A program made the translations under genes and the position numbers. From contig NZ_CP060497.1 in assembly GCF_014334135.1 (NCBI RefSeq), positions 4,588,001 to 4,652,000 on the forward strand: DNA of 64,000 bases. Reading direction: 5' to 3'. The notes below the pieces were generated by a model that was given only the letters and a program-made list of their open reading frames with translations, was not told where the DNA came from and made no database searches. This document shows positions 1-64,000 of the stretch, piece by piece (positions within the stretch are counted from its first letter, which is position 1; each line of letters begins with the position of its first letter). Source of the stretch: Olivibacter sp. SDN3 (GTDB lineage: Bacteria > Bacteroidota > Bacteroidia > Sphingobacteriales > Sphingobacteriaceae).

Positions 1-203
1 TTCAGTTCTTCTTTGCATTCTTCCTCTAAGTGATCGCTGTTATAAGGCTCACTTATAGGAATTTCTGTTATTATGGGCAATTTATTAAATGAATGATATA
101 TTAGTACACGTTCTATATTCAGTTGTATGCTTAATGATAATGCGTATCGGGCCGCATTGAAAGCAGCGTCTGAGAAATCGGTAGCTAACAGGATTGTTTT
201 CAT
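1..203 (-). CDS. Universal stress protein (UspA family), N-terminal part
   Basis: The reverse strand from 203 reads MKTILLATDFSDAAFNAARY, the classic start of a UspA-fold protein: a first beta strand, the TDFS nucleotide-loop segment, then a helix. Only about 67 residues lie inside the window and the rest runs off the left edge. UspA proteins are cytoplasmic, bind ATP or other nucleotides and accumulate under stress. No partner gene can be judged from this fragment. The family is clear from the N-terminus, but whether it has one or two Usp domains cannot be seen. Confidence 0.8.
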   Translation of the reverse strand, partial: MKTILLATDFSDAAFNAARYALSLSIQLNIERVLIYHSFNKLPIITEIPISEPYNSDHLEEECKEEL

Positions 204-374
204 TGAAATAAACTATTGTTTTATAGCTACGCTGTGGCGACCGCAGCAATGACTTCTATCAGCAGTAACTACTTACTCAACAATTGACACTTGGCTTTGT
301 TCGACGTTATTTTAATGGTATTATAATTTACAGAATGAATACACGGATATGTTAACAAAGTGTTTAAAGAATAA

Positions 375-382
375 TATCTTTG
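375..382 (+). promoter_or_regulatory. Bacteroidota -7 box (TATCTTTG) for the TetR-family gene
   Basis: TATCTTTG fits the Bacteroidota consensus TAnnTTTG and lies 43 bases before the ATG at 426. No good -33 TTTG is seen at the usual distance, so the call rests on the -7 box alone. Confidence 0.45.
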
Positions 383-425
383 TACGCATATTAACGCTAA
401 AATAGGTTATATTATATTATAGCAT

Positions 426-965
426 ATGAAAAAACAGGGGCCAAACAGAAGAGAAAAAATAATGAATGTAGCTCTTCTCTTGTTTGCTGAAAAAGGGTAT
501 GCTGATACTTCTACCAAGCTCATAGCCAGAGAAGCAAATGTTTCTGAAGCATTAATCTTTAAGCATTTTGAAAACAAGGATAAATTGCTGTTCCACCTAA
601 TTAAATCTGGTTATAGACGTGTACTCCTACAAAACCATGGGATGCTCACCTACAATGATCCAAAATCTTTCTTGAGGAATATGATAGATCTTCCTAAAAA
701 ACTGGTGAGTGAAGAGCCACTTTTTTGGAAATTACAAGAGAGACTTTCACATCATGACTTTTCTAAGCAGCAGCATAATCTATTCATGAAGTCAGTTGAC
801 GTAGTTGTGAACAAAGCATTTACTGAACTTGGCAAGAAAGATCCTGCACTTGAAACTCAATTTCTTCTACTTTTGATAGATACGCTGTGGAAAAAAGAGG
901 CTATTGGCGAAATCGAGGCTATTGACAGAATCGCTGAACTTATTAAACAGAAGTACAACCTATAA
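426..965 (+). CDS. TetR/AcrR family transcriptional regulator
   Basis: A 179-residue protein, normal length for the family. Residues about 8-55 form the TetR N-terminal three-helix DNA-binding domain, with the hallmark segment FAEKGYADTSTKLIAREANV followed by SEALIFKHFENKDKLL. The remaining helical C-terminal part is the ligand-binding and dimerisation domain, which is too divergent to name a ligand. It stands alone: the gene on its left points away and the next gene on its right starts more than 500 bases downstream. An 18-base palindrome just after its stop codon (987-1004) resembles TetR-type operators, so it may act there. Family assignment is secure; target and ligand are unknown. Confidence 0.9.
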   Translation: MKKQGPNRREKIMNVALLLFAEKGYADTSTKLIAREANVSEALIFKHFENKDKLLFHLIKSGYRRVLLQNHGMLTYNDPKSFLRNMIDLPKKLVSEEPLFWKLQERLSHHDFSKQQHNLFMKSVDVVVNKAFTELGKKDPALETQFLLLLIDTLWKKEAIGEIEAIDRIAELIKQKYNL

Positions 966-986
966 TCAGCTTTGAAAAAAACAAAG

Positions 987-1004
987 TAAGTGTTTACTCA
1001 CTTA
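987..1004 (+). promoter_or_regulatory. Inverted repeat, candidate TetR-family operator or AT-rich terminator
   Basis: TAAGTGTTTACTCACTTA has 6-base arms around a 6-base centre, and its TGAGTAAACACTTA half resembles AGTGAGT/ACTCACT operators of TetR-family repressors. It is followed by a run of T, so it could instead be a weak terminator for the tetR-like gene. It lies just upstream of a good promoter match at 1020-1049. Confidence 0.4.
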
Positions 1005-1019
1005 TTTTTTTAATATTTT

Positions 1020-1049
1020 TTTGATATTAAAAATATTACATTAGATTTG
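1020..1049 (+). promoter_or_regulatory. Candidate promoter TTTG-N18-TAGATTTG in a gene-free stretch
   Basis: TTTG at 1020-1023 and TAGATTTG at 1042-1049 match the -33 and -7 boxes of Bacteroidota housekeeping promoters with an 18-base gap. The next annotated gene starts at 1492, so the transcript would have a leader over 430 bases long or be a separate small RNA. Confidence 0.45.
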
Positions 1050-1094
1050 CATCACTAATCAATTATAAAACTAAGCATTTTTATATTCTAATAT

Positions 1095-1148
1095 AAAGTG
1101 ATCATTTGTAAAGGGAGCACTGCCGGGTAGCTTACTTATGATCACTTT
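1095..1148 (+). ncRNA. Hairpin with perfect 11-bp stem, candidate small RNA or leader element
   Basis: AAAGTGATCAT (1095-1105) pairs perfectly with ATGATCACTTT (1138-1148) around a 32-base GC-richer loop. It starts about 40 bases downstream of the predicted start site of the 1020-1049 promoter. The rest of the 966-1491 gap holds a 16-codon reading frame (1175-1222), a weak hairpin whose arms are TTAACC and GGTTAA (1200-1222) and an 8-T run near 1250-1257. None of these is supported as a gene. The RNA nature is inference from structure and position. Confidence 0.3.
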
Positions 1149-1491
1149 GTTTTCTTTGCAATCAGATTAGAAATATGAAATTGCGACCATTGGTAATTAT
1201 TAACCCCTCATTTATTGGTTAAAGACATGATTACGCTGCAATTAAAGACTTTTTTTTACATAACAGGATATCCTCCGCCCAGCTACAACTGTCATTCGAA
1301 TTTTGCTAAATCAATATTTCCAGTTTGCCTAGAACATCAATTACACACAAAAAGAATAAAAATCCCCTACGCTATGCAATAAATCCATTCTTTTCTTGTT
1401 ATTTTAGTAACTAATCGTGATTTTAGTAGAATCGTAGTGTAAACAATATTAAAACAAAGCATAGAAAAGATCACCGAACCTATTTAACAAC

Positions 1492-2811
1492 ATGAAATTC
1501 AAAAAAAAAACAATAAAGATACTCATAGCACTGACAATCGTTTTAGGAAGTGGTTTCGTTTTTTTCTCAGCCTTCGAGCTTAACAAACCAACACAAAAGG
1601 AAGTACGTGTTAGTCTACCCAGCAAGCCGGTACTCCTCCCTAAACAATTCGGATTACATGTTGATTCATTTAACGTCCATAAAAAAACGGTAGCCCGCAA
1701 TCAGTTTCTATCAAATATATTGGAAGAACATGCCATAGACCGCAGTGCTATTGCTAAGATAGTTGAAAAATCGAAGTCAGTTTTTAACGTTAGAAAGATT
1801 AGCGCAGGAAATCCATACACGATTTTCACCTATAAAAACGATCCTCAACGTGCCGCTTATTTCATTTATCAGCCTAATCCAGTTGATTACATCGTCTTCG
1901 ATCTTCGTGACAGCATGCGCGTATATACAGGAAAAAAAGATGTTACGAAAAAGACGGAAACATTGGCAAGCAGTATTAATCATTCTCTTTATGATGCGTT
2001 ACAGAAGAATGGAGGAGATCCGCTTTTGGCTATGCAGCTAGCAGAAATATATGGCTGGGCGATAGATTTCTATGCTATCAACAAAGATGATTGGTTTAAG
2101 ATACAATATGAAAGAGAATATGTGGACGGTAAACCAATTGGCCCGGGAAAAATACAATCTGCCATTTTTTCACATAAAGGAAAAGAATTACAGGCTTATT
2201 ATTTTCAACCGGATAGCACCACTAAGGGAGGTTTTTATGATGAGGAAGGTAATAGTGTAAAACGCGCTTTTTTAAAGGCTCCATTAAAATTTAGTCGGAT
2301 AACATCTCGCTACACGAACAGACGTCTACATCCGGTACAAAAAGTTTGGAAAGCTCATCTTGGTACCGATTATGCGGCTCCTAGCGGTACACCTATTATT
2401 GCAACAGGTAGTGGAACCGTAGTAGAGTCTGCATTTACGAAATACAATGGCAACTATGTCAAAATAAAACACAATGGTACATATACTACACAATATCTCC
2501 ATATGAGTAGAAGGGCTGTAAAGCGCGGTCAAAATATTCAGCAAGGTCAAGTCATAGGGTACGTAGGAAGCACCGGGCTTGCAACCGGACCACACGTATG
2601 TTATAGATTCTGGAAAAATGGTAAACAGGTAGACGCTTTAAAACAGAATTTTCATGAAACGATTCCGTTATCGGAGGAGTTTTTGGCTCAATTCAAAAGT
2701 AGCATTATAGCGAAGCAACAATTACTAGCCTCTCTAAAACTTGACGATAACGATGACCTGCTCGCAGCATCTACCCAGGCCAACGAATTAGAAGAAAAAA
2801 CTGCGTTTTAA
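1492..2811 (+). CDS. M23 family peptidoglycan endopeptidase, membrane-anchored
   Basis: A 439-residue protein with a Lys-rich N-terminus and one hydrophobic segment (about residues 8-27), so it is probably anchored in the inner membrane and faces the periplasm. Residues about 50-270 contain the LysM-like/OapA-like region seen in MepM-type enzymes. The C-terminal M23 (lysostaphin-like) domain has the first zinc motif HLGTD (His289, Asp293), the GNYVKIKH and TQYLHMS strands and the second motif GPHVCYRF. The canonical HxH is here His368-Val-Cys370, so the usual second histidine ligand is a cysteine. Such enzymes cut peptide cross-links of peptidoglycan during growth. It is transcribed alone; the stretch after it has no gene. 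Confidence 0.88.
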   Translation: MKFKKKTIKILIALTIVLGSGFVFFSAFELNKPTQKEVRVSLPSKPVLLPKQFGLHVDSFNVHKKTVARNQFLSNILEEHAIDRSAIAKIVEKSKSVFNVRKISAGNPYTIFTYKNDPQRAAYFIYQPNPVDYIVFDLRDSMRVYTGKKDVTKKTETLASSINHSLYDALQKNGGDPLLAMQLAEIYGWAIDFYAINKDDWFKIQYEREYVDGKPIGPGKIQSAIFSHKGKELQAYYFQPDSTTKGGFYDEEGNSVKRAFLKAPLKFSRITSRYTNRRLHPVQKVWKAHLGTDYAAPSGTPIIATGSGTVVESAFTKYNGNYVKIKHNGTYTTQYLHMSRRAVKRGQNIQQGQVIGYVGSTGLATGPHVCYRFWKNGKQVDALKQNFHETIPLSEEFLAQFKSSIIAKQQLLASLKLDDNDDLLAASTQANELEEKTAF

Positions 2812-3345
2812 ATAAGTAGTTTAATACCTGTTTCAGTAACCTTAAATATCGAAACATCAATCGGAAGATCGGCAGATATCTCCTATAGGTCGCCACCCTT
2901 TTCACCATTCTGGCACTTAATTTCAAGCGCAATTAGCTCAGCTATCTGCTGAATGGCTGAAATGCCAGATGTAAACTTCCATGGTTTATGCCGATGGACG
3001 TAATAACAAAAAATCAGCTTACAAACCGATGCTTATTGCTTATATTCCAGCTACTTTCGATGCCCTACGGACACACAGTCCCTGAAGATTTGACGAATAG
3101 ATAAAAAAGGGGCCTTCAAGGAGATTGAAGGCCCTTATTATTATTAAAAAGTGGCCGGATGGCCTGACATAGGACTGCAAATATAAGGATACAAGACTAT
3201 TTTTTCATATTTATTATTATTATTTCATATTTATGAAATAATCAATTAATATTACATATTTTTTCTATGAAAAATCAAGTAATTCTTTAATTAATAATAA
3301 AAATTCATTGTAGTTAATATTATATCCTTGGATAGCTAAAAGGTG
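2812..3345. other. Intergenic stretch without a recognisable gene
   Basis: No convincing coding frame on either strand. It contains a strong hairpin (3110-3134, listed separately), an imperfect repeat TCTGGCA...TGCCAGA around 2910-2970, and a very AT-rich 11-bp inverted repeat at 3219-3242 whose arms are ATTATTTCATA and TATGAAATAAT. Confidence 0.5.
3102..3134 (-). terminator. Rho-independent terminator, best on the minus strand
   Basis: GGGCCTTCAA (3110-3119) and TTGAAGGCCC (3125-3134) make a perfect 10-bp GC-rich stem with a 5-base loop. Read on the minus strand it is followed by CTTTTTTAT, a good U-tract, so it could end transcription from the lipoprotein gene at 3346-3870, about 210 bases upstream. 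On the plus strand the tail is TTATTATTATT, which is weaker. Confidence 0.6.
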
Positions 3346-3870
3346 TCATTCTGATCGTTCCATTCTCCATCCATTTTTATCCTTTATAAATTTTACTTCA
3401 TGAGATCGAGGTTCACCAAACGCTTTCTTTTCAAGTTTTGCAAAGGGAGTAACTCCTGTAAACTTCGTTGTATAAGTGGCTTTGGCGCTCTTCCCTTCTT
3501 CGTCAATCTCCAGCGAAGTAACTTCGCCTAGTACCTCCTCGGCCACTTTTACCCGCTGCACCGAACTCAACTGGCCTTTATCTGGCTCTAAAAAATAGGT
3601 TTTAGCTGCCTCCGTAAACTCAATAACGTTTCCTTCATTATTACCTGATTTTCTATTACGCTCAACCTTCACCAAGCCTTCTTTTTCTAATCCAGCATTG
3701 ATAACTCTTTTTCCATCTTCAGAGTCTTTAACATAAATTTGATAACTGTGTACATAAGGGTACCTGTCACTTTGTTCCAAAAGTGATAGTGCTTGATCTT
3801 TAGTTAACTCGTTTTTATTGCAGCTAAATAGTGCAATAACTATTAGAAACAATATTTTTGCGCTTCTCAT
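3346..3870 (-). CDS. Putative lipoprotein of unknown function
   Basis: A 174-residue protein starting with a short charged and hydrophobic signal peptide that ends in a lipobox (ALFSC, Cys17), so it is probably a lipid-anchored envelope protein. The mature part is rich in Lys and Glu and contains a region around residues 45-160 with alternating strands. The sequence is not one I recognise; a wing-like or cystatin-like fold is possible but unproven. It is transcribed alone and diverges from satD, so the short region 3871-4018 must hold its promoter. Lipoprotein nature is well supported; function is unknown. Confidence 0.7.
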   Translation of the reverse strand: MRSAKILFLIVIALFSCNKNELTKDQALSLLEQSDRYPYVHSYQIYVKDSEDGKRVINAGLEKEGLVKVERNRKSGNNEGNVIEFTEAAKTYFLEPDKGQLSSVQRVKVAEEVLGEVTSLEIDEEGKSAKATYTTKFTGVTPFAKLEKKAFGEPRSHEVKFIKDKNGWRMERSE

Positions 3871-4018
3871 GACAAATGTTGTTTTTTATAATCTATAAAA
3901 ATAGATCTTTTTTACTAATTTATGATAGTCAAAATAGTACTGCCGAACTTTACTTATGTTACCACGTCGTTAGGCATATAAATAAGAAGATATAGATTGA
4001 AGAGCCGATTTTTTGTAT

Positions 4019-4038
4019 TATCGGATAAATATCCGATA
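4019..4038 (+). promoter_or_regulatory. Perfect 9+9 palindrome just upstream of satD, candidate operator
   Basis: TATCGGATA-AA-TATCCGATA is a perfect inverted repeat ending 8 bases before the satD start codon. Its position would let a bound protein block transcription or translation start. SatD itself ends in a helix-turn-helix, so it is the first candidate to bind here. Confidence 0.6.
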
Positions 4039-4046
4039 TTCATGTT

Positions 4047-4661
4047 ATGATTGCAGTTTTAACAGGTGATATTGTAAATTCTCGTACTATTAATTCTCCA
4101 AAGGCATGGCAAGATGTATTAAAGCGTGCTTTAAATAAAATTGCGTCAGCTAATAATTGGGAAATATTTCGTGGAGATAGCTTTCAGGTTGAACTGAATG
4201 TTCCGCAAGAAGCTCTGAAAGATTCAATTTATATAAAAGCGTGTGTAAAAACCGTTAAAGAGCTTGATGTTCGTATCGCGATCGGCATAGGCAATAAGAA
4301 TTATACAGGAGATAAAGTATCTGAGTCTTACGGTGACGCTTATATTTTTTCCGGTGAAAAGCTCGAATCGTTAAAACGTGATAGACAGAATTTAGCGATA
4401 AAAACAACCGATGAAAACTTAAATGAGGAATTGAATATCCTTTTCAGATTAGCATTGACCATTATGGATAACTGGACACCGAATTCTGCAATGCTAATTA
4501 AAACGTTGTTTGAAAACCAAAACCTATCACAAAAGGAATTAGGAGACATTCTGGGAATCAGTCAATCATCTGTAAGTGAACGGTATAATAGAGCCCACAT
4601 TTCAGAAATTGAGGCTCTTCAGCGCTTATTTATTAAAAAAATAAACGGATTAACAAAATGA
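4047..4661 (+). CDS. satD: SatD family protein with C-terminal helix-turn-helix
   Basis: A 204-residue protein opening with MIAVLTGDIVNSR, the signature start of the SatD family (named from the acid-tolerance sat locus of streptococci; molecular role unclear). Residues about 1-140 form the family core, whose alternating strands resemble a nucleotide-cyclase-like ferredoxin fold. Residues about 155-190 (LSQKELGDILGISQSSVSER) are a clear helix-turn-helix. The stop codon overlaps the start of the next gene (ATGA), so it is translationally coupled to a DUF3307 membrane protein, a pairing common in Bacteroidota. The palindrome at 4019-4038 suggests autoregulation. Family is secure; DNA binding and target are inference. 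Confidence 0.85.
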   Translation: MIAVLTGDIVNSRTINSPKAWQDVLKRALNKIASANNWEIFRGDSFQVELNVPQEALKDSIYIKACVKTVKELDVRIAIGIGNKNYTGDKVSESYGDAYIFSGEKLESLKRDRQNLAIKTTDENLNEELNILFRLALTIMDNWTPNSAMLIKTLFENQNLSQKELGDILGISQSSVSERYNRAHISEIEALQRLFIKKINGLTK

Positions 4662-5371
4662 TCGTGATCTTTCTAAAATTACTGTTAGCACATCTTATAG
4701 GGGATTTTCTCTTGCAAACCGGCAGGGCTGTAAAATCGAAAGAGCAAAAAAAAATCAGATCGTTTTACCTCTATATCCACTGCATTATACATACTGCGCT
4801 AACAATGTTAATCGTTTGGAATATCCATTTTTGGCCATACGCACTATGCATAGGATGCAGTCATTTTATTATCGACATTACGAAACTTTATCTTCAGAAG
4901 GAGAAAGGAAAAGTAGCAATCTTTTTAATTGATCAGGCTTGTCATTTATTAGTACTGTTTATTGTTGCCTTTTCTTACGCGCGGTCAGAAGTTGATTTTG
5001 CTTTCCTCTTAAGTGATAAATACCTGTTGCTTTATACCTGCATTCTTCTCTTAACCTCCCCCAGTTCTATCTTTATTAAGATTGCTATCTCTAATTGGTC
5101 TCCTCAGAATTTAGAGGAAAATCAAAAGAATGGCTCACTGCAAAACGCAGGTAGATGGATTGGAAACCTAGAAAGACTATTGATCTTCGTCTTTATTGTT
5201 GTAGGAAGATTTGAGGCTATAGGCTTCCTGCTCGCCGCAAAGTCTATTTTTAGGTTTGGAGATTTAAAGCAAGGTGAAGATAGGAGGCTTACAGAATATG
5301 TGCTCATTGGAACATTATTAAGTTTCGGAATAGCTATTCTAACAGGCTTATTTTACATCAATATTTTATAG
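4658..5371 (+). CDS. DUF3307 integral membrane protein
   Basis: A 237-residue, strongly hydrophobic protein with the DUF3307 opening LLAHLIGDFLLQTGRAVKSK, then several predicted transmembrane helices (roughly residues 40-60, 65-85, 90-110, 115-140, 165-190 and 215-235). Conserved polar residues in the first helix (His, Asp, Gln) and the HxxxD-like segment SHFIIDITK could line a pore or active site, but no activity is known. It overlaps satD by four bases and so is in the same operon, presumably under the 4019-4038 palindrome. Function unknown; membrane location and operon membership are well supported. Confidence 0.82.
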   Translation: MIVIFLKLLLAHLIGDFLLQTGRAVKSKEQKKIRSFYLYIHCIIHTALTMLIVWNIHFWPYALCIGCSHFIIDITKLYLQKEKGKVAIFLIDQACHLLVLFIVAFSYARSEVDFAFLLSDKYLLLYTCILLLTSPSSIFIKIAISNWSPQNLEENQKNGSLQNAGRWIGNLERLLIFVFIVVGRFEAIGFLLAAKSIFRFGDLKQGEDRRLTEYVLIGTLLSFGIAILTGLFYINIL

Positions 5372-5442
5372 TAAAAGGGGAAACACACCAATTTAGTATC
5401 AGCGAATATATTTTTTCTGTGCTATCTAATTTTGCTCAATAA

Positions 5443-5622
5443 AAAGCTCCAGAAATAGCATCTTCAGGCATCTATTCACCAGGAATTACTTCATTATGGA
5501 AAAAACCAGCATGGTCTGATGCAAAATCTCCTCAACCTCTCCTTATAAATTTCGAACAGACGTCAAATAACGAAGTAGTTATACACAACGGACCAGACAA
5601 TACACCAACAAACGTGGAATAA
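5443..5622 (+). pseudogene. Possible decayed small gene (no start codon)
   Basis: A 59-codon open frame reads like protein (for example SSGIYSPGITSLWKKPAWSD) but has no ATG or GTG and is preceded in frame by a TAA at 5440-5442. Upstream of that stop the same frame continues as IFSVLSNFAQ, which resembles the end of a signal peptide. It may be a remnant of a small exported protein, or chance. The rest of 5372-5771 holds only the promoter of the next gene. Confidence 0.2.
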
Positions 5623-5716
5623 AAACCTATGATCGAAATGCCCGAAAAAATCTGGCAAACAAGACGCAGTAAAGTATAAAATATTAAGATTAAGTTTAAC
5701 AAGAACAAAACAAATC

Positions 5717-5748
5717 ATTGATATTTAATAACTTAATTATTATGTTTG
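5717..5748 (+). promoter_or_regulatory. Promoter ATTG-N20-TATGTTTG; decides the start of the YegP-like gene
   Basis: TATGTTTG (5741-5748) is a perfect TAnnTTTG -7 box with TTG at 5718-5720 as a -33 element. It lies inside the longest reading frame, so the upstream ATG-like start at 5718 would not be on the mRNA. The ATG at 5772 is about 23 bases after the box. Confidence 0.6.
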
Positions 5749-5771
5749 TATTCAGCAATAAACTTAATATC

Positions 5772-6098
5772 ATGGGAAAATTTATCGTTAAGGCTGCAAA
5801 GAACGGTCAGTTTCATTTTAATTTGAAGGCAAAAAATGGCCAAGTTATTCTTACCAGCGAGTTATATACATCAAAAACTGCGTGCATTAATGGTATATCT
5901 TCTGTTAAAGAAAATGCAAAAAATGGCGACAGATTCGATAGCAAACAATCCACTAACGGGAAATATTTCTTTAATCTCAAGGCCCGTAATGGTCAAATTA
6001 TAGGAACTAGCCAAATGTATGAATCCTCAGCAGGGCGTAATAACGGCATCATTTCGGTTACAAAAAATGCACCAAACGCAACTGTTGTCGAAGAGTAA
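5772..6098 (+). CDS. YegP-like (DUF1508/UPF0339) two-repeat protein
   Basis: A 108-residue protein made of two copies of the DUF1508 repeat, roughly residues 1-55 and 56-105. Each has the pattern Gly-x-(Tyr/Phe)-x-Phe-Asn-Leu-Lys-Ala-(Lys/Arg)-Asn-Gly-Gln-(Val/Ile)-Ile followed by a Thr-Ser-x-x-Tyr strand and an Asn-Gly-Ile-x-Ser-Val helix start. The family is small, cytoplasmic and of unknown function, often stress induced. The start at 5772 is preferred over 5718 because the promoter -7 box sits between them and the domain begins right at MGKF. It stands alone. Confidence 0.88.
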   Translation: MGKFIVKAAKNGQFHFNLKAKNGQVILTSELYTSKTACINGISSVKENAKNGDRFDSKQSTNGKYFFNLKARNGQIIGTSQMYESSAGRNNGIISVTKNAPNATVVEE

Positions 6099-6115
6099 TG
6101 TTAAACTAATGTCAT

Positions 6116-6153
6116 AGAATTATTCTTTTCCGGCATTTGTTTATAATAATTCT
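6116..6153 (+). terminator. AT-rich hairpin after the YegP-like gene
   Basis: AGAATTATT (6116-6124) and AATAATTCT (6145-6153) form a perfect 9-bp stem 18 bases after the stop codon. It has low GC and no clear U-tract, so termination is uncertain. Confidence 0.3.
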
Positions 6154-6189
6154 AAATAATTGCATATTTGCTTCTTAACAAATTCAAAT

Positions 6190-6630
6190 ATGCGATCACT
6201 GTTTTCTGCTACTTACAACAGACTCTCGCTTGACCTAGCGACGCTATTGTTACGTGTTGGTTTTGGAATATTAATGATTCCTAATCACGGTTATGCAAAG
6301 TTATTATCTTATGCTGAACGTAAAGACCAGTTTATGGATTTTATGGGCTTTGGCGGCCCCTTTTCTCTAGGGCTTACCATCTTTTCAGAATTTTTTTGTT
6401 CTATTCTCTTAATTCTCGGTCTTTGTACGAGGTTAGCAACAATACCATTGATTATCACCGTACTGGTTATCCTTTCTGTACACCAATGGGAAATTTTTGG
6501 CAAACACGAGCTGGTGCCCGCATTTCTGATAGGTTATTTGACTATTCTTATGCTCGGCCCGGGCAAATATAGTTTGGACTGGCTTATCACAAAAAACAGT
6601 ACCAGAGTTGAAGATAAGAGACATTTATGA
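6190..6630 (+). CDS. DoxX family membrane protein
   Basis: A 146-residue protein with four predicted transmembrane helices. It shows the DoxX pattern: LLLRVGFGILMIPNHGYAKL in helix 1, GGPFSLGLTIFSEFFCSILL in helix 2, then LCTRLATIPLIITVLVILSV and a last helix LIGYLTILMLGPGKYSLD. DoxX proteins sit in the inner membrane and are linked loosely to redox or oxidative-stress functions; the exact activity is not known. The ATG at 6190 is chosen over 6160 because a promoter-like pair (TTTG 6136-6139 and CATATTTG 6163-6170) falls between them and the family usually starts right before helix 1. Convergent with the next gene. Confidence 0.85.
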   Translation: MRSLFSATYNRLSLDLATLLLRVGFGILMIPNHGYAKLLSYAERKDQFMDFMGFGGPFSLGLTIFSEFFCSILLILGLCTRLATIPLIITVLVILSVHQWEIFGKHELVPAFLIGYLTILMLGPGKYSLDWLITKNSTRVEDKRHL

Positions 6631-6691
6631 GATAAAGAAAATTCAATAAGTGAAAAACTAGAAATAACAGCTCCATGCTATCGGTTTAATT

Positions 6692-7765
6692 TTATAACAA
6701 AAGACTGTGCTGGCTTGCTGTAAATAAATTTCGCCATACCAGATTAATTTCTTCATTCGTCGTTGCCGCCGCCATGCCACCATATGGATATAAGTTATTA
6801 GCGTGGAGTCTTGCGTTCTTTACAAGTTGACGACTTCTACGGGAAATTTCTCCCAGTAAACGCTTATCAATATGCCCAATAGCCACTAGTTGATTCCACG
6901 ATCGGTAAATACATTGATAAAACTGATTACTTATATTATCCAGTTCTTTTTGTGCATTTGTTAATAGATTTCTTTGTTTCTTTCTATCGAAAGCAGGAAA
7001 TTCAGTCTCTTTATCTCTATAATCAATGATTTGTTCAAAAAGAGTGAAGAATCTCTTAGTCATTCCTAATGTGTTCACCGCCAATGTACTTTCTGCAAAC
7101 TGCAAAAAAGGATATTGATAGATGGGATTATCCAGCATTGCTGAACGATTATCAATCTGAAAACAACGGTTTTTATCTAATAGCAAATCCTTTACTTCAA
7201 AGGACCATCCTGCTGTAGCTTTTAGCCCCATGGTTTGCCAATCATTATGGAGTACGACCTCTTCATTTAATAGAAGAAATGATTTTATAAGAGGCATTCT
7301 GTCATTTCCCCTCACTATTTTTCCATTTTCTATTATCTGGCAATTGGCCGTAAACACGCTATTATGCGGAGCTCCGGTAGCGTACTTCCATATTCCGGTA
7401 ATGCGATAGCCATCATCAACTACTTCAGCCACTCCGGAAACTTTCCCACTCCCTCCAAAACATACTTTTTCATTCTGAAACAATAAGTCAGACACATCAG
7501 GTGCAATATATCCAACGAACATCGTCGCGCCACTGCATAACGTTACTGTCCATCCGATACTTCCGTCTACTTCTGCCAGTGCTTCCTCTAGTTTAAGCCC
7601 TTCAATTAAAGATAAGTTTAACCCACCGTATTTCTCTGGAACAAACATTTTAAACCATTTATTATCGTAAATGATTGCTAACTGTTTCGATGTTGGTTTT
7701 TCTAGTATTTCCGCTTGGAAGGCTTCCCTCCTTAAATCATCTACAATGACTTTTGGTAAATCCAT
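6692..7765 (-). CDS. Acyl-CoA dehydrogenase-like flavoprotein
   Basis: A 357-residue protein with the acyl-CoA dehydrogenase fold. It has an N-terminal helical domain with FVPEKYGGLNLSLIEGLKLEEALAEVDGS (residues about 40-68) and a central beta domain with FGGSGKVSGVAEVVDDGYRITGIWKYATG (about 102-130). A C-terminal helical domain ends in RSRQLVKNARLHANNLYPYGG. The catalytic Glu region of true dehydrogenases is not obvious, and the pattern resembles the HsaA/DszC-type flavin-dependent hydroxylase branch, so oxidation or hydroxylation of an unknown substrate is possible. It stands alone and is convergent with doxX. A TAAATTTG -7 box lies 17 bases upstream. Family is firm; substrate unknown. Confidence 0.75.
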   Translation of the reverse strand: MDLPKVIVDDLRREAFQAEILEKPTSKQLAIIYDNKWFKMFVPEKYGGLNLSLIEGLKLEEALAEVDGSIGWTVTLCSGATMFVGYIAPDVSDLLFQNEKVCFGGSGKVSGVAEVVDDGYRITGIWKYATGAPHNSVFTANCQIIENGKIVRGNDRMPLIKSFLLLNEEVVLHNDWQTMGLKATAGWSFEVKDLLLDKNRCFQIDNRSAMLDNPIYQYPFLQFAESTLAVNTLGMTKRFFTLFEQIIDYRDKETEFPAFDRKKQRNLLTNAQKELDNISNQFYQCIYRSWNQLVAIGHIDKRLLGEISRRSRQLVKNARLHANNLYPYGGMAAATTNEEINLVWRNLFTASQHSLLL

Positions 7766-7781
7766 TTAACTCAAATTTACG

Positions 7782-7789
7782 ATTTAAGG
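7782..7789 (-). promoter_or_regulatory. -7 box TAAATTTG for the acyl-CoA dehydrogenase-like gene
   Basis: On the minus strand TAAATTTG matches TAnnTTTG and ends 16 bases before the ATG at 7765. No clear -33 TTTG is seen. Confidence 0.4.
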
Positions 7790-7865
7790 TCTTTATTCAG
7801 AATAAACCAAATAAAAAACCTAGAAAATAAAATACAGTACAAAGATATTTTTTTAATTTCGCCAT

Positions 7866-8045
7866 GCATTAGGTTTTTAAATTAGTAAAGTAATTTGAAA
7901 TTAAAAGGGAATTTGGTGGAAATCCAAAACTGTCCCGCAGCTGTAAGCTCTTATCTAAGGAATTATTCAAAGAACATGCCACTGTCCTGATTGGATGGGA
8001 AGGCGGAATAATGTCGAGTAAGTCAGAATACCTGCCGATGCATCA
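7866..8045 (+). ncRNA. Cobalamin (B12) riboswitch
   Basis: The conserved core elements appear in order. GGTGGAAATCC and CTGTCCCGCAGCTGTAAGC lie at about 7915-7948, and GCCACTGTCC followed by GGATGGGAAGGC at about 7978-8004. The closing AGTCAGAATACCTGCC lies at 8020-8036. AGGT near 7871 can pair with ACCT near 8030 to close the outer stem. The element lies about 125 bases before the start of a BtuG-like lipoprotein gene. In such genes cobalamin binding lowers expression. Between element and gene an ACAACTTTTAACATAGTTGT hairpin (about 8092-8111) may be part of the expression platform. Confidence 0.93.
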
Positions 8046-8169
8046 TATAGACGTAACTTTCGAGGATTGAAGTAACGAACTAACTATCGATACAACTTTT
8101 AACATAGTTGTGTTTCCGTTTGTTCCGCGCTTTTTTCCCAATTATTTTTTTATTTAATCATTGTAGAAC

Positions 8170-9258
8170 ATGAGAAAATTTTTATCTTTTTTTTCCTATT
8201 TACTCCTCACTATTACATTACTTACCTCCTGCTCAAAAAGTGACGAGAATCCTATTCCAGATGAAATTTCAGGTAAATACACAAATGGCTTCTTTTTATT
8301 AAACGAGGGTTGGTTCGGACATAACCCGGGGGACATTAATTTTTACCATTATGATGGTGACAGTATATCTTTCGACATTTTTTCAAAGGAAAATGAGGGA
8401 GCAACCTTGGGAGGACCTGGAAATACGCTTCAAAATGGAATACTATTTCAGGGGAAGTTGTATATGGTTGTAAAAGTTGGCGGGCCTTTGGTGGCCGCTG
8501 ATGCACAAACTATGAAAGAAACAGGCCGAATAGCGCAATTACCCGGTAATAACGGTCAAAGTTTTGTTGGAATAAATGAAACCACAGGTTTACTGGGAAC
8601 GGGAGACGGTCTGTATGCATTAAACCTGGAAAATTTAGCATTAGGAGATAAAATAGCTGATATCGAAGGTACAATCGGAGACATGATCGCAACCAGCCAA
8701 TACACCTTTATCATCTCCAGTAATGGGCTGCTTTACGTTTTAAATAATAATGATTTTACTGTAGTAAAAGAAATATCGGGACCGATTTCCGGTTTCGTAC
8801 AAACAAAAAATGGTATAATATGGGCTGCCGGTGGGGAAATTCTATATGGAGTTCATTCGAATGATCTTGAAGTAGAAGAAGTAAAGCTTCCTTTTAACTT
8901 CACGGGATCCGTTGGAGCATGGCGTGCAGGCTCAATTACTTATTCGCCTCACGAAGATGCTATATATCTAACGAAGCTCATCTCTTGGGCTTCTGGAACA
9001 GAGATTTATCGGTATTTAAAAGGAAATCCAGCCTCTCTAGATATGCCCTTTATTAGGGTTCCCGATGGACAATGGATTTACGGTTCTATCCGGTATGATG
9101 AAAAATCACAAAATTTAATTGTACCTGTGGTAAAGTCAGGTTTCGGTAATAATTACAGCTACAACCAGATTTTGTTTTACAATGCTTTCGGAGCAGCAAT
9201 TAAAAAAATAAGTTACGAAGGCTTTTATTTCCCCGCATTACCAGTATTGGTTAACTAG
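8170..9258 (+). CDS. BtuG-like surface lipoprotein (DUF5074/YncE-type beta-propeller)
   Basis: A 362-residue protein with a lipoprotein signal peptide (lipobox LLTSC near residue 21). The mature part is a predicted beta-propeller: repeated blades carry motifs such as GFFLLNEGWFGHNPGDINFY, QNGILFQGKLYMVVKV and NGLLYVLNNNDFTVVKEI. This is the DUF5074 type found in Bacteroidota B12 uptake loci, where BtuG captures cobalamin at the cell surface and hands it to BtuB. The cobalamin riboswitch directly upstream supports that role. No TonB-dependent receptor follows: the gene ends in a terminator and the next gene is an unrelated permease. Propeller lipoprotein is secure; cobalamin binding is inferred from the riboswitch and family. 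Confidence 0.82.
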   Translation: MRKFLSFFSYLLLTITLLTSCSKSDENPIPDEISGKYTNGFFLLNEGWFGHNPGDINFYHYDGDSISFDIFSKENEGATLGGPGNTLQNGILFQGKLYMVVKVGGPLVAADAQTMKETGRIAQLPGNNGQSFVGINETTGLLGTGDGLYALNLENLALGDKIADIEGTIGDMIATSQYTFIISSNGLLYVLNNNDFTVVKEISGPISGFVQTKNGIIWAAGGEILYGVHSNDLEVEEVKLPFNFTGSVGAWRAGSITYSPHEDAIYLTKLISWASGTEIYRYLKGNPASLDMPFIRVPDGQWIYGSIRYDEKSQNLIVPVVKSGFGNNYSYNQILFYNAFGAAIKKISYEGFYFPALPVLVN

Positions 9259-9308
9259 AAACAAAAGCAACAGAATATCAACTATTTAAAATATTTTTTC
9301 TCTTCTTC

Positions 9309-9352
9309 TTACGGGCATCTACCACGCAAATATGCTGATGCCCGTAATTTTA
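9309..9352 (+). terminator. Rho-independent terminator of the BtuG-like gene
   Basis: TTACGGGCATC (9309-9319) pairs perfectly with GATGCCCGTAA (9337-9347), an 11-bp stem followed by TTTTAAAA. It separates the lipoprotein gene from the next gene. Confidence 0.75.
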
Positions 9353-9431
9353 AAAACTAAATAGATTTATCGTTGTTTATTGTTCGATCCATACATCTGA
9401 CGTGTATGCTAACAATGGTAATTGATAATTT

Positions 9432-10577
9432 ATGGCTGACTCGACTAACAAAAAACCTTACTCTTACGAGCTAGCGGCAAGCTTACTTTCAATGGTATTG
9501 ATTATTGCCGTTCTTTATTTTCTTCAGAGTGTATTAGTTCCTCTGATGTTCTCTATCTTGATTGCAATTTCTTTATTTCCGGTAGCCCGGTTTCTGGAGA
9601 AATATAATTTCCATAGAGCATTATCTTCTATTATCGCTGTTATACTTTCCATCGTAGTTATTTCTGGGCTTATCTGGTTCATTATACACCAGGTTATTGT
9701 TATAGGGCATAACGGTGCGGATTTACAGAATAAGTTCATGACCATTTTCAACACCATCCAGCAATGGATAACGGTTAGATTTGGCGTCGAACCCGGTGAA
9801 ATTACCGAGAAAGTAAAAGAATTGTCTAATGAGGCGCTATCTCATGCCGGGACTTACCTGTCGGCTGCTTTCGGATCGGTAGGAGGTATTTTAGCTGGTG
9901 TAGTTATTGTACCGCTATTTTCCTTTTTTCTACTTTATTACAGAGATTTCTTTCGCGAATTTTTCTTCCATGCATTTAAGGGCACTCCCCAAAGTAAAGT
10001 ACATGAAACTTTAAATAAAATATACACCGTTGTGCAGAGCTATCTACTTGGACTAGTAACTGTAATGGCGATTGTTGCCGTGCTCAACACGGTAGGACTC
10101 ATGGTTTTGGGGGTACAATACGCTTGGTTCTTTGGAACACTCGCGTCACTTCTTATGCTCCTTCCCTATATTGGCATTGCTATCGGATCCATTCTCCCGG
10201 CTTTATTTGCATTAGCTACCAAAGACAGTTATTGGTACGCTATCGGAGTGGTAGCTTGGTTTCAGGTGGTACAGTTTCTTGAGGGAAATTTAATTACACC
10301 GAATATTGTTGGCGGTAAGGTAAGTATTAATCCGCTCATGGCTGTTATTGCCATTCTCTTAGGTGGCATGTTATTTGGTTTGGCTGGTTTAATTTTAGCA
10401 CTACCACTTACGGCCGTAATTAAAGTATTGTTTGACGCGATACCTTCAATGAAAGCCTTTGGATTTTTGATCGGTGAACCCGAAAAATATCATTTGAAAA
10501 AACACTCCACAATGGTATTAATTAAAAGATGGCAGCTTAAAGATAAGTTAAAGGAAAAGAATGATGACGCTCATTAA
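9432..10577 (+). CDS. AI-2E family transporter (PerM/TqsA-like)
   Basis: A 381-residue membrane protein with eight predicted transmembrane helices in the AI-2E arrangement. Two helices come at the start (about residues 14-50), then one at 60-85 and a soluble segment at 95-145. Five more follow from about 150 on, with family motifs PLFSFFLLYYRDFFREFF, LLMLLPYIGIAIGSILPALFA, QFLEGNLITPNIVGGKVSINP and GGMLFGLAGLILALPLTAV. The C-terminal 35 residues are basic and cytoplasmic. Members export small solutes, and some act as Na+/H+ antiporters or export autoinducer-2; the substrate here cannot be told. It is transcribed alone and converges with topB. Confidence 0.9.
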   Translation: MADSTNKKPYSYELAASLLSMVLIIAVLYFLQSVLVPLMFSILIAISLFPVARFLEKYNFHRALSSIIAVILSIVVISGLIWFIIHQVIVIGHNGADLQNKFMTIFNTIQQWITVRFGVEPGEITEKVKELSNEALSHAGTYLSAAFGSVGGILAGVVIVPLFSFFLLYYRDFFREFFFHAFKGTPQSKVHETLNKIYTVVQSYLLGLVTVMAIVAVLNTVGLMVLGVQYAWFFGTLASLLMLLPYIGIAIGSILPALFALATKDSYWYAIGVVAWFQVVQFLEGNLITPNIVGGKVSINPLMAVIAILLGGMLFGLAGLILALPLTAVIKVLFDAIPSMKAFGFLIGEPEKYHLKKHSTMVLIKRWQLKDKLKEKNDDAH

Positions 10578-10689
10578 ACAGTAAAGGTACTGCCTTAACA
10601 CATATTCTCAGGTATATTATTATGACGAATGCAGTAGTAGCCAAATAATAAACCTGTAAAGAATAGATACAACTGTATCAAGTTTCTTT

Positions 10690-12534
10690 TTATTGTTTCG
10701 CCCCTCCTGATATCACAGGACTTAAACTTTTCCCTGCGATTAATAATTCATTGGTTATTGCCTTTGTATAGTTTTTAATTTCTTCTCTGAACAGTTTAAC
10801 GGAAGCCCCCTCCCGAATTTCCTCCAAACGCTTTTCCCATTGTCCGGTTAGCTCTGCCTGTGCTATCTTCTTGTCTTTTACAATGTCGTAAACAGCCAAA
10901 CCAGTATCTGTTGGTACTAAATTTTTCTTTTGTCTAAGAATATAACTTCTTTTAATGAGCGTTTCAATAATAGAAGCCCTAGTAGCGGGAGTTCCTAACC
11001 CACTTCCTTTCATTGCGTACCGAAGCTCTTCATCTTCTATCTCCTTCCCAGCAGTTTCCATAGCTTTCAGTAGAGAAGCCTCTGTATATAGCGGTTTCGG
11101 TTTAGTTTGTTTTTCGTTTAGTTCCTTTCTAATAATAGGTAAGTGATTACCTTCTTCCACTAGGGGTAACTTATTGTTTTCTAGCTCCTTATCATTCTCG
11201 TCAGACTCATTGTAAATCGACCGCCAACCCGCTGAACGAAGAACTGTTCCATTCGCTACGAACATTGTACCGGATTTTATGGTTATTTTTGTTAAATCTT
11301 TCGTACAAACTTCATGAAAAGCCTCTAACATCCTTCCGATTATCATATCATATATTGCCTGTTTTTCAGTTGACAGGTTTCCCGCCCTTTCCCCGGTTGG
11401 TAATATAGCGTGATGATCAGTTACTTTTTTGGCATTGACACTGCGCCTGTTAAGTTTATGGTTAAGTAGATAGCCTGCATGTTTACCGAATTGCGGATGG
11501 TTTTGTTGTTTTTCTAATAATGATGGGATAGTTGCAAATACGTCATCTCCTATATATTGACTGCCCGTACGTGGGTACGTAACTAATTTTTCTTCGTATA
11601 AACGTTGGACAATAGCAAGTGTTTCATCCGCAGTTAACCCTCTTTTCTTATTTGCCTCTTGCTGCAAACTACTCAAATCGTGCAACAAGGGGGGCTGTTC
11701 TTTTTTTGATTTGGTCTCAACGCTAAGAATAATGGCTCCATTCGGAAATCCTGTCCCTACATCCTCCACCGAATGTAATATTTTCGCTGCTTCTGCTTTA
11801 TCGTTGTAATTTTTTTTTGATATCGCCTTAAACAGTTGATCGTCTTTTTGGAGTAGAATACTTAATTGGTAGTAAGTCTTAGGAACAAAATTTTTATGCC
11901 CTAAATATCGGGCGCAGATCATGCCTAATGTTGGCGTCTGAACACGTCCTAGAGATAAAACGCTCCTGGCACCAGCTGACACGCTTAAAGCTTGAGTTGC
12001 GTTCATCCCTACCAACCAATCAGATTCGGACCGACAATGTGCTGAATAAAATAACGTATCATAATCCTGTCCGGGCTTAAGGTTCCTAAACCCTTCTTTA
12101 ATAGCATTGTCAGTCTGAGAAGATATCCATAAGCGTCTAAAAGGTTTTTTACACTGTAGATATCTATAGATATACCTAAAAATTAGCTCACCCTCCCTCC
12201 CGGCATCAGTCGCTACGATAATCTCTGTGCAAACATCAAATAACATTTTAATGATATTCAACTGTTTTCTTATAGAGGGGTCTTCTATTAATCCATCCTT
12301 GGTTTTTACCTTACGAACCGTTAACCTGAGCCTTTGCGGTACCATAGGTAAGTTTTTAGCCTTCCACCCGATGTAACCGTAATCCTGTGGAGGCGCGAGC
12401 TGCAACAAATGTCCGAAGGCCCAAGTGAAAAAGTATCCTGTACCCTCAATGTAACCATCCCTCTTGATTGTAGCTCCAAATACCTTTGCTAAATCACGTG
12501 CGACCGAAGGCTTTTCCGTAATAATAACTCTCAT
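10690..12534 (-). CDS. topB: DNA topoisomerase III (type IA)
   Basis: A 614-residue type IA topoisomerase that nicks and passes single strands to resolve recombination and replication intermediates. The N-terminal Toprim domain starts MRVIITEKPSVARDLAKVFG and contains the DAGREGELIFRYIY motif (about residues 105-118). The catalytic Tyr is in LVTYPRTGS (about residue 318), and DHHAILPTG and LGTPATRASIIETL are typical of TopB. The protein is shorter than many relatives because no C-terminal zinc ribbons are present; it ends soon after the last helical domain. Single gene, divergent from the M90 peptidase. Confidence 0.92.
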   Translation of the reverse strand: MRVIITEKPSVARDLAKVFGATIKRDGYIEGTGYFFTWAFGHLLQLAPPQDYGYIGWKAKNLPMVPQRLRLTVRKVKTKDGLIEDPSIRKQLNIIKMLFDVCTEIIVATDAGREGELIFRYIYRYLQCKKPFRRLWISSQTDNAIKEGFRNLKPGQDYDTLFYSAHCRSESDWLVGMNATQALSVSAGARSVLSLGRVQTPTLGMICARYLGHKNFVPKTYYQLSILLQKDDQLFKAISKKNYNDKAEAAKILHSVEDVGTGFPNGAIILSVETKSKKEQPPLLHDLSSLQQEANKKRGLTADETLAIVQRLYEEKLVTYPRTGSQYIGDDVFATIPSLLEKQQNHPQFGKHAGYLLNHKLNRRSVNAKKVTDHHAILPTGERAGNLSTEKQAIYDMIIGRMLEAFHEVCTKDLTKITIKSGTMFVANGTVLRSAGWRSIYNESDENDKELENNKLPLVEEGNHLPIIRKELNEKQTKPKPLYTEASLLKAMETAGKEIEDEELRYAMKGSGLGTPATRASIIETLIKRSYILRQKKNLVPTDTGLAVYDIVKDKKIAQAELTGQWEKRLEEIREGASVKLFREEIKNYTKAITNELLIAGKSLSPVISGGAKQ

Positions 12535-12692
12535 TAATCCTGTTTTGGGACCGCTAATTTAATCCATCTGTTCTAAAATCGGCACTTTTTATGTATCAGA
12601 CTCATATATAAATCTTTAACAGATATTATTTAGATAATTTCTTTATTTAAAACAGTATACGTGTTCCACTTGTTACGCTAAAACAACAACAT

Positions 12693-13475
12693 ATGCTTTT
12701 CCTGACATTCTTTTTTATTGCTATAACTACCACAATAATCGTATTATATTTAATCGAAAGGTACAAGTTATCAAGAAACGCTAACAACGCAAAGAAACAA
12801 TATCGCTCATATCGATTGCTCATTGAGGATCGTGTAAGTTTTTATAAGCGATTAGATGCCACAAATAAAAACCGGTTCTTAACTGAGGTTTCAGCGTTTC
12901 TGAGCAGCGTCAAGATTGAAGGTGTAGGTACTAACGTAGATGATTTAGATAGAATCCTTGTAGCCTCAAGTGCAATAATTCCCATATTTTCATTTCAGGG
13001 ATGGCGTTACCCTAACTTAACGAACGTAATTCTGTACCCAGACGCCTTCGACAAGCATTTTCAATTTGAAGGAACACATCACAACACGTTAGGCTTGATC
13101 GGAACTGGCTATATGAACGGACAAATGCTTTTGTCGAAGAAAGCGTTGCATAGTGGTTTTTCTACCTTTTCAAAAAACAGCAACACGGCTATACATGAAT
13201 TTGTTCATTTAATAGATAAGAGCGATGGAAGTGTTGATGGCGTACCCGAGCATCTATTAGAAAATGTTTACGTTATACCATGGATAAAACTCATGCACCG
13301 GGAAATGCAGGCAATAGCAAAAGGAAATTCCGAAATTGATTCATATGCCTTGACAAATGAGGCTGAATTTTTTGCAGTTGCATCGGAATATTTTTTTGAA
13401 AATCCAGATCGTCTTAACAAAAAGCATCCGGCCCTTTTCGAGATGTTAACAAAGATCTTTAAGACCACTTCTTAA
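12693..13475 (+). CDS. M90 (MtfA-like) zinc metallopeptidase, membrane-anchored
   Basis: A 260-residue protein with one N-terminal transmembrane helix (about residues 2-22) and a cytoplasmic MtfA-like domain. Family features include the segment LVASSAIIPIFSF-GWRYPNLTNVILYPDAF (residues about 90-122), the zinc motif HEFVHLID (HExxH) near residue 170, and the third-ligand region NEAEFFAVASEYFFE near residue 230. MtfA in E. coli is a peptidase that titrates the Mlc repressor. The membrane anchor and lack of neighbours leave the target open here. Family secure. Confidence 0.88.
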   Translation: MLFLTFFFIAITTTIIVLYLIERYKLSRNANNAKKQYRSYRLLIEDRVSFYKRLDATNKNRFLTEVSAFLSSVKIEGVGTNVDDLDRILVASSAIIPIFSFQGWRYPNLTNVILYPDAFDKHFQFEGTHHNTLGLIGTGYMNGQMLLSKKALHSGFSTFSKNSNTAIHEFVHLIDKSDGSVDGVPEHLLENVYVIPWIKLMHREMQAIAKGNSEIDSYALTNEAEFFAVASEYFFENPDRLNKKHPALFEMLTKIFKTTS

Positions 13476-13852
13476 TGCAGGAATTATTAAGGGGATAATT
13501 TTCTGATATTATTTAGGTCAATCGGGATCCACCCAGTCAATCACTTCATCTTTTCAGTGGTATAATTCCTAGGTGAAGGCTACCAGCCTATAAAATAAAT
13601 GAATAATAGAATTTGTTACTGAACTCGGATAGCTGAAAACCGATTATCGGAAAGTAGTTACCAAAGCGCCTAGCAGCAAACAGACTGTATATTTTATTTT
13701 TATATCAACATAAATTAACATAGAAAACGTAATTTACAATATTAAACAATATTTATTATGAAAGTATTAACTGAATGACTATTTTCACCTTGTCCAAACA
13801 AATCGGAACTCGCATAATGTTGTTGAAGTCCTGAAACCAAAACTTTAAAAAA
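13476..13852. other. Intergenic stretch without a recognisable gene
   Basis: No coding frame of more than about 30 codons looks real. A short AATTAT/ATAATT hairpin lies right after the M90 gene, and the last 150 bases are AT-rich and presumably hold the promoter of the next gene. No clear TAnnTTTG box is seen. Confidence 0.4.
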
Positions 13853-15481
13853 ATGGAATTTAAAGACCAATTGAAATCAATGTTTAAATCGGAGCATGAA
13901 ATACCGGTTGAATTTGCTCTCTCAGAAGAAATTCATCAAAGGGAGTATTTATGTAACGGAGAAATGCTCCAGTGGAAAGGACCGTATAGTGAAGTATATT
14001 CTCCTGTTTGTTTACCAGACACACATGGGAACCTTCAACGAAAGTTTATTGGCACTTACCCTATCTGTACAGAAAAGGAAGCGATGGAAGCGCTTGATGC
14101 GGCCGTTAATGCGTATGATAACGGACGTGGAGAATGGCCAACCATGGGGGTAAGTGGTCGCATTAAATGTCTTCAAAAATTTGTGTTCAAAATGAATGAA
14201 CAACGAAATTTAGTTGTTAAGCTCATCATGTGGGAAATAGGAAAATCATATATAGATGCTACCAAAGAATTTGACCGCACGGTAGATTACATAAATGCTA
14301 CCATTGACGCCTTAAAAGACGTCGATCGCCAATCCTCAAGATTCGAGATTGAAGAAGGCGTTGTTGCGCAAATAAGACGTTCACCTATAGGAGTAGTACT
14401 ATGCATGGGTCCCTTTAATTATCCGTTAAATGAAACATTCACTACACTCATTCCTGCAATTATTATGGGAAATACGTTACTGTTTAAACCGCCAAAACAC
14501 GGAACACTCTTACATTATCCGTTGCTAAAAGCATTTCAGGAATCTTTTCCAAAAGGGGTCGTAAACACTATTTATGGCAGAGGGGCAAACACAACTCCCG
14601 GATTGATGAAAACAGGAAAAATAAATGTGTTAGCTTTTATAGGATCTAGTAAAGTAGCGAACGATTTAAAAAAAAGCCATCCAAAAATTAACCGGCTAAG
14701 AGCGGTATTGAGCTTGGATGCTAAAAACGCAGCGATAGTAACAAAAAATGCGGATATAACGCTTTCTGTCAACGAAATTGTCCTAGGAGCATTATCGTTT
14801 AACGGGCAACGGTGTACCGCTATTAAAATAGTATTTGTACACAAAGATATTGTAAAAGATTTTTTAGATGCACTTAACAAATCTATTGCTCTATTAAAGT
14901 TTGGGATGCCTTGGGAAGAAGGTATTACGCTAACGCCACTACCAGAACCTGGAAAACCAGACTATTTAAAGGACTGTATAGCAGATGCTAAGCAATGGGG
15001 AGCGGAAGTAATGAATGAGAACGGTGGTGAAAGTATTGGCACATTTGTGTATCCAGCAGTTGTATATCCTGTGAACGAAAAAATGAAACTATACAGAGAA
15101 GAACAATTCGGTCCTATTATACCGATAATTCCATTTGACTCCATTGAGGAGCCGATTAAGTATCAAATAGAATCTCCGCATGGGATGCAGGTAAGTATTT
15201 TTAGCAACAATGCTAAAGAAATCGCTTCTTTGATAGATCCTTTTGTAAACCTGGTAAGCCGAGTAAATATAAATAGCCAATGCCAAAGAGGCCCAGATAA
15301 GTTTCCTTTTACCGGGCGTAAAGATAGTGCTGAAGGAACTTTATCTGTTGTGGATGCCTTACGTTCGTTCTCGATACGCTCTTTAGTGGCAACAAAAATG
15401 AGTAAAACCAACAAGCAGCTGATCAATGATATCGTTAATAATCAAGATTCGAATTTTCTTAGCACAAATTTTATTTTCTAA
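13853..15481 (+). CDS. NADP-dependent glyceraldehyde-3-phosphate dehydrogenase-like ALDH (GapN type)
   Basis: A 542-residue aldehyde dehydrogenase. Key segments are the cofactor-site MGPFNYPLNETF (about residues 184-195), the nucleotide-site Lys in FKPPKHG, and the catalytic cysteine in FNGQRCTA (Cys321). GapN enzymes oxidise glyceraldehyde 3-phosphate directly to 3-phosphoglycerate with NADP+. The canonical general-base motif ELGGK is replaced by SLDAK: Ser287 stands where the glutamate should be, with Asp289 two residues on. The protein is also about 60 residues longer than streptococcal GapN. Activity on another aldehyde cannot be excluded. Single gene, convergent with the M16 pair. Confidence 0.78.
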   Translation: MEFKDQLKSMFKSEHEIPVEFALSEEIHQREYLCNGEMLQWKGPYSEVYSPVCLPDTHGNLQRKFIGTYPICTEKEAMEALDAAVNAYDNGRGEWPTMGVSGRIKCLQKFVFKMNEQRNLVVKLIMWEIGKSYIDATKEFDRTVDYINATIDALKDVDRQSSRFEIEEGVVAQIRRSPIGVVLCMGPFNYPLNETFTTLIPAIIMGNTLLFKPPKHGTLLHYPLLKAFQESFPKGVVNTIYGRGANTTPGLMKTGKINVLAFIGSSKVANDLKKSHPKINRLRAVLSLDAKNAAIVTKNADITLSVNEIVLGALSFNGQRCTAIKIVFVHKDIVKDFLDALNKSIALLKFGMPWEEGITLTPLPEPGKPDYLKDCIADAKQWGAEVMNENGGESIGTFVYPAVVYPVNEKMKLYREEQFGPIIPIIPFDSIEEPIKYQIESPHGMQVSIFSNNAKEIASLIDPFVNLVSRVNINSQCQRGPDKFPFTGRKDSAEGTLSVVDALRSFSIRSLVATKMSKTNKQLINDIVNNQDSNFLSTNFIF

Positions 15482-15499
15482 CGTATTATGATATTATTT

Positions 15500-15532
15500 A
15501 ATTAGTTAAGGATCATCAATCCTTAACTAATT
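15500..15532. terminator. Bidirectional terminator between gapN-like and M16 genes
   Basis: AATTAGTTAAGGAT (15500-15513) and ATCCTTAACTAATT (15519-15532) form a perfect 14-bp stem with a 5-base loop between two convergent genes. It overlaps the last codons of the M16 gene on the minus strand. It is AT-rich but long. Confidence 0.6.
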
Positions 15533-16806
15533 TTCCCAACGACTATTTTTGCCATACGATCATAATGGAGATATTTATTAGCTGTCATCAAAATATCTTC
15601 CGTATCGCTATTTTTTATTATCGCCAAATGCCGTGTGTAAAAATTCATATCTAAGCCATTAAAATAGATGTTTTTGAATTTATCCACATGAGAAAAAACA
15701 TTTTCCAAAGAACCAAGAAAAGTTCCAGCGATGTAGTTTTTCACTAAATTTAACTCTTCTAAGGGCACCTTCTCACTTTTTAGACGATTTATTTCTTTCT
15801 CAATTTCCTCCAGCGTAGCCGCAGTTACTTCTACTCCGACTTCCGTAGCTATTGTAAAAAAGGCGCCGTGTTTCAAAGCTCCAATTCCGGAGCCTATACC
15901 GTAAGTATAGCCTTTATCTTCCCTGATATTATTCATTAGTCTTGACCCAAAATATCCGCCCAATATCGTATTCACCAATTGAAAAACCGAAAAATCTGGA
16001 TCTGTTCTGTTGATGGCCAAGTTACCTATGCGTATTGCGGACTGCAACGCTGTCGTCTTTTCAACCAATGTTATATCTGACGAAAAAGTATTAAAAATAT
16101 ATGCGTCTTTTACCCGTATATTAGGTTCAGCTGCTCCCCAAGTTCCTCCAAAGAATGCTGAAATAGTATCGATAGTTTTGGATTCAACCTTTCCTGCAAT
16201 AAATATGGTACAATTATCTGATGAAATTTGCTGTTTAAGAAGTGTAAGCAACAGTTCTCTTTCTAGGTTATCATAATCGCTTAATGTAGGGCTAAAACCG
16301 TATTTAGTATCACCAAATATACTTTTATTAAAGGTTCTTCGAGCGATAAAATCCGTTTTATTTAAAGATACAGCAAGCGATTGTTTGTTATTACGTATAT
16401 AGGTATCTAGCTCCTTCGAAGGAATAATGCTGTTAGTCAAGATGTCTTTCAACATTGGTAACAACTCACCCACATATCTATTTAAGACATACAAGGTGAG
16501 AGAGGTATGATCGAAAGAATATTCCGGTTGTAAGAAAGCTCCATAGAAATCGATTTTTTCTGCTATTTCAGCTCCTGAAAGCTTTTTGGTTCCTTCAAGC
16601 AGCATCGCTGATAGCGCCACATTATACAATGGATTTGCACCGGCGACGCTTAAGTTATCAAAAACCCATTCTATTCGTACCAAGTCTTGCTCGCCGGAGT
16701 TGAAAACAAATAAATCTATTCCGTTATTCAATGTTTCCTTGACGGGTTCCAGTAATTTAAATTCACTAATATCATTATAATTCGGCGCTTTTTCTCTATC
16801 AATCAT
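15523..16806 (-). CDS. M16 family peptidase, non-catalytic (R/Y-type) subunit
   Basis: A 427-residue insulinase-like protein. The position of the zinc motif is degenerate (ALSAMLLEGTKKL, no HxxEH), so it cannot bind zinc by itself. It does carry the substrate-binding Arg-Tyr segment LMNNIREDKGYTYGIGSGIG (near residue 300), which the neighbouring subunit lacks. It overlaps the upstream M16 gene by 8 bases, so the two are co-translated and almost certainly form the heterodimeric M16B peptidase known from alphaproteobacteria. Those peptidases degrade short unstructured peptides. No signal peptide is visible, suggesting a cytoplasmic enzyme. Confidence 0.88.
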   Translation of the reverse strand: MIDREKAPNYNDISEFKLLEPVKETLNNGIDLFVFNSGEQDLVRIEWVFDNLSVAGANPLYNVALSAMLLEGTKKLSGAEIAEKIDFYGAFLQPEYSFDHTSLTLYVLNRYVGELLPMLKDILTNSIIPSKELDTYIRNNKQSLAVSLNKTDFIARRTFNKSIFGDTKYGFSPTLSDYDNLERELLLTLLKQQISSDNCTIFIAGKVESKTIDTISAFFGGTWGAAEPNIRVKDAYIFNTFSSDITLVEKTTALQSAIRIGNLAINRTDPDFSVFQLVNTILGGYFGSRLMNNIREDKGYTYGIGSGIGALKHGAFFTIATEVGVEVTAATLEEIEKEINRLKSEKVPLEELNLVKNYIAGTFLGSLENVFSHVDKFKNIYFNGLDMNFYTRHLAIIKNSDTEDILMTANKYLHYDRMAKIVVGKIS

Positions 16807-18043
16807 GTGTATTTGCTATGTAAACTAAGGTTGATGAATTTTCCTTTTTAAATATTTCCTTTGCTTGTAACTGAATGGATTCAGCAGTTATACTTCGGTA
16901 TTTGTTTATTTCATCATTTAACAGTTCAGCACTGCCCAGTAATTCAAAATAGGCCAAATTCATTGCCTTGTCTAAAATAGACATTTCACCGAAAACCAAC
17001 GTTGACTCGACTTTATTTTTAACCTTTGCTAATTCATAATCCATAATATATGTTGTCTTTAGCTCTTCGAGTTCTTGCCAGATGGCATTTTCTGCTTCTT
17101 CTATTGATACATGTATTAACGGCTTCCCTTCAATGATGAATAAACCTTTGTCAATACTCCCCAGTAAGTAAGCATTTATTTCACTAAATAATGCGTGCTC
17201 TTTTAAAAGTCGTCTATATAATCTGGATGACTGACCTCGTGAGAGTATATCGGAAATCAAATCGGCTGCGTAATAAGCAGAAGCGCCACGCTCTGCCATA
17301 TGAAAAGCCATATATAGACTATTTACAGGAACATTGCCATGGCACACTTCCCTTCTGGCATTAGCCTGAGCCGGCTCCACTGGAAGTTTTCTCAGATATT
17401 TTTCGCGCGTAGGTATATCACCATACCATTTCTCTACATATTTTTTAACTTCCGACGTTTTCACATTCCCAGAAACGACTAATATTGCATTCCGAGGATG
17501 ATAGTGTTTCTTAAAAAAAGCCTTTACCTCGTCCATGGTAGTATTCTCGATGTGTGCGAGCTCTTTTCCAATTGTAGCCCATCGGTAAGGATGTTCTTGA
17601 TATGCTAGCGCACGCAATTTCAACCAGACGTCACCGTAGGGCTGATTGAGATACCGTTGCTTAAATTCTTCGCAAACTACGTTACGTTGAGTATCTAAAC
17701 TCTTCTCATTAAACGCCAAACTAAGCATTCGATCACTCTCCAACCAAAATGCCGTTTCTACATTAACAGCGGGCAACGTAATATAATAGTTTGTGATGTC
17801 ATTATTTGTGAAGGCATTGCTCTCCCCTCCTACGCGTTGTAAAGGCAGATCGAATTGAGGGATATTTACTGATCCCCCAAACATCAAATGTTCAAACAAA
17901 TGTGCGAAACCTGTTTTATTAGGATCTTCATCCCTCGCACCAACGTCATATAAGGTATTGACAACAACCATGGGAGTTGTTGTGTCTTCATGCACCAAAA
18001 CTCTTAAACCGTTATCTAAAGTAAAACGATTGTATGTTATCAT
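16799..18043 (-). CDS. M16 family zinc peptidase, catalytic subunit
   Basis: A 414-residue protein with the inverted zinc motif HLFEH (HxxEH, about residues 47-51) in FAHLFEHLMFGGSVN, and the third ligand Glu in the downstream helix CEEFKQRYLNQPYGD about 75 residues later. The C-terminal half has SRGQSSRLYRRLLKEHALFS at the place of the substrate-binding motif but lacks the Arg-Tyr pair, which the next gene supplies. It is the first gene of a two-gene operon. A TAGGTTTG -7 box lies 22 bases upstream of the start. No export signal is seen. Confidence 0.9.
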   Translation of the reverse strand: MITYNRFTLDNGLRVLVHEDTTTPMVVVNTLYDVGARDEDPNKTGFAHLFEHLMFGGSVNIPQFDLPLQRVGGESNAFTNNDITNYYITLPAVNVETAFWLESDRMLSLAFNEKSLDTQRNVVCEEFKQRYLNQPYGDVWLKLRALAYQEHPYRWATIGKELAHIENTTMDEVKAFFKKHYHPRNAILVVSGNVKTSEVKKYVEKWYGDIPTREKYLRKLPVEPAQANARREVCHGNVPVNSLYMAFHMAERGASAYYAADLISDILSRGQSSRLYRRLLKEHALFSEINAYLLGSIDKGLFIIEGKPLIHVSIEEAENAIWQELEELKTTYIMDYELAKVKNKVESTLVFGEMSILDKAMNLAYFELLGSAELLNDEINKYRSITAESIQLQAKEIFKKENSSTLVYIANTHD

Positions 18044-18065
18044 ATGGATGTTTTATTTTTGAAGG

Positions 18066-18073
18066 CAAACCTA
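18066..18073 (-). promoter_or_regulatory. -7 box TAGGTTTG for the M16 operon
   Basis: TAGGTTTG on the minus strand matches TAnnTTTG and ends 22 bases before the ATG at 18043. A TTTG lies 25 bases further upstream, slightly too far for an ideal -33. Confidence 0.45.
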
Positions 18074-18214
18074 GTATATTTTTTACATTTTTGTTACACA
18101 AATATCAATGTATATGAACAATTGTAATAACGATATAGATTTATAGCGTTTATACTGCAATAAATATGAGTTAATATAGCTCTTTTGTAAATTTCAACCA
18201 TCCAAAAAGCCAAA

Positions 18215-18245
18215 TTGTTTATCCGTTTGAGTTTGCCTAAGTTTG
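18215..18245 (+). promoter_or_regulatory. Promoter TTG-N20-TAAGTTTG; decides the start of the PLP enzyme
   Basis: TTG at 18215-18217 and TAAGTTTG at 18238-18245 match both boxes with a 20-base gap. The same TTG would be the start of a longer reading frame, so the promoter argues for the ATG at 18260, only 14 bases after the -7 box. Confidence 0.6.
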
Positions 18246-18259
18246 CAGAAAACTTAGAT

Positions 18260-19159
18260 ATGGAGCTTTCTTTTGATTTTCACAGTCCCGTAGAACCATT
18301 AAAGTTCAATTTATTTGAAAAATATAATCTAACCGTGCATATCAAAAGAGATGACATGATCCATCCATTCATATCCGGAAATAAATGGCGAAAACTGAAA
18401 TATACGTTACTTGATGCAAAAAAAGAGAATAAAACACATTTGGTAACTTTCGGCGGAGCTTGGTCAAACCATCTTTTAGCTACCGCGGCGGCTGCTGCAA
18501 AGTTTGGATTTACCAGTACAGCTTATGTTCGTGGCGAATCTGTAGAAAATCAAAATCTTAACCTTTGCAAACTTTTCGGCATGGAACTCAAATTTGTAAG
18601 TAGAGAGAACTATCGAAATAAAGAAAATATCTTTAATAAATACCATAGACAAGATAGTACCACTTATTTCATAAATGAGGGTGGAGCTTCTGTTCATGCT
18701 CTTAAAGGATGTGTCGAAATTATTGACGAACTCCCGTTTGCATATGATCATATATTCACTGCATGCGGTACTGGTACTACATTAGCAGGTCTTGCGATAG
18801 GGGTAAAAAATAACCGCTTGCATACACGACTTAATGGCGTGCCGGTGCTTGCCAACGGTGCTTTTTTATATGAAGATATTAATCGTTTAGATAATACTAT
18901 TAAAGATGTCATGCTGCACACCGATTATCATTTTGGCGGTTATGCGAAAACAAAGCCAGCGCTTCTAACTTTTATTAAGCATTTTGTCAGCAAAACAGGG
19001 ATATTAATAGAACCTGTATATACGGGCAAAATGCTTTTCTGTCTTTTCGATTTAATTGAAAAAAAGTACTTCCCTCCAAACAGCAGCATACTAGTTCTCC
19101 ACACTGGAGGAATGACTGGGATATTAGGCAAACTTGACTCATTTGGATTCAATCATTAG
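18260..19159 (+). CDS. PLP-dependent ACC deaminase / D-cysteine desulfhydrase family protein
   Basis: A 299-residue fold-type II PLP enzyme. The start shows the family signature LTVHIKRDDMIHPFISGNKWRKLKY, in which the Lys of GNKWRK binds PLP. FGGAWSNHLLATAAAAAKFG follows, with its Ser-Asn pair near the cofactor. The glycine-rich phosphate loop is TACGTGTTLAGLAIG (about residues 171-185), and LHTGGMTGI closes the domain. The family deaminates 1-aminocyclopropane-1-carboxylate or, more often, breaks D-cysteine into pyruvate, sulfide and ammonia. Which one applies cannot be told. The ATG at 18260 is used because a promoter box precedes it. Single gene. Confidence 0.85.
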   Translation: MELSFDFHSPVEPLKFNLFEKYNLTVHIKRDDMIHPFISGNKWRKLKYTLLDAKKENKTHLVTFGGAWSNHLLATAAAAAKFGFTSTAYVRGESVENQNLNLCKLFGMELKFVSRENYRNKENIFNKYHRQDSTTYFINEGGASVHALKGCVEIIDELPFAYDHIFTACGTGTTLAGLAIGVKNNRLHTRLNGVPVLANGAFLYEDINRLDNTIKDVMLHTDYHFGGYAKTKPALLTFIKHFVSKTGILIEPVYTGKMLFCLFDLIEKKYFPPNSSILVLHTGGMTGILGKLDSFGFNH

Positions 19160-19292
19160 TTTTGTCACTTTAGCAAAAAAACAATATTATTATTAATAAA
19201 AACACATTTTTACCAATAAATAACCTTACTAAATTGGATTTATTAAAATTTTATTTTATGTTTGAGTATTAACGGCGATAAACAGATTTGGT

Positions 19293-20624
19293 ATGAACAA
19301 AACTTCTGCAACACCTGAAAATGCTCAATCGGTTATCAGTAAACATGTGTTAACTGACGGAATGGACCTTACTTTAGATTTAAAAAAGAGTAAAGGGGTA
19401 ATGATGTTTGATTCGAAACATAACAGGGAAATTTTAGACTTCTTCACCTGTTTTGCATCTGTGCCTCTTGGGTATAATCATCCAAAAATGCTAAATGATG
19501 AGGAATTCAAAGAAGACTTATTACTCGCAGCACTAACGAATCCTTCTAATTCAGATATTTACACTATGCAATATGCAAAATTTGTGGAAACGTTTAGTCG
19601 AGTGGGTATCCCATCATATTTGCCACATGCGTTTTTCGTGGCCGGTGGTGGGTTGGCTGTTGAAAATGCGCTTAAAACTGCAATGGATTGGAAAGTTCAA
19701 AAAAACTTTCAAAAGGGTTATATAAAAGAACGCGGTTTGAAGGTTATACATTTTGAAAAAGCATTTCATGGCAGAACGGGATACACCATGAGTTTAACCA
19801 ATACACAACCAGACAAAACAAAATGGTTTGCTAAATTTGATTGGCCTCGCGTAAGCATTCCATATATGGAGTTTCCTTTTACTGATGAAGGATATGAACT
19901 GCTGCTGCAACGTGAAAGGCAATCGTTGGCCCAAATCAAGCAAGCTTTTGCCGACAATAAAGATGATATATGTGCCATAATTATCGAGCCCATCCAATCG
20001 GAGGGCGGGGACAACCATGTTAGAAAAGAGTTTTTAGAGCAATTAAGAATGCTAGCGAACGAAAATGATGCCTTGTTAATTTATGACGAAGTACAAACGG
20101 GAGTTGGCTTAACGGGAAAATTTTGGTGTCATGAACATTTTGGTGCCAAGGCACGCCCTGACATTATAGCGTTTGGAAAAAAGATGCAGGTGTGTGGTAT
20201 TCTAGTAAGTGAACGCATCGATGAAGTAAAAACAAATGTATTCAAAGTACCATCCCGTATTAATTCAACTTGGGGAGGAAATTTAGCCGATATGGTCCGA
20301 GCAAGCAAAATATTGCAGATTATTGAAGAAGATGATTTATTGAGCAATGCTGAAGCCGTGGGAAATTATTTACAACAGCGACTGATAGATAGCACAGATA
20401 GATATCCAGTGATGAGCAATGTTCGAGGCAGGGGTCTTCTTACCGCTTTCGATTTTCCAAACAAAGAAAAAAGGGATAGTTTTCTAAAGAAGTCGCTACA
20501 ACAAAAGGTACTATTCTTGGGGTGCGGTGAAAGGAGCATACGCTTCAGACCTGCATTAATCATACAAAAAACGGATATCGATCGCGGCTTGGAAACCTTG
20601 GAAAGCGTAGTTCAACACCTTTAA
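19293..20624 (+). CDS. lat: L-lysine 6-transaminase
   Basis: A 443-residue class III aminotransferase that moves the epsilon-amino group of lysine to 2-oxoglutarate, giving 2-aminoadipate 6-semialdehyde. The specific LAT pattern is seen in the N-terminus (HVLTDGMDLTLDLKKSKGVMM), SVPLGYNHPKM, and FFVAGGGLAVENALKTAMDW with the PLP phosphate-binding Gly-rich turn. FEKAFHGRTGYTMSLTNT follows, then the DEVQTG aspartate and the PLP lysine in IIAFGKKMQ (near residue 300). The adjacent genes are unrelated, so the semialdehyde dehydrogenase needed for the next catabolic step is not here. Length agrees with the family. Confidence 0.9.
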   Translation: MNKTSATPENAQSVISKHVLTDGMDLTLDLKKSKGVMMFDSKHNREILDFFTCFASVPLGYNHPKMLNDEEFKEDLLLAALTNPSNSDIYTMQYAKFVETFSRVGIPSYLPHAFFVAGGGLAVENALKTAMDWKVQKNFQKGYIKERGLKVIHFEKAFHGRTGYTMSLTNTQPDKTKWFAKFDWPRVSIPYMEFPFTDEGYELLLQRERQSLAQIKQAFADNKDDICAIIIEPIQSEGGDNHVRKEFLEQLRMLANENDALLIYDEVQTGVGLTGKFWCHEHFGAKARPDIIAFGKKMQVCGILVSERIDEVKTNVFKVPSRINSTWGGNLADMVRASKILQIIEEDDLLSNAEAVGNYLQQRLIDSTDRYPVMSNVRGRGLLTAFDFPNKEKRDSFLKKSLQQKVLFLGCGERSIRFRPALIIQKTDIDRGLETLESVVQHL

Positions 20625-20779
20625 CTGCGGCTGCACCCATACTCCTGGTTTCTTTCATGAAAAACACATTAAACGCCCTTCCCCTGCTACTTAAGCACTT
20701 TTATTTAGAGCGTGTTTACTTTTTTTAGAATAAGGAGATATTACATAATAAAAAGAGAAAAATAACGTCTAAAATAGAC

Positions 20780-21178
20780 ATGAGCAAGAAACGATGGATT
20801 TGGATTGGAGCTGCGATTTTATCAATAGCTGCATTTATTTTAAAAGATTCATTTTTACAACCAAATGCGGAGGACTTAAAAGGAGGTTTTAAAGAGATAG
20901 TCTTTGCGCGAAGTGAGCAAAATGCCGGTCCTATTATTAGATTATATGTTGTTTCGGTTAAAGATGAAAAAAATGCGCAAATGCAATCATATGGTGATTT
21001 AATGCCACATACAAAATACGGAACTACTAAAGTGTTTTTCTTTAACGCGGAAAAACCCATTCCTCAACGAATAAATTTACAACCCCCACATTTTGATACT
21101 ACCATTTACAAAGCTTCTTCCAGATATGAAAAGAGGCCTATGGGTGGTACGCTCCTTCTAAACTTTAACATGTATTAA
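20780..21178 (+). CDS. Hypothetical protein with N-terminal membrane anchor
   Basis: A 132-residue protein with a basic start and one transmembrane or uncleaved signal helix (WIWIGAAILSIAAFILKDSF, about residues 6-25). The rest is soluble, probably periplasmic, with strands around IVFARSEQNAGPIIRLYVVSV and a C-terminal GGTLLLNFNMY. I do not recognise the family. It precedes the 67-residue protein and FtsE at some distance (150 bases) in the same direction but is not clearly in their operon. Coding is supported by length, a plausible anchor and codon use like its neighbours. Confidence 0.6.
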   Translation: MSKKRWIWIGAAILSIAAFILKDSFLQPNAEDLKGGFKEIVFARSEQNAGPIIRLYVVSVKDEKNAQMQSYGDLMPHTKYGTTKVFFFNAEKPIPQRINLQPPHFDTTIYKASSRYEKRPMGGTLLLNFNMY

Positions 21179-21312
21179 AATCGACCTTAGCCATATAGGA
21201 ATAAACCAATATCCCAATCATGGATAAATTCACCTGGCAATAAAAACCAGGTAGTACAAGATATGTTTAAAATGTACGTTGAAAAACATAGGTGATATTT
21301 CCAATAATGTAC

Positions 21313-21320
21313 TAACTTTG
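21313..21320 (+). promoter_or_regulatory. -7 box TAACTTTG 8 bases before a start codon
   Basis: TAACTTTG ends only 7 bases before the ATG at 21328. With the usual 4-7 base distance from this box to the start site, the mRNA would be leaderless or nearly so. No good -33 box is visible. Confidence 0.4.
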
Positions 21321-21327
21321 GCCTATC

Positions 21328-21531
21328 ATGTATATAATAAAAGTTAAAGGTGTGGCGAAAATTCCAGATTATGTTCAACTGCGTGATGAAAACTTCACTT
21401 TACTTGCATATTTTAGGGTAGATCGGCCTGACAAATCGCTTGAAAAAATTGGTTTAGGCCATAAATTAGCGTATATCATGACCATAGTAAAAGAACTACC
21501 TTTTGGACAAATAAAAAAAATAATCCTCTAA
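21328..21531 (+). CDS. Small conserved protein upstream of ftsE
   Basis: A 67-residue protein (MYIIKVKGVAKIPDYVQLRD...) without cysteines or a membrane segment. Its mixed beta-alpha pattern ends in LPFGQIKKIIL. The stop codon is one base before the ftsE-like start, so the two are surely co-transcribed and probably coupled. It keeps this spot beside FtsE in related Bacteroidota as far as I recall, but no function is known. Coding is supported by the tight operon spacing and the -7 box at 21313. Confidence 0.65.
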   Translation: MYIIKVKGVAKIPDYVQLRDENFTLLAYFRVDRPDKSLEKIGLGHKLAYIMTIVKELPFGQIKKIIL

Positions 21532-21532
21532 T

Positions 21533-22216
21533 ATGATTGCAAATACCGTTATCAAACTTAGAAATATAGACATTTATCAACAAAAACATTTAGTTCTTTC
21601 TAATGTAAATTTACAGATCGATTCTGGCGAATTTGTTTTTATGATTGGACAAACTGGTTCAGGGAAGAGTAGCTTACTCAAAGTAATCTACGGGGATCTT
21701 CCCATATCTAATGGTGACGGCTTAGTAGCAGGCTTTGATCTAGGGAGGATAAACGATCGGGACATTCCTTTTTTAAGAAGGAAATTGGGTATTGTATTTC
21801 AGGATTTTCATTTACTTACCGACAGAACTGTCGAAAAGAACCTTGAGTTTGTTATGCGTGCAACTGGGTGGAAAGATAAAAACCTGATAAGAGAACGAAT
21901 GTTTGATGTTTTAGATAAAGTAGGTTTACGCTCTAAGCTAAAAAAAATGCCACACGAGTTATCTGGTGGTGAACAGCAACGGGTAGTAATTGCCCGCGCG
22001 TTATTAAACGACCCGGAAGTAATTTTGGCGGACGAACCGACCGGAAATCTAGATCCACACACATCGGAAGAAATAGTATTGCTTCTTAAGGAAATTAGTA
22101 GAGCTGGAACAGCTGTGTTAATGGCCACGCATGACTATCAAATTATTAGAAACATGCCATCACGTATTGTGAAGACAGAGTCAGGTGTATTATATGACAA
22201 TGTCACTATTTCCTAA
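21533..22216 (+). CDS. ftsE: FtsE-like ABC transporter ATP-binding protein
   Basis: A 227-residue ABC ATPase. Walker A is GQTGSGKSS (about residues 36-44), the signature is LSGGEQQRV (about 139-147), Walker B is VILADEPTGNLDP, and the switch histidine is in MATHDY. The closest match is FtsE, which with membrane partner FtsX controls peptidoglycan hydrolases at the division septum; LolD/MacB-type ATPases are similar. FtsX is not next to it here, as often in Bacteroidota. It is the second gene of a two-gene unit with the 67-residue protein. Transcription then meets the grpE regulatory region. Confidence 0.82.
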   Translation: MIANTVIKLRNIDIYQQKHLVLSNVNLQIDSGEFVFMIGQTGSGKSSLLKVIYGDLPISNGDGLVAGFDLGRINDRDIPFLRRKLGIVFQDFHLLTDRTVEKNLEFVMRATGWKDKNLIRERMFDVLDKVGLRSKLKKMPHELSGGEQQRVVIARALLNDPEVILADEPTGNLDPHTSEEIVLLLKEISRAGTAVLMATHDYQIIRNMPSRIVKTESGVLYDNVTIS

Positions 22217-22271
22217 GCACCGGAGGGAAGCTATATATTGATCCAAGATAACAACTGACAGACTGCGTCAA

Positions 22272-22304
22272 TATGTTAGTTCAAAACGTGTTGGAACTGA
22301 CATA
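22272..22304 (+). promoter_or_regulatory. Inverted repeat in the grpE upstream region
   Basis: TATGTTAGTTC (22272-22282) and GAACTGACATA (22294-22304) form an 11-bp stem with one G-T pair, about 20 bases upstream of a promoter-like element at 22323-22339. It may be a heat-shock operator or regulator site for grpE-dnaJ. Confidence 0.4.
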
Positions 22305-22322
22305 CTGACTGTGAATTATGCC

Positions 22323-22339
22323 TTGGCAATAATTTTGTG
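22323..22339 (+). promoter_or_regulatory. Promoter of grpE-dnaJ: sigma-54-like TTGGCA-N6-TTG overlapping a TAATTTTG -7 box
   Basis: TTGGCAATAATTTTGTG keeps the GG and T-T-G of a -24/-12 element with 10-base spacing, though the -12 GC is GT. The same bases contain TAATTTTG (22330-22337), a perfect TAnnTTTG box. Either reading puts transcription start between here and the ATG at 22376. Confidence 0.45.
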
Positions 22340-22375
22340 AAGGCATTTTATATTTTGTACTGCTTTATTAGAATT

Positions 22376-23002
22376 ATGGAAGAACAAAAAAAGAAAGAAA
22401 ATCTCGAAGAGAATCAAAACTTGGAGAATAAAAATATTGCTGAAGAATTAGAGTCTGTTAACGAGGCACGTCAACATAGCAAGGCCGGTTTGGATACTGT
22501 AGAAGATGCTGATGAGGTAGATGTGGAAGAGTCGCCCGCTTTAAGTGAGGAAGAAAAGCTCCAACACGAACTAACCGAAGCAAACAATAAATATCTTCGT
22601 CTATATGCTGAGTTTGACAATTACAAAAGACGTACCTCGAAAGAACGTGTAGAATTGTTACAGAGTGCCGGTAAAGAAGTTATCGGGGATCTTTTAACGG
22701 TGCTAGATGATTTTGAACGAGCTCGGAAAGCGATAGAAAACACACAAGACGTAGGTCCTATCAAAGAAGGTGTAGATTTAGTCTATCAAAAATTAAAATC
22801 TATTTTAACAAAAAAAGGACTAAAAGAAATGAATGCAGTTGGTGAACCTTTCAATGCTGACCTACATGAAGCAATCACTAAAATACCCGCGCCATCTGAA
22901 GAATTGGCAGGAAAAGTAATTGATGAAGTAGAGAAGGGTTATTTTCTTAATGACAAAATCTTACGCTATGCAAAAGTGGTTGTAGGTAGTGAATCAATAT
23001 AA
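22376..23002 (+). CDS. grpE: GrpE, nucleotide exchange factor of DnaK
   Basis: A 208-residue protein that releases ADP from DnaK. The first 60 residues are acidic and disordered. A long coiled coil follows (about residues 65-110) with the family segment [18 protein letters not shown], then the beta-wing domain with [12 protein letters not shown] and the end motif [16 protein letters not shown]. The ATG at 22376 is used because the upstream in-frame start (22337) lies on the promoter element. dnaJ follows after two bases, forming a grpE-dnaJ operon. dnaK is not in the window. Confidence 0.95.
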
Positions 23003-23004
23003 AA

Positions 23005-24153
23005 ATGGCAAAAAGAGATTATTACGACGTATTAGGGATATCGAGAAATGCTGAGCAGACTGAAATCAAATCTGCTTATCGTAAGCTTGCTATTAAATAT
23101 CACCCAGATAAAAATCCTGACAACAAGGAAGCTGAAGAGAAGTTCAAAGAAGCAGCAGAGGCTTATGAAGTATTGAGTAATACAGAAAAGCGCCAACGTT
23201 ATGACAGGTTTGGGCATACTGCCAATGGTGCTGGTGGAGGTTATGGCGGCGGCATGAATATGGAAGACATATTCAGCAATTTTGGAGATATCTTTGGTGG
23301 CGGAAATCCGTTTGAAAGTTTTTTTGGTGGCGGTGGACAGTCACGTGGCGGTAGAAGAGTTGTAAAGGGCACTAATCTCCGTATAAAAGTAAAACTAACC
23401 CTTGAAGAAATTGCAAAGGGTGTTGAAAAGAAGATAAAAGTCAATAAGCAAGTTGTCTGTAAGACTTGTGATGGTAGTGGTGCAAAAGATAAAGGCTCTA
23501 CGTCTACATGCCGTACTTGCGGGGGAGCTGGAAGTGTAAGAAGAGTAACCAACACGATATTGGGGCAAATGCAAACAACCAGTACATGCCCTACCTGTAA
23601 TGGCGAAGGCGTAGAAATCACCTCCAAATGCACGAATTGTCATGGAGAAGGATTGGTACGCGGAGAGGAAACAATTAGCATTAACATTCCTGCAGGTGTA
23701 AGTGAGGGCATGCAATTGTCCATGAGTGGTAAAGGTAATGCTGCACCTCGGGGTGGGATTCCAGGTGATCTTATTATTCTCATTGAGGAAGTTCCCCATG
23801 CCCTATTGAAACGTGATGGCATCAATGTTATTTATGATTTATATGTAAGTTTTGTTGATGCTGCATTAGGATCAAGTGTTGAGATACCTACAATAGATGG
23901 TAAAGCAAAAATAAAGATAGATCCTGGCACTCAGGGAGGAAAAATCCTTCGTTTAAAAGGAAAAGGAATCCCCGAAGTCAATTCTTATCACAAGGGAGAC
24001 CAATTAGTATATGTTAACGTTTGGACACCTAAAGCATTATCTCAAATAGAAAGAGATCAACTGGAAGCGTTAAGAGAGTCTCCAAATTTCAAGCCTCAAC
24101 CTGGCAAAAATGAAAAAAGTTTCTTTGAACGTGTAAAAGAGTTTTTTGAATAG
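23005..24153 (+). CDS. dnaJ: DnaJ co-chaperone
   Basis: A 382-residue class I J-protein that stimulates DnaK ATPase and delivers unfolded clients. It has the J domain (residues 1-70) with the HPD motif in KYHPDKNP and a Gly/Phe-rich linker (about 75-115). The zinc domain has four CxxCxGxG repeats ([32 protein letters not shown]). Two beta-barrel client-binding domains lead to the C-terminus. All elements are complete. It lies two bases behind grpE and ends in a strong terminator at 24176-24206. Confidence 0.97.
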
Positions 24154-24175
24154 GAAAGTTATTTTTAGTACTAGT

Positions 24176-24206
24176 AAAAACGCCCGCTAAATAGCGGGCG
24201 TTTTTT
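24176..24206 (+). terminator. Rho-independent terminator of grpE-dnaJ
   Basis: CGCCCGCT (24181-24188) and AGCGGGCG (24193-24200) with loop AAAT form a perfect 8-bp GC-rich stem followed by six T. The remaining gap to 24494 is very AT-rich and carries only the regulatory elements of the next gene. Confidence 0.9.
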
Positions 24207-24413
24207 ATTTATCTATTATTATCATGACAATAAATCAGTAATTGACATTTTAAGACAATTAGTCAGTTTTATTGTTATACATATTTTTGAGGCTATTGTC
24301 ACATCAATAACATATTCATTATATATCAATAATGTACAAAAAAACATATTCTTTATACATTGTCATTTAAATATAATTTTAGTTGCACATACAACTTATA
24401 TACATTAGCGCAC

Positions 24414-24467
24414 TATATTTGGCACAAACATTGACCTATATAAGCAATTAGTCAGCACTATGCTGAC
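24414..24467 (+). promoter_or_regulatory. Promoter region of the outer-membrane gene: TATATTTG box, TTGGCAC-N5-TTGA element and palindrome
   Basis: TATATTTG (24414-24421) is a perfect -7 box. Overlapping it, TTGGCACAAACATTGA (24419-24434) matches the sigma-54 -24 element exactly and the -12 element except its final GC. Downstream, GTCAGCA-CTA-TGCTGAC (24451-24467) is a perfect 7-bp inverted repeat that would lie in the 5' leader, a possible operator or mRNA hairpin. Confidence 0.45.
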
Positions 24468-24493
24468 GATGAGTAAACAAAATTATATTAAAC

Positions 24494-25084
24494 ATGAGAA
24501 GATTATTTTTGACGCTAACTACAGCATTCGCACTAGCTTTTTCTGCTAACGCACAAACCGAACAAGGTAAATTATTTTTAGGAGGAAGTGTAGGATATAA
24601 CTACAATAAGGTTAATGGATCTGATCATTCGTCCCAAGGTTTCAATATAACGCCAAATATCGGTTATTTCGTAAGCGATAACTTTGCGATTGGTACAGGT
24701 ATTGGTTACGCCTATTCCCAGTCTTACAATTCAAATGACCTAAAAGTTCAACAAGGTGCATTTACTGTTTCTCCATTTGCAAGAGCTTATAAAGGAAACG
24801 AAATGTTTAAATTTTTCGGTCAGTTGTCTGTTCCAATGTCATGGGGCAACGAAAAGATTGACGGTACTAAAACCTCTACCAATGCCCATTACGGTGTACA
24901 ATTGTCACCAGGAGTAGCTTTCTTCCCACATAAAAATGTCGGTATCGAGCTGGGTGTAAGGGGCTTGTATTATGGGAATAATAGAGTAGAAAATGAGTCT
25001 ACTGGAAATAAAGTAATTTCCAACTCTTTTGGCTTAGCAAGTGATTTCTTTGCTCCACAATTAGGCGTACAATTTTATTTTTAA
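24494..25084 (+). CDS. Small outer-membrane beta-barrel protein
   Basis: A 196-residue protein with a clean Sec signal peptide ending in FSANA-QTEQ (cleavage near residue 20). The mature part alternates short amphipathic strands and loops (GGSVGYNYNKV, GFNITPNIGYFVSDNFAIGTGIGY, FTVSPFARAYK). It ends in the outer-membrane insertion signal GVQFYF with a terminal Phe. It resembles the eight-stranded OmpA-type or OprF-like barrels annotated as outer membrane beta-barrel protein in Bacteroidota. No peptidoglycan-binding domain. Single gene, ended by a hairpin that lies against the insertion sequence. Confidence 0.85.
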   Translation: MRRLFLTLTTAFALAFSANAQTEQGKLFLGGSVGYNYNKVNGSDHSSQGFNITPNIGYFVSDNFAIGTGIGYAYSQSYNSNDLKVQQGAFTVSPFARAYKGNEMFKFFGQLSVPMSWGNEKIDGTKTSTNAHYGVQLSPGVAFFPHKNVGIELGVRGLYYGNNRVENESTGNKVISNSFGLASDFFAPQLGVQFYF

Positions 25085-25101
25085 GATTTTAAGCTTTACA
25101 A

Positions 25102-25134
25102 AAAGAAGGCGTCTAAAAAGGGCGCCTTCTTTCG
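25102..25134 (+). terminator. Terminator-like hairpin after the outer-membrane gene
   Basis: AAAGAAGGCG (25102-25111) and CGCCTTCTTT (25123-25132) make a 10-bp stem followed by CGTTTTG. Its loop contains a 10-base sequence (25111-25120) that recurs inverted at 26898-26907, so the hairpin overlaps the probable left end of the IS element. Confidence 0.7.
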
Positions 25135-25172
25135 TTTTGTATCTACCTGTAGAGTCTATCGGTTTTAGGATG

Positions 25173-26818
25173 TTACTCTGCGACCAATGGTTGATAGCAG
25201 TAGTTTATCCATTTGGGGTCATAAATAAGGGGATTATTGTATTTAGGTTCGTTGTTTGGGCCTGACGAAGTTGTTTTCAGGAGCTTTTTCGACCATTTTC
25301 TCAGGTTATGCCCTATACACATCAGGGCGAACTCAATATCGACCTTTTCAAGCCCCCTCATGGTTAACCTGTTGAATCTGTTGTTGCTTTTCATCTGTCC
25401 GAAGACCGCCTCCACTTCTATGGGGCGTTTACTCCGGTGGTACTTTCCTGTTTCCGATGTTAGACGTTCGCGTGCCCTGGTCTTCAGTTCGTTCAACCGG
25501 TGGTTGACTTCGATGATCCTGTTTCCCTGCGCTTTATGGCACTGCCCCCGAAGCGGGCAGCCTTCACAGCGTTCGGCCCTGTAATAGCTCACCCGGGAAC
25601 TATATCCATTGGTGCTTTTGCGTATTCCCTTACCGGCAAACTCCATCTTCTGTCCCATCGGGCACACATAGAAGTCCTGCTCTTTATGATAATACAGGTT
25701 CTGTAATAGAAAAGGATTGTTCCTCTGGTTGCGTTTCTGCTCTTTGTGGAAGTAATTATATTTCACGTAACCTTCTATGTTCTTTGATTCCAGCATTTCA
25801 TAGTTCTCTTCACTTCCGTAACCGGCATCGGCCACCACCACATCGCTCTGCCTGTTATATTGATCTTCGAAGCTATCAAGATGGTCTTCCAATGTGGTGG
25901 TATCGGTGCTTGTCTGGTGGATACTGTAGTGGGTGATGAACTGTTCTTCCGTACTGATCTGCGTGTTGTAGGCCGGTTTGAGCTGCCCGTTCTGCATGTG
26001 GTCATCTTTCAGCCGCATGAAGGTGGCATCTTCATCGGTTTTGCTGTAACTGTTCCTTTCCCCCAGTGTAGCCAATTGCTTTTCGTACTTTTCCAGCCTT
26101 GGAAGATGTTCTTCCCGCAGCTTTTTAAGCTGTTTTTGGGTAGGTTTTGCTGTTGCTTTGAGCTTTTCGTTCAGTAAAGAAAGTCTGTCCCTGAGCTCAT
26201 TGCTCTTAATAGGTTTGGGTGTTTCATCCCTGCCCAGTTCCGATTGGTCCTGTTTTATCTGTGATTCAATGTCCGAGAGGACCGACTGTATTTTATTTTC
26301 CAGTTTTGCTTTGTTCTTTTCCACCGAACCTTTCCATACAAAAGTGTAACGGCCTGCCGCCGATTCAATCTTTGTACCGTCTATGTACTGGACCTTTAGG
26401 CTTACATAGCCCAGTTCGGCAAGCAAACGGACAACATCGGCAAAAAGGGAATGGATATGCCCTTTAAGTCTTTGCCACGGAAGTGGTTGATCGTTCGGTA
26501 ATCCGGTGCACTGTGGCCCGAAAGCCACATGAAATAGATATTCTCCTGTAAGGCCTTTTCTATCCTGCGGCACGAATAGATGTTGCCCAGATAGGCATAG
26601 AACAGCACTTTGATCATCATACGCGGATGGAAACTGCTCGTGCCGCCACCTTTGTACTGTCCTATGATGTGGTCGATGTTCAGTCTGTCAACCACTGCAT
26701 TTACCAGACGTACCGGGTGGTTCTCTGGGATCTTTGCAAAAATATCTTCCGGAAACAGGCTCGGACTGTTGGACGGTAATGCTTTGAATAGTATGTTTGC
26801 CATATTGTTTGGGTGCAC
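25173..26818 (-). pseudogene. IS1182-family transposase, broken by a single-base frameshift
   Basis: Two overlapping reading frames together give one transposase. The first (from the ATG at 26818) has the N-terminal FHPRMMIKVLFYAYLGNIYS and the segment SGHSAPDYRTINHFRGK. The second continues from RLKGHIHSLFADVVRLL through YIDGTKIESAAGRYTFVWK and VVADAGYGSEENY to the zinc-like CPMGQKMEF region and the C-terminal RPIEVEAVFGQMKSNNRFNR with the catalytic Glu. The frames join if GGC-AAA-GA-CTT had one more A (GGC-AAA-AGA-CTT, giving Gly-Lys-Arg-Leu), so a base was lost near 26471-26473. A programmed -1 shift is less likely because no strong slippery heptamer is seen. The element is probably inactive by itself. 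Confidence 0.85.
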
Positions 26819-26848
26819 CTAAAAATAACTGTTTTTTAGGACAAAAAA

Positions 26849-26884
26849 TAAAAATCCCCGACACTTTTTCAGTATCGGGGATCT
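26849..26884 (-). terminator. Terminator-like hairpin inside the right end of the IS
   Basis: ATCCCCGA (26854-26861) and TCGGGGAT (26875-26882) form an 8-bp GC-rich stem, extendable to 11 with a wobble pair. On the minus strand it is followed by TTTTTATTTTTT. It faces into the element just upstream of the transposase start, where it would block transcription entering from outside, a known device in insertion sequences. Confidence 0.65.
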
Positions 26885-27002
26885 TCTATTAATAGGGCTT
26901 TTTAGACAGCTCCTTTTTGTAACCATTTTCTTATTTCGTTCTTATCTGTAACAAAGCTTCTCTATATCGATCTAATAACACGAACACTTGATCAGCTATT
27001 CG

Positions 27003-27917
27003 ATGATAGAAATAAAGAATATTGTAAAGCAATATGCCGGGCATCGCGCACTTGACGATGTATCTATTCATATACAAAAAGGAACTATCTTTGGCCTACT
27101 TGGACCAAATGGCGCTGGAAAAACTTCTCTTATTCGCATTATTACACAAATTACCGCTCCAGACAGTGGGCATATTCAATTTAATGGTGAGCCACTGAAC
27201 AGTAGCCATATTTATCAGATTGGATATTTGCCAGAAGAAAGAGGATTATATAAGAAAATGCAGATCGGCGAACAAATGTTATATCTGGCACAGTTAAAAG
27301 GTCTGTCGAAGAGTGAGGCTAAGCATCGCATAAAACATTGGTTTGAAAAAATGGAAATGCAAACTTGGTGGAACAAGAAAGTTGAAGATTTAAGTAAGGG
27401 GATGCAACAAAAAGTTCAATTTGTAGCCACAGTACTTCATCAGCCTGAGCTACTTATTCTTGATGAACCTTTCTCAGGATTTGATCCCGTAAATGCAGAT
27501 ATTATAAAAAATGAAATCCTTGAGCTCCATCGTAACGGAACTACCATTATATTCTCAACACATCGCATGGAATCAGTTGAGCAGTTGTGCAACAACATAG
27601 CGCTTATAAACAAATCAAAAAAAATACTGGATGGCTCCGTGATAGATATAAAAAACAAATATCGTGAAAACAAATATAAGATTACTTATTTAGGTGACGA
27701 TATTGTTTCTACTCCAGATGATACGTTATTTATAATTGACGATATTGAGCATCAAGGCGTCACAACTACTTTGTCGATCAAAATACCAAAGGAAAAATCT
27801 GTTAACGCTGTTCTATCTTATTTGATTCCAAAAGTAGAGATACAACATTTAGAAGAAATAATCCCTTCCATACACGATATCTTTATTAAAGAAGTTACAT
27901 CTGTAAATATCAATTAA
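27003..27917 (+). CDS. ABC transporter ATP-binding protein (NatA-like)
   Basis: A 304-residue ABC ATPase of the ABC-2 exporter group. Walker A is GPNGAGKTS (about residues 35-43), the signature LSKGMQQKV (about 133), Walker B LLILDEPFSGFDP, and the switch His is in STHRMES. A C-terminal domain of about 80 residues after the ATPase fold (DUF4162-like) is typical for NatA-type proteins. The ATG at 27003 (MIEIKNIVKQY) fits the family better than the upstream one at 26988. The permease starts 10 bases after its stop, so they form one transporter. The substrate may be Na+, a peptide or a lipid; this cannot be told. Confidence 0.88.
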   Translation: MIEIKNIVKQYAGHRALDDVSIHIQKGTIFGLLGPNGAGKTSLIRIITQITAPDSGHIQFNGEPLNSSHIYQIGYLPEERGLYKKMQIGEQMLYLAQLKGLSKSEAKHRIKHWFEKMEMQTWWNKKVEDLSKGMQQKVQFVATVLHQPELLILDEPFSGFDPVNADIIKNEILELHRNGTTIIFSTHRMESVEQLCNNIALINKSKKILDGSVIDIKNKYRENKYKITYLGDDIVSTPDDTLFIIDDIEHQGVTTTLSIKIPKEKSVNAVLSYLIPKVEIQHLEEIIPSIHDIFIKEVTSVNIN

Positions 27918-27927
27918 AAAGTCAGCT

Positions 27928-29253
27928 ATGAGCAAAATTTTACTTATCATCCAACGAGAATATTTGAGCAGAGTAAAAAAGCGATCATTCCTATTAACGA
28001 CCTTTCTAGTTCCCTTCCTGTTCATAGGTATGTATGCGACGGTATTTTATGTAGCAATGAATAACCAAGAGCCCATTACAACTGTGCATGTAATAGATGA
28101 ATCAAATCAAATTTTCGCATATTTGGAGAATACAGATCATTTAATATTCGTTGAAGCAGGAACATCTTCTGAAAATTTGAAGAAACACATCGAAAATGGA
28201 GTTGAAGAGAATACCGCTTTACTTATAGTACCCGCAGATATTGAAAAACGACAAACAGTAGAGCTTTACGATACGGAAAAGAAAGGAATCGGGACAATCC
28301 AAAGCATTGAACATAAAATAAATGAGATCTTAAAAGAGCAGGCTTTAAAAAAGGCAGGCATTGACCCAAAGGTTCTAAAAAATATCAACCCTCGCGTAAC
28401 CGTTAAGTCAAAACAATTAACCATCGACGGAGAGAAAGACAGTAGCATAGGCGCCGCAATAGGTATTAGCTTTACCCTATCAATATTAATATATATATCA
28501 CTTTTCCTGTATGGCAGCCAAGTGATGAGAGGCATCATAGAAGAAAAAACTAGTCGCATTGTAGAAGTAATTATCTCATCGGTAAAACCTTTTCAATTGA
28601 TGATGGGGAAAATTGTAGGAATTGGCTTAGTTGGTGTTACCCAGTTTGTGTTGTGGATACTGCTATCTGCCGGCCTGATGGTTGCAGCTACAACATTTAT
28701 GTCAGAAGAGGTACATACAACTGAAATCCATGTTAATCAAGAAACGGAAATTTCCTATGCAGAGGACGCAGAGGTGCCTCCTCAAAACTCAAAGATAACC
28801 CAAATCCTGGAAAACTTAAAGACTATTGATTACGGTATTATCATCAGTTGTTTCCTTGTATATTTTGTTGGAGGTTATTTGCTGTATAGCGCATTGTTTG
28901 CTATGGTGGGCTCTGCTGTAGATAGTGAGACGGAAACGCAACAGTTTATGTTTCCTATTATTATGCCGCTACTCTTTACTTATATGCTTTCTTTTTCTGT
29001 CCTGATTAATAACCCACATGGTTCGGTAGCCTTTTGGTTAAGTATGATTCCTTTCACCTCTCCAATAGGTATGTTAGTTAGGATACCTTTTGGGGTACCC
29101 ACGTGGCAATTAATTTTATCGATCATTTTATTGGTATTGGGTTTTATAACAACAACGTACCTTGCTTCAAGGATATACCGAGTAGGTATACTCATGTATG
29201 GAAAAAAGGCGAGTTATAAAGAACTATTTAAATGGTTCAATTACAAGGGCTAA
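27928..29253 (+). CDS. ABC-2 type transporter permease (NatB-like)
   Basis: A 441-residue permease with the ABC-2 layout: one N-terminal helix (SFLLTTFLVPFLFIGMYATV, about residues 22-42), then a large extracytoplasmic segment to about residue 165. Five more helices follow, with the conserved cytoplasmic motif MRGIIEEKTSRIVEVIISSVKP (about 197-218) typical of NatB/YhaP proteins. An acidic loop lies at about 260-285. It is paired with the preceding ATPase, and a long hairpin plus T run follows (29252-29331). Exporter function is well supported; the substrate is unknown. Confidence 0.87.
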   Translation: MSKILLIIQREYLSRVKKRSFLLTTFLVPFLFIGMYATVFYVAMNNQEPITTVHVIDESNQIFAYLENTDHLIFVEAGTSSENLKKHIENGVEENTALLIVPADIEKRQTVELYDTEKKGIGTIQSIEHKINEILKEQALKKAGIDPKVLKNINPRVTVKSKQLTIDGEKDSSIGAAIGISFTLSILIYISLFLYGSQVMRGIIEEKTSRIVEVIISSVKPFQLMMGKIVGIGLVGVTQFVLWILLSAGLMVAATTFMSEEVHTTEIHVNQETEISYAEDAEVPPQNSKITQILENLKTIDYGIIISCFLVYFVGGYLLYSALFAMVGSAVDSETETQQFMFPIIMPLLFTYMLSFSVLINNPHGSVAFWLSMIPFTSPIGMLVRIPFGVPTWQLILSIILLVLGFITTTYLASRIYRVGILMYGKKASYKELFKWFNYKG

Positions 29254-29331
29254 AATAGACAGATAGTAAAGAATTGCTATCGCAGCAAACGAAACTGGTT
29301 TTTGTCCTTAGTAATTACCGTCTATTTTTTT
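29252..29331 (+). terminator. Probable terminator of the ABC transporter operon
   Basis: AAAATAGAC (29252-29260) can pair with GTCTATTTT (29320-29328), which is followed by further T. The large loop contains a second small stem, TTGCT-ATCGC-AGCAA. The arms are AT-rich. Confidence 0.5.
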
Positions 29332-29400
29332 AGAGGTAAAAATTAGGAAAGTAGGTCAAAATGAGTGATTTTTGCGAAAGTTTACACAGATAGTAATTAA

Positions 29401-30012
29401 ATGGACAAAGATACACAAGAAAAATTAGCGATATTAAATAAGAAGACAAAAGGCAATTATATCGCATTACTTTACGATTGTGATGGAACATTAGCAGACA
29501 ACATGTTAGCACATAAGCTCTCTTACAAGGAAGCGGCTGCCAAATACGGCATTGATTTAGATACAGATATTATTGATGAACTAGCTGGTTGGCCTACGAA
29601 ACTTGTAGCCGATGAAATTAGTAGGCGATACCAAATAACCTTACCTGAAACCTTTCCTAAAGAAAAATCGGCAGTTTTTTTCGAAAAATTTATTGAACAT
29701 ACACAACCCATCTCTTTTGTTGCTGAACATCTCAAGGAAAACGCAAAAGACACTCATATTGGTGTTGTATCCGGGGGTACACGGACGACTGTACAAAAAA
29801 CCTTATCTGTTTTAGGACTTACAGCATATATAGATGTACTAATATGCGCAGGTGAAACTCCTCAGGGAAAACCATTTCCCGATCCTTTTCTAGCAGCTGC
29901 TAAGGCTTTAGGCGTTGCGCCGAAAGATTGTATGGTATTCGAAGATGGTGATCCCGGTGTTGCTGCGGCTATTGCAGCAGGAATGGATTGGGTAAGGGTT
30001 GACAAGATATAA
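29401..30012 (+). CDS. HAD superfamily phosphatase / beta-phosphoglucomutase-like
   Basis: A 203-residue HAD hydrolase. Motif I is LLYDCDGTLADN (Asp nucleophile and general acid, about residues 26-30), followed by a helical cap. Motif II is VVSGGTR, the motif III lysine is in QGKPFPDPFL, and motif IV is FEDGDPG (about residues 180-186). The order and the KPxPDPFL segment place it with beta-phosphoglucomutase and sugar-phosphate phosphatases. The substrate is not predictable from sequence. It is transcribed alone. Confidence 0.87.
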   Translation: MDKDTQEKLAILNKKTKGNYIALLYDCDGTLADNMLAHKLSYKEAAAKYGIDLDTDIIDELAGWPTKLVADEISRRYQITLPETFPKEKSAVFFEKFIEHTQPISFVAEHLKENAKDTHIGVVSGGTRTTVQKTLSVLGLTAYIDVLICAGETPQGKPFPDPFLAAAKALGVAPKDCMVFEDGDPGVAAAIAAGMDWVRVDKI

Positions 30013-30340
30013 AGGCAAGACGGCTCAACTTTGGTCAGCAAATAAAATAACTTCTACTATACATACGTTACCTAATCTATTTAGTGGCGATAATAACTTA
30101 TGCAAAAGATCTATTCTTTTTTACTTTTAATGCATATTTTATAACAACAATATATCTTTGTAGAAAGGTTCTCACTATTTACACAAAAAATGAGAGCCTG
30201 CTATAAAACCGCCTTTATTGACTTATATTCGTCAGAACATCATGCAGCATAACCTAATTGATAATATTTTGCATAACCTGATATGGTATATTTAACAATT
30301 TTTTACATTTTTTTATCCGTTCATTTTAGATCTTTACTAC
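30013..30340. other. Intergenic stretch with a promoter-like box and a 20-codon frame
   Basis: TATCTTTG (30153-30160) is a perfect -7 box. Downstream, GGTTCTCA and TGAGAGCC (30166-30197) can pair around a 16-base loop, and an ATG inside the second arm opens a 20-codon frame (30190-30252). These could be the leader of the PBP1A gene at 30341 or chance. Nothing else is seen. Confidence 0.35.
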
Positions 30341-32677
30341 ATGTTCAGAAGGGTTAAGAACAAGTTTCTTCGTTATTTTATAATATTTATTTATTTCGCC
30401 ATAATTTTTTTATGCGCTATAGAACTGAATTTTTTAGGTCTTTTTGGTTATTCTCCAACGACGAAGGATATTGAAACTCCAACGCTGAATATCGCTTCGG
30501 AATTATATACGGATGATGGAAAACTAATTGCCCGGTATTTTAAAGAAAATCGGTCGCCTGTAGTGTATGATAGTATTTCAACTGATATTGTGAATGCGCT
30601 GGTTTCCACAGAAGATATCCGTTTTTTTAAACACAGTGGGGTTGATTTTTTTGCAGTTGCATCCAGCTTGGTATCTACAGCTCACGGTGAAAAACGTGGA
30701 GGCAGTACGATCACTCAACAACTGGCAAAAAATCTATATAGAACCCGCTACCAACAATCTGCTGGTTTTTTAGGAAAAATCCCTGGCTTAAACATGTTAA
30801 TTATTAAAATTAAGGAATGGTTTACAGCCGTTAAACTCGAGCGCAAATATAGTAAAGAACATATACTGACCATGTATCTCAATACGGTGTCATTTGGCAA
30901 CAACACTTACGGCATAAAAACCGCTGCCAAGCGTTATTTTAATAGTAATACAAATGATATCACAGCTTCACAAGCTGCACTATTAATAGGCATGCTTAAA
31001 GCGACGACCCTTTATAACCCCATAAGAAATCCCGAACAAGCCACTAAGAGACGAAATATTGTCTTGTCGCAAATGTTAAAGGCTGATTTTATTTCATCAG
31101 AACAATATAAAGATTTCATTACTAAACCCTTAGGTTTAAGTTTAGGAAGTGTTAATGACTCTAGTAAAGACGACTCGTATTTACGTGCAGCCGTGGAGAG
31201 AACTGTTGAAAAGTGGTGCGAGGAAAATGGATATGATCTATATGAAGATGGATTAAAAATTTATACTACTATCGATTCTAGATTACAAGCCCATGCGGAA
31301 AAAGCAGCATATGAGCAAATGGCTATATTGCAAGAAAGATTAGACAAATCCTGGGCCAACGAATTGCCCTGGCGTGACTCAAAAGGTGTAGTTATTGAAA
31401 ATTTTTTGGAAAATCTAGCGAAAAAACTTCCACTTTATGATTTTCTAAGCCAAAAGTTCAACAAAAATACCGACAGCATCTCCTATTACCTTAATCAACC
31501 GAAATCGATGAAAGTGTTTACCTGGGAAGACGGTATGAAAGAGGTAAATTATTCAACAATGGACTCTCTTGCCCATTATGCAAAGTTTTTAAATACCGGC
31601 ATGATGGCTTTAGATCCCTACTCGTCAGAAATCAAAGTTTGGGTGGGCGGAATCAATCATTCCTATTATAAATATGATCACGTAAATCAGGCAAAAAGGC
31701 AAGCTGGATCGACGTTTAAACCCTTCGCCTATCTCGCAGCAATAGAAGAGGGTATGTCTCCCTGTGATAAATTTCCGGATAAGGCAGTCAGGATTGACTA
31801 TACTGAAAATGGCGAACAGAAATCTTGGGAACCTAAAAATGCAGATTGGACTTTCTCCGGTCTTGATATGTCTTTGAGGTGGGCGATGGGTCGATCTATT
31901 AATTCCGTAACTGCTCAAATTACAGAAAAAGTAGGCTGGGATAAGGTGGTAGAAACCGCTCATAAATGTGGCATTACCAGTCACCTAGCTTCTGTTCCAT
32001 CAGTAGGTCTCGGTTCAAATGATGTAACCGTTTTCGAAATGGTCAGCGCATATGCTACTTTCTTAAATAAAGGCAACCACACAACTCCGATCCTGGTAAA
32101 AAGAATCGTTGACCGCGATGGAAAAACACTTGCGGAATTTAAGGCAAAACCTGAGCAGGTGATTGATGAAGAAACAGCATGGTTAATGACTTATATGCTT
32201 AGAGGAACCATGGAAGAACCGGGCGGCACATCTCAGGCTTTATGGGAATGGGATCTATGGAAAGATGGCAACCAAATTGGAGGGAAAACTGGTACTTCAT
32301 CAAATTATGTAGATGGATGGTATATTGGTATAACAAAGGATTTAGTCACAGGAGTTTGGGTCGGGAACGACGAAAGAAGCATTCACTTCAGAAACTCTGC
32401 TACCGGAGAAGGTTCGAGAACTGCCTTGCCAATTTTTGCAACATTCATGGAGCAGTTATATCATGACCCTAATAGTGGCTACACTTATGGCCCCCTCCCC
32501 GACCCTACAGTACCCATAACCAGAAAATATAATTGTCCAAGTCCGAGAATTGTTATTCAAGATAGTACTGCTACAGATAGTGTTCGAATAGAACAGCGGT
32601 TAATGCCAACGGTACCTTTACAGGATGAAGATGAAATAAATAGAATTGACGAACAGTTAAAACCAACTATTCCTTAA
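30341..32677 (+). CDS. Class A penicillin-binding protein (PBP1A-like)
   Basis: A 778-residue bifunctional peptidoglycan synthase. One N-terminal transmembrane helix (about residues 8-30) is followed by the GT51 glycosyltransferase domain with STEDIRFFKHSGVDFFAV and GGSTITQQLAKNLY (catalytic Glu in the first). The transpeptidase domain has SxxK as GSTFKPFAY, SxN as GRSINSVTAQ and KTG as GGKTGTSSNYVDGWYIG. The C-terminal tail is short and proline-rich. It polymerises glycan chains and cross-links them in the periplasm. Single gene, followed after 83 bases by the large barrel protein in the same direction. Confidence 0.95.
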   Translation: MFRRVKNKFLRYFIIFIYFAIIFLCAIELNFLGLFGYSPTTKDIETPTLNIASELYTDDGKLIARYFKENRSPVVYDSISTDIVNALVSTEDIRFFKHSGVDFFAVASSLVSTAHGEKRGGSTITQQLAKNLYRTRYQQSAGFLGKIPGLNMLIIKIKEWFTAVKLERKYSKEHILTMYLNTVSFGNNTYGIKTAAKRYFNSNTNDITASQAALLIGMLKATTLYNPIRNPEQATKRRNIVLSQMLKADFISSEQYKDFITKPLGLSLGSVNDSSKDDSYLRAAVERTVEKWCEENGYDLYEDGLKIYTTIDSRLQAHAEKAAYEQMAILQERLDKSWANELPWRDSKGVVIENFLENLAKKLPLYDFLSQKFNKNTDSISYYLNQPKSMKVFTWEDGMKEVNYSTMDSLAHYAKFLNTGMMALDPYSSEIKVWVGGINHSYYKYDHVNQAKRQAGSTFKPFAYLAAIEEGMSPCDKFPDKAVRIDYTENGEQKSWEPKNADWTFSGLDMSLRWAMGRSINSVTAQITEKVGWDKVVETAHKCGITSHLASVPSVGLGSNDVTVFEMVSAYATFLNKGNHTTPILVKRIVDRDGKTLAEFKAKPEQVIDEETAWLMTYMLRGTMEEPGGTSQALWEWDLWKDGNQIGGKTGTSSNYVDGWYIGITKDLVTGVWVGNDERSIHFRNSATGEGSRTALPIFATFMEQLYHDPNSGYTYGPLPDPTVPITRKYNCPSPRIVIQDSTATDSVRIEQRLMPTVPLQDEDEINRIDEQLKPTIP

Positions 32678-32760
32678 AAAAGCCATGTTAAAAAGCCGCC
32701 AAATTGTTTAAATTAATTTTAACTTTAACCGAGTAAAAGAAATTGTACCTAAGCAATCAT

Positions 32761-35700
32761 ATGAAATACTTTAATACCAAAAGTCAACTATCATTTTTTA
32801 AGATAACGTCTATTTTTCTGTTGATTTGTTGTTTTTCTCCGCATGTTTTCGGACAATATTTTGGTCAGAATAAAATGCGGTACAAAACACTGGATTTTAG
32901 GGTAAAGGAAACACCACACTTCGATTTCTACACCTATTTAGAAAATGATAGTTTATTTAATCGATTTGTTCAAGAAAGCGAGTTATGGTATGAGTTGCAT
33001 CAACAAGTATTTAGAGATACGTTTCTGCGAAAAAACCCATTAATACTTTATAACAATCACCCTGATTTTCAACAAACTACTGCTATAGGAGGGCAAATAA
33101 GTGTGGGAACCGGCGGCGTAACAGAAGGGCTTAAAAACAGGGTTGTCATGCCCATCATGCAAATTAATAATCAAACACGTCATGTACTAGGCCATGAGCT
33201 TGTACATGCCTTTCAATATCACAGCTTAATTGAAGGCGATTCCACGAGGCTTGAAAACATAGGGAACCTTCCCTTGTGGATGGTAGAAGGAATGGCTGAA
33301 TATCTATCCATAGGCAAGAAGGACGCATTCACAGCTATGTGGATGCGTGACGCCTACTTAAATAAGGATATACCCAGCCTGCGAGACCTTACTGAGAGCG
33401 GTAGGTATTTCCCATATCGATATGGACAAGCCTTTTGGGCATACATAGGTTCCACTTATGGAGATACCGTGATCGTTCCTTTTTTTAAGAATACAGCCAA
33501 GTATGGTTATCAAATGGCTATTAAACACACTTTCGGATACGATGAGCGTACATTATCCAATTTGTGGCGAACAAATCTCGAAAATGCCTATAAGCCCCTG
33601 TTGTTAGACACCGCACAAATACCCAAGGGAAAAATGATAATAGATAACAGAAACGGTGGTAACATGAACGTTTCTCCTGCAATATCTCCCGATGGTAAAT
33701 TCGTTGCTTTCTTATCAGAAAAAGATCTTTTTAGTATCGACCTGTTTCTGGCAGATGCTCAAACTGGAAAAGTCATACGAAAGCTCACCAGTAGGCAAAA
33801 CAACTCCCATATTGATGAATTCAGTTATATAGAAAGTGCAGGTACCTTTTCCAGTGACAGCAAAAAATTCGCCTTCAGTATTTTCAGTGGCGGACGAACA
33901 AAATTAATGATTGTTGACGTTAGCAGCGGAAAAACTTTGGCTGTTGAAAGTATGGGCGACGTGGCTGAATTTTCCAACATCACTTGGTCGCCGAACGGAG
34001 AAAATGTTGCTTTTTCGGGTTTAAGTAATGGGCAAAGCGACATATATATGTTCAATCTGTCAACGAAAGAACTCACGCAGCTTACCGATGATCTTTATTC
34101 AGATTATCACCCCAGCTTCTCCAGGGATGGAAAAAAAATCGTCTTTAGTACCGACCGAATAAGTTTGAAAAGCAATTATGAAGGCGTTGATATCCCTATG
34201 GGATTAGCAATCATGGATATTGAAACCAGACAAATTCGAGAGATAGATATATTTCCTGGTGCAAATAATTTAAATCCTCAATTTTCATCCGACGATAGTC
34301 AACTTTATTTTTTGTCTAATAGTGATGGATTTAGAAATCTGTATCGTTATACTTTTGTCGACCAAAAGATAGAACGAATGACAGATTACTTCACTGGCAT
34401 CAGTGGTATAACAGAATATTCACCGGCGCTGAGTGTATCGGCAAGTGATGATATCTTGTATTCTTATTATAGGGCACAGAAATATACCATTTATAATGCT
34501 AAACCCACAGACTTTGCGCCAGTGGAGGTTTCAAGAACTGATGTGAATTTTGATGCTGCTATGCTTCCACCCCCCCAATCTCTAGGTGTAGATATCGTCA
34601 ATAGCAATCTCAATAATTATAATATTTTCAGAAGAATAAGTAGTTCGCTGATAAAACCCATTGCCTATAAACCAAAATTTCAGTTAGATTATCTGCAGGG
34701 CAGTGGTGTAGGCGTTGCTGTGGGTAGCAGATACGGAGCAGGTTTGGCAAGTGGTATACAGGGAATTTTCTCCGATATCTTGGGAAGAAATCAATTATTT
34801 GCAGGCTTGGCCATTAACGGTGAAATATACGACTTCGGTGGACAATTTGCTTATATTAACCAGAAGAGTCGAATCAATTGGGGGGTATCTGTATCCCATA
34901 TACCATTTATGTCGGGGTTGATGAGTTACGGCACACGTGAAATTGATGGCAATACCTACTTCACCGAAAACACCGATATTATTCGTACTTTTCAATCGCA
35001 GGTAGATGCTTTTGCAGCCTACCCATTCTCCAGAGTGGCACGCTTTGAAATAGGTGGAGCGTTAGCTCGATACAGTTATCGAGTAGATCGGTTTTCCAAC
35101 TATTACAATACCATTGGGCAGTTTGTAGGAAGTGACAGAAGGCGGATTTCTAATGAAGAGGCCAGTCAAAGTTATGGTGGAAATTTCGATTCATTTACTT
35201 TACAACAAATAAATGCCGCTTTTGTAGGTGATAACTCTTTCTTTGGAGTAGCGGCTCCACTGAGTGGTTATCGTTATCGAATATCTGCAGAAAAATATTT
35301 TGGAGACTTTGATTTTACTGCTTATACGGTTGATTTACGTAAGTATCATCGAATAAAACCAGTTTCTCTGGCAGCGCGGGCATATACCTACATGCGTGTT
35401 GGAAATGGCGAAGATCGGCTTTACCCCTTATATATTGGTTATCCTTTCTTAATCAGAGGATATGAATCAGCTTCTTTTTATAATAATAATAACAACAGAA
35501 CGGGAGGGTATAACTTAAACCAATTAATGGGATCAAGAATTGCGGTGGTTAATCTAGAAGCCAGGTTACCATTTACAGGTCCGGAAAAATTAGCTGCGTT
35601 TAAATCAGGTTTACTATTTTCCGATTTAAATGTCTTTTTCGATATGGGATTAGCTTGGAGTGGAGGTGACAAAATTACTTTTAAACGTGAACCTGACGTT

Positions 35701-35892
35701 ATTGACAGAATCCAAAATCCAGATGGCTCCTACATTGATGTATACGAACGCGTACCGGCGATGAGTGCAGGCGTCTCATTAAGAGTAAATATTTTTGGAT
35801 ACTTTGTTCTCGAGCCTTATTATGCAATTCCATTTAACCGGAGAGACCTAAGTTTTGGTACATTCGGTTTGAACTTCGCACCTGGTTGGTAG
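32761..35892 (+). CDS. Large outer-membrane protein: zinc-peptidase-like domain, TolB-like propeller, C-terminal barrel
   Basis: A 1043-residue exported protein. The signal peptide is residues about 1-33, ending in HVFGQ. Residues about 40-280 form a gluzincin-like domain with the HExxH motif HVLGHELVHAFQ (about residues 137-148) and a downstream MVEGMAEYLS segment that supplies the third ligand Glu. Residues about 290-600 hold WD40/PD40 TolB-type repeats (VSPAISPDGKFVAFLSEKD, ITWSPNGENVAFSG, PSFSRDGKKIVFSTD). Residues about 640-1043 look like a beta-barrel of the BamA/surface-antigen kind, ending in FGLNFAPGW. Such proteins are often annotated as TolB-like in Bacteroidota; function is unknown. 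The ATG at 32761 is preferred to the upstream TTG. Coding is certain; domain borders are rough. Confidence 0.82.
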   Translation: MKYFNTKSQLSFFKITSIFLLICCFSPHVFGQYFGQNKMRYKTLDFRVKETPHFDFYTYLENDSLFNRFVQESELWYELHQQVFRDTFLRKNPLILYNNHPDFQQTTAIGGQISVGTGGVTEGLKNRVVMPIMQINNQTRHVLGHELVHAFQYHSLIEGDSTRLENIGNLPLWMVEGMAEYLSIGKKDAFTAMWMRDAYLNKDIPSLRDLTESGRYFPYRYGQAFWAYIGSTYGDTVIVPFFKNTAKYGYQMAIKHTFGYDERTLSNLWRTNLENAYKPLLLDTAQIPKGKMIIDNRNGGNMNVSPAISPDGKFVAFLSEKDLFSIDLFLADAQTGKVIRKLTSRQNNSHIDEFSYIESAGTFSSDSKKFAFSIFSGGRTKLMIVDVSSGKTLAVESMGDVAEFSNITWSPNGENVAFSGLSNGQSDIYMFNLSTKELTQLTDDLYSDYHPSFSRDGKKIVFSTDRISLKSNYEGVDIPMGLAIMDIETRQIREIDIFPGANNLNPQFSSDDSQLYFLSNSDGFRNLYRYTFVDQKIERMTDYFTGISGITEYSPALSVSASDDILYSYYRAQKYTIYNAKPTDFAPVEVSRTDVNFDAAMLPPPQSLGVDIVNSNLNNYNIFRRISSSLIKPIAYKPKFQLDYLQGSGVGVAVGSRYGAGLASGIQGIFSDILGRNQLFAGLAINGEIYDFGGQFAYINQKSRINWGVSVSHIPFMSGLMSYGTREIDGNTYFTENTDIIRTFQSQVDAFAAYPFSRVARFEIGGALARYSYRVDRFSNYYNTIGQFVGSDRRRISNEEASQSYGGNFDSFTLQQINAAFVGDNSFFGVAAPLSGYRYRISAEKYFGDFDFTAYTVDLRKYHRIKPVSLAARAYTYMRVGNGEDRLYPLYIGYPFLIRGYESASFYNNNNNRTGGYNLNQLMGSRIAVVNLEARLPFTGPEKLAAFKSGLLFSDLNVFFDMGLAWSGGDKITFKREPDVIDRIQNPDGSYIDVYERVPAMSAGVSLRVNIFGYFVLEPYYAIPFNRRDLSFGTFGLNFAPGW

Positions 35893-35921
35893 ACTTATCT
35901 TTTCCACACAGCGCAAATTAA

Positions 35922-36278
35922 TCAAGCAATATAAGCCTGGTTAGTTTGCTTCATGTAATACATATCATTGCTTTTAGCCACTATTTGTTGTTCCCCCGCT
36001 AGCTTTAAGCTTAAATCTATCCAATCTTTATTGTAAGATCGAATCAGACGTTCTTTCTGCGACCGCGTAAAGATACTTAGGTTATTAAACCGCTCAATAC
36101 CAAGTTCTTCCGATCTAAATTCTTCAAAATATACTAATCTAGATACTTGAGAAGCAGCATCGAAAAACAACTGCTTATGTGTCTTATAAAAAGAAACTGT
36201 CTTTAAAAGATCATCCGTCAGACCTACATGTAAACATTTACGATTACAATCTGTTAATATGTACACAAATAACTTCAT
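35922..36278 (-). CDS. GIY-YIG nuclease family protein, degenerate
   Basis: A 118-residue protein with the fold pattern of small stand-alone GIY-YIG proteins. It has VYILTDCNRKCLHVGLTDDL in place of the GIY and YIG strands, RLVYFEEF, and the C-terminal helix SQKERLIRSYNKDWIDL, which matches the KxxLIxxxNPxWxDL end of the family. The second motif reads LHVG and the catalytic Arg after it is not seen, so nuclease activity is doubtful. It is divergent from the XRE-S24 regulator and shares its palindrome-containing promoter region. In other Bacteroidota, small GIY-YIG genes sit next to LexA-like regulators and translesion polymerase genes. Confidence 0.7.
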   Translation of the reverse strand: MKLFVYILTDCNRKCLHVGLTDDLLKTVSFYKTHKQLFFDAASQVSRLVYFEEFRSEELGIERFNNLSIFTRSQKERLIRSYNKDWIDLSLKLAGEQQIVAKSNDMYYMKQTNQAYIA

Positions 36279-36340
36279 AATAAATCAGCTAATATTTTTC
36301 GCTTATTAAAATTTAATTACTAACTTTATTGGCACAATAC

Positions 36341-36357
36341 TACTAATAATATTAGTA
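36341..36357 (+). promoter_or_regulatory. 17-bp perfect palindrome, candidate operator of the XRE-S24 regulator
   Basis: TACTAATA-A-TATTAGTA is perfectly symmetrical around one base. It lies 19 bases before the regulator start codon, just downstream of a near-consensus -7 box (TAACTTTA, 36320-36327). A repressor bound here would block its own promoter and could also act on the divergent GIY-YIG gene. Confidence 0.6.
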
Positions 36358-36376
36358 AAAACAAAATTATTTTAAA

Positions 36377-37147
36377 ATGAGTAACATTGCAGTTAATCTG
36401 AAATATCTTCGTAAAAAAAAAGGTCATACACAGCAGCAGTTTGCGGATTTAATGAATATTAAACGTTCTTTAGTGGGTGCTTATGAAGAGGATCGGGCGG
36501 AACCTAAATATGAATTACTAAAAAAATTCGCATTGCATTATGACCTTACCATGGACGAATTGGTAAACGATAAAATCGATGACAAATGGAAACCTACGGC
36601 AAAAGGGGGCATTTCTAATCTTCGCGTCCTCAGTATTACCGTCGACGGAGATGATAGGGAGAATATAGAACTTGTACCTGTTAAAGCAAGCGCTGGCTAT
36701 CTAAACGGCTATGCCGATCCTGACTACATAAGTGAACTCCCTAAATTTAGATTACCTATGTTTAATCAAGGAACTTATAGAGCGTTTGAAATAAAAGGTG
36801 ATTCTATGCTACCCCTTCAACCTGGCACTATTATTATCAGTGAATACGTAGAAAATTGGTTTGACATTAAACCCTCACTAACTTACATTATCATTTCTAA
36901 ATCTGAAGGGGTTGTTTATAAACGTATTGCCCATAAATTTAAGGAAGACAAAGGTTTGAAATTGCTTTCAGATAATAAAACCTACGATCCTTATTGGATA
37001 GACACAGCGGACATTTTGGAGATATGGAAAGCAAAAGCTTTTATAAGCACTAACCTTCCGGAACCAACACCTGAGCCTACGTTAGAAACGCTTACCAGTA
37101 TGATGGCACAGATGCAGAAAACCATTAGCGGAATCAAAACCGAATAA
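36377..37147 (+). CDS. XRE-family repressor with S24 (LexA/CI-like) peptidase domain
   Basis: A 256-residue regulator. Residues about 5-60 form an XRE helix-turn-helix (LRKKKGHTQQQFADLMNIKR). Residues about 110-215 form an S24 peptidase-type domain with ASAGY (Ala-Gly as in LexA cleavage sites), the serine in IKGDSMLP and the lysine in VVYKR. The C-terminal 35 residues are Pro/Glu-rich and may be a flexible tail. Such proteins repress DNA-damage or phage-like genes and cleave themselves when RecA filaments form; whether this one self-cleaves is inference. The 36341-36357 palindrome suggests autoregulation. The next gene, 35 bases on, is metabolic and probably unrelated. Confidence 0.85.
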   Translation: MSNIAVNLKYLRKKKGHTQQQFADLMNIKRSLVGAYEEDRAEPKYELLKKFALHYDLTMDELVNDKIDDKWKPTAKGGISNLRVLSITVDGDDRENIELVPVKASAGYLNGYADPDYISELPKFRLPMFNQGTYRAFEIKGDSMLPLQPGTIIISEYVENWFDIKPSLTYIIISKSEGVVYKRIAHKFKEDKGLKLLSDNKTYDPYWIDTADILEIWKAKAFISTNLPEPTPEPTLETLTSMMAQMQKTISGIKTE

Positions 37148-37182
37148 ATAAATAACCGAATGAATAAATAAGAAAAACCAGC

Positions 37183-38082
37183 ATGCACCGTATTACAGTA
37201 ATTGGTTCTGGCACAATGGGTAATGGCATAGCCCACTCATTTGCTCAACATGGCTATCAAGTTTCCTTAATGGACATCGATAAAAATTCGCTGGACAGGG
37301 CGTTACAGGCGATAGAGAAAAACTTAACTAGACAAGTAAACAAGCAAATACTTAGTGAGGATGAAAAAACGCTGGCATTGCAGAATATAACAACCTTTAC
37401 TTCGCTGGAGTTGGCAGTTAAGGATGCAGATCTGGCCATAGAGGCTGTTTCTGAAAATACGGATATAAAATTAGGAATTTTTAGAGAACTGGATAACTTA
37501 TGCCCAGCAGATACCATACTTGCCACTAACACTTCATCTATACCTATTACGCAAATAGCAGCAAACACATCAAGGCCAGAAAAGGTGGTTGGTATGCATT
37601 TCATGAACCCCGTACCTGTCATGAAACTAGTAGAAGTTATACGGGGCTATGATACGGATGAGCATGTGACCGAAAGTATTGTAAGCATAGCAAAAAGCTT
37701 AAGTAAAACGCCTGTTATTGTAAATGATTATCCAGGTTTTGTTGCTAACCGTATCCTTATGCCCATGATTAATGAGGCTATTTATAGTTTATATGAAGGC
37801 GTTGCAGGTGTAGAAGAAATAGATACTGTAATGAAACTTGGTATGGCTCATCCCATGGGACCTTTGCAACTAGCTGATTTCATTGGTTTGGATATCTGTT
37901 TAGCAATCCTTAAAGTTTTACACGATGGCTTAGGCAATCCTAAGTATGCCCCTTGTCCGTTGCTGGTCAATATGGTGCATGCCAAACATCTAGGAGTAAA
38001 ATCTGGAATGGGTTTTTATCAATATCCAGCAAAAAGTAAAGATATACAGGTTGCTAAACAGTTTTCTCGTAAGCTCGTATAA
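37183..38082 (+). CDS. 3-hydroxybutyryl-CoA dehydrogenase
   Basis: A 299-residue NAD(P)-dependent 3-hydroxyacyl-CoA dehydrogenase. The N-terminal Rossmann domain begins with GSGTMGNGIAHSFAQHGY. The substrate and catalytic region has NTSSIPITQIA and the catalytic His in GMHFMNPVPVMKLVEVI (about residue 139). The C-terminal helical domain has DYPGFVANRILMPMINEA and GMAHPMGPLQLADFIGLD. The enzyme interconverts acetoacetyl-CoA and 3-hydroxybutyryl-CoA in short-chain fatty-acid metabolism. It is a normal-length single-domain form without hydratase fusion. It converges with the RluA gene across a hairpin. Confidence 0.93.
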   Translation: MHRITVIGSGTMGNGIAHSFAQHGYQVSLMDIDKNSLDRALQAIEKNLTRQVNKQILSEDEKTLALQNITTFTSLELAVKDADLAIEAVSENTDIKLGIFRELDNLCPADTILATNTSSIPITQIAANTSRPEKVVGMHFMNPVPVMKLVEVIRGYDTDEHVTESIVSIAKSLSKTPVIVNDYPGFVANRILMPMINEAIYSLYEGVAGVEEIDTVMKLGMAHPMGPLQLADFIGLDICLAILKVLHDGLGNPKYAPCPLLVNMVHAKHLGVKSGMGFYQYPAKSKDIQVAKQFSRKLV

Positions 38083-38099
38083 TTTAGATAAAATGCTAC

Positions 38100-38129
38100 G
38101 AGCGATTCCAATTATGTATTGAATCGCTC
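38100..38129. terminator. Hairpin between convergent genes
   Basis: GAGCGATTC (38100-38108) and GAATCGCTC (38121-38129) form a perfect 9-bp stem between the dehydrogenase and the RluA gene, overlapping the last codons of the latter. No U-tract follows on the plus strand. Confidence 0.4.
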
Positions 38130-38849
38130 TAACTGTTTCAATAATGTGGAAAAGTCTTTAGGGTAAGGTGCCTCAATTATATATTTTTTACCATGGATAT
38201 TTAGTTGCAACTCTTTCGCATGTAAGGCAAAACGTTTCATGATGGGTAATTCTTCCTGTTCTTTACCCAAAATATATCCTCTTTTAATATGGGACAGGTA
38301 AACAGGCTTACCTTTATAAAGACCATCCCCAACTATTGAGGCGTGCTGTGTTGCTAAGTGGATTCGTATCTGGTGCATTCGCCCTGTTACGGGCCTACAC
38401 TCTACTAAGGTGTAGTTTTTAAAATATCGTAGTGACTTAAACCATGTTTCAGCATTCTTTCCATTAACACGGTCTATTGCAACGTTTCTATTCCCCATGT
38501 TCAATATAGGTAAATCGACCTTCATATCTTCAAAGACATGGTGTCCATCTATTATAGCATGATAAACTTTCTTAACTCTACGTTTCTCAAACTCAATAGA
38601 AACCGAACGGTAACTTGCGGGATTTTTCGCGATTAACAGAACCCCAGAGGTTTCCTTGTCTATCCGGTGGCATATTTGCGCATCAGTATGGTACTGTTTT
38701 GCCATCCTTAGTATATTAACCTCCCCTCCTTCGCGCTCATCCAATGATGAAATGAAGGGCGGTTTATTTACTGCTATAAGATCTTGATCTTCGTATATAA
38801 TAATGTCTTTAAACTTAGGGAATTTAAAGTTTCTTCCTCTTACGTCCAT
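38112..38849 (-). CDS. RluA family pseudouridine synthase
   Basis: A 245-residue stand-alone catalytic domain without an S4 domain. The signature HRIDKETSGVLLIAK contains the catalytic Asp (about residue 67). VNKPPFISS precedes it, and RPVTGRMHQIRIHLA (about 155-169) is the second family motif. It converts a uridine in rRNA or tRNA to pseudouridine; the site is unknown. The ATG at 38849 (MDVRG) is chosen over a TTG at 38858 because a -7 box TACTTTTG (38856-38863) covers the TTG. With that promoter the mRNA would be almost leaderless. Confidence 0.9.
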   Translation of the reverse strand: MDVRGRNFKFPKFKDIIIYEDQDLIAVNKPPFISSLDEREGGEVNILRMAKQYHTDAQICHRIDKETSGVLLIAKNPASYRSVSIEFEKRRVKKVYHAIIDGHHVFEDMKVDLPILNMGNRNVAIDRVNGKNAETWFKSLRYFKNYTLVECRPVTGRMHQIRIHLATQHASIVGDGLYKGKPVYLSHIKRGYILGKEQEELPIMKRFALHAKELQLNIHGKKYIIEAPYPKDFSTLLKQLERFNT

Positions 38850-38855
38850 AAGTAA

Positions 38856-38863
38856 CAAAAGTA
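38856..38863 (-). promoter_or_regulatory. -7 box TACTTTTG immediately upstream of the RluA start
   Basis: TACTTTTG on the minus strand ends 6 bases before the ATG at 38849. The usual start distance places transcription start at or next to the A of ATG. Confidence 0.45.
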
Positions 38864-39124
38864 AGAAAAGACCTGAACATTATTGTCGACCACCGATTAT
38901 TTTGAGCTATTTAATCAATTTTATATTTAGTTAAAATATGGACATACATGCTTAGGTACTTCAACACTTGGTATATCATATTTCTATGGCCGTTGCCTAT
39001 CACATTTGATTAACTACATACCATACGTTGTATTAAAATAAAATTAGAAAAAAGAACTTTTAGGAATCTAAATATTCTAACTACTCGTATATATACAAAA
39101 ATTCACATCAAGCTATAAATATCT

Positions 39125-39841
39125 ATGAAAAATTTGAAAATGAATAATGAAGATCACCAGCCTAGGGAAGATAGTCTTTCTCATACAAATTTAAAGAGGC
39201 GGTCATTTTTAAAGTTTACCGGTGCAACACTTGCCACCTCTGCCTTGTTGGCAACTGCGTGCAATAAAAATAAAGATGGTTTTCCTGATATGGAAGATGG
39301 TGTTTATATGGGAAAAGGAGACGTAGCAATTCTGAATTACGCCTACATTCTAGAACAGCTCGAAGCTGCTTTTTACACAAAGATAGCAGAATCGCCGTAT
39401 GGGGAGATTTCAGATCTGGAGAATTCTCTACTAGTAGATATCAGGGATCACGAGATTGCTCATCGAGAGTTTTTTAAGCTAGCATTAGGCGATAACGCGA
39501 TACCGGATATCGAGGTTGATTTCTCATCCATTAATTTTAGCAATCGGGATAATGTATTAGCTGCCGCTAAAGCATTCGAAGATTTAGGTGTTTCTGCGTA
39601 TAACGGCGCGGGACAATTGATTCAACAGCCGGAATACCTTCTGCTTGCCGGGAAAATTGCATCAGTGGAAGCACGTCATGCAGCACTAATTCGTGATCTA
39701 GTACGGAATGGCACCTTTGCAGACGATGAGGTCGTAGATGCCAATGGATTGGAAATATCCAAAAGTCCAAGCGATGTATTGACAGCAGCTGCACCGTTTA
39801 TCAAAACGAAAATTAACGCTAGAGATTTACCCACTTATTAA
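39125..39841 (+). CDS. Ferritin-like domain protein with Tat lipoprotein signal
   Basis: A 238-residue exported protein. The N-terminus has a twin-arginine motif (KRRSFLKFTGATLATSALL) and a lipobox (LLATAC, Cys about 46), so it is probably folded in the cytoplasm and exported as a lipoprotein. The mature part is a four-helix ferritin-like domain: NYAYILEQLEAAFYTK, IRDHEIAHREFFKLAL, AAKAFEDLGVSAYNGAGQLI and ASVEARHAALIRDL. Its Glu/His residues could hold a di-iron centre. It is followed after 10 bases by a second ferritin-like gene. The pair is common in Bacteroidota; physiological role unknown. Confidence 0.85.
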   Translation: MKNLKMNNEDHQPREDSLSHTNLKRRSFLKFTGATLATSALLATACNKNKDGFPDMEDGVYMGKGDVAILNYAYILEQLEAAFYTKIAESPYGEISDLENSLLVDIRDHEIAHREFFKLALGDNAIPDIEVDFSSINFSNRDNVLAAAKAFEDLGVSAYNGAGQLIQQPEYLLLAGKIASVEARHAALIRDLVRNGTFADDEVVDANGLEISKSPSDVLTAAAPFIKTKINARDLPTY

Positions 39842-39851
39842 CCCCACAGTT

Positions 39852-40682
39852 ATGAATGTATTTAAAGTTATCAAAGATATAGAAAACGCAGATTTGGAAA
39901 TTTATGAAAGATTGAATCCACGTAGAATGGTGATCCGGACTATTTCATCATTTGGTTCCAAAATAGCATTATCAAGTTTACCATTTGTGGTATCAGGACT
40001 GCTTAGAAAAGCTTATGGTCAAGAGTTGCCTCAAAAAATTGTAGACGTGCTGAATTTCGCGTTAACATTAGAATACCTTGAAGCTGAGTTCTACACAAAG
40101 GCTTTGGCAGCGAATGGTCTGATTACGAATACCACTGCTAAGGATGCAATAACGGTTATACGAGATCACGAAAACCAGCATGTAGACTTCTTAAAATCGG
40201 CATTGGGAGCTAAGGCTGTGGCCAAGCCGAAATTTGATTTTACCGCAAGTGGTACATTTTCAGATGTTTTTTCCAATTACGACACTTTTTTAGCTATTGC
40301 TAATGCACTTGAGGATACTGGTGTTAGAGCCTATAAAGGGCAGGCGGGAGAACTGATGGAAAATGATAATATATTACGTTATGCATTGAATATCCATAGT
40401 GTTGAAGCCAGACATGCCGCTCATATCCGGCAAATGCGTAGAGCAAGAGGTGGAGTAGCCGCGAACTTAAAACCATGGATAACTGGATCAAATGATACGG
40501 GAATCAGTGCGGTTGATCCTATATATGCAAATGAGGATAATAAAATCCAAGCTGACATAGATATTACCACATTAAATGGGATAAATGGAAAAATCAGTAC
40601 AGGTGCAGCGACAGAATCATTTGATGAACCATTGTCAAAAGATGCCGTACTTGAAATTGCTCAGTTATTTATTGTCAGTTAA
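39852..40682 (+). CDS. Ferritin-like domain protein, second of pair
   Basis: A 276-residue protein with the same four-helix pattern as its neighbour: NFALTLEYLEAEFYTKAL, IRDHENQHVDFLKSAL, IANALEDTGVRAYKGQAGEL and HSVEARHAAHIRQMRRA. Putative metal-binding Glu and His residues fall at matching places. The N-terminus has a hydrophobic stretch (about 33-50) ending in AYGQ, which may be a signal or anchor, and the first 30 residues are unusually long and charged. The C-terminal 60 residues lie outside the fold. It is co-transcribed with the first ferritin-like gene, so the two probably work together. A long terminator hairpin follows. Confidence 0.82.
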   Translation: MNVFKVIKDIENADLEIYERLNPRRMVIRTISSFGSKIALSSLPFVVSGLLRKAYGQELPQKIVDVLNFALTLEYLEAEFYTKALAANGLITNTTAKDAITVIRDHENQHVDFLKSALGAKAVAKPKFDFTASGTFSDVFSNYDTFLAIANALEDTGVRAYKGQAGELMENDNILRYALNIHSVEARHAAHIRQMRRARGGVAANLKPWITGSNDTGISAVDPIYANEDNKIQADIDITTLNGINGKISTGAATESFDEPLSKDAVLEIAQLFIVS

Positions 40683-40694
40683 CATCCATTTTGT

Positions 40695-40737
40695 AAATAA
40701 GGAACCACAAACATCAAGTGTTTATGGTTCTTTATTT
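40695..40737. terminator. Bidirectional terminator between ferritin-like and response-regulator genes
   Basis: Two 18-base arms (40695-40712 and 40720-40737) pair throughout with two G-T wobbles and a 7-base loop. AT-rich tails lie on both sides. It sits between convergent genes. Confidence 0.65.
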
Positions 40738-40755
40738 AAAATCGGCTATTCTGTT

Positions 40756-41451
40756 CTAAGAAGCTTCAAACTTATATCCTACACCCTTTACGGTAGATAC
40801 ATAATTGTCGCCGATTTTTTCTCGTAGCTTACGTATATGCACATCAATTGTCCGGTTGGTAACTACCACTGAGTCTTCCCAGATACTTTTCAGGATCGTC
40901 TCTCTGGTATACACTTTTCCCGGTCTGGATGCCAAAAGATATAATAACTCGAACTCCTTTTTAGCTAGCACAATCTTCTCATCATTTTTATATACCAAAA
41001 AAGTTTCTCGGTCTATTACAAGATCAGCTATTTCAACCTTATTATCCAACACTTCTTCGCCTTTACTATTCCTTCTTAATATGGCATTAATACGGCTAAT
41101 TAAAGCTCTTGGCTTAATAGGTTTGGCAATATAATCATCTGCTCCAACATTGAATCCAGCAATTTCAGAATATTCCTCACTTCTAGCAGTTAAAAATACC
41201 ATAAAAGTGTTTTTAAATTCCGGCATACTTCTCATAATTCTACAGGCTTCTATCCCATCCATTTTTGGCATCATGATATCTAAGATAATCAGATCAGGGT
41301 TTATCTTTCGTGCGGTTGAAACTGCTTCCTGACCGTTAGAAGCTGTAACTACGGTATAACCTTCTCTTTTCAAGTTATACTCGATGAGTTCAAGTATATC
41401 GGGCTCATCATCAACAACTAATATCTTGTATTTAGTACTGCTCATACTCAT
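40756..41451 (-). CDS. OmpR/PhoB-type response regulator
   Basis: A 231-residue two-component regulator. The receiver domain (residues about 8-122) has the acidic pair in VVDDEPD, the phospho-acceptor Asp in LIILDIMMPKMDG (about residue 56), Thr in FLTARS and Lys in YIAKPIKPRAL. The C-terminal winged helix (about 135-230) has LAKKEFELLYLLASRPGKVYTRE and the recognition helix VVTNRTIDVHIRKLREKIGD. No sensor kinase lies next to it, so its partner is elsewhere. The C-terminal wing SVTKGVGYKF-like turn is intact (STVKGVGYKFEAS). Confidence 0.92.
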   Translation of the reverse strand: MSMSSTKYKILVVDDEPDILELIEYNLKREGYTVVTASNGQEAVSTARKINPDLIILDIMMPKMDGIEACRIMRSMPEFKNTFMVFLTARSEEYSEIAGFNVGADDYIAKPIKPRALISRINAILRRNSKGEEVLDNKVEIADLVIDRETFLVYKNDEKIVLAKKEFELLYLLASRPGKVYTRETILKSIWEDSVVVTNRTIDVHIRKLREKIGDNYVSTVKGVGYKFEAS

Positions 41452-41548
41452 TAATTTTACGCTAAATTATGTACTTAATTGCAAATAAAAGTTAAGATAA
41501 TATTAACAAATCGTTAACGATAATAAATCGGGTGACATCAACTTAAAA

Positions 41549-42637
41549 TTACAAGGTTTTTTGAAGAAATTCTGCTAACGCTATACCTCTTAAGTTCTTT
41601 GCAATAATAACACCTTCTGGGTCGAGCAGAAAAGATGCCGGTATGCTTGATACTTTATAGAGCTCAGCAGCTTTACTATTCCATGCTTGCAAATCAGAAA
41701 CATGGATCCAAGTTAGCTTATCATCTTTGATGGCTTTCACCCAAGCTGCTTGATTATTATCAAGCGACACCCCTAAAACGGTGAAATTTCTATCTTTAAA
41801 AATATTATATTGACTAACAATATTGGGATTCTCCTCTCTACAAGGGACGCACCACGATGCCCAAAAATCTACCAAAGTATACTGACCTCTGAAGTCAGAA
41901 AGCTTCACATTTTTTCCCTTCTCATTCATTAATTCGAAATCTGGGGCCCTATTACCAATACTCAATGGTTTAAGTTCTGCCATATGTGTGACAAAATCTC
42001 GTACCGCAGCATTTTGGGGAAACTTATTCTTGATCGAATCTGCATAAGCCATCATTTCCTGTTCATATTCAACAGGGTCGAGTGAACTTATTGCATAAAA
42101 GCCCGCTAAGTTGTCGATATTTCTCTGTGAGAAAGCCAATACATCTTGGGAGAACTCAGTCAAATTGGTTTTATATTTATTTAACAACTCTTCTCTTATT
42201 TCTTTTTCTTTATCCGGTTCTGCTCCCAATCTCATCTGAAATTCCCCTTCAATCTTTTTTGATATATTAGCATAATGCATGTTAATCTCACTAAATGCTT
42301 TAATTTTACTGGATATTTCTGAGCCACTTATATCATATTTCCCATCAGGGTCCTCGAGATTAGCCTTGAATCCAACCTTTTCACCATTGCTAAGTACAAA
42401 AAAATAATGGTTGTTCCCTATTTTTAAATCGTAAAATTGAGGCATTGGCGCTGTTCTCCGAAATCGGAACTTATTGTTTTCATCTAGAAAGGCCGAGTCC
42501 ACCACGTTTCCGCCTTCGTAGAGAAAAATCTTCTTAACATCTCCACTATTGACCAATTCTCCATCCAACACAAACTGATCGTCATTGCTACAAGCAAAAA
42601 AGATCATGATGCTTACTGTAAATATTATTTTTTTCAT
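41549..42637 (-). CDS. TlpA-like thiol-disulfide oxidoreductase lipoprotein with DUF4369
   Basis: A 362-residue lipoprotein (signal peptide with lipobox IFFAC, Cys16). Residues about 25-110 form the DUF4369 beta domain (GELVNSGDVKKIFLYEGGNV), then a helical linker. The C-terminal thioredoxin domain has FWASWCVPCREENP (about residues 257-270) with the CxxC pair and the cis-Pro loop in VSSIPASFLLDPEG. Such proteins reduce or rearrange disulfides in the periplasm, for instance in cytochrome c maturation. It is transcribed alone with short gaps on both sides. Confidence 0.9.
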   Translation of the reverse strand: MKKIIFTVSIMIFFACSNDDQFVLDGELVNSGDVKKIFLYEGGNVVDSAFLDENNKFRFRRTAPMPQFYDLKIGNNHYFFVLSNGEKVGFKANLEDPDGKYDISGSEISSKIKAFSEINMHYANISKKIEGEFQMRLGAEPDKEKEIREELLNKYKTNLTEFSQDVLAFSQRNIDNLAGFYAISSLDPVEYEQEMMAYADSIKNKFPQNAAVRDFVTHMAELKPLSIGNRAPDFELMNEKGKNVKLSDFRGQYTLVDFWASWCVPCREENPNIVSQYNIFKDRNFTVLGVSLDNNQAAWVKAIKDDKLTWIHVSDLQAWNSKAAELYKVSSIPASFLLDPEGVIIAKNLRGIALAEFLQKTL

Positions 42638-42697
42638 GATAAACTGATTTGTTAGAAGAAATATACTTCAACTTAGCAATATAAATACATGAGCAGG

Positions 42698-45316
42698 TTA
42701 CTTTACGACCTCCTTTGCTTTTAATAGTACGCTATCCAAAGCACTAACATCTTTACCCCCGGCTGTAGCAAAAAATGGTTGTCCACCCCCACCGCCTTTT
42801 ATTTCCTTCGCGAGTTCCTTCACAATTTTACCAGCATTAAAACCTTTTTCTTCAACAAGATTTTCAGAAATCATTATAGCCAAATGTGGTTTACCGTCAA
42901 TATTGGCCGCCAAGATCATAAATAAGTTCTCAACTATCGATGCTTTAATGGCAAACGCTAGATTTTTCACGGCATCTGCATTTGGAAGATCAATTTTTTC
43001 TGCAATAAAGTGTAATCCATTGATAGACTCTACTTTGTTCAACAGCTCTTTTTTTGTTTGCAGTGTTTTCTCTCGGGTAGACTGTTCGATTTCTCTTTTT
43101 AATTCACTGTTTTCCTCTAGAAGTGCCGTCACGGCAACGGTAATATCTTTCGGATTTTTAAGTAGCTCTTTTAATCTGTATAAAAGACTATCCTGATGAT
43201 TTATATATTCCTCTGCTTTTTGTCCTGTAATGGCTTCTATACGTCGCACACCTGCAGCTATTGCATTTTCATTGATTATCTTGAAAAAACCAATATTTCC
43301 GGTATTTTTCACATGTGTTCCACCGCAAAGCTCTTTCGAGAATTCATCATCAAATGTTATTATACGTACATTATCACCGTACTTTTCACCAAACAGGGCT
43401 GTAACCCCGGACGCCATAGCTTCTTTATAAGGAACAGACCGTTCTTCCATCAATGCGATATTCTCACGTATTTTACTATTAACCAACCGCTCAATTTGCA
43501 ATAATTCTTCGTGGCTAACTTTTGAAAAATGAGAAAAATCAAATCTCAATAGTTCAGCATTTACCAAAGACCCTTTTTGATTAACATGTACTCCCAAAAC
43601 CTCCTTAAGGGCAGCATGCAATAAATGGGTTGCAGAATGGTTTGCTTCTATGTCTATACGTCTAATTTTATCTACTCGCGCTACGAAAGTACTTTGTATG
43701 TCATTAGGTAATTCGCTTACATAATGGATGATTAAAGCATTCTCCTTTTTTGTGTCCGTGATACGCAATATACTTCCATCATGCTGATCAATTAACAGCC
43801 CAGTGTCCCCAACCTGGCCTCCCCCTTCTGGATAAAAAGGTGTGAATGACAAAATCAACTGATATTGTTTTTTCCCTTTACTGGAAACTTGTCTGTACTT
43901 CAATATCTTACAAGTGTGCTCTAACACATCATAGCCCACAAAAGAAGTATCTTCATTATCAACGAGTACTATCCAGTCGCCCGTATCAATATTAGTGGCT
44001 GTTCTTGACCGCTCTTTTTGTATACATAAAGCGCTGTTAAATCCAATCATATCAACTTCCCACCCCTTCTCACGGGCCATTAAACTTGTTAAATCGATGG
44101 GAAAGCCATAGGTATCATATAATTCAAAAGCGAAATCACCTTCTACTAATTTTTCGTTCGTTTGGTAGCTATCAAATCGTTGTATGCCCGTTATTAGGGT
44201 TCGTAAGAAAGACACCTCTTCCTCTAAGATCACTTTCTGAACAAAGTCTTTCTGAAGATATAATTCATCAAATACTCCTTCAAACTGCGTGGCTAAAACA
44301 GGAACTAATTTATTTAAGAAAGGTTCTTTAATCGCTAAAAAAGTATATGCATAACGAACGGCACGGCGCAAAATTCGCCTGATGACATAACCAGCCTTAT
44401 TGTTAGACGGTAATTGCCCATCTGCTATGGCAAAAGAAATCGCTCTGACATGATCAGCCATTACACGCATCGCTATATCTTTTTGTTCTTCGTCTCCGTA
44501 GTTGACCTTCGCTGCCTCAGCTATTGTATTTATAAGTGGCTGAAATACATCTGTATCGTAGTTGGATGTTTTATGCTGAAGTACCCGAACCAATCGTTCA
44601 AATCCCATACCGGTATCAACATGTTGGGCCGGTAGCGGTGTGAGAGATCCATCTTTTAACCTATTAAACTGAATGAAAACATTGTTCCATATTTCAATTA
44701 CTTGTGGATGATCTGCGTTGACCAAGGTACCTCCGTCAATTGCCAAACGTTCATCGTCACTTCTGCAATCAATATGAATTTCAGAAGAAGGTCCACAAGG
44801 ACCAACATCCCCCATTTCCCAGAAGTTATCCTTTTTATTTCCTTTCAGAATACGGTCGGGGTCTATATGTCTTTTCCAAAAATTATACGCTTCTGTGTCG
44901 GCAGGGAGCCCTTCTTTCTCATCACCTTCGAAGACAGTCACATATAATCGGTCTTTTGCGATCCCATACACTTCAGTTAATAGCTCCCAGCTCCAAGCAA
45001 TAGCCTCTTCCTTAAAATAGTCACCAAAACTCCAATTTCCCAGCATTTCAAACATTGTATGGTGATAGGTATCAATACCAACTTCCTCTAAGTCATTGTG
45101 TTTACCTGAAACCCTCAAACATCTTTGCGTATCAGCTACACGGGAATGCTGTATAGGCGCTTCTCCTAAAAATAATTCTTTAAATTGATTCATACCAGCA
45201 TTGGTAAACATCAAGGTCGGATCATTTTTGACCACAATCGGTGCTGAAGGAACTATTATATGGCCTCTACTTTTAAAAAAATCTAAAAATGCTTGTCTTA
45301 TTTCTCTGCTAGTCAT
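42698..45316 (-). CDS. alaS: Alanyl-tRNA synthetase
   Basis: An 872-residue class II synthetase of full bacterial length. It starts MTSREIRQAFLDFFKSRGH, with class II motif 1 around VPSAPIVVKNDPTLMFTNAG and motif 2 near RVADTQRCLRVSGKHNDLEEVG. The editing domain has NHSATHLLHAAL and, later, CGGTHVKNTG, whose His and Cys residues bind zinc and hydrolyse mischarged Ser-tRNA. The C-terminal C-Ala domain ends in GGGGGQPFFATAGGKD. A TAACTTTG -7 box lies 24 bases upstream. All parts are complete. Confidence 0.97.
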   Translation of the reverse strand: MTSREIRQAFLDFFKSRGHIIVPSAPIVVKNDPTLMFTNAGMNQFKELFLGEAPIQHSRVADTQRCLRVSGKHNDLEEVGIDTYHHTMFEMLGNWSFGDYFKEEAIAWSWELLTEVYGIAKDRLYVTVFEGDEKEGLPADTEAYNFWKRHIDPDRILKGNKKDNFWEMGDVGPCGPSSEIHIDCRSDDERLAIDGGTLVNADHPQVIEIWNNVFIQFNRLKDGSLTPLPAQHVDTGMGFERLVRVLQHKTSNYDTDVFQPLINTIAEAAKVNYGDEEQKDIAMRVMADHVRAISFAIADGQLPSNNKAGYVIRRILRRAVRYAYTFLAIKEPFLNKLVPVLATQFEGVFDELYLQKDFVQKVILEEEVSFLRTLITGIQRFDSYQTNEKLVEGDFAFELYDTYGFPIDLTSLMAREKGWEVDMIGFNSALCIQKERSRTATNIDTGDWIVLVDNEDTSFVGYDVLEHTCKILKYRQVSSKGKKQYQLILSFTPFYPEGGGQVGDTGLLIDQHDGSILRITDTKKENALIIHYVSELPNDIQSTFVARVDKIRRIDIEANHSATHLLHAALKEVLGVHVNQKGSLVNAELLRFDFSHFSKVSHEELLQIERLVNSKIRENIALMEERSVPYKEAMASGVTALFGEKYGDNVRIITFDDEFSKELCGGTHVKNTGNIGFFKIINENAIAAGVRRIEAITGQKAEEYINHQDSLLYRLKELLKNPKDITVAVTALLEENSELKREIEQSTREKTLQTKKELLNKVESINGLHFIAEKIDLPNADAVKNLAFAIKASIVENLFMILAANIDGKPHLAIMISENLVEEKGFNAGKIVKELAKEIKGGGGGQPFFATAGGKDVSALDSVLLKAKEVVK

Positions 45317-45340
45317 TTAATAACTATTTATTACGAAGGA

Positions 45341-45348
45341 CAAAGTTA
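45341..45348 (-). promoter_or_regulatory. -7 box TAACTTTG for alaS
   Basis: TAACTTTG on the minus strand matches TAnnTTTG and ends 24 bases before the alaS ATG at 45316. No strong -33 is seen. Confidence 0.45.
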
Positions 45349-45388
45349 ACGTATTTCCGTAATGTAATGTAATAATAAAATGTGTACA

Positions 45389-45424
45389 AAAATAGGAGGA
45401 GGAAGCCTTGAGAGGCCTCCTCCT
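45389..45424 (-). terminator. Rho-independent terminator of the dipeptidase gene
   Basis: CCTCCTCCT (45416-45424) and AGGAGGAGG (45394-45402) form a 9-bp GC-rich stem with further pairing of GGCC and GGCTT inside. On the minus strand it is followed by ATTTTTG. It separates the dipeptidase from alaS. Confidence 0.8.
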
Positions 45425-45450
45425 TAATCCTTTCGAAAAATCCGTGTTCA

Positions 45451-46821
45451 TCAAACACTTAATTCAGCAAAATATTTATGAAATAATGGAATGGTTTCTA
45501 TTCCTTTATAATAATTAGCTATGTCATATTTTTCGTTAGGCGAATGCAAATTATCGCTATCCAGACCAAACCCCATCAACACTGTTTTAAGTCCTAACTC
45601 CTCTTCAAAAAGGGCAACAATAGGGATACTGCCTCCACCCCGGCATGGAATAGGTTCCTTACCGAAAGACTCGGTGATTGCCTTTTCAGCCGCCTTATAA
45701 GCAATACTATCAGTCGGCGTTACCGCTGGATCTCCCCCGTGATGCGGAGTCACTTTAACTTTCACATATTTCGGAGCGATGGTTTCGAAATGCTTCTGAA
45801 ACAGGGCCGTAATGGTAGCCGATTGTTGATTGGGAACTAAACGCATAGAAATCTTAGCCTGCGCCTTAGACGGCAATACTGTTTTTGCTCCTTCGCCTGT
45901 ATAACCACCCCATATACCGTTCACCTCTAGTGTTGGACGTATGCCCGTACGTTCTATGGTGGTATACCCTTCTTCACCCCACAATTCGTCAATACCTAAA
46001 TCATCTTTATATTCCTGTTCATTAAATGGGGCTTGATTTAAAGCTGTTCTATCTTCTGCATTCAGTTCAACTACATCATCATAAAACCCGGGAATCGTGA
46101 TATGATTATGCTCATCGTGAAGAGATGCGATCATTTTAGCCAAAATAGTCGCAGGATTAGCTACGGCACCGCCGTATACTCCTGAATGAAGGTCGCGATT
46201 AGGTCCGATTACCTCAACTTCTAAATAAGACAAACCACGCAGTCCTGTTTCTAAAGAAGGGGTTTCCAAGCTGATCATAGCCGTATCAGAAATCAACACT
46301 ACATCGGCAGCAAGCTTCTCTTTATTTTCTTTAACAAAAACGCCTAAATTATCTGAGCCGACTTCTTCTTCACCTTCAATCATGAATTTAATATTGCACG
46401 GTAACCCTCCTGTTTCCTGCATGACTTCAAATGCTTTTATGTGCATATACATTTGTCCCTTATCATCACAAGCACCTCTCGCAAATATTTTACCATCCCT
46501 TACTGTTGGTTCAAAAGGAGGTGTATGCCACAATTCCAAAGGCTCAGGAGGTTGAACATCATAATGACCATAAACTAACACGGTAGGTTTTGATGGATCA
46601 ACAATCTTTTCACCATAGACAATAGGATTTCCTGCAGTCGGACAAACTTCCACATTATCCGCACCGGATGTTTTTAGTTTGTCTGCAATATATTCAGCAG
46701 TCTTTAATACGTCTTCTTTATATTTAGGATCGGCACTTACCGAAGGAAAACGAAGCAACTCAAACAGCTCGTCTAAAAAACGTTGCTTGTTGGCTTCAAC
46801 ATAGTTTTTAATGTTTGACAT
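45451..46821 (-). CDS. M20 family dipeptidase
   Basis: A 456-residue metallopeptidase of the carnosinase/CNDP-like M20 branch. The first metal motif is VLVYGHYDVQPPEPLELW (His and Asp). GRGACDDKGQMYMHIKAFE follows (here ARGACDDKGQ) with the bridging Asp. The catalytic Glu pair is in MIEGEEEVGSDNL. LHSGVYGGAVANPATILA belongs to the dimerisation lid, and the last metal His is in DSDNLHSPNEKYDIANYYKG. It removes residues from di- or tripeptides in the cytoplasm. No signal peptide. Monocistronic, with promoter box at 46839-46846 and terminator at 45389-45424. Confidence 0.92.
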   Translation of the reverse strand: MSNIKNYVEANKQRFLDELFELLRFPSVSADPKYKEDVLKTAEYIADKLKTSGADNVEVCPTAGNPIVYGEKIVDPSKPTVLVYGHYDVQPPEPLELWHTPPFEPTVRDGKIFARGACDDKGQMYMHIKAFEVMQETGGLPCNIKFMIEGEEEVGSDNLGVFVKENKEKLAADVVLISDTAMISLETPSLETGLRGLSYLEVEVIGPNRDLHSGVYGGAVANPATILAKMIASLHDEHNHITIPGFYDDVVELNAEDRTALNQAPFNEQEYKDDLGIDELWGEEGYTTIERTGIRPTLEVNGIWGGYTGEGAKTVLPSKAQAKISMRLVPNQQSATITALFQKHFETIAPKYVKVKVTPHHGGDPAVTPTDSIAYKAAEKAITESFGKEPIPCRGGGSIPIVALFEEELGLKTVLMGFGLDSDNLHSPNEKYDIANYYKGIETIPLFHKYFAELSV

Positions 46822-46838
46822 AATAATTCTGTTTGTTG

Positions 46839-46846
46839 CAAACCTA
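46839..46846 (-). promoter_or_regulatory. -7 box TAGGTTTG for the dipeptidase
   Basis: TAGGTTTG on the minus strand ends 17 bases before the ATG at 46821 and matches TAnnTTTG. Confidence 0.45.
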
Positions 46847-47000
46847 CATAAAATTGATTAAAACTTCATGGTGTCGATTGCGATAAGGGCTAGTAAAAAG
46901 CCGTCCATTTTATAGCCCTAACATGCTATTATCACCGTTATATATGTCATTCATATATGAACTAAGGAATTGATATTTACGATGTAAACTATTACCAGTA

Positions 47001-47792
47001 TCATACCGTAACTTCTCCCTTAATTTTCTCCACAAACCCGGGTATTTTATCGAAAAAATCCGGTTCTTGAAGTAATTTGACAAAAGCACTTCCCACAATC
47101 GCTGCATCTGCATAAGTCAACGCATGTTCAAAACTTTCGTGATCGGAAATACCAAAGCCTATAGTCAATGGATTGCGCAAATTTAATTTTTTAATTCTAT
47201 CAAAATAGGCCTGAGAACTTTCAGAAACTGCCAGATTCTTTCCTGTGGTAGAAGATGACGAAACCATATAAATAAAACCGGTACTTAATGCGTCAATTTT
47301 ACGTACCCGCTCTTCCGAAGTTTGCGGTGTAATCAAAAATATATTACTTACATTATACTTTTTAAATATATCGTGATAATGCTCTTCATATTCATAAACG
47401 GGAAGATCCGGCACAATTACGCCGTCTACACCAACTTCTGCGCAAGCACGGCAAAAGCGTTCTACACCATATTGAAGCATTGGATTAACATACCCCATAA
47501 GCAAGACAGGAATACTGACCTGCTGCCGTAATGTTTTTAATTGGTTGAACAGACACTCCAACGACATGCCGTTTTTTAAAGCCTGTTCGGAGCTATGCTG
47601 TATAACGGGGCCATCAGCTACCGGATCTGAATAAGGGAACCCAATTTCTAAAAAATCAACTCCAGAGGCTTGTAAGGTTTTCGCCAGTTCAATGGTATCA
47701 TCTAAACCCGGATACCCCGCTGTATAATAGATAGAAAGTAGTTTTTTCTTGCCTTTACTTTCAAAAAGTTCATTAATTCTATTCATTATCAA
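47001..47792 (-). CDS. trpA: Tryptophan synthase alpha subunit
   Basis: A 263-residue TIM-barrel protein that cleaves indole-3-glycerol phosphate to indole and glyceraldehyde 3-phosphate. The catalytic Glu is in VDFLEIGFPYSDPVADGPVIQ (about residue 48), with the catalytic Asp in the same DPVADGP loop. The phosphate-binding Gly residues are in VSSSSTTG and IGFGISDHES. It is the last gene of trpDFBA, 26 bases after trpB, and passes indole to TrpB through the subunit tunnel. No clear terminator follows; only a 6-bp GGGCTA/TAGCCC hairpin is seen near 46886-46917. Confidence 0.96.
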   Translation of the reverse strand: MIMNRINELFESKGKKKLLSIYYTAGYPGLDDTIELAKTLQASGVDFLEIGFPYSDPVADGPVIQHSSEQALKNGMSLECLFNQLKTLRQQVSIPVLLMGYVNPMLQYGVERFCRACAEVGVDGVIVPDLPVYEYEEHYHDIFKKYNVSNIFLITPQTSEERVRKIDALSTGFIYMVSSSSTTGKNLAVSESSQAYFDRIKKLNLRNPLTIGFGISDHESFEHALTYADAAIVGSAFVKLLQEPDFFDKIPGFVEKIKGEVTV

Positions 47793-47818
47793 TATATTCT
47801 TCGTTATATACGACCCTG

Positions 47819-49003
47819 CTAAAAATTAAAATGCTTCATATAATTATCCAAATCCTTGTCACCTCTACCTGATAAGCAGACAACTACATTATCACCCTTT
47901 TCAAAAGACATTTTTTCCAATTGCGCCAACGCATGCGCACTCTCTATAGCTGGTATAATGCCTTCTAGACGTGTTAGCAAAAGTCCGGCATTCATCGCAT
48001 CTTGATCCGTTATACTTACATATTGAGCTCTTCCTATCTTATGAAGAAAAGCGTGCTGTGGACCAATTCCCGGATAATCAAGTCCAGCTGAAATAGAATA
48101 CGGCTCTATTACCTGTCCGTCCACTGTTTGCATTAGAATCGTATGACTCCCATGCAAAACTCCTTCCTTTCCCAAAACTGAGGTGGCAGCAGAATAGCCA
48201 CTGTCAATTCCTTTTCCGGCAGCTTCAGCAGCAATTAATTTCACCTGTTCATCTGCTAGGAAATGATAGAACATGCCAATGGCATTACTCCCTCCCCCTA
48301 CACACGCGATGGCATAGTCTGGTGTTTCCTTTCCTGTTTTTTCAAGCAATTGTCTACGAGTTTCGGAAGAGATAACTGATTGAAATCGTGCAACCATGTC
48401 TGGGTATGGATGAGGGCCAACTACCGAACCGATAATGTAATGCGTGTCTACGGGATTATTAATCCAATCGCGCATGGCTTCATTTGTAGCGTCTTTTAAC
48501 GTCTTACTACCCGAGGCGGCTGGACGTACCTCTGCTCCCATCATTTTCATTCGTGCAACATTGGGTGACTGCCTTTTAATGTCAATTTCACCCATATAAA
48601 CCACACACTCCAACCCCATTAAAGCACATACGGTGGCTGTTGCTACTCCATGTTGTCCGGCTCCGGTTTCGGCAATTATCCGCTTCTTTCCTAAACGTTT
48701 TGCCAGCAAAATCTGCCCTATTGTATTATTGATTTTATGTGCTCCTGTGTGATTTAAATCTTCTCTTTTTAAAAAAATTTGTGCACCATATCTTTCCGAC
48801 AAACGCTTGGCTAAGTATAGAGGAGACGGCCTACCTACATAATCCTTCAAAAGACTTTCAAACTCTTTCAAAAACGAATCGCTATTGATTATCTCCAAAT
48901 AATTTAGTCGAAGTTCCTCGATGTTGGGGTACATCATTTCGGGGATATACGCTCCGCCGAAAATACCATAATAACCTTTTTCATTCACTTGATATTTACT
49001 CAT
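47819..49003 (-). CDS. trpB: Tryptophan synthase beta subunit
   Basis: A 394-residue PLP enzyme that condenses indole with serine. The PLP lysine is in [15 protein letters not shown] (about residue 88), the catalytic Glu is in [17 protein letters not shown], and the phosphate-binding glycine loop is [13 protein letters not shown]. Full length for the TrpB1 type, with the TrpA-interacting N-terminus [15 protein letters not shown]. It lies between trpF (10 bases) and trpA in the operon and is therefore under the attenuator upstream of trpD. Confidence 0.97.
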
Positions 49004-49013
49004 TTTATCTTAT

Positions 49014-49628
49014 TTAGTAGTCAAATACCGACTGTAATAATTTAACATCTTTAATTCCCGGGCTCAGTTCAAATCTCGAATTCACATCTACGGCAAACAA
49101 ACGTTGGTCTTTCAATTTATATACATCTGCTATATTTTTTTCACTTATCCCTCCGCTTAAAAAGTAAGGTTTATCCAAAGTATATCCATTTAACAAATTC
49201 CAGTCAAAACGGAGTCCAGTTCCTCCATAGGCTTTATCTCTAGTGTCAAAAAGAAAATAATCGACATTATCTTTATAGGCATCAAGCTCCGACCAGTTAA
49301 AACCTGGCGCTATACCGAAGGCTTTGATTGTTAAAACCCCAGTGGATGTCTTCACTTTGTCTACAAAAGCAGGATGCTCATTTCCATGTAGCTGTATTAC
49401 ATCTAAGCCGTAAGCCGACACAGATCTCTGGATATTTGGTAATGTGTCATTAACAAAAACCCCAACTTTCTTTATATTTGTTAAATTTTTGATGAACATT
49501 TGAGATAAATCGCCAACATAACGTGGCGATTTATCATAAAATATAAAACCTAAGTAGTCGGGATTTAATGACAGCACGTCCAATATATTATCGGGATATT
49601 TCATCCCACAAACTTTTACTCTAAGCAT
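49014..49628 (-). CDS. trpF: Phosphoribosylanthranilate isomerase
   Basis: A 204-residue TIM-barrel enzyme performing the Amadori rearrangement of PRA to CdRP. The catalytic Cys is in LRVKVCGMKYPDNI (residue 7). LGFIFYDKSPRYVG follows, the catalytic Asp is in FLFDTRDKAYGGTGLRFDW (about residue 127), and the phosphate loop is FLSGGISEKN. It ends 10 bases before trpB and starts 5 bases after trpD. No trpC gene lies between trpD and trpF, unlike the usual order. Confidence 0.95.
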   Translation of the reverse strand: MLRVKVCGMKYPDNILDVLSLNPDYLGFIFYDKSPRYVGDLSQMFIKNLTNIKKVGVFVNDTLPNIQRSVSAYGLDVIQLHGNEHPAFVDKVKTSTGVLTIKAFGIAPGFNWSELDAYKDNVDYFLFDTRDKAYGGTGLRFDWNLLNGYTLDKPYFLSGGISEKNIADVYKLKDQRLFAVDVNSRFELSPGIKDVKLLQSVFDY

Positions 49629-49633
49629 ATTAC

Positions 49634-50638
49634 TCAGTACAAAGCCTTTTCTTTGTTCACTAATTTATTAAAACTATTCAACGCTCTTTTTGATAAAAGG
49701 GCGTCCTCAGCCTCTAAATAACAGTCTTCGAAAGACTTGTCAGGACAAATAGTCCGAATAGCTATAGCCGCATTGGATAAAACCACCTGCTGTTGCTCCT
49801 TACTGGCATTTCCCTTTAGTACTGCAACAAAGATTCCGGCAGCCTCCTCAATGGTTTCTCCGCCGCTTATTGCTGTGGCGTCTACACGTTGAAAACCTAT
49901 TTTCTCCAAGGTGACGTATTGTTCGCCCTCATTATTAATCAATTTAAAATCTCCTGTAAGTGATATCTCGTCATAGCCGTCTAACGCATGCAATATAGTA
50001 TATTGTTTATTGCTTCTTTGGTAGAGATAACCATATAGACGTGCCAACTCCAGACTAAAAACACCTACCGATTGATAGCTTGGCTTAGCAGGGTTTACCA
50101 ATGGCCCTAACATATTAAAAAAAGTTTTCACACCTAACTCACGCCTAACCGGTGCAACAGTTTTCATTGCCGGATGAAATAAAGGAGCATGTAGAAAGCA
50201 AATGTTGGAACTCTCTAAGCTTCTGTAAATTTCTTTTTCATCATTCGAAAATCGATATCCTAGAAATTCCATTACATTAGACGATCCGCACCCAGAAGAA
50301 ACCCCATAGTTACCATGTTTAGCCACGTGGTAACCAGCTCCTGCCACTACAAAGGATGCTAATGTTGAAATATTAAAGGTATTCTTTCCATCGCCACCGG
50401 TACCACAAAGATCGATAAGTTTATATTCATTAAGGTTGACTTCCAAACAAAGATCCAACATAGCATCACGAAAGCCGGCAAGCTCTTCCACGGTAATATT
50501 ACGCATGCAGTAGGCTGTCATGAAAGCGGCCATTTGCGAACTATTATATTTCCCTAATGTGATATTGGTTAATATATCGTAAGCTTCAGCTCTTGTAAAG
50601 GTTTTACTTTCGAACAAATGTGCCAGTATATGTTTCAT
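49634..50638 (-). CDS. trpD: Anthranilate phosphoribosyltransferase
   Basis: A 334-residue enzyme that transfers phosphoribose from PRPP to anthranilate. The PRPP-binding loop is DLCGTGGDGKNTFNIST (about residues 75-91). KHGNYGVSSGCGSSNVMEFLG contains the anthranilate-site residues, and PVRRELGVKTFFNMLGPLVNP is the conserved TrpD motif. The ATG at 50638 (MKHILAHLF) matches the usual N-terminus; a TTG 36 bases upstream would add 12 atypical residues. It is the first structural gene of trpDFBA. Upstream lies a leader peptide and attenuator. trpE, trpG and trpC must be elsewhere. Confidence 0.95.
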   Translation of the reverse strand: MKHILAHLFESKTFTRAEAYDILTNITLGKYNSSQMAAFMTAYCMRNITVEELAGFRDAMLDLCLEVNLNEYKLIDLCGTGGDGKNTFNISTLASFVVAGAGYHVAKHGNYGVSSGCGSSNVMEFLGYRFSNDEKEIYRSLESSNICFLHAPLFHPAMKTVAPVRRELGVKTFFNMLGPLVNPAKPSYQSVGVFSLELARLYGYLYQRSNKQYTILHALDGYDEISLTGDFKLINNEGEQYVTLEKIGFQRVDATAISGGETIEEAAGIFVAVLKGNASKEQQQVVLSNAAIAIRTICPDKSFEDCYLEAEDALLSKRALNSFNKLVNKEKALY

Positions 50639-50720
50639 CTGTAATTGCGTTTGATGTGAATTATTTTGTGTCAATAAATTAAATTATGTTTCCGGTGAAT
50701 CTATGTGGCTTTTACCACAC

Positions 50721-50751
50721 AAAAAAAGGCTTGCGTTACGGCAAGCCTTTT
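50721..50751 (-). terminator. trp attenuator terminator (3:4 hairpin)
   Basis: AAAAGGCTTGC (50751-50741) and GCAAGCCTTTT (50734-50724) pair perfectly over 11 bases around a 6-base loop and run into seven consecutive T on the minus strand. It lies between the leader peptide and trpD, so it must be read through for trp expression. Confidence 0.9.
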
Positions 50752-50808
50752 GTTACTATAATTAAATATCACTACAAAATGGTATTTGCCATAAAGTTAT
50801 TCTTTATG
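50740..50808 (-). promoter_or_regulatory. trp attenuator: 1:2 hairpin and competing 2:3 antiterminator
   Basis: Region 1 CATAAAG (50808-50802) pairs with CTTTATG (50796-50790), and the 5-base loop contains most of the leader stop codon. Region 2 GGCAAATACCATTTT (50790-50776) can instead pair with region 3 AAAAGGCTTGCC (50751-50740). TTTT:AAAA, CC:GG and GGCAA:TTGCC give 11 pairs with a small bulge and internal loop. Region 3 is also the first arm of the terminator, so the two structures exclude each other. Confidence 0.82.
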
Positions 50809-50844
50809 CCACCACCAACTTTGATATGCGACTCTTATTTCCAT
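50797..50844 (-). CDS. trpL: trp leader peptide with three tandem Trp codons
   Basis: A 15-residue frame, MEIRVAYQSWWWHKE, has TGG codons 10-12 at 50817-50809 and its TAA at 50799-50797. Three successive Trp codons by chance are very unlikely. The stop codon lies in the loop of hairpin 1:2, and the antiterminator and terminator follow in the right order. A ribosome stalled at the Trp codons would cover region 1 and leave region 2 free to pair with region 3, allowing transcription into trpD. A ribosome that finishes would cover region 2 and let the terminator form. AGGA lies 5 bases before the ATG. Mechanism is established knowledge from enteric trp operons; its action here is inference. Confidence 0.85.
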   Translation of the reverse strand: MEIRVAYQSWWWHKE

Positions 50845-50853
50845 TTTATCCTA

Positions 50854-50885
50854 CAAATATGCTCAATAAGATTTACATATGCAAA
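50854..50885 (-). promoter_or_regulatory. Candidate trp operon promoter TTTG-N20-CATATTTG
   Basis: On the minus strand TTTG (50885-50882) and CATATTTG (50861-50854) are spaced by 20 bases; the -7 box differs from TAnnTTTG at its first base. It lies 9 bases upstream of the leader peptide start, so the leader transcript would begin close to its ATG. Confidence 0.5.
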
Positions 50886-50964
50886 TGATTTTTGAGGTGC
50901 TTAGTAAATCTAAAAATACAAGAGACTCTAAATGCTATATCGCTAGCATATCAATGGATTTAAA

Positions 50965-51783
50965 CTACTTAACCAATGGATCTTTCTCACGTGCAAATAA
51001 TTGAAATACTTTCCTATCTACCCATGCTGGAAAAAGCTTATTCATCCATACAGCCAACTTTCCTTGTCTGGTCATGATAAGCGTGCGTTTTCTATCCTGA
51101 ATGCCTTGTATTATACGTGCTGCAACCTCTTCAGCAGTCATCATTTTTTTTTCGTTCATACTTGTCTCACCAAACTGCTCTCCATTTTTATCGAATGCTG
51201 TATTGCGGATATTTGAAGCCGTAAAACCAGGGCAGGCAACCATTACATGCAATTTTGTTTTTAAGTTCTCTACACGTAAAGACTCCATAAAACCATTCAT
51301 AGCAAATTTAGAAGCAGAGTATCCCGTACGTCCAGGCAGGCCTCTATAACCTGCAATCGATGATACTCCCACAACCGAACCGCCATTGATCAATAATTCA
51401 GGTAAAGCAAACTTAGTGCAATACACTGTGCCCCAAAAGTTTACATCCATTAAATTTCTCAATACCCTTAAGTCAAGTTCATTAAATAAGGCCCTCATAC
51501 TGACACCAGCATTATTGATCAACACGTCTATTGTTTGAAAGGTTAAAAGTGCCTGTTGTACTAGATGTTTGCAATCGTCTTCTTTCGAAACATCACATTG
51601 CACAGCAACCACTTTAATAGCAAATTCTCTTTCCAGATCTTGGGCTATTTTACATAATACTACGTATTTTCTTGCCCCCAAAACCAAATTAGCTCCTTTT
51701 GCAGCCAAATTTCGCGCTAAAGCCAAACCTATTCCCGAAGATGCCCCAGTTATAATAACTGTTTTATTATTAAATGATTTCAA
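50965..51783 (-). CDS. SDR family oxidoreductase
   Basis: A 272-residue classical short-chain dehydrogenase/reductase. The cofactor motif TGASSGIGLALARNLAAKGA (about residues 11-30) is followed by NNAGVS (about 91-96), the catalytic Ser in VVGVSSIAGYRG and the Tyr-Lys pair in GYSASKFAMNGF (YxxxK). The C-terminal 40 residues include a basic, partly hydrophobic segment (AVWMNKLFPAWVDRKVFQLF) that may contact the membrane. Substrate unknown. Single gene on the minus strand; its 3' end is close to the trp promoter region. Confidence 0.9.
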   Translation of the reverse strand: MKSFNNKTVIITGASSGIGLALARNLAAKGANLVLGARKYVVLCKIAQDLEREFAIKVVAVQCDVSKEDDCKHLVQQALLTFQTIDVLINNAGVSMRALFNELDLRVLRNLMDVNFWGTVYCTKFALPELLINGGSVVGVSSIAGYRGLPGRTGYSASKFAMNGFMESLRVENLKTKLHVMVACPGFTASNIRNTAFDKNGEQFGETSMNEKKMMTAEEVAARIIQGIQDRKRTLIMTRQGKLAVWMNKLFPAWVDRKVFQLFAREKDPLVK

Positions 51784-51881
51784 TTTGTTTTGAGTTTTAT
51801 CGGTCCATTATTGTTTATCAGCACCGCACATTACTGAAAACAACCATAACACACTACAGGGATAGCCATTAAACACATCTA

Positions 51882-52499
51882 CTATGCTATACTCCTTTCA
51901 TAAGGAACACGTGTAGCTATCGAGCGCCCCAAAGTTACTTCATCGACGTATTCCAATTCACCTCCAAATGCAATTCCTCTAGCTATAGTACTTATTTGTA
52001 TATCGAAATCCTTTAACTTTTTATACAGGTAAAAAATAGTGGTATCTCCTTCCATAGTTGCGCTTAAAGCTAATACAACTTCCTTCACTTCTTCTTCTTC
52101 TTTCATCCGATGTACCAATTTATCAATATTCAAATCAGAAGGGCCTACTCCATCCATCGGAGAAATTAAACCTCCTAAAACATGGTAAACGCCATTGAAC
52201 TGGTTTGTATTTTCGATTGCCATCACATCCCGTGTATCTTCGACTACACATATTAAACTCTTATCTCGTTTAGGCGTGCTGCATATTTCACAAATTGTTT
52301 GGTCAGCTATATTATTACAGATTGTACAAAAACAAATGTCTGACTTTAGCTTTACCAAAGTTTCACTGAAACGCTCCACATCGATCTTTTGTTGATTAAG
52401 TAGGTATAATACCAGCCTAAGTGCAGTTTTCTGACCTATACCCGGCAGTCTACTAAATTCATTAACAGCATTTTCCAATAGTTTAGACGAGAAATTCAT
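51882..52499 (-). CDS. recR: Recombination mediator RecR
   Basis: A 205-residue RecR. The N-terminal HhH region is ENAVNEFSRLPGIGQKTALRLVLYLL (about residues 8-33), the zinc finger is CTICNNIADQTICEIC (about 57-72), and the Toprim domain has VVEDTRDVMAIE. The C-terminal segment is FGGELEYVDEVTLGRSI. It loads RecA onto gapped DNA together with RecO. The ATG at 52499 gives the standard length; the longer upstream frame adds a hydrophobic, unrelated stretch. A TACCTTTG -7 box ends four bases before this ATG, implying a leaderless mRNA. Confidence 0.95.
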   Translation of the reverse strand: MNFSSKLLENAVNEFSRLPGIGQKTALRLVLYLLNQQKIDVERFSETLVKLKSDICFCTICNNIADQTICEICSTPKRDKSLICVVEDTRDVMAIENTNQFNGVYHVLGGLISPMDGVGPSDLNIDKLVHRMKEEEEVKEVVLALSATMEGDTTIFYLYKKLKDFDIQISTIARGIAFGGELEYVDEVTLGRSIATRVPYERSIA

Positions 52500-52503
52500 G
52501 ATA

Positions 52504-52511
52504 CAAAGGTA
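52504..52511 (-). promoter_or_regulatory. -7 box TACCTTTG four bases before the recR start
   Basis: TACCTTTG on the minus strand matches TAnnTTTG. Only TATC separates it from the ATG at 52499, so transcription probably starts at or near the A of the start codon. It lies inside the longer open frame and so rules out the upstream start if it is used. Confidence 0.5.
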
Positions 52512-52616
52512 AAGGAAAAAGGTAAAAAAATTTATTACATTAGCACAAAACAAGCAATTAACTATTGCAAACAACAGGTTAATACGAATATCACTTAAAA
52601 AGAGACAATATATTAT

Positions 52617-53324
52617 ATGATAACTGGTGAAGATAAGATAAGAAAAGCTTTTGAGAACAAAACATGGCAGGAGATTAAAGTAAAAGACTCATGGCAGATT
52701 TTTAAAATAATGGCAGAATTTGTTGAGGGATTTGAAAAACTGGCAAAAATAGGTCCCTGTGTTTCTATTTTTGGCTCTGCACGTACTTCTAGAGATCATG
52801 CTGATTACAAAATAGCTGAAGAATGTGCCCGTTTACTAACAGAAAAAGGATATGGTGTGATATCGGGAGGTGGCCCCGGCATTATGGAAGCAGCTAATAA
52901 AGGGGCTTATGAAGCCGGAGGTAAATCTGTTGGACTTAATATAGAACTCCCCTTCGAGCAGTTTCATAATAGGTATATAGATAGGGATAAACTATTGGAA
53001 TTCAACTACTTTTTTGTTAGAAAAGTTATGTTCATGAAGTATTCACAAGGGTATATTGTTCTCCCCGGAGGCTTTGGAACGATGGATGAACTGTTTGAAG
53101 CGATCACTTTGATACAAACAGGTAAAATAGCTCGATTTCCAATCGTTTTAGTTGGAAGATCTTATTACGGAGGCTTATTTGATTGGATTAAGAACAGAAT
53201 GTTGGAAGAAGGAAAGATCAGCGCAGAGGATCTAAATCTCTATCGGTTGGTTGATACTGCTGAGGAAGCGGCAGGCCATATCTTCAAATTCTATGATAAG
53301 TATCTATTAAAACCCAATTTTTAA
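52617..53324 (+). CDS. LOG family protein (cytokinin-riboside-monophosphate phosphoribohydrolase-like)
   Basis: A 235-residue TIGR00730-type Rossmann protein. It has the LOG motifs SIFGSARTS (about residues 52-60), GVISGGGPGIMEAANKGAYEAGG (about 81-103) and LPGGFGTMDELFEAI (PGGxGTxxE, about 146-160), with Arg/Glu residues for phosphoribosyl binding. The family hydrolyses nucleoside 5'-monophosphates to base and ribose phosphate; bacterial roles beyond plants are not settled. The N-terminal 35 residues (KTWQEIKVKDSWQIFKIMAEFVEG) form a helical extension typical of the longer bacterial type. Divergent from recR. Confidence 0.9.
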   Translation: MITGEDKIRKAFENKTWQEIKVKDSWQIFKIMAEFVEGFEKLAKIGPCVSIFGSARTSRDHADYKIAEECARLLTEKGYGVISGGGPGIMEAANKGAYEAGGKSVGLNIELPFEQFHNRYIDRDKLLEFNYFFVRKVMFMKYSQGYIVLPGGFGTMDELFEAITLIQTGKIARFPIVLVGRSYYGGLFDWIKNRMLEEGKISAEDLNLYRLVDTAEEAAGHIFKFYDKYLLKPNF

Positions 53325-53334
53325 CTTTTCTTCA

Positions 53335-53381
53335 CAAATACCAATGAAGCAATTGACCCATAATTTCTTCATTGGTATTTG
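53335..53381. terminator. Bidirectional terminator between LOG and glutamate dehydrogenase genes
   Basis: CAAATACCAATGAAG (53335-53349) and CTTCATTGGTATTTG (53367-53381) form a perfect 15-bp stem with a 17-base loop between convergent genes. Confidence 0.7.
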
Positions 53382-53386
53382 AATAA

Positions 53387-54613
53387 TTATATCAGCTGTT
53401 TTAAAGCGATTTCATATGCCCTAGAAGAAATACCCGTTTTTTCTCTAGACAGTTCAAAGATCCTTTTTAAAGCCTGATATATAACCTGTGATGTATCTGA
53501 AAATATGGCATCATCGCTCATTTCAACATTTGGCTGCATCAAATAGGCGAATACACGTGCCATACCACAATTTGCAATAAAATCAGGAATTAACGCTACC
53601 TGTTGATCGGTAAACTCCATAACAGGTCCATAAAAAATTTCTCTATCAGCAAAAGGCACATTTGCTCCTGACGAAATAACCTCCAAACCGTTATTTAAAA
53701 GTTGGAGTACATGTTCTTTCGAAACTAAACGAGACGCGGCAGCAGGCACAAATATCTCAGCTCCTACCTCCCATATATGCGCGTTAACCTCATCAAATGC
53801 TAATAAATCATCACTAATTAAGGCATTACCACTTCTGTCTAAAAAGAGTTTTTCAATGGTCTCATCGCTAAAACCATCTTCATTAATTACCCCTCCTTCC
53901 CGATCTATAATGCCTACAATTTTAACTCCTAACTTAGAAAGATAATAGCCTGCCGCGGCTGCAACATTTCCCCAACCCTGTATAATAGCCCTTTTACCAA
54001 TACGGGTACCACCCATTAATTTGTAATAATGTTTAATCGACTCAGAAACGCCGTAACCAGTTATCATGTCTGCCACTCTGTATTTTCGTTTAAGATCCGG
54101 AGTATACTTCAGGTCTTCCAATACCTTTGATACACCATACCGTAATTGTCCGATTTGATGAATCCGTTTATTTTCTCTTACATTAAAATGCCCGTTTAGT
54201 ACACCTTCCTGAGGGTGCCATAAACCATAGTCTTCTGTTAACGGAATAACCTCATTGATTTCATCAATGTTCAAATCGCCGCCAGTACCGTAATAATTCT
54301 TGAGCAGCGGAGTTACTACCTGAAACCAACGGTCTAACACGCCTCTTTTTCTTGGGTCTGACGGGTCGAAATTAATACCGGATTTTGCTCCTCCTATAGC
54401 AGGACCAGAAACTGTAAATTTAACTTCCATTGTTTTTGCCAGCGACTCGACTTCGTGTTTATCCAATCCTTTCCTCATTCGTGTCCCGCCACCTGCCGCC
54501 CTCCCCCGCAACGAATTAATAACAATCCACCCCTCGGCTTCTGTTTCTGGATCTTTCCATTCAAATACTATTTCTGGTTTCTTACTTTCGAATCTGTTCA
54601 ATAGATCTTTCAT
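53387..54613 (-). CDS. Glu/Leu/Phe/Val family amino-acid dehydrogenase
   Basis: A 408-residue NAD(P)-dependent dehydrogenase of the GDH superfamily. The N-terminal part has INSLRGRAAGGGTRM and the substrate-site motif FTVSGPAIGGAKSGINFDP with the catalytic Lys. The Gly-Asp loop is YYGTGGDLNIDEI. The Rossmann domain starts around residue 210 with AIIQGWGNVAAAAGYYLSKLG and ends with IPDFIANCGMARVFAYLMQP. It deaminates an amino acid, most likely glutamate or a branched-chain one, reversibly; sequence alone does not decide which. The unusual N-terminal extension ESKKPEIVFEWKDPETEAEG is shared by Bacteroidota relatives as far as I know. Single gene. Confidence 0.88.
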   Translation of the reverse strand: MKDLLNRFESKKPEIVFEWKDPETEAEGWIVINSLRGRAAGGGTRMRKGLDKHEVESLAKTMEVKFTVSGPAIGGAKSGINFDPSDPRKRGVLDRWFQVVTPLLKNYYGTGGDLNIDEINEVIPLTEDYGLWHPQEGVLNGHFNVRENKRIHQIGQLRYGVSKVLEDLKYTPDLKRKYRVADMITGYGVSESIKHYYKLMGGTRIGKRAIIQGWGNVAAAAGYYLSKLGVKIVGIIDREGGVINEDGFSDETIEKLFLDRSGNALISDDLLAFDEVNAHIWEVGAEIFVPAAASRLVSKEHVLQLLNNGLEVISSGANVPFADREIFYGPVMEFTDQQVALIPDFIANCGMARVFAYLMQPNVEMSDDAIFSDTSQVIYQALKRIFELSREKTGISSRAYEIALKQLI

Positions 54614-54855
54614 TTCATGCTTTAATTATCGGTTTACAATAAATAATGTAAAAACAGTGAGAACGTATCATTGTAAAGTGCTATTAAATAGCGTCAACAA
54701 TAGGTATTTAAGAAATATTCACTATATAGTGCAAACCTAAACAAAATATTAGCAAAGAAAAATAGCCGTATTACAGAATATTAATTCAACACAATTGTGT
54801 CATACAAATTAAAACACAATCACAATTATCCCGCAACTGAATTGCAATAAAAAAC

Positions 54856-54863
54856 TATATTTG
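54856..54863 (+). promoter_or_regulatory. -7 box TATATTTG for lgt
   Basis: TATATTTG matches TAnnTTTG and ends 27 bases before the lgt ATG at 54891. A 12-bp palindrome ACACAATTGTGT lies upstream at 54789-54800 and could be a regulator site. Confidence 0.5.
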
Positions 54864-54890
54864 TAAGATTATAAAATAAGGAAAAAATAT

Positions 54891-55727
54891 ATGTCATTTT
54901 TTTTATCAAGTATACATTGGGATATAAATCCTGAGATATTCAGTATTGGCAGCTTTGGCCTACGTTATTATACACTCTGCTTTATGTTGGCTTTTTTCTT
55001 AAGCTATGTCATACTTTTAAACATCTTCAGAAAAGAAGGAAAATCTCAAGAACTACTTGATAAGCTCACCATCTATGTATTTATAGGTACGGTTTTAGGC
55101 GCACGAATAGGTCATTGTCTTTTTTACGAATTTGATTACTATAAAGATCATTTACTTGAGATGATTTTACCTATAAGAAATATCAATGGAAATCTAACAT
55201 TCACGGGTTATCAGGGCTTAGCCAGCCATGGAGGCGCTATTGGAATTATACTGGCCTTAATTCTTTATTGCCGAAAGACAAAAGTTAATTTTTGGTGGAT
55301 TGCTGATCGGCTCGTTATTGTTGCCGCACTTTCTGGGACACTGATCCGTCTAGGAAATTTCTTTAATTCTGAAATAATAGGCACTCCCAGTAAACTTCCC
55401 TGGGCTGTCATATTTGCGCAGATTGATAACATACCCCGTCATCCAGCGCAGTTATATGAATCATTAGGTTATTTACTAATTTTCTTACTGTTGTACAGTT
55501 CATACAGGCAAAAAAAATATATAAAACCTGCATATCTATTTGGTTTTTTTATGGCAACTGTATTCGGCCTTCGTTTTATTATGGAGTTTGTTAAAGAGAA
55601 TCAGGAAGCATTTGAAAACAATATGACGCTCAATATGGGACAAATACTGAGTGCTCCCTTTATCATATTGGGACTTTATTTTATATTTAGAAAAGAGCCC
55701 GTTACTTTAGCTCCAAAACGGAAATAA
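54891..55727 (+). CDS. lgt: Prolipoprotein diacylglyceryl transferase
   Basis: A 278-residue inner-membrane enzyme with seven predicted helices that adds diacylglycerol from phosphatidylglycerol to the lipobox cysteine of prolipoproteins. Family signatures are FGLRYYTLCFMLAFFLSY in helix 1 and GARIGHCLFYEFDYY with the catalytic Arg. GLASHGGAIGIILAL is the HGG motif, and LIRLGNFFNSEIIGTPSKLPWAV and PRHPAQLYESLGYLL follow. Complete and of usual length. The window carries many lipoproteins that would be its substrates. A Fur-family gene follows after 25 bases and may be co-transcribed. Confidence 0.95.
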   Translation: MSFFLSSIHWDINPEIFSIGSFGLRYYTLCFMLAFFLSYVILLNIFRKEGKSQELLDKLTIYVFIGTVLGARIGHCLFYEFDYYKDHLLEMILPIRNINGNLTFTGYQGLASHGGAIGIILALILYCRKTKVNFWWIADRLVIVAALSGTLIRLGNFFNSEIIGTPSKLPWAVIFAQIDNIPRHPAQLYESLGYLLIFLLLYSSYRQKKYIKPAYLFGFFMATVFGLRFIMEFVKENQEAFENNMTLNMGQILSAPFIILGLYFIFRKEPVTLAPKRK

Positions 55728-55752
55728 TAGCTAACCAAAACAAGCATTAGTG

Positions 55753-56205
55753 ATGAAAGAAGATAAGGTTAAAACATTTGAAAATATTCTTCGCAAACAC
55801 CATTTGAAGGTAACCCTACCTCGCTTGAAGGTGCTTGAAAATATTTTTAATAAAGATACGGCAACTTCTCAGCCGGAATTAGAAAAATCGATCGGCAAAG
55901 ATATTGATAGAGTAACGCTCTATCGTGTATTGAACATTTTTGAAGAAAAAGGAATCATCCATAAAATATTCGATCTTCATGGAACCGCAACCTATGCGTT
56001 GTGCTCACCGCAATGTACTACCCATCAACATCATGATGAACATGTTCACTTTAGCTGCTCTATTTGTAACAGCATATACTGCTTGCAGGAGATTAAATTA
56101 CCTGAAATAAGCACCCCTCCTGGTTTTTCCATAAACCAAGTGGCAATAAGTGCCATAGGTATATGCAATAAGTGCAAAAGCTTGAAGGCTGCCTCCATAA
56201 GTTAA
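55753..56205 (+). CDS. Fur/PerR/Zur family transcriptional repressor
   Basis: A 150-residue Fur-family protein. The N-terminal winged helix (residues about 1-80) has LKVTLPRLKVLENIF and DRVTLYRVLNIFEEKGIIHKI. The dimerisation and metal domain has HHDEHVHFSCSICNSIYCL with the CxxC of the structural zinc, and a second CxxC pair in GICNKCKS. The His-rich stretch THQHHDEHVH is the regulatory metal site. Fur, Zur or PerR identity cannot be decided; the short form with few C-terminal ligands resembles Zur/PerR-like Bacteroidota proteins. The ATG at 55753 follows a GTG codon directly; ATG is preferred. Confidence 0.88.
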   Translation: MKEDKVKTFENILRKHHLKVTLPRLKVLENIFNKDTATSQPELEKSIGKDIDRVTLYRVLNIFEEKGIIHKIFDLHGTATYALCSPQCTTHQHHDEHVHFSCSICNSIYCLQEIKLPEISTPPGFSINQVAISAIGICNKCKSLKAASIS

Positions 56206-56310
56206 AAGAACCTAGTATTGTTAAACACTTTTTGAGGAATACTGATCAATAAAAAACAAAGACAAAAATAAGCTGTATTCTTAGAGTTATTATCTTAAAG
56301 CACAAACCTT

Positions 56311-58446
56311 ATGTCGACAAAAAAAGCAAATGCAATTAAACATGTTCTATCTCAATTAATTGCCGACGTTTTCGAGAAATCAGGAAATAAAGCACTAAAT
56401 TATAAACAAGTTTCTGCCCAACTCAATATAGACGATCCTGTATCGAAGAGTACTATTTTAGACATATTACAAGAAGAATCAAAAATCAAGTCTGGGTTGT
56501 TCAAGGAAGTCGAGAAAGGAAAATTCACGCTAAGGGAACTTAAAACTTTCACAATCGGTAAGGTAGATATGACTGCAGACGGCTCGGCATTCATTGTAAC
56601 TGAGGATGAGTTTGAAGATGATATCTATATAGCTCCTCGTAAACTCAGAAACGCGTTACACGGCGATTCCGTCAAAGTATATACTTATGAGAAGAGCAAA
56701 GGGAGAAAGAAAGAAGGTGAAGTTGTTGAGATATTAGAGCGCTTTCGTACTGATTTTACCGGTATTATCAAGATTTCGAAACGCTTCGCTTTTTTAATAG
56801 CAGATGACCGGAAGATGCTCCATGATATATTTATTCCGCTGGAAGATTTAAATGGTGCGCAAGACCAAGATAAAGTAGTAGTTACCATAACTGACTGGCC
56901 TCAAGGAAGTAAAAACCCTGTTGGAAAAGTAAAACATGTACTGGGCAAACAGGGTGAAAATAATACTGAAATGAGTGCTATTCTGGCTGATTATGGGTTC
57001 CCCTTAGCATTCCCAGACTTTGTAGAAAAGGAGGCTGATGCCATTACAGACGATATTGACGAGGAAGAAATTAAAAAACGGAAAGATTACAGAGATATTC
57101 TGACTTTTACAATCGATCCTTTTGATGCAAAGGATTTTGATGACGCAATATCTTTTCGAACACTCGACGAAGACACGTATGAGGTAGGTATACATATTGC
57201 TGATGTCACGCATTACATAGTTCCCGATAGTGCTTTAGATAAGGAAGCTTATGAAAGGGGTACATCCGTGTATCTTGTCGATAGAGTCATTCCAATGTTA
57301 CCTGAAAGGCTTTCCAACAATCTATGTTCATTACGCCCAAACGAAGATAAACTCTGCTTTTCTGCTGTATTCGTATTAGATAAACAGGCCTATATCAAGG
57401 ATCAATGGTTTGGAAAAACGGTTATTCATTCCGATAGACGTTTTACATACGAGGAGGCACAGAAAATTTTAGAGACAAAAGAGGGGTTGTATAGCCATGA
57501 ACTATTAACATTGAACAACTTGGCTCATATTTTACGAGAGCGTAAATTCAAGCAAGGAGCTATTAACTTTGAGTCTACAGAAGTAAAATTCAGATTGGAT
57601 GAAGATGGGAAACCGCTAGGTGTTTATACCAAAGAAAGAAAAGATGCGCATAAGTTAATCGAAGACTTTATGCTGTTAGCCAATAGAAAAGTTGCCGAGT
57701 ATATAGGCAAACAAGGAAAAGGGAAAAAAAAGTTGCCATTTGTTTATCGTAGTCATGATGCTCCAAACGAGCAAAGTCTTACAGCCTTTGCGCAATTTGC
57801 AGCACGTTTTGGCTATAAAATCAATACAAAGTCAGATAAAGAAACTGCGAAGTCATTAAACACGCTTATGCATGACGTTGAGGGAACAAAAGAACAAAAC
57901 GTGTTAACAACCTTAGCGATACGTTCCATGGCAAAGGCCATCTACACGACTAAAAAACACAGTCATTATGGATTAGCTTTTGACTATTATACGCATTTCA
58001 CATCGCCTATCCGTAGGTATCCTGATATGATGGTACATCGTTTACTGGCGTATTACCTAACTGGAGGAAAAGGAGTAAATGAGGAAGTTTACGAAAAAAT
58101 GTGTGTTCATGCCTCACAAATGGAGAAAAAAGCGGCGGATGCGGAAAGAACCTCCATTAAGTATAAACAAGCAGAATATCTACAGGATCACATCGGAAAT
58201 ATTTATCTGGGGATTGTATCAGGGGTAACAGAATGGGGAATGTACGTCGAAATAGAAGAAAACAAATGTGAAGGAATGGTTAGGCTGCGAGATATTACCG
58301 ATGATTTTTATTCATTGGATGAAAAAAATTACGCTATCATCGGCCAACGTAAGAAAAAGCGTTATCAATTGGGAGATGAAGTAGAAATTAAGGTCAAAAC
58401 GGTTAACTTAGCTAAACGCCAAATAGATTTTACATTAATTAGTTAA
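56311..58446 (+). CDS. rnr: Ribonuclease R
   Basis: A 711-residue 3'-5' exoribonuclease. The N-terminal winged helix (about residues 10-75) is followed by two cold-shock domains (about 80-215). The RNB catalytic domain has IDPFDAKDFDDAISF with the four magnesium-binding Asp residues (about residues 269-283), PMLPERLSNNLCSLRPNEDKL and GLAFDYYTHFTSPIRRYPDMM. The C-terminal S1 domain is at about 625-710 (GIVSGVTEWGMYVEIEENKCEGMV). It degrades structured RNA and takes part in rRNA quality control. Full length; the polyprenyl synthase starts 24 bases after its stop. Confidence 0.96.
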   Translation: MSTKKANAIKHVLSQLIADVFEKSGNKALNYKQVSAQLNIDDPVSKSTILDILQEESKIKSGLFKEVEKGKFTLRELKTFTIGKVDMTADGSAFIVTEDEFEDDIYIAPRKLRNALHGDSVKVYTYEKSKGRKKEGEVVEILERFRTDFTGIIKISKRFAFLIADDRKMLHDIFIPLEDLNGAQDQDKVVVTITDWPQGSKNPVGKVKHVLGKQGENNTEMSAILADYGFPLAFPDFVEKEADAITDDIDEEEIKKRKDYRDILTFTIDPFDAKDFDDAISFRTLDEDTYEVGIHIADVTHYIVPDSALDKEAYERGTSVYLVDRVIPMLPERLSNNLCSLRPNEDKLCFSAVFVLDKQAYIKDQWFGKTVIHSDRRFTYEEAQKILETKEGLYSHELLTLNNLAHILRERKFKQGAINFESTEVKFRLDEDGKPLGVYTKERKDAHKLIEDFMLLANRKVAEYIGKQGKGKKKLPFVYRSHDAPNEQSLTAFAQFAARFGYKINTKSDKETAKSLNTLMHDVEGTKEQNVLTTLAIRSMAKAIYTTKKHSHYGLAFDYYTHFTSPIRRYPDMMVHRLLAYYLTGGKGVNEEVYEKMCVHASQMEKKAADAERTSIKYKQAEYLQDHIGNIYLGIVSGVTEWGMYVEIEENKCEGMVRLRDITDDFYSLDEKNYAIIGQRKKKRYQLGDEVEIKVKTVNLAKRQIDFTLIS

Positions 58447-58470
58447 TAAGGAAAATCTTATCTTCGCCGC

Positions 58471-59445
58471 ATGTATTCAATAGCAGATCTTCAGTTAACA
58501 ATCAGTCAAGCATTAATAACGAAACAGATATCCAGGGAGCCGCACACACTATATGAACCTATCAGTTACTTTCTAAGTTTAGGTGGGAAACGTCTGAGAC
58601 CAGTTCTCACTTTACTGGCTACAGACTTATTTAGCGAAGCAATCGAAAAAAGTATACCAGCTGCATTGGCAATAGAGCTGTTTCATAATTTCACGCTCAT
58701 GCACGATGATATCATGGACCAGGCGCCATTAAGAAGAGGAAAAACATCTGTTCATGAAAAATGGAATACCAATACGGCTATACTTTCCGGTGATGCTATG
58801 CTTATCATGGCATATCAACTATTATCAGAAACTGACCATAATTATTTACATCAATTGTTTGCAAGCTTTAATAAAATGGCACTTGAGGTTTGTGAAGGAC
58901 AACAACTAGATCTTGATTTCGGCAACACCTATCATGTGACTGAAGAACAATATATTCAGATGATTCGTTTAAAAACTTCCGTTTTACTTGGAACTGCCTT
59001 AGAGTTAGGTGCAATCATCAGTGGGGCCAACGATAGTGATCGAAACTTAATCTACCAATTTGGTGTTAATATGGGTATTGCATTCCAATTACAGGATGAT
59101 ATATTAGATGTATATGGGGACCCCGACAAATTTGGCAAACAAATAGGTGGAGACATTATTGAAAATAAAAAGACTTTCTTGCTTATCAATGCTCTTGAAC
59201 TATCCCGTGGAAAGGATGCTGTAGAACTGAAATCACTGGTAACAAATAATGAAGTAGATGTGCAATATAAGATTGCGTCTACAAAAAAAATTTATGACAA
59301 ACTGAACATCCGATCTTTAGCTGAAAAAGCAAAAAAAGACTTTGCAAATCAAGCATTTAAAGCATTAAATGCCTTAAGTATAGAGCAGGAAAAAACAACT
59401 GTACTCCGAAATTTCGCTAAAAGCTTATTAATAAGAGAAAGTTAA
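58471..59445 (+). CDS. Trans-polyprenyl diphosphate synthase
   Basis: A 324-residue isoprenoid chain-elongating enzyme. The first Asp-rich motif is LMHDDIMDQAPLRRGKTSVH (DDxxD, about residues 77-81) and the second is FQLQDDILDVYGDPDKFGKQIGGD (about residues 208-231). GGKRLRPVLTLLA precedes the first motif. The residues before the first motif (FHNFTLMHDD) lack bulky aromatic pairs directly before DD, which points to a long-chain product such as the side chain of menaquinone, but product length is inference. It follows rnr closely and may be co-transcribed. The tRNA-Ser gene follows after about 130 bases. Confidence 0.92.
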   Translation: MYSIADLQLTISQALITKQISREPHTLYEPISYFLSLGGKRLRPVLTLLATDLFSEAIEKSIPAALAIELFHNFTLMHDDIMDQAPLRRGKTSVHEKWNTNTAILSGDAMLIMAYQLLSETDHNYLHQLFASFNKMALEVCEGQQLDLDFGNTYHVTEEQYIQMIRLKTSVLLGTALELGAIISGANDSDRNLIYQFGVNMGIAFQLQDDILDVYGDPDKFGKQIGGDIIENKKTFLLINALELSRGKDAVELKSLVTNNEVDVQYKIASTKKIYDKLNIRSLAEKAKKDFANQAFKALNALSIEQEKTTVLRNFAKSLLIRES

Positions 59446-59542
59446 GCTATATTCTTATAAGACATTAACGTTAAATTTAACAAAAATAATTTACACTAAA
59501 TGAAGCAGTTAATCATAAAGAGAGAGAAAATACATTTTTTGA

Positions 59543-59573
59543 TTTGTTAAAATCAATGGAGTTTGTACTTTTG
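59543..59573 (+). promoter_or_regulatory. Promoter of the tRNA-Ser gene, TTTG-N19-TACTTTTG
   Basis: TTTG (59543-59546) and TACTTTTG (59566-59573) match both Bacteroidota promoter boxes with a 19-base gap. The -7 box ends 4 bases before the tRNA 5' end. This is the best promoter match in the window. Confidence 0.75.
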
Positions 59574-59577
59574 TGCC

Positions 59578-59662
59578 GGAAAGTTGGCAGAGTGGTCGAA
59601 TGCGGCGGTCTTGAAAACCGTTGTCTGTAACAGGACCGGGGGTTCGAATCCCTCACTTTCCG
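59578..59662 (+). tRNA. tRNA-Ser (anticodon TGA)
   Basis: The acceptor stem GGAAAGT (59578-59584) pairs with ACTTTCC (59655-59661). The anticodon loop is CTTGAAA with TGA at 59612-59614, the variable arm is long as in class II tRNAs, and the T-loop GGTTCGAATCC is intact. The CCA end is not encoded. It reads UCA and other UCN codons. Its 3' end adjoins an integrase-bearing element, a common insertion target. Confidence 0.97.
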
Positions 59663-59687
59663 CACCCATCAAGACATTTAGTATCAG

Positions 59688-59720
59688 AACCCTATAAATA
59701 GCACTATTTATAGGGTTTTT
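59688..59720 (+). terminator. Rho-independent terminator after tRNA-Ser
   Basis: AACCCTATAAATA (59688-59700) and TATTTATAGGGTT (59705-59717) form a perfect 13-bp stem with loop GCAC, followed by TTT. Confidence 0.85.
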
Positions 59721-59765
59721 GCTTTTGTAGGCCTTCCTAACTATTTCCTTATTCCAGTTTCAAAC

Positions 59766-59868
59766 GAGACCCTAGCGAGACCCTAAAATTCAGTCTTGTA
59801 GGGTCTCGCTAAAATGAACCGGTCAAAGCCGGTCTAACCTAGTCGTCAAGTGAACATCTTGACAACTA
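59766..59868 (+). repeat. Repeat cluster between tRNA and integrase, candidate integrase arm/att sites
   Basis: GAGACCCTA occurs at 59766-59774 and 59777-59785 and inverted at 59799-59807. The second and third copies extend to a perfect 12-bp hairpin (AGCGAGACCCTA and TAGGGTCTCGCT). Further on, TAGTCGTCAAG (59840-59850) and CTTGACAACTA (59858-59868) are inverted with one mismatch across 7 bases. Their position between the tRNA and the integrase gene suggests integrase or excisionase binding sites. Confidence 0.55.
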
Positions 59869-59913
59869 GATGGCTAAGGAATAAATTGAATAACTAAATA
59901 AAGCGCCACCACC

Positions 59914-61167
59914 ATGAACACCACTATCACCCTACACATCTATGCGCGGGCAGCAAAAGCCAATGCAGCAGGCCTCCATCCCCTTTATGTACGGATAACC
60001 ATTGACGGGAAAAGAACAGAATTTTCCAGCAAGAAGTTCATCAATCCCAAGCACTTGGATCAAAAGATGATGAAAATGAAAGGCAACACCGAAGAAGCCC
60101 GTTCAATCAACAGCTACCTTGAAAAGCTAAAAGCCAAGATCACACAAACGCAAATTGTCTTAGAATATCAGGAAATCGCGCTTACACTAGAGAGTTTTAT
60201 GCATGTATTTATCGGCAAAAGTGCCGAGCGAGAAAGAACCCTGATTCCCGTATTCGAAGAGCACAATAAACGCCTCTTTTCCCTCGTAGGCATAGAATAT
60301 GCCCAAGGCACTTATGAACGTTATCAAACCTCTCTGCAACATACTAAGGAGTTCATTCAGTATCAATACGGAGTCAACGATATCGCATTAAGTAAAATAG
60401 ACCACCGATTTATAACCGATTACGATTTTTATCTCCGTACCAAAAGAGCATGCGGAAACAATACCACGGTTAGATACATCAAAAATTTCAAGAAAATCAT
60501 CCTGATCTGCATAGCAAACGGTTGGATACAAAAAGATCCCTTTCTGAATTATAAAACCAAAATACAAGAAGTAGAACGAGACATTCTTTCACAAGAAGAA
60601 CTGCAGCGGCTCATGGCCAAAGAAATTAATGTGGAGCGCTTGGCCGTAGTACGTGATATTTTCGTGTTCTCCTGTTTTACAGGCCTGGCGTATATCGATG
60701 TCAAACAGCTTACACCGGCCAATCTAACTAAAGGGATTGATGGACAAATGTGGATCAGTACGCATCGGCAAAAAACCGACACACTCTCGAAAATACCCTT
60801 GCTCGATACGGCCAGACTTATTATTGAAAAATACCGGAATCATCCTAAATCAGGAAATGAAGGTATGCTGCTTCCCATCCTGACGAACCAAAAGATGAAT
60901 GCCTACCTTAAAGAAGTTGCCGCCATTTGTCATATAAATAAGGAACTCACCTTTCACTGTGCCCGGCATACCTTCGCTACAATTGTAACACTATCCAACG
61001 GCGTACCCATCGAAAGCGTTTCCAAAATGCTCGGCCATAAAAGTATCAAGACCACGCAGCACTACGCCAAGATCACCGACCGTAAAGTCGCAAACGATAT
61101 GGAAAATCTGAAGAAAATTCTAAATCACACAGGAAAGTTACCTAATACCGACAAAAAATCGGGATAA
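59914..61167 (+). CDS. Tyrosine recombinase / integrase (IntDOT-like)
   Basis: A 417-residue site-specific recombinase. The N-terminal arm-binding domain is at about residues 1-100 (YVRITIDGKRTEFSSKKFINP) and the SAM-like core-binding domain at about 110-205. The catalytic domain has FTFHCARHTFATIV (here LTFHCARHTFATIV, the HxxR box), LGHKSIKTTQHYAKI with the nucleophilic Tyr near residue 387, and CFTGLAYIDVKQL. In most tyrosine recombinases this last segment carries the first catalytic Arg; here it is Ala, as in the CTnDOT integrase group that also lacks it. It starts 250 bases after tRNA-Ser and most likely catalyses integration there. Confidence 0.93.
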   Translation: MNTTITLHIYARAAKANAAGLHPLYVRITIDGKRTEFSSKKFINPKHLDQKMMKMKGNTEEARSINSYLEKLKAKITQTQIVLEYQEIALTLESFMHVFIGKSAERERTLIPVFEEHNKRLFSLVGIEYAQGTYERYQTSLQHTKEFIQYQYGVNDIALSKIDHRFITDYDFYLRTKRACGNNTTVRYIKNFKKIILICIANGWIQKDPFLNYKTKIQEVERDILSQEELQRLMAKEINVERLAVVRDIFVFSCFTGLAYIDVKQLTPANLTKGIDGQMWISTHRQKTDTLSKIPLLDTARLIIEKYRNHPKSGNEGMLLPILTNQKMNAYLKEVAAICHINKELTFHCARHTFATIVTLSNGVPIESVSKMLGHKSIKTTQHYAKITDRKVANDMENLKKILNHTGKLPNTDKKSG

Positions 61168-61251
61168 AATCCGCCTTAATGCAAAATGTATCATTAAAAT
61201 GGTGCTCTTAAATTTTAAACAGATACTAATCACCTTTTAGACCAATACTTT

Positions 61252-62106
61252 ATGCATGAAACACTTTTAGCCATAAACGAAGACATACAAGATTATGCTA
61301 AAAAAACAGAAGAGCGCTACAAAAATGATTATTCAAAATTGTCGGAACTGTCCATTCAATACATTTCCGAGCGACTACAATGGGCCAAACAAAAATTCGA
61401 ACAAAACATTAACCTTACAGCGGATGAAGAAATTTTCTACTTTAAACATATCAAATCTCACCTATTGGCTTTGATCCAATATTATGCACTCGTGCAGAAA
61501 GTCGAACTGAAGAAACCACCTTTACAGAAAAAGAAACTAAAAGAGTATTATCTGAAGGCCTTGTATAAGGTGAAAAAGAAGTTGAGGAAACGCCAGTTTT
61601 TCTACAATTACTACAAAGCCAACCTGGATCAGTTGGATGACCACTTATTTAAAAGAATCGATCACGATCTGTTTTTCCACGCAGGCTCTTATATCCTGGA
61701 TATCGATAAACGGAAGAGTACGCCTACTCTTCACATTTTTGCTCAGGTGGAGGCCTATGAAATGCTTCGGCATTACCTCAAAAGAAAGATCAAGAGCTTT
61801 GGCAAAGCAAAAGAGGAAAAGCAGCTGGGCAAAATCAATCACCCGCTACAATGGACCACTTCGAAGACCGATCTGATCGAACTCATCTATGCACTCCATG
61901 CTGCCGGTACCTTCAATAATGGGAAGGCGGACATTAAGGAAATCGCCGAATATTTCCAGCAGGTTTTTGATGTGGAGCTGGGGCAGTATAACAGGGTATT
62001 CTATGATATTCGTGCCCGCAAAACCAGTAAAACGAAACTGTTGGACAACTTAAAAGACGCGTTGCTTAGACGAATTAAAGAAACTGATAACGAGTTATTT
62101 ATATAA
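61252..62106 (+). CDS. RteC-domain protein
   Basis: A 284-residue protein matching RteC of Bacteroides conjugative transposons. The N-terminal half is mostly helical and lysine-rich (PPLQKKKLKEYYLKALYKVKKK is too long to be chance-free but fits the basic region). The C-terminal domain has LQWTTSKTDLIELIYALHAAG, FNNGKADIKEIAEYFQQVF and VFYDIRARKTSKTKLLDNL. In CTnDOT, RteC switches on excision genes in response to tetracycline signalling; here no rteA/B or tet gene is visible, so the trigger is unknown. A 34-bp perfect palindrome begins 3 bases after the stop codon. Confidence 0.88.
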   Translation: MHETLLAINEDIQDYAKKTEERYKNDYSKLSELSIQYISERLQWAKQKFEQNINLTADEEIFYFKHIKSHLLALIQYYALVQKVELKKPPLQKKKLKEYYLKALYKVKKKLRKRQFFYNYYKANLDQLDDHLFKRIDHDLFFHAGSYILDIDKRKSTPTLHIFAQVEAYEMLRHYLKRKIKSFGKAKEEKQLGKINHPLQWTTSKTDLIELIYALHAAGTFNNGKADIKEIAEYFQQVFDVELGQYNRVFYDIRARKTSKTKLLDNLKDALLRRIKETDNELFI

Positions 62107-62108
62107 AA

Positions 62109-62142
62109 ATTTCTCACAACTTGTTAACAAGTTGTGAGAAAT
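62109..62142 (+). repeat. 34-bp perfect palindrome between rteC-like and xis-like genes
   Basis: Bases 62109-62125 and 62126-62142 are exact reverse complements without a spacer; the centre reads TTGTTAACAA and each arm contains CTCACAAC/GTTGTGAG. It is not followed by a T run. It lies 49 bases before the HTH protein start, so it may be an operator for RteC or the HTH protein, or a cruciform or transcript-end structure. Confidence 0.8.
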
Positions 62143-62190
62143 CATAGTATTTAATAGGCAATTTTACTGCTCACCAAATAATATAATCTT

Positions 62191-62463
62191 ATGGCAGTAG
62201 AAATTATTACCAGAGAAGACCTCATGTCCTTTAAACATGAACTATTGAACGATCTAAGAGACCTCTTATCCGCCACGAAAGTAAGCCAGCAGAAAAAATG
62301 GTTAAAGACAAGGGAAGTTATCAAGATGCTTCAGATTTCACCGGGAACCCTACAAAATTACCGGGTTAACGGCACCATCCGTTATACAAAGTTTGGCAAC
62401 ACGATCTACTATTCGCTTCAGGAAATTGAACAGTTACTCGAACAGGGTCGCAATAGCCAATAG
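62191..62463 (+). CDS. Helix-turn-helix protein, excisionase-like
   Basis: A 90-residue protein of the MerR-like/excisionase group found in Bacteroidota mobile elements. The N-terminal helix (MSFKHELLNDLRDLL) is followed by the wHTH domain KKWLKTREVIKMLQISPGTLQNYRVNGTIRYTKFGNTIYYSLQEIEQLL (residues about 39-83). It would bind DNA near the attachment site and steer the integrase toward excision, or act as a regulator. It lies between rteC and the replication genes in the same direction, and the palindrome upstream may be its control site. Confidence 0.82.
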   Translation: MAVEIITREDLMSFKHELLNDLRDLLSATKVSQQKKWLKTREVIKMLQISPGTLQNYRVNGTIRYTKFGNTIYYSLQEIEQLLEQGRNSQ

Positions 62464-62505
62464 CATTAGGATATTTACCTTATTTATCTCTTTAATCACC
62501 TTAAT

Positions 62506-63273
62506 ATGAACTACAACAAACAATTGACCTACTTTTTCAACAAAGCCTCCGCGGATCCGGATTTCACATCGACACATTTGAGTCTGTTTATTGCTTTATT
62601 CCAACTTTGGAACCAGGCTCGCTTCGCCAAGGCCATACAGATCATCCGGGATGACGCTATGCGTTTGGGGAAGATCAATTCCAAGGCGACTTACCATAAA
62701 ACAATGGCTTATCTACACAAAAAAGCATACATCGATTACCGGCCATCTTATAATCCGTTTAAAGGGAGTGAGATATCCTTCTTTCCGGAAACCCCTATTC
62801 AAACCTCGTTACCAAATGAACCTGTTCAAATCCTGACCACAAGACCATCAAACGAGCCATATATAGATAGTAATACTATCTCTAATCATGTTAATAGTAA
62901 ATCTTTATTGATAGATAAGAGAAAAAATGATAAGCAGAAAAGTGCCGGTTCAAGTAATGAACTGGTTTCCCTGCCCCAAAAATTAGAGAACTCTCCGCAA
63001 ATAGAAAAAAGTATTCCGCCATTTCCCCGTGAAGTAGAACGCTTTTTTATTGCCGAAAAATCGACCGAACAGGAAGCGCATCGTTTCATCAATCACTATA
63101 CGGCCAATGGCTGGCTGGTCGGTGGAAAAAGTCCGATGAAGGACTGGAAAGCTTCGGCCAAGAACTGGATCTCAAACAGTATCAATTTTAACAGCAACAC
63201 AAATTATGGAAAACCTAACCGCGCCCAACAGCTTAATACCAATACGCGAAAGAATTATTTCGAGCCGCTATGA
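62506..63273 (+). CDS. Replication-organizer-like protein (N-terminal winged helix), element-borne
   Basis: A 255-residue protein. Residues about 5-90 look like a winged helix (THLSLFIALFQLWNQARFAK, INSKATYHKTMAYLHKKAYI). A long polar, low-complexity linker follows (about 95-175). The C-terminal domain (about 178-225) has PPFPREVERFFIAEKSTEQE, RFINHYTANGWLVGG and MKDWKASAKNWISN. This layout resembles phage and plasmid replisome-organizer/DnaD-DnaT-like proteins that recruit a helicase loader. The next gene, a DnaC-like ATPase, overlaps its 3' end by 68 bases, which supports a common task in replication of the excised element. Function is inference. Confidence 0.62.
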   Translation: MNYNKQLTYFFNKASADPDFTSTHLSLFIALFQLWNQARFAKAIQIIRDDAMRLGKINSKATYHKTMAYLHKKAYIDYRPSYNPFKGSEISFFPETPIQTSLPNEPVQILTTRPSNEPYIDSNTISNHVNSKSLLIDKRKNDKQKSAGSSNELVSLPQKLENSPQIEKSIPPFPREVERFFIAEKSTEQEAHRFINHYTANGWLVGGKSPMKDWKASAKNWISNSINFNSNTNYGKPNRAQQLNTNTRKNYFEPL

Positions 63274-63871
63274 TTACCAAAAAGTCTTTCAGTTTATGGA
63301 GATCAAAGGAAAAGAGCTTTACGGCCGGAAATTCCAATTGTGTGTAGAAGATAAATCCGTGCTGCTAAAATTGGCTGCCTATTTTCTTCGTGATAAGGAA
63401 TTATGCCGCGATCAACAACTCGACCTGGACAAAGGCATTATGCTGACCGGCCCTATTGGCTGTGGTAAAACGTCGCTGATGCATGTTTTGCGGTTTTTAA
63501 ACGGAGGACAATACCGCTACCTCATGAAAAGCGCTCGAGATGTCACGTTTGAATTTATCCAGGAAGGGTATGAAATCATCCATCGGTATAGCCGAGGTAA
63601 ACTTTATACCAGCGAGTACCGTAATTATTGCTTTGATGATCTGGGGACAGAGAATAACATCAAATATTTTGGTAACGAATGCAATGTGATGGCTGAAATT
63701 CTATTGTCGCGTTATGATTTATTTGTTTCTAAGCGATTGGTGACACATATCACGACCAACCTTTCTGCGACCGAATTGGAAGAAGCATATGGTAACCGAC
63801 TACGCTCACGCCTCCGGGAAATGGTTAATCTGATTGGTTTTGATAAAGAAGTGAAGGATAAGAGGAAGTAG
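63206..63871 (+). CDS. DnaC-like AAA+ ATPase (helicase loader type)
   Basis: A 221-residue ATPase. Walker A is GIMLTGPIGCGKTSLMHVL (about residues 77-95), Walker B is YCFDDLGTE (about 142-150), and sensor-1-like Thr/Asn are in THITTNLSATEL, followed by the Arg finger region GNRLRSRLREM. It resembles DnaC and IstB-type loaders. The ATG at 63206 lies inside the preceding gene; another ATG at 63296 comes 23 bases after that gene's stop, so the true start is uncertain, although the N-terminal 30 residues look protein-like. It probably loads the replicative helicase on the element. Confidence 0.8.
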   Translation: MENLTAPNSLIPIRERIISSRYDYQKVFQFMEIKGKELYGRKFQLCVEDKSVLLKLAAYFLRDKELCRDQQLDLDKGIMLTGPIGCGKTSLMHVLRFLNGGQYRYLMKSARDVTFEFIQEGYEIIHRYSRGKLYTSEYRNYCFDDLGTENNIKYFGNECNVMAEILLSRYDLFVSKRLVTHITTNLSATELEEAYGNRLRSRLREMVNLIGFDKEVKDKRK

Positions 63872-63981
63872 AGAGATCGTTGGTGATATCGTCAACCCTT
63901 TTTAATATATCATAGCATCGATCTTCTCATTGCCTCAAATAATTCGAGGCGGATCCTTTAAGCGCTAAACAAAAAAATGTC

Positions 63982-63989
63982 TATATTTG
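63982..63989 (+). promoter_or_regulatory. -7 box TATATTTG at the window end
   Basis: TATATTTG is a perfect TAnnTTTG box, 111 bases after the ATPase gene and 11 bases from the window end. It probably serves the next gene of the element, which lies outside. Confidence 0.4.
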
Positions 63990-64000
63990 GAGTGCAAACA

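Follow-up and report, generated by a model that had tools for sequence, protein, structure and literature searches.

A 64-kb window (the whole stretch of Olivibacter DNA analyzed here) carries, upstream of trpD, a sequence that we read with a probability of roughly 0.93 as a ribosome-mediated transcription attenuator of trpDFBA, in which a ribosome positioned on three tandem Trp codons probably decides whether the operon is transcribed. The leader, the helices, the terminator, their conservation, and the position of the promoter motif come from the sequence and its comparison with relatives. As read directly, the attenuator occupies 50884-50721 of the minus strand, between a short-chain dehydrogenase gene (ending at 50965) and trpD, with its seven-T end 82 nt upstream of the latter (Table 1). 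It is a known kind of switch, found in a lineage not accepted by the current model of the RNA family at its cut-off.

Table 1. Features of the trpDFBA attenuator and operon (window positions 50,884 down to 47,001) and of the second Trp leader in the genome.
Feature	Position	Strand	Basis or remarks
-33 element TTG	50882-50884	-	predicted primary sigma factor promoter; TTG 18-22 nt 5' of box in 74/79 trpD leaders
-7 box CATATTTG	50854-50861	-	consensus TAnnTTTG, first base deviates; nAnnTTTG in 76/79 trpD leaders
predicted 5' UTR, 5 nt	50845-50849	-	predicted transcription start 50849, from -7 box position -12 to -5
leader ORF MEIRVAYQSWWWHKE, 15 codons + TAA	50797-50844	-	direct reading; relatives' leaders
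three tandem Trp codons (TGG)	50809-50817	-	direct reading
apical 1:2 hairpin CATAAAG/CTTTATG	50790-50808	-	fold and covariation; stop codon in loop
extended 1:2 helix	50766-50827	-	codons before and at Trp run with region 2 tail; swap test
region 2, GGCAA..CC..TTTTG	50775-50790	-	potential partner of region 3; 92.7% of core cells paired
3:4 terminator hairpin, 11 bp, 6-nt loop	50724-50751	-	99.5% of cells paired; covariation
run of seven T	50721-50727	-	direct reading
trpD, first operon gene	49634-50638	-	Pfam PF00591 + PF02885
trpF	49014-49628	-	Pfam PF00697
trpB	47819-49003	-	Pfam PF00291 and operon position
trpA	47001-47786	-	Pfam PF00290
trpEGC Trp leader MTVETKDIRNWWWHAKRSAGSIY and terminator	L086:2384-2533 = G000:C1:1715883-1716032	+	other build than trpD leader

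The elements named in the preliminary description, that is, a promoter-like pair, a 15-codon frame with three TGG codons, a stop codon placed in a hairpin loop, and a perfect 11-bp terminator followed by seven T, are all present on direct reading, and Pfam supports the assignment of the downstream genes as trpD, trpF, trpB, and trpA. A spacer of 20 nt separates the TTG from CATATTTG, the leader opens with the ATG at 50844, and its TAA stop falls within the loop AATAA. The terminator arms (50751-50741 and 50734-50724) are paired at 11 of 11 positions, four of the seven T take part in the hairpin by pairing to four A in the opposite arm, and no second terminator was found in the region 50500-51100 (shuffle mean 0.1). 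The run of Trp codons is weak evidence by itself, because TGGTGGTGG occurs three times in the window against 0.21 expected; hence, the weight for the leader rests on its conservation in relatives.

A protein search with trpD, from which the best 80 loci were kept, returned another Olivibacter as the nearest relative (81% identity), along with Parapedobacter, Sphingobacterium, Mucilaginibacter, Pedobacter, and others, some of these loci being metagenome bins; a position of the window in or near Sphingobacteriaceae is indicated by these names. The tandem Trp codons were conserved: a leader with a Trp run and a terminator-like hairpin precedes trpD in 79 of the 80 loci, and the remaining one (L003), which lies at a contig end with only 183 nt before trpD, was left out of all leader counts. 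Among the resulting 80 leaders (79 loci plus the window), 78 have WWW and two WW, and all of them have a terminator-like hairpin between leader and trpD. The number of codons before the Trp run is nine, as in the window, in 62 of the 79 leaders having an ATG and 7, 8, 10, or 11 in the rest. The genes trpF and trpB follow trpD in 77/80 loci, and neither trpE nor trpG was seen upstream of trpD within the fetched stretch (up to 1.5 kb) of the 80 loci. A short frame in locus L145 was rejected, as the stretch resembles coding sequence.

The fold of the window itself is more stable than its shuffles for the terminator (z = -5.1) and for the 1:2 stretch (z = -4.0); the stretch able to form 2:3 but deprived of region 4 does not exceed its shuffles in stability (z = -0.67, with 48 of 200 shuffles equally stable). 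Helix statistics were computed from an 80-row leader alignment against shuffles that do not allow for relatedness. Helix 3:4 is paired in 99.5% of cells, 42 of which are changed on both sides, a count matched by 0/500 shuffles, and one of its pairs is G-C, C-G, or A-U depending on the leader; by other measures, the number of pairs changed on both sides was reached by 41/500 shuffles and that of further pair types by 107/500. For the apical 1:2 hairpin, 80.3% of cells are paired (68.1% if the register of the window is used) and 57 show changes on both sides, again matched by 0/500 shuffles, and here the other measures were reached by 198/500 (pairs changed on both sides) and 31/500 (further pair types). 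The Yanofsky-type logic proposed in the preliminary description is supported both by the Trp-run leaders in 79/80 relatives and by covariation in 3:4 and 1:2. The covariation looked for in the third helix did not appear: the 2:3 core (GGCAA with TTGCC) is conserved, with 92.7% of its cells paired compared with 18-51% after sliding, but no pair is changed on both sides in the 80 rows, and shuffles pair equally well because both sides of 2:3 hardly vary. Regions 2 and 3 of the window had been described as pairing over 11 bases; they can indeed pair, but as 5 + 2 + 4-5 pairs with bulges rather than as one unbroken helix. RNAalifold, applied to the leader alignment, recovered the 3:4 helix only.

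The apical 1:2 hairpin alone would not exclude 2:3, because the two overlap by a single base. A switch made by the Trp codons alone, pairing with region 2, was considered and rejected, since this pairing is possible in 80/80 leaders against 91% in the control, hardly above it. It was replaced by an extended 1:2 helix, formed between the tail of region 2 and the codons that lead up to and include the Trp run. Such an extended helix would exclude 2:3. When helix sides were swapped among 16 divergent leaders, the native combination was better in 82.5% (1:2), 60% (2:3), and 90% (3:4) of comparisons; for the extended 1:2 helix, native beat swapped in 81% (permutation 0/5000; 28 representatives), and 14 of 28 single leaders passed their own shuffle test at 0.05.

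The codons ahead of the Trp run bear on one rival explanation. In the arrest peptide TnaC, free tryptophan is sensed by way of the nascent chain, and the leader could be imagined to act in the same manner. Of 68 distinct trpD leaders, 52 have an Asn at position -3 relative to the Trp run, encoded by both of its codons (the window itself, 50844-50818, lacks it), and 15 of the 18 distinct leaders from other families have one at -2, as a selected peptide would have it; however, these codons also belong to the extended 1:2 helix, from which the conservation may come, and their value as a sign of selection on the leader peptide is thereby weakened. The Asn conservation may reflect either the 1:2 helix or the peptide. 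Additionally, the nascent chain at the stall would comprise only about 10 residues, and the helices fit stalling at the Trp codons, so that we consider an arrest peptide very unlikely.

The trpDFBA leader is not the only Trp leader in this genome. The genes trpE, trpG, and trpC lie elsewhere, from G000:C1:1716063, behind a Trp leader and terminator of different build, and among the 50 genomes that gave a strong trpE match, 30 trpE loci were fetched, every one with a Trp leader, reading WWW in 26 and WWR, WWY, YWW, and WCW in the other four. In 27/30 of these leaders, a region 2 (for example, GCGCCGGG or GCGTCGGG), itself a copy of region 4, lies 10-17 nt behind the Trp run, where, we infer, it would be covered by a ribosome that has moved past the run. 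The 2:3 pairing beats shuffles at 0.05 in 16 of the 30 leaders, the value for the window genome's own (L088) being 0.11, and one leader (L103) has CCCGAUG in region 3 together with CAUCGGG in region 2. Two others (L089 and L090) have near-identical letters in region 2, shifted by one base relative to the Trp run and thus in different reading frames; these letters therefore seem to be kept as RNA.

The position of the promoter relative to the leader start is a feature common to both types of leader. The window promoter fits the -33/-7 form of Bacteroidota, and a sigma-70 scan placed no site at that position. In Flavobacterium psychrophilum, the -7 box is reported at -12 to -5 (PMC9723704), and in F. 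johnsoniae 4 or 5 nt are reported between the -7 box and the transcription start (PMC6847099). Leaving out one leader without an ATG within 21-36 nt (L036), the motif nAnnTTTG lies at most 25 nt from the leader ATG in 76 of 79 trpD leaders against 10.9% in shuffles, and the box accompanied by a TTG 18-22 nt further upstream was found in 74/79 against 1.6%. Where the box is present, it ends 5-19 nt before the ATG, so that the 5' UTR is predicted to measure 1-15 nt, with a median of 6.5 nt. The trpE leaders, two of which (2/30) start with GTG, carry the box 5-8 nt before the start in 24/30, 19 of them with TTG, and a variant box at 4-5 nt in the other six, with a predicted 5' UTR of 0-4 nt overall. 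Likewise, in 19 leaders of other families matched by the Rfam family Bacteroid-trp (RF01692; 18 from family f4 and one from f5, with L136, of the window's own family, left out), the end of the box and the ATG are 4-20 nt apart, and the TTG is present in 13. Altogether, 119 of the 128 leaders have the box at a distance of 4-20 nt upstream of their start, and six more have the variant box at 4-5 nt.

No Shine-Dalgarno-like word was found inside the predicted 5' UTR of the 119 leaders with the box, but such a word does occur within 20 nt upstream of the ATG in two of the three boxless trpD leaders (L037 and L081). The window has an AGGA before its leader ATG, but upstream of the predicted transcription start. 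Ribosomes of this class are reported not to recognize Shine-Dalgarno sequences (PMC9976891). The preliminary description had pointed to the timing of leader translation under such conditions, and the very short predicted 5' UTR would offer a partial answer: the predicted mRNA 5' end lies nearly next to the start codon, and this proximity may account for translation of the leader without the usual ribosome-binding signal.

This promoter geometry looks unusual for the phylum. Published maps were used as the background of distances because the promoters detected in 400 kb of the genome were too few alone: these 17 have a median distance to the start of 41 nt, with 2/17 within 8 nt and 4/17 within 19 nt. 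In F. johnsoniae, 87% of predicted transcripts are reported to have leaders longer than 10 nt (PMC6847099), so that the predicted 5' UTR of 10 nt or less in 56 of 76 trpD leaders, which are related to one another, compares with 13% of transcripts. About 3.7% of 5' UTRs are reported to be shorter than 10 nt in Bacteroides thetaiotaomicron (PMC7366714), and for F. psychrophilum a median of 24 nt with 5.5% leaderless is given (PMC9723704). The literature searched, mostly without subscription papers and supplements, yielded no statement on a short 5' UTR of trp leaders in Bacteroidota.

These promoters also weigh on another rival explanation, namely that the hairpin merely terminates the short-chain dehydrogenase gene, that the leader frame arose by chance, and that trpD has its own promoter further downstream. 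The terminator does sit behind the dehydrogenase gene on the same strand, and TGG runs, with three copies, are not rare in the window. Nevertheless, relatives preserve the combination of promoter motif, leader, and terminator before trpD, the leader codons belong to a covarying helix (the extended 1:2), and no nAnnTTTG box was seen by eye at 50720-50639, between terminator and trpD, which leaves this explanation with scarcely any credit.

To follow the attenuator through the family, a covariance model built from the trpD leaders (R1), whose E-values are rough, was run against 101 family genomes and matched 94 of them at E <= 0.1 and 80 at E <= 1e-5, the matches not being individually tied to trpD. 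In the 61 genomes searched with TrpE, R1 matched at E <= 1e-4 in 45 of the 50 having a strong trpE match and in 0 of the 11 without; the leader therefore goes with the pathway. The five trpE-bearing genomes in which R1 gave no strong match are G002, G027, and G044, which belong to one genus, and G008 and G032. R1 also matches some trpE leaders at lower score, for example at G011:C1:995662 and at G038:C12:116336, beside trpE.

Such leaders had been presented in the preliminary description as much less well described in this phylum than in proteobacteria, which overstated their rarity: Bacteroid-trp was listed in 2010 (Weinberg et al.) as a likely cis-regulatory RNA of Bacteroidetes (PMC2864571), it is discussed as an attenuator in F. 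psychrophilum (PMC6414381), and leader-peptide attenuation has been noted upstream of amino-acid operons in the same species (PMC9723704). The window sequence aligns to RF01692 end to end (model 1-131), before trpDFBA, with 39.1 bits and E 0.035, below the 49-bit cut-off. Both systems have Trp codons in a long hairpin, the AAAAGGCUUG terminator arm, and a position upstream of trp genes; the codons before the Trp run number 7-8 in 18 of the 19 leaders from other families, 10 in one, and nine in the window. In 198 genomes of the phylum, RF01692, run with stricter filters, matched 20 at E <= 0.01 (18 in f4, one in f5, and one in the window's family) and exceeded its cut-off in 15 genomes, all of family f4. 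A second match in the window genome (G000:C1:3159381) was discarded: the site shows a hairpin and a T run but lacks a Trp leader. Moreover, RF01692 produced no match at the trpE leader in the whole-genome search, and a direct Rfam scan of that leader returned no family at its cut-off, the lowest E (0.016) belonging to Leu_leader with 22.5 bits against 50. The leader set obtained from the comparison could serve to widen the Rfam model.

T-boxes and TRAP regulate trp genes in other phyla. Sensing of tryptophan or tRNA-Trp without leader translation, by a T-box, a TRAP site, or a riboswitch, is nonetheless highly improbable here, as the Rfam scan of the window at E up to 1 returned Bacteroid-trp and one enterobacterial sRNA model only, with no T-box, and the Trp-run frame is kept in 80/80 trpD leaders.

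Frames resembling leader peptides were also observed before other amino-acid genes of the genome. The gene hisG is preceded by a His-rich frame, MIKVFTHHIHFHHRPCGDM (L162:1110-1233), with boxes 6 and 34 nt before its ATG; from the farther box, the 5' UTR would measure about 30 nt. No terminator with a T run was found between this frame and hisG. A prephenate dehydratase gene is preceded by the Phe/Tyr-rich MKYTTAYWFFGYFYFSSKSRD (L165, reverse complement, ~1300-1500), with a box 18 nt before the ATG and, after the frame, a GTCCCGG/CCGGGAC hairpin with nine T. Upstream of ilvD (L163), the search for such a leader frame was negative, and the other PF00920 locus (L164) shows Leu-rich frames without promoter or T run. 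The hisG and prephenate dehydratase frames hint at a short 5' UTR as a general habit of leader peptides in this genome.

The E. coli trpL leader combines tandem Trp codons with the alternative helices 1:2, 2:3, and 3:4 and a terminator with a U run. The window shares these features with the enterobacterial attenuator, 2:3 as a pairing that can form, and differs from it in a predicted 5' UTR of about 5 nt without a Shine-Dalgarno-like word, in three Trp codons instead of the two of E. coli trpL, in trpD rather than trpE as the first gene, and in the presence of a probable second attenuator, on trpEGC, in the same genome. Counterparts to two of these differences have been described outside the phylum. 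The leader RNA of Sinorhizobium meliloti trpL is reported to begin at the AUG, where the start in the window is predicted, and that attenuator stands before trpE(G) (PMC7298713). Corynebacterium diphtheriae is reported to have two trp operons, each with its own candidate attenuator and with gene sets other than those found here (PMC1262725).

Taking the attenuator reading of trpDFBA forward, we infer the transcription start, the translation of the leader, the stalling, and the response to tryptophan to proceed as follows. Transcription would start about 5 nt before the leader AUG, and a ribosome would load on the nascent 5' end without Shine-Dalgarno pairing and travel nine codons to the Trp run. 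When charged tRNA-Trp is short, the ribosome would stall on the run and cover the 5' side of the 1:2 helix, whereupon region 2 would pair with region 3, no terminator would form, and trpDFBA would be transcribed. When charged tRNA-Trp is plentiful, the ribosome would reach the stop codon in the 1:2 loop, with region 2 either covered or back in 1:2; the 3:4 terminator would form and transcription would end near 50721.

Together, these observations incline us, if only slightly, toward a joint reading in which the trp attenuators of Bacteroidota rely on leader mRNAs that are leaderless or nearly so, the ribosome loading without Shine-Dalgarno pairing at the emerging 5' end and keeping in step with the polymerase over 7-11 codons, mostly nine. 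In Sphingobacteriaceae, the same reading would comprise two parallel attenuators of different build, one on trpDFBA with a 1:2 hairpin and one on trpEGC, whose region 2 duplicates region 4 and would be covered by a ribosome that has moved beyond the Trp run. Attenuation needs prompt loading of the first ribosome and, if this reading is true, transcription that starts on the AUG or immediately upstream of it would satisfy that need in a simple way.
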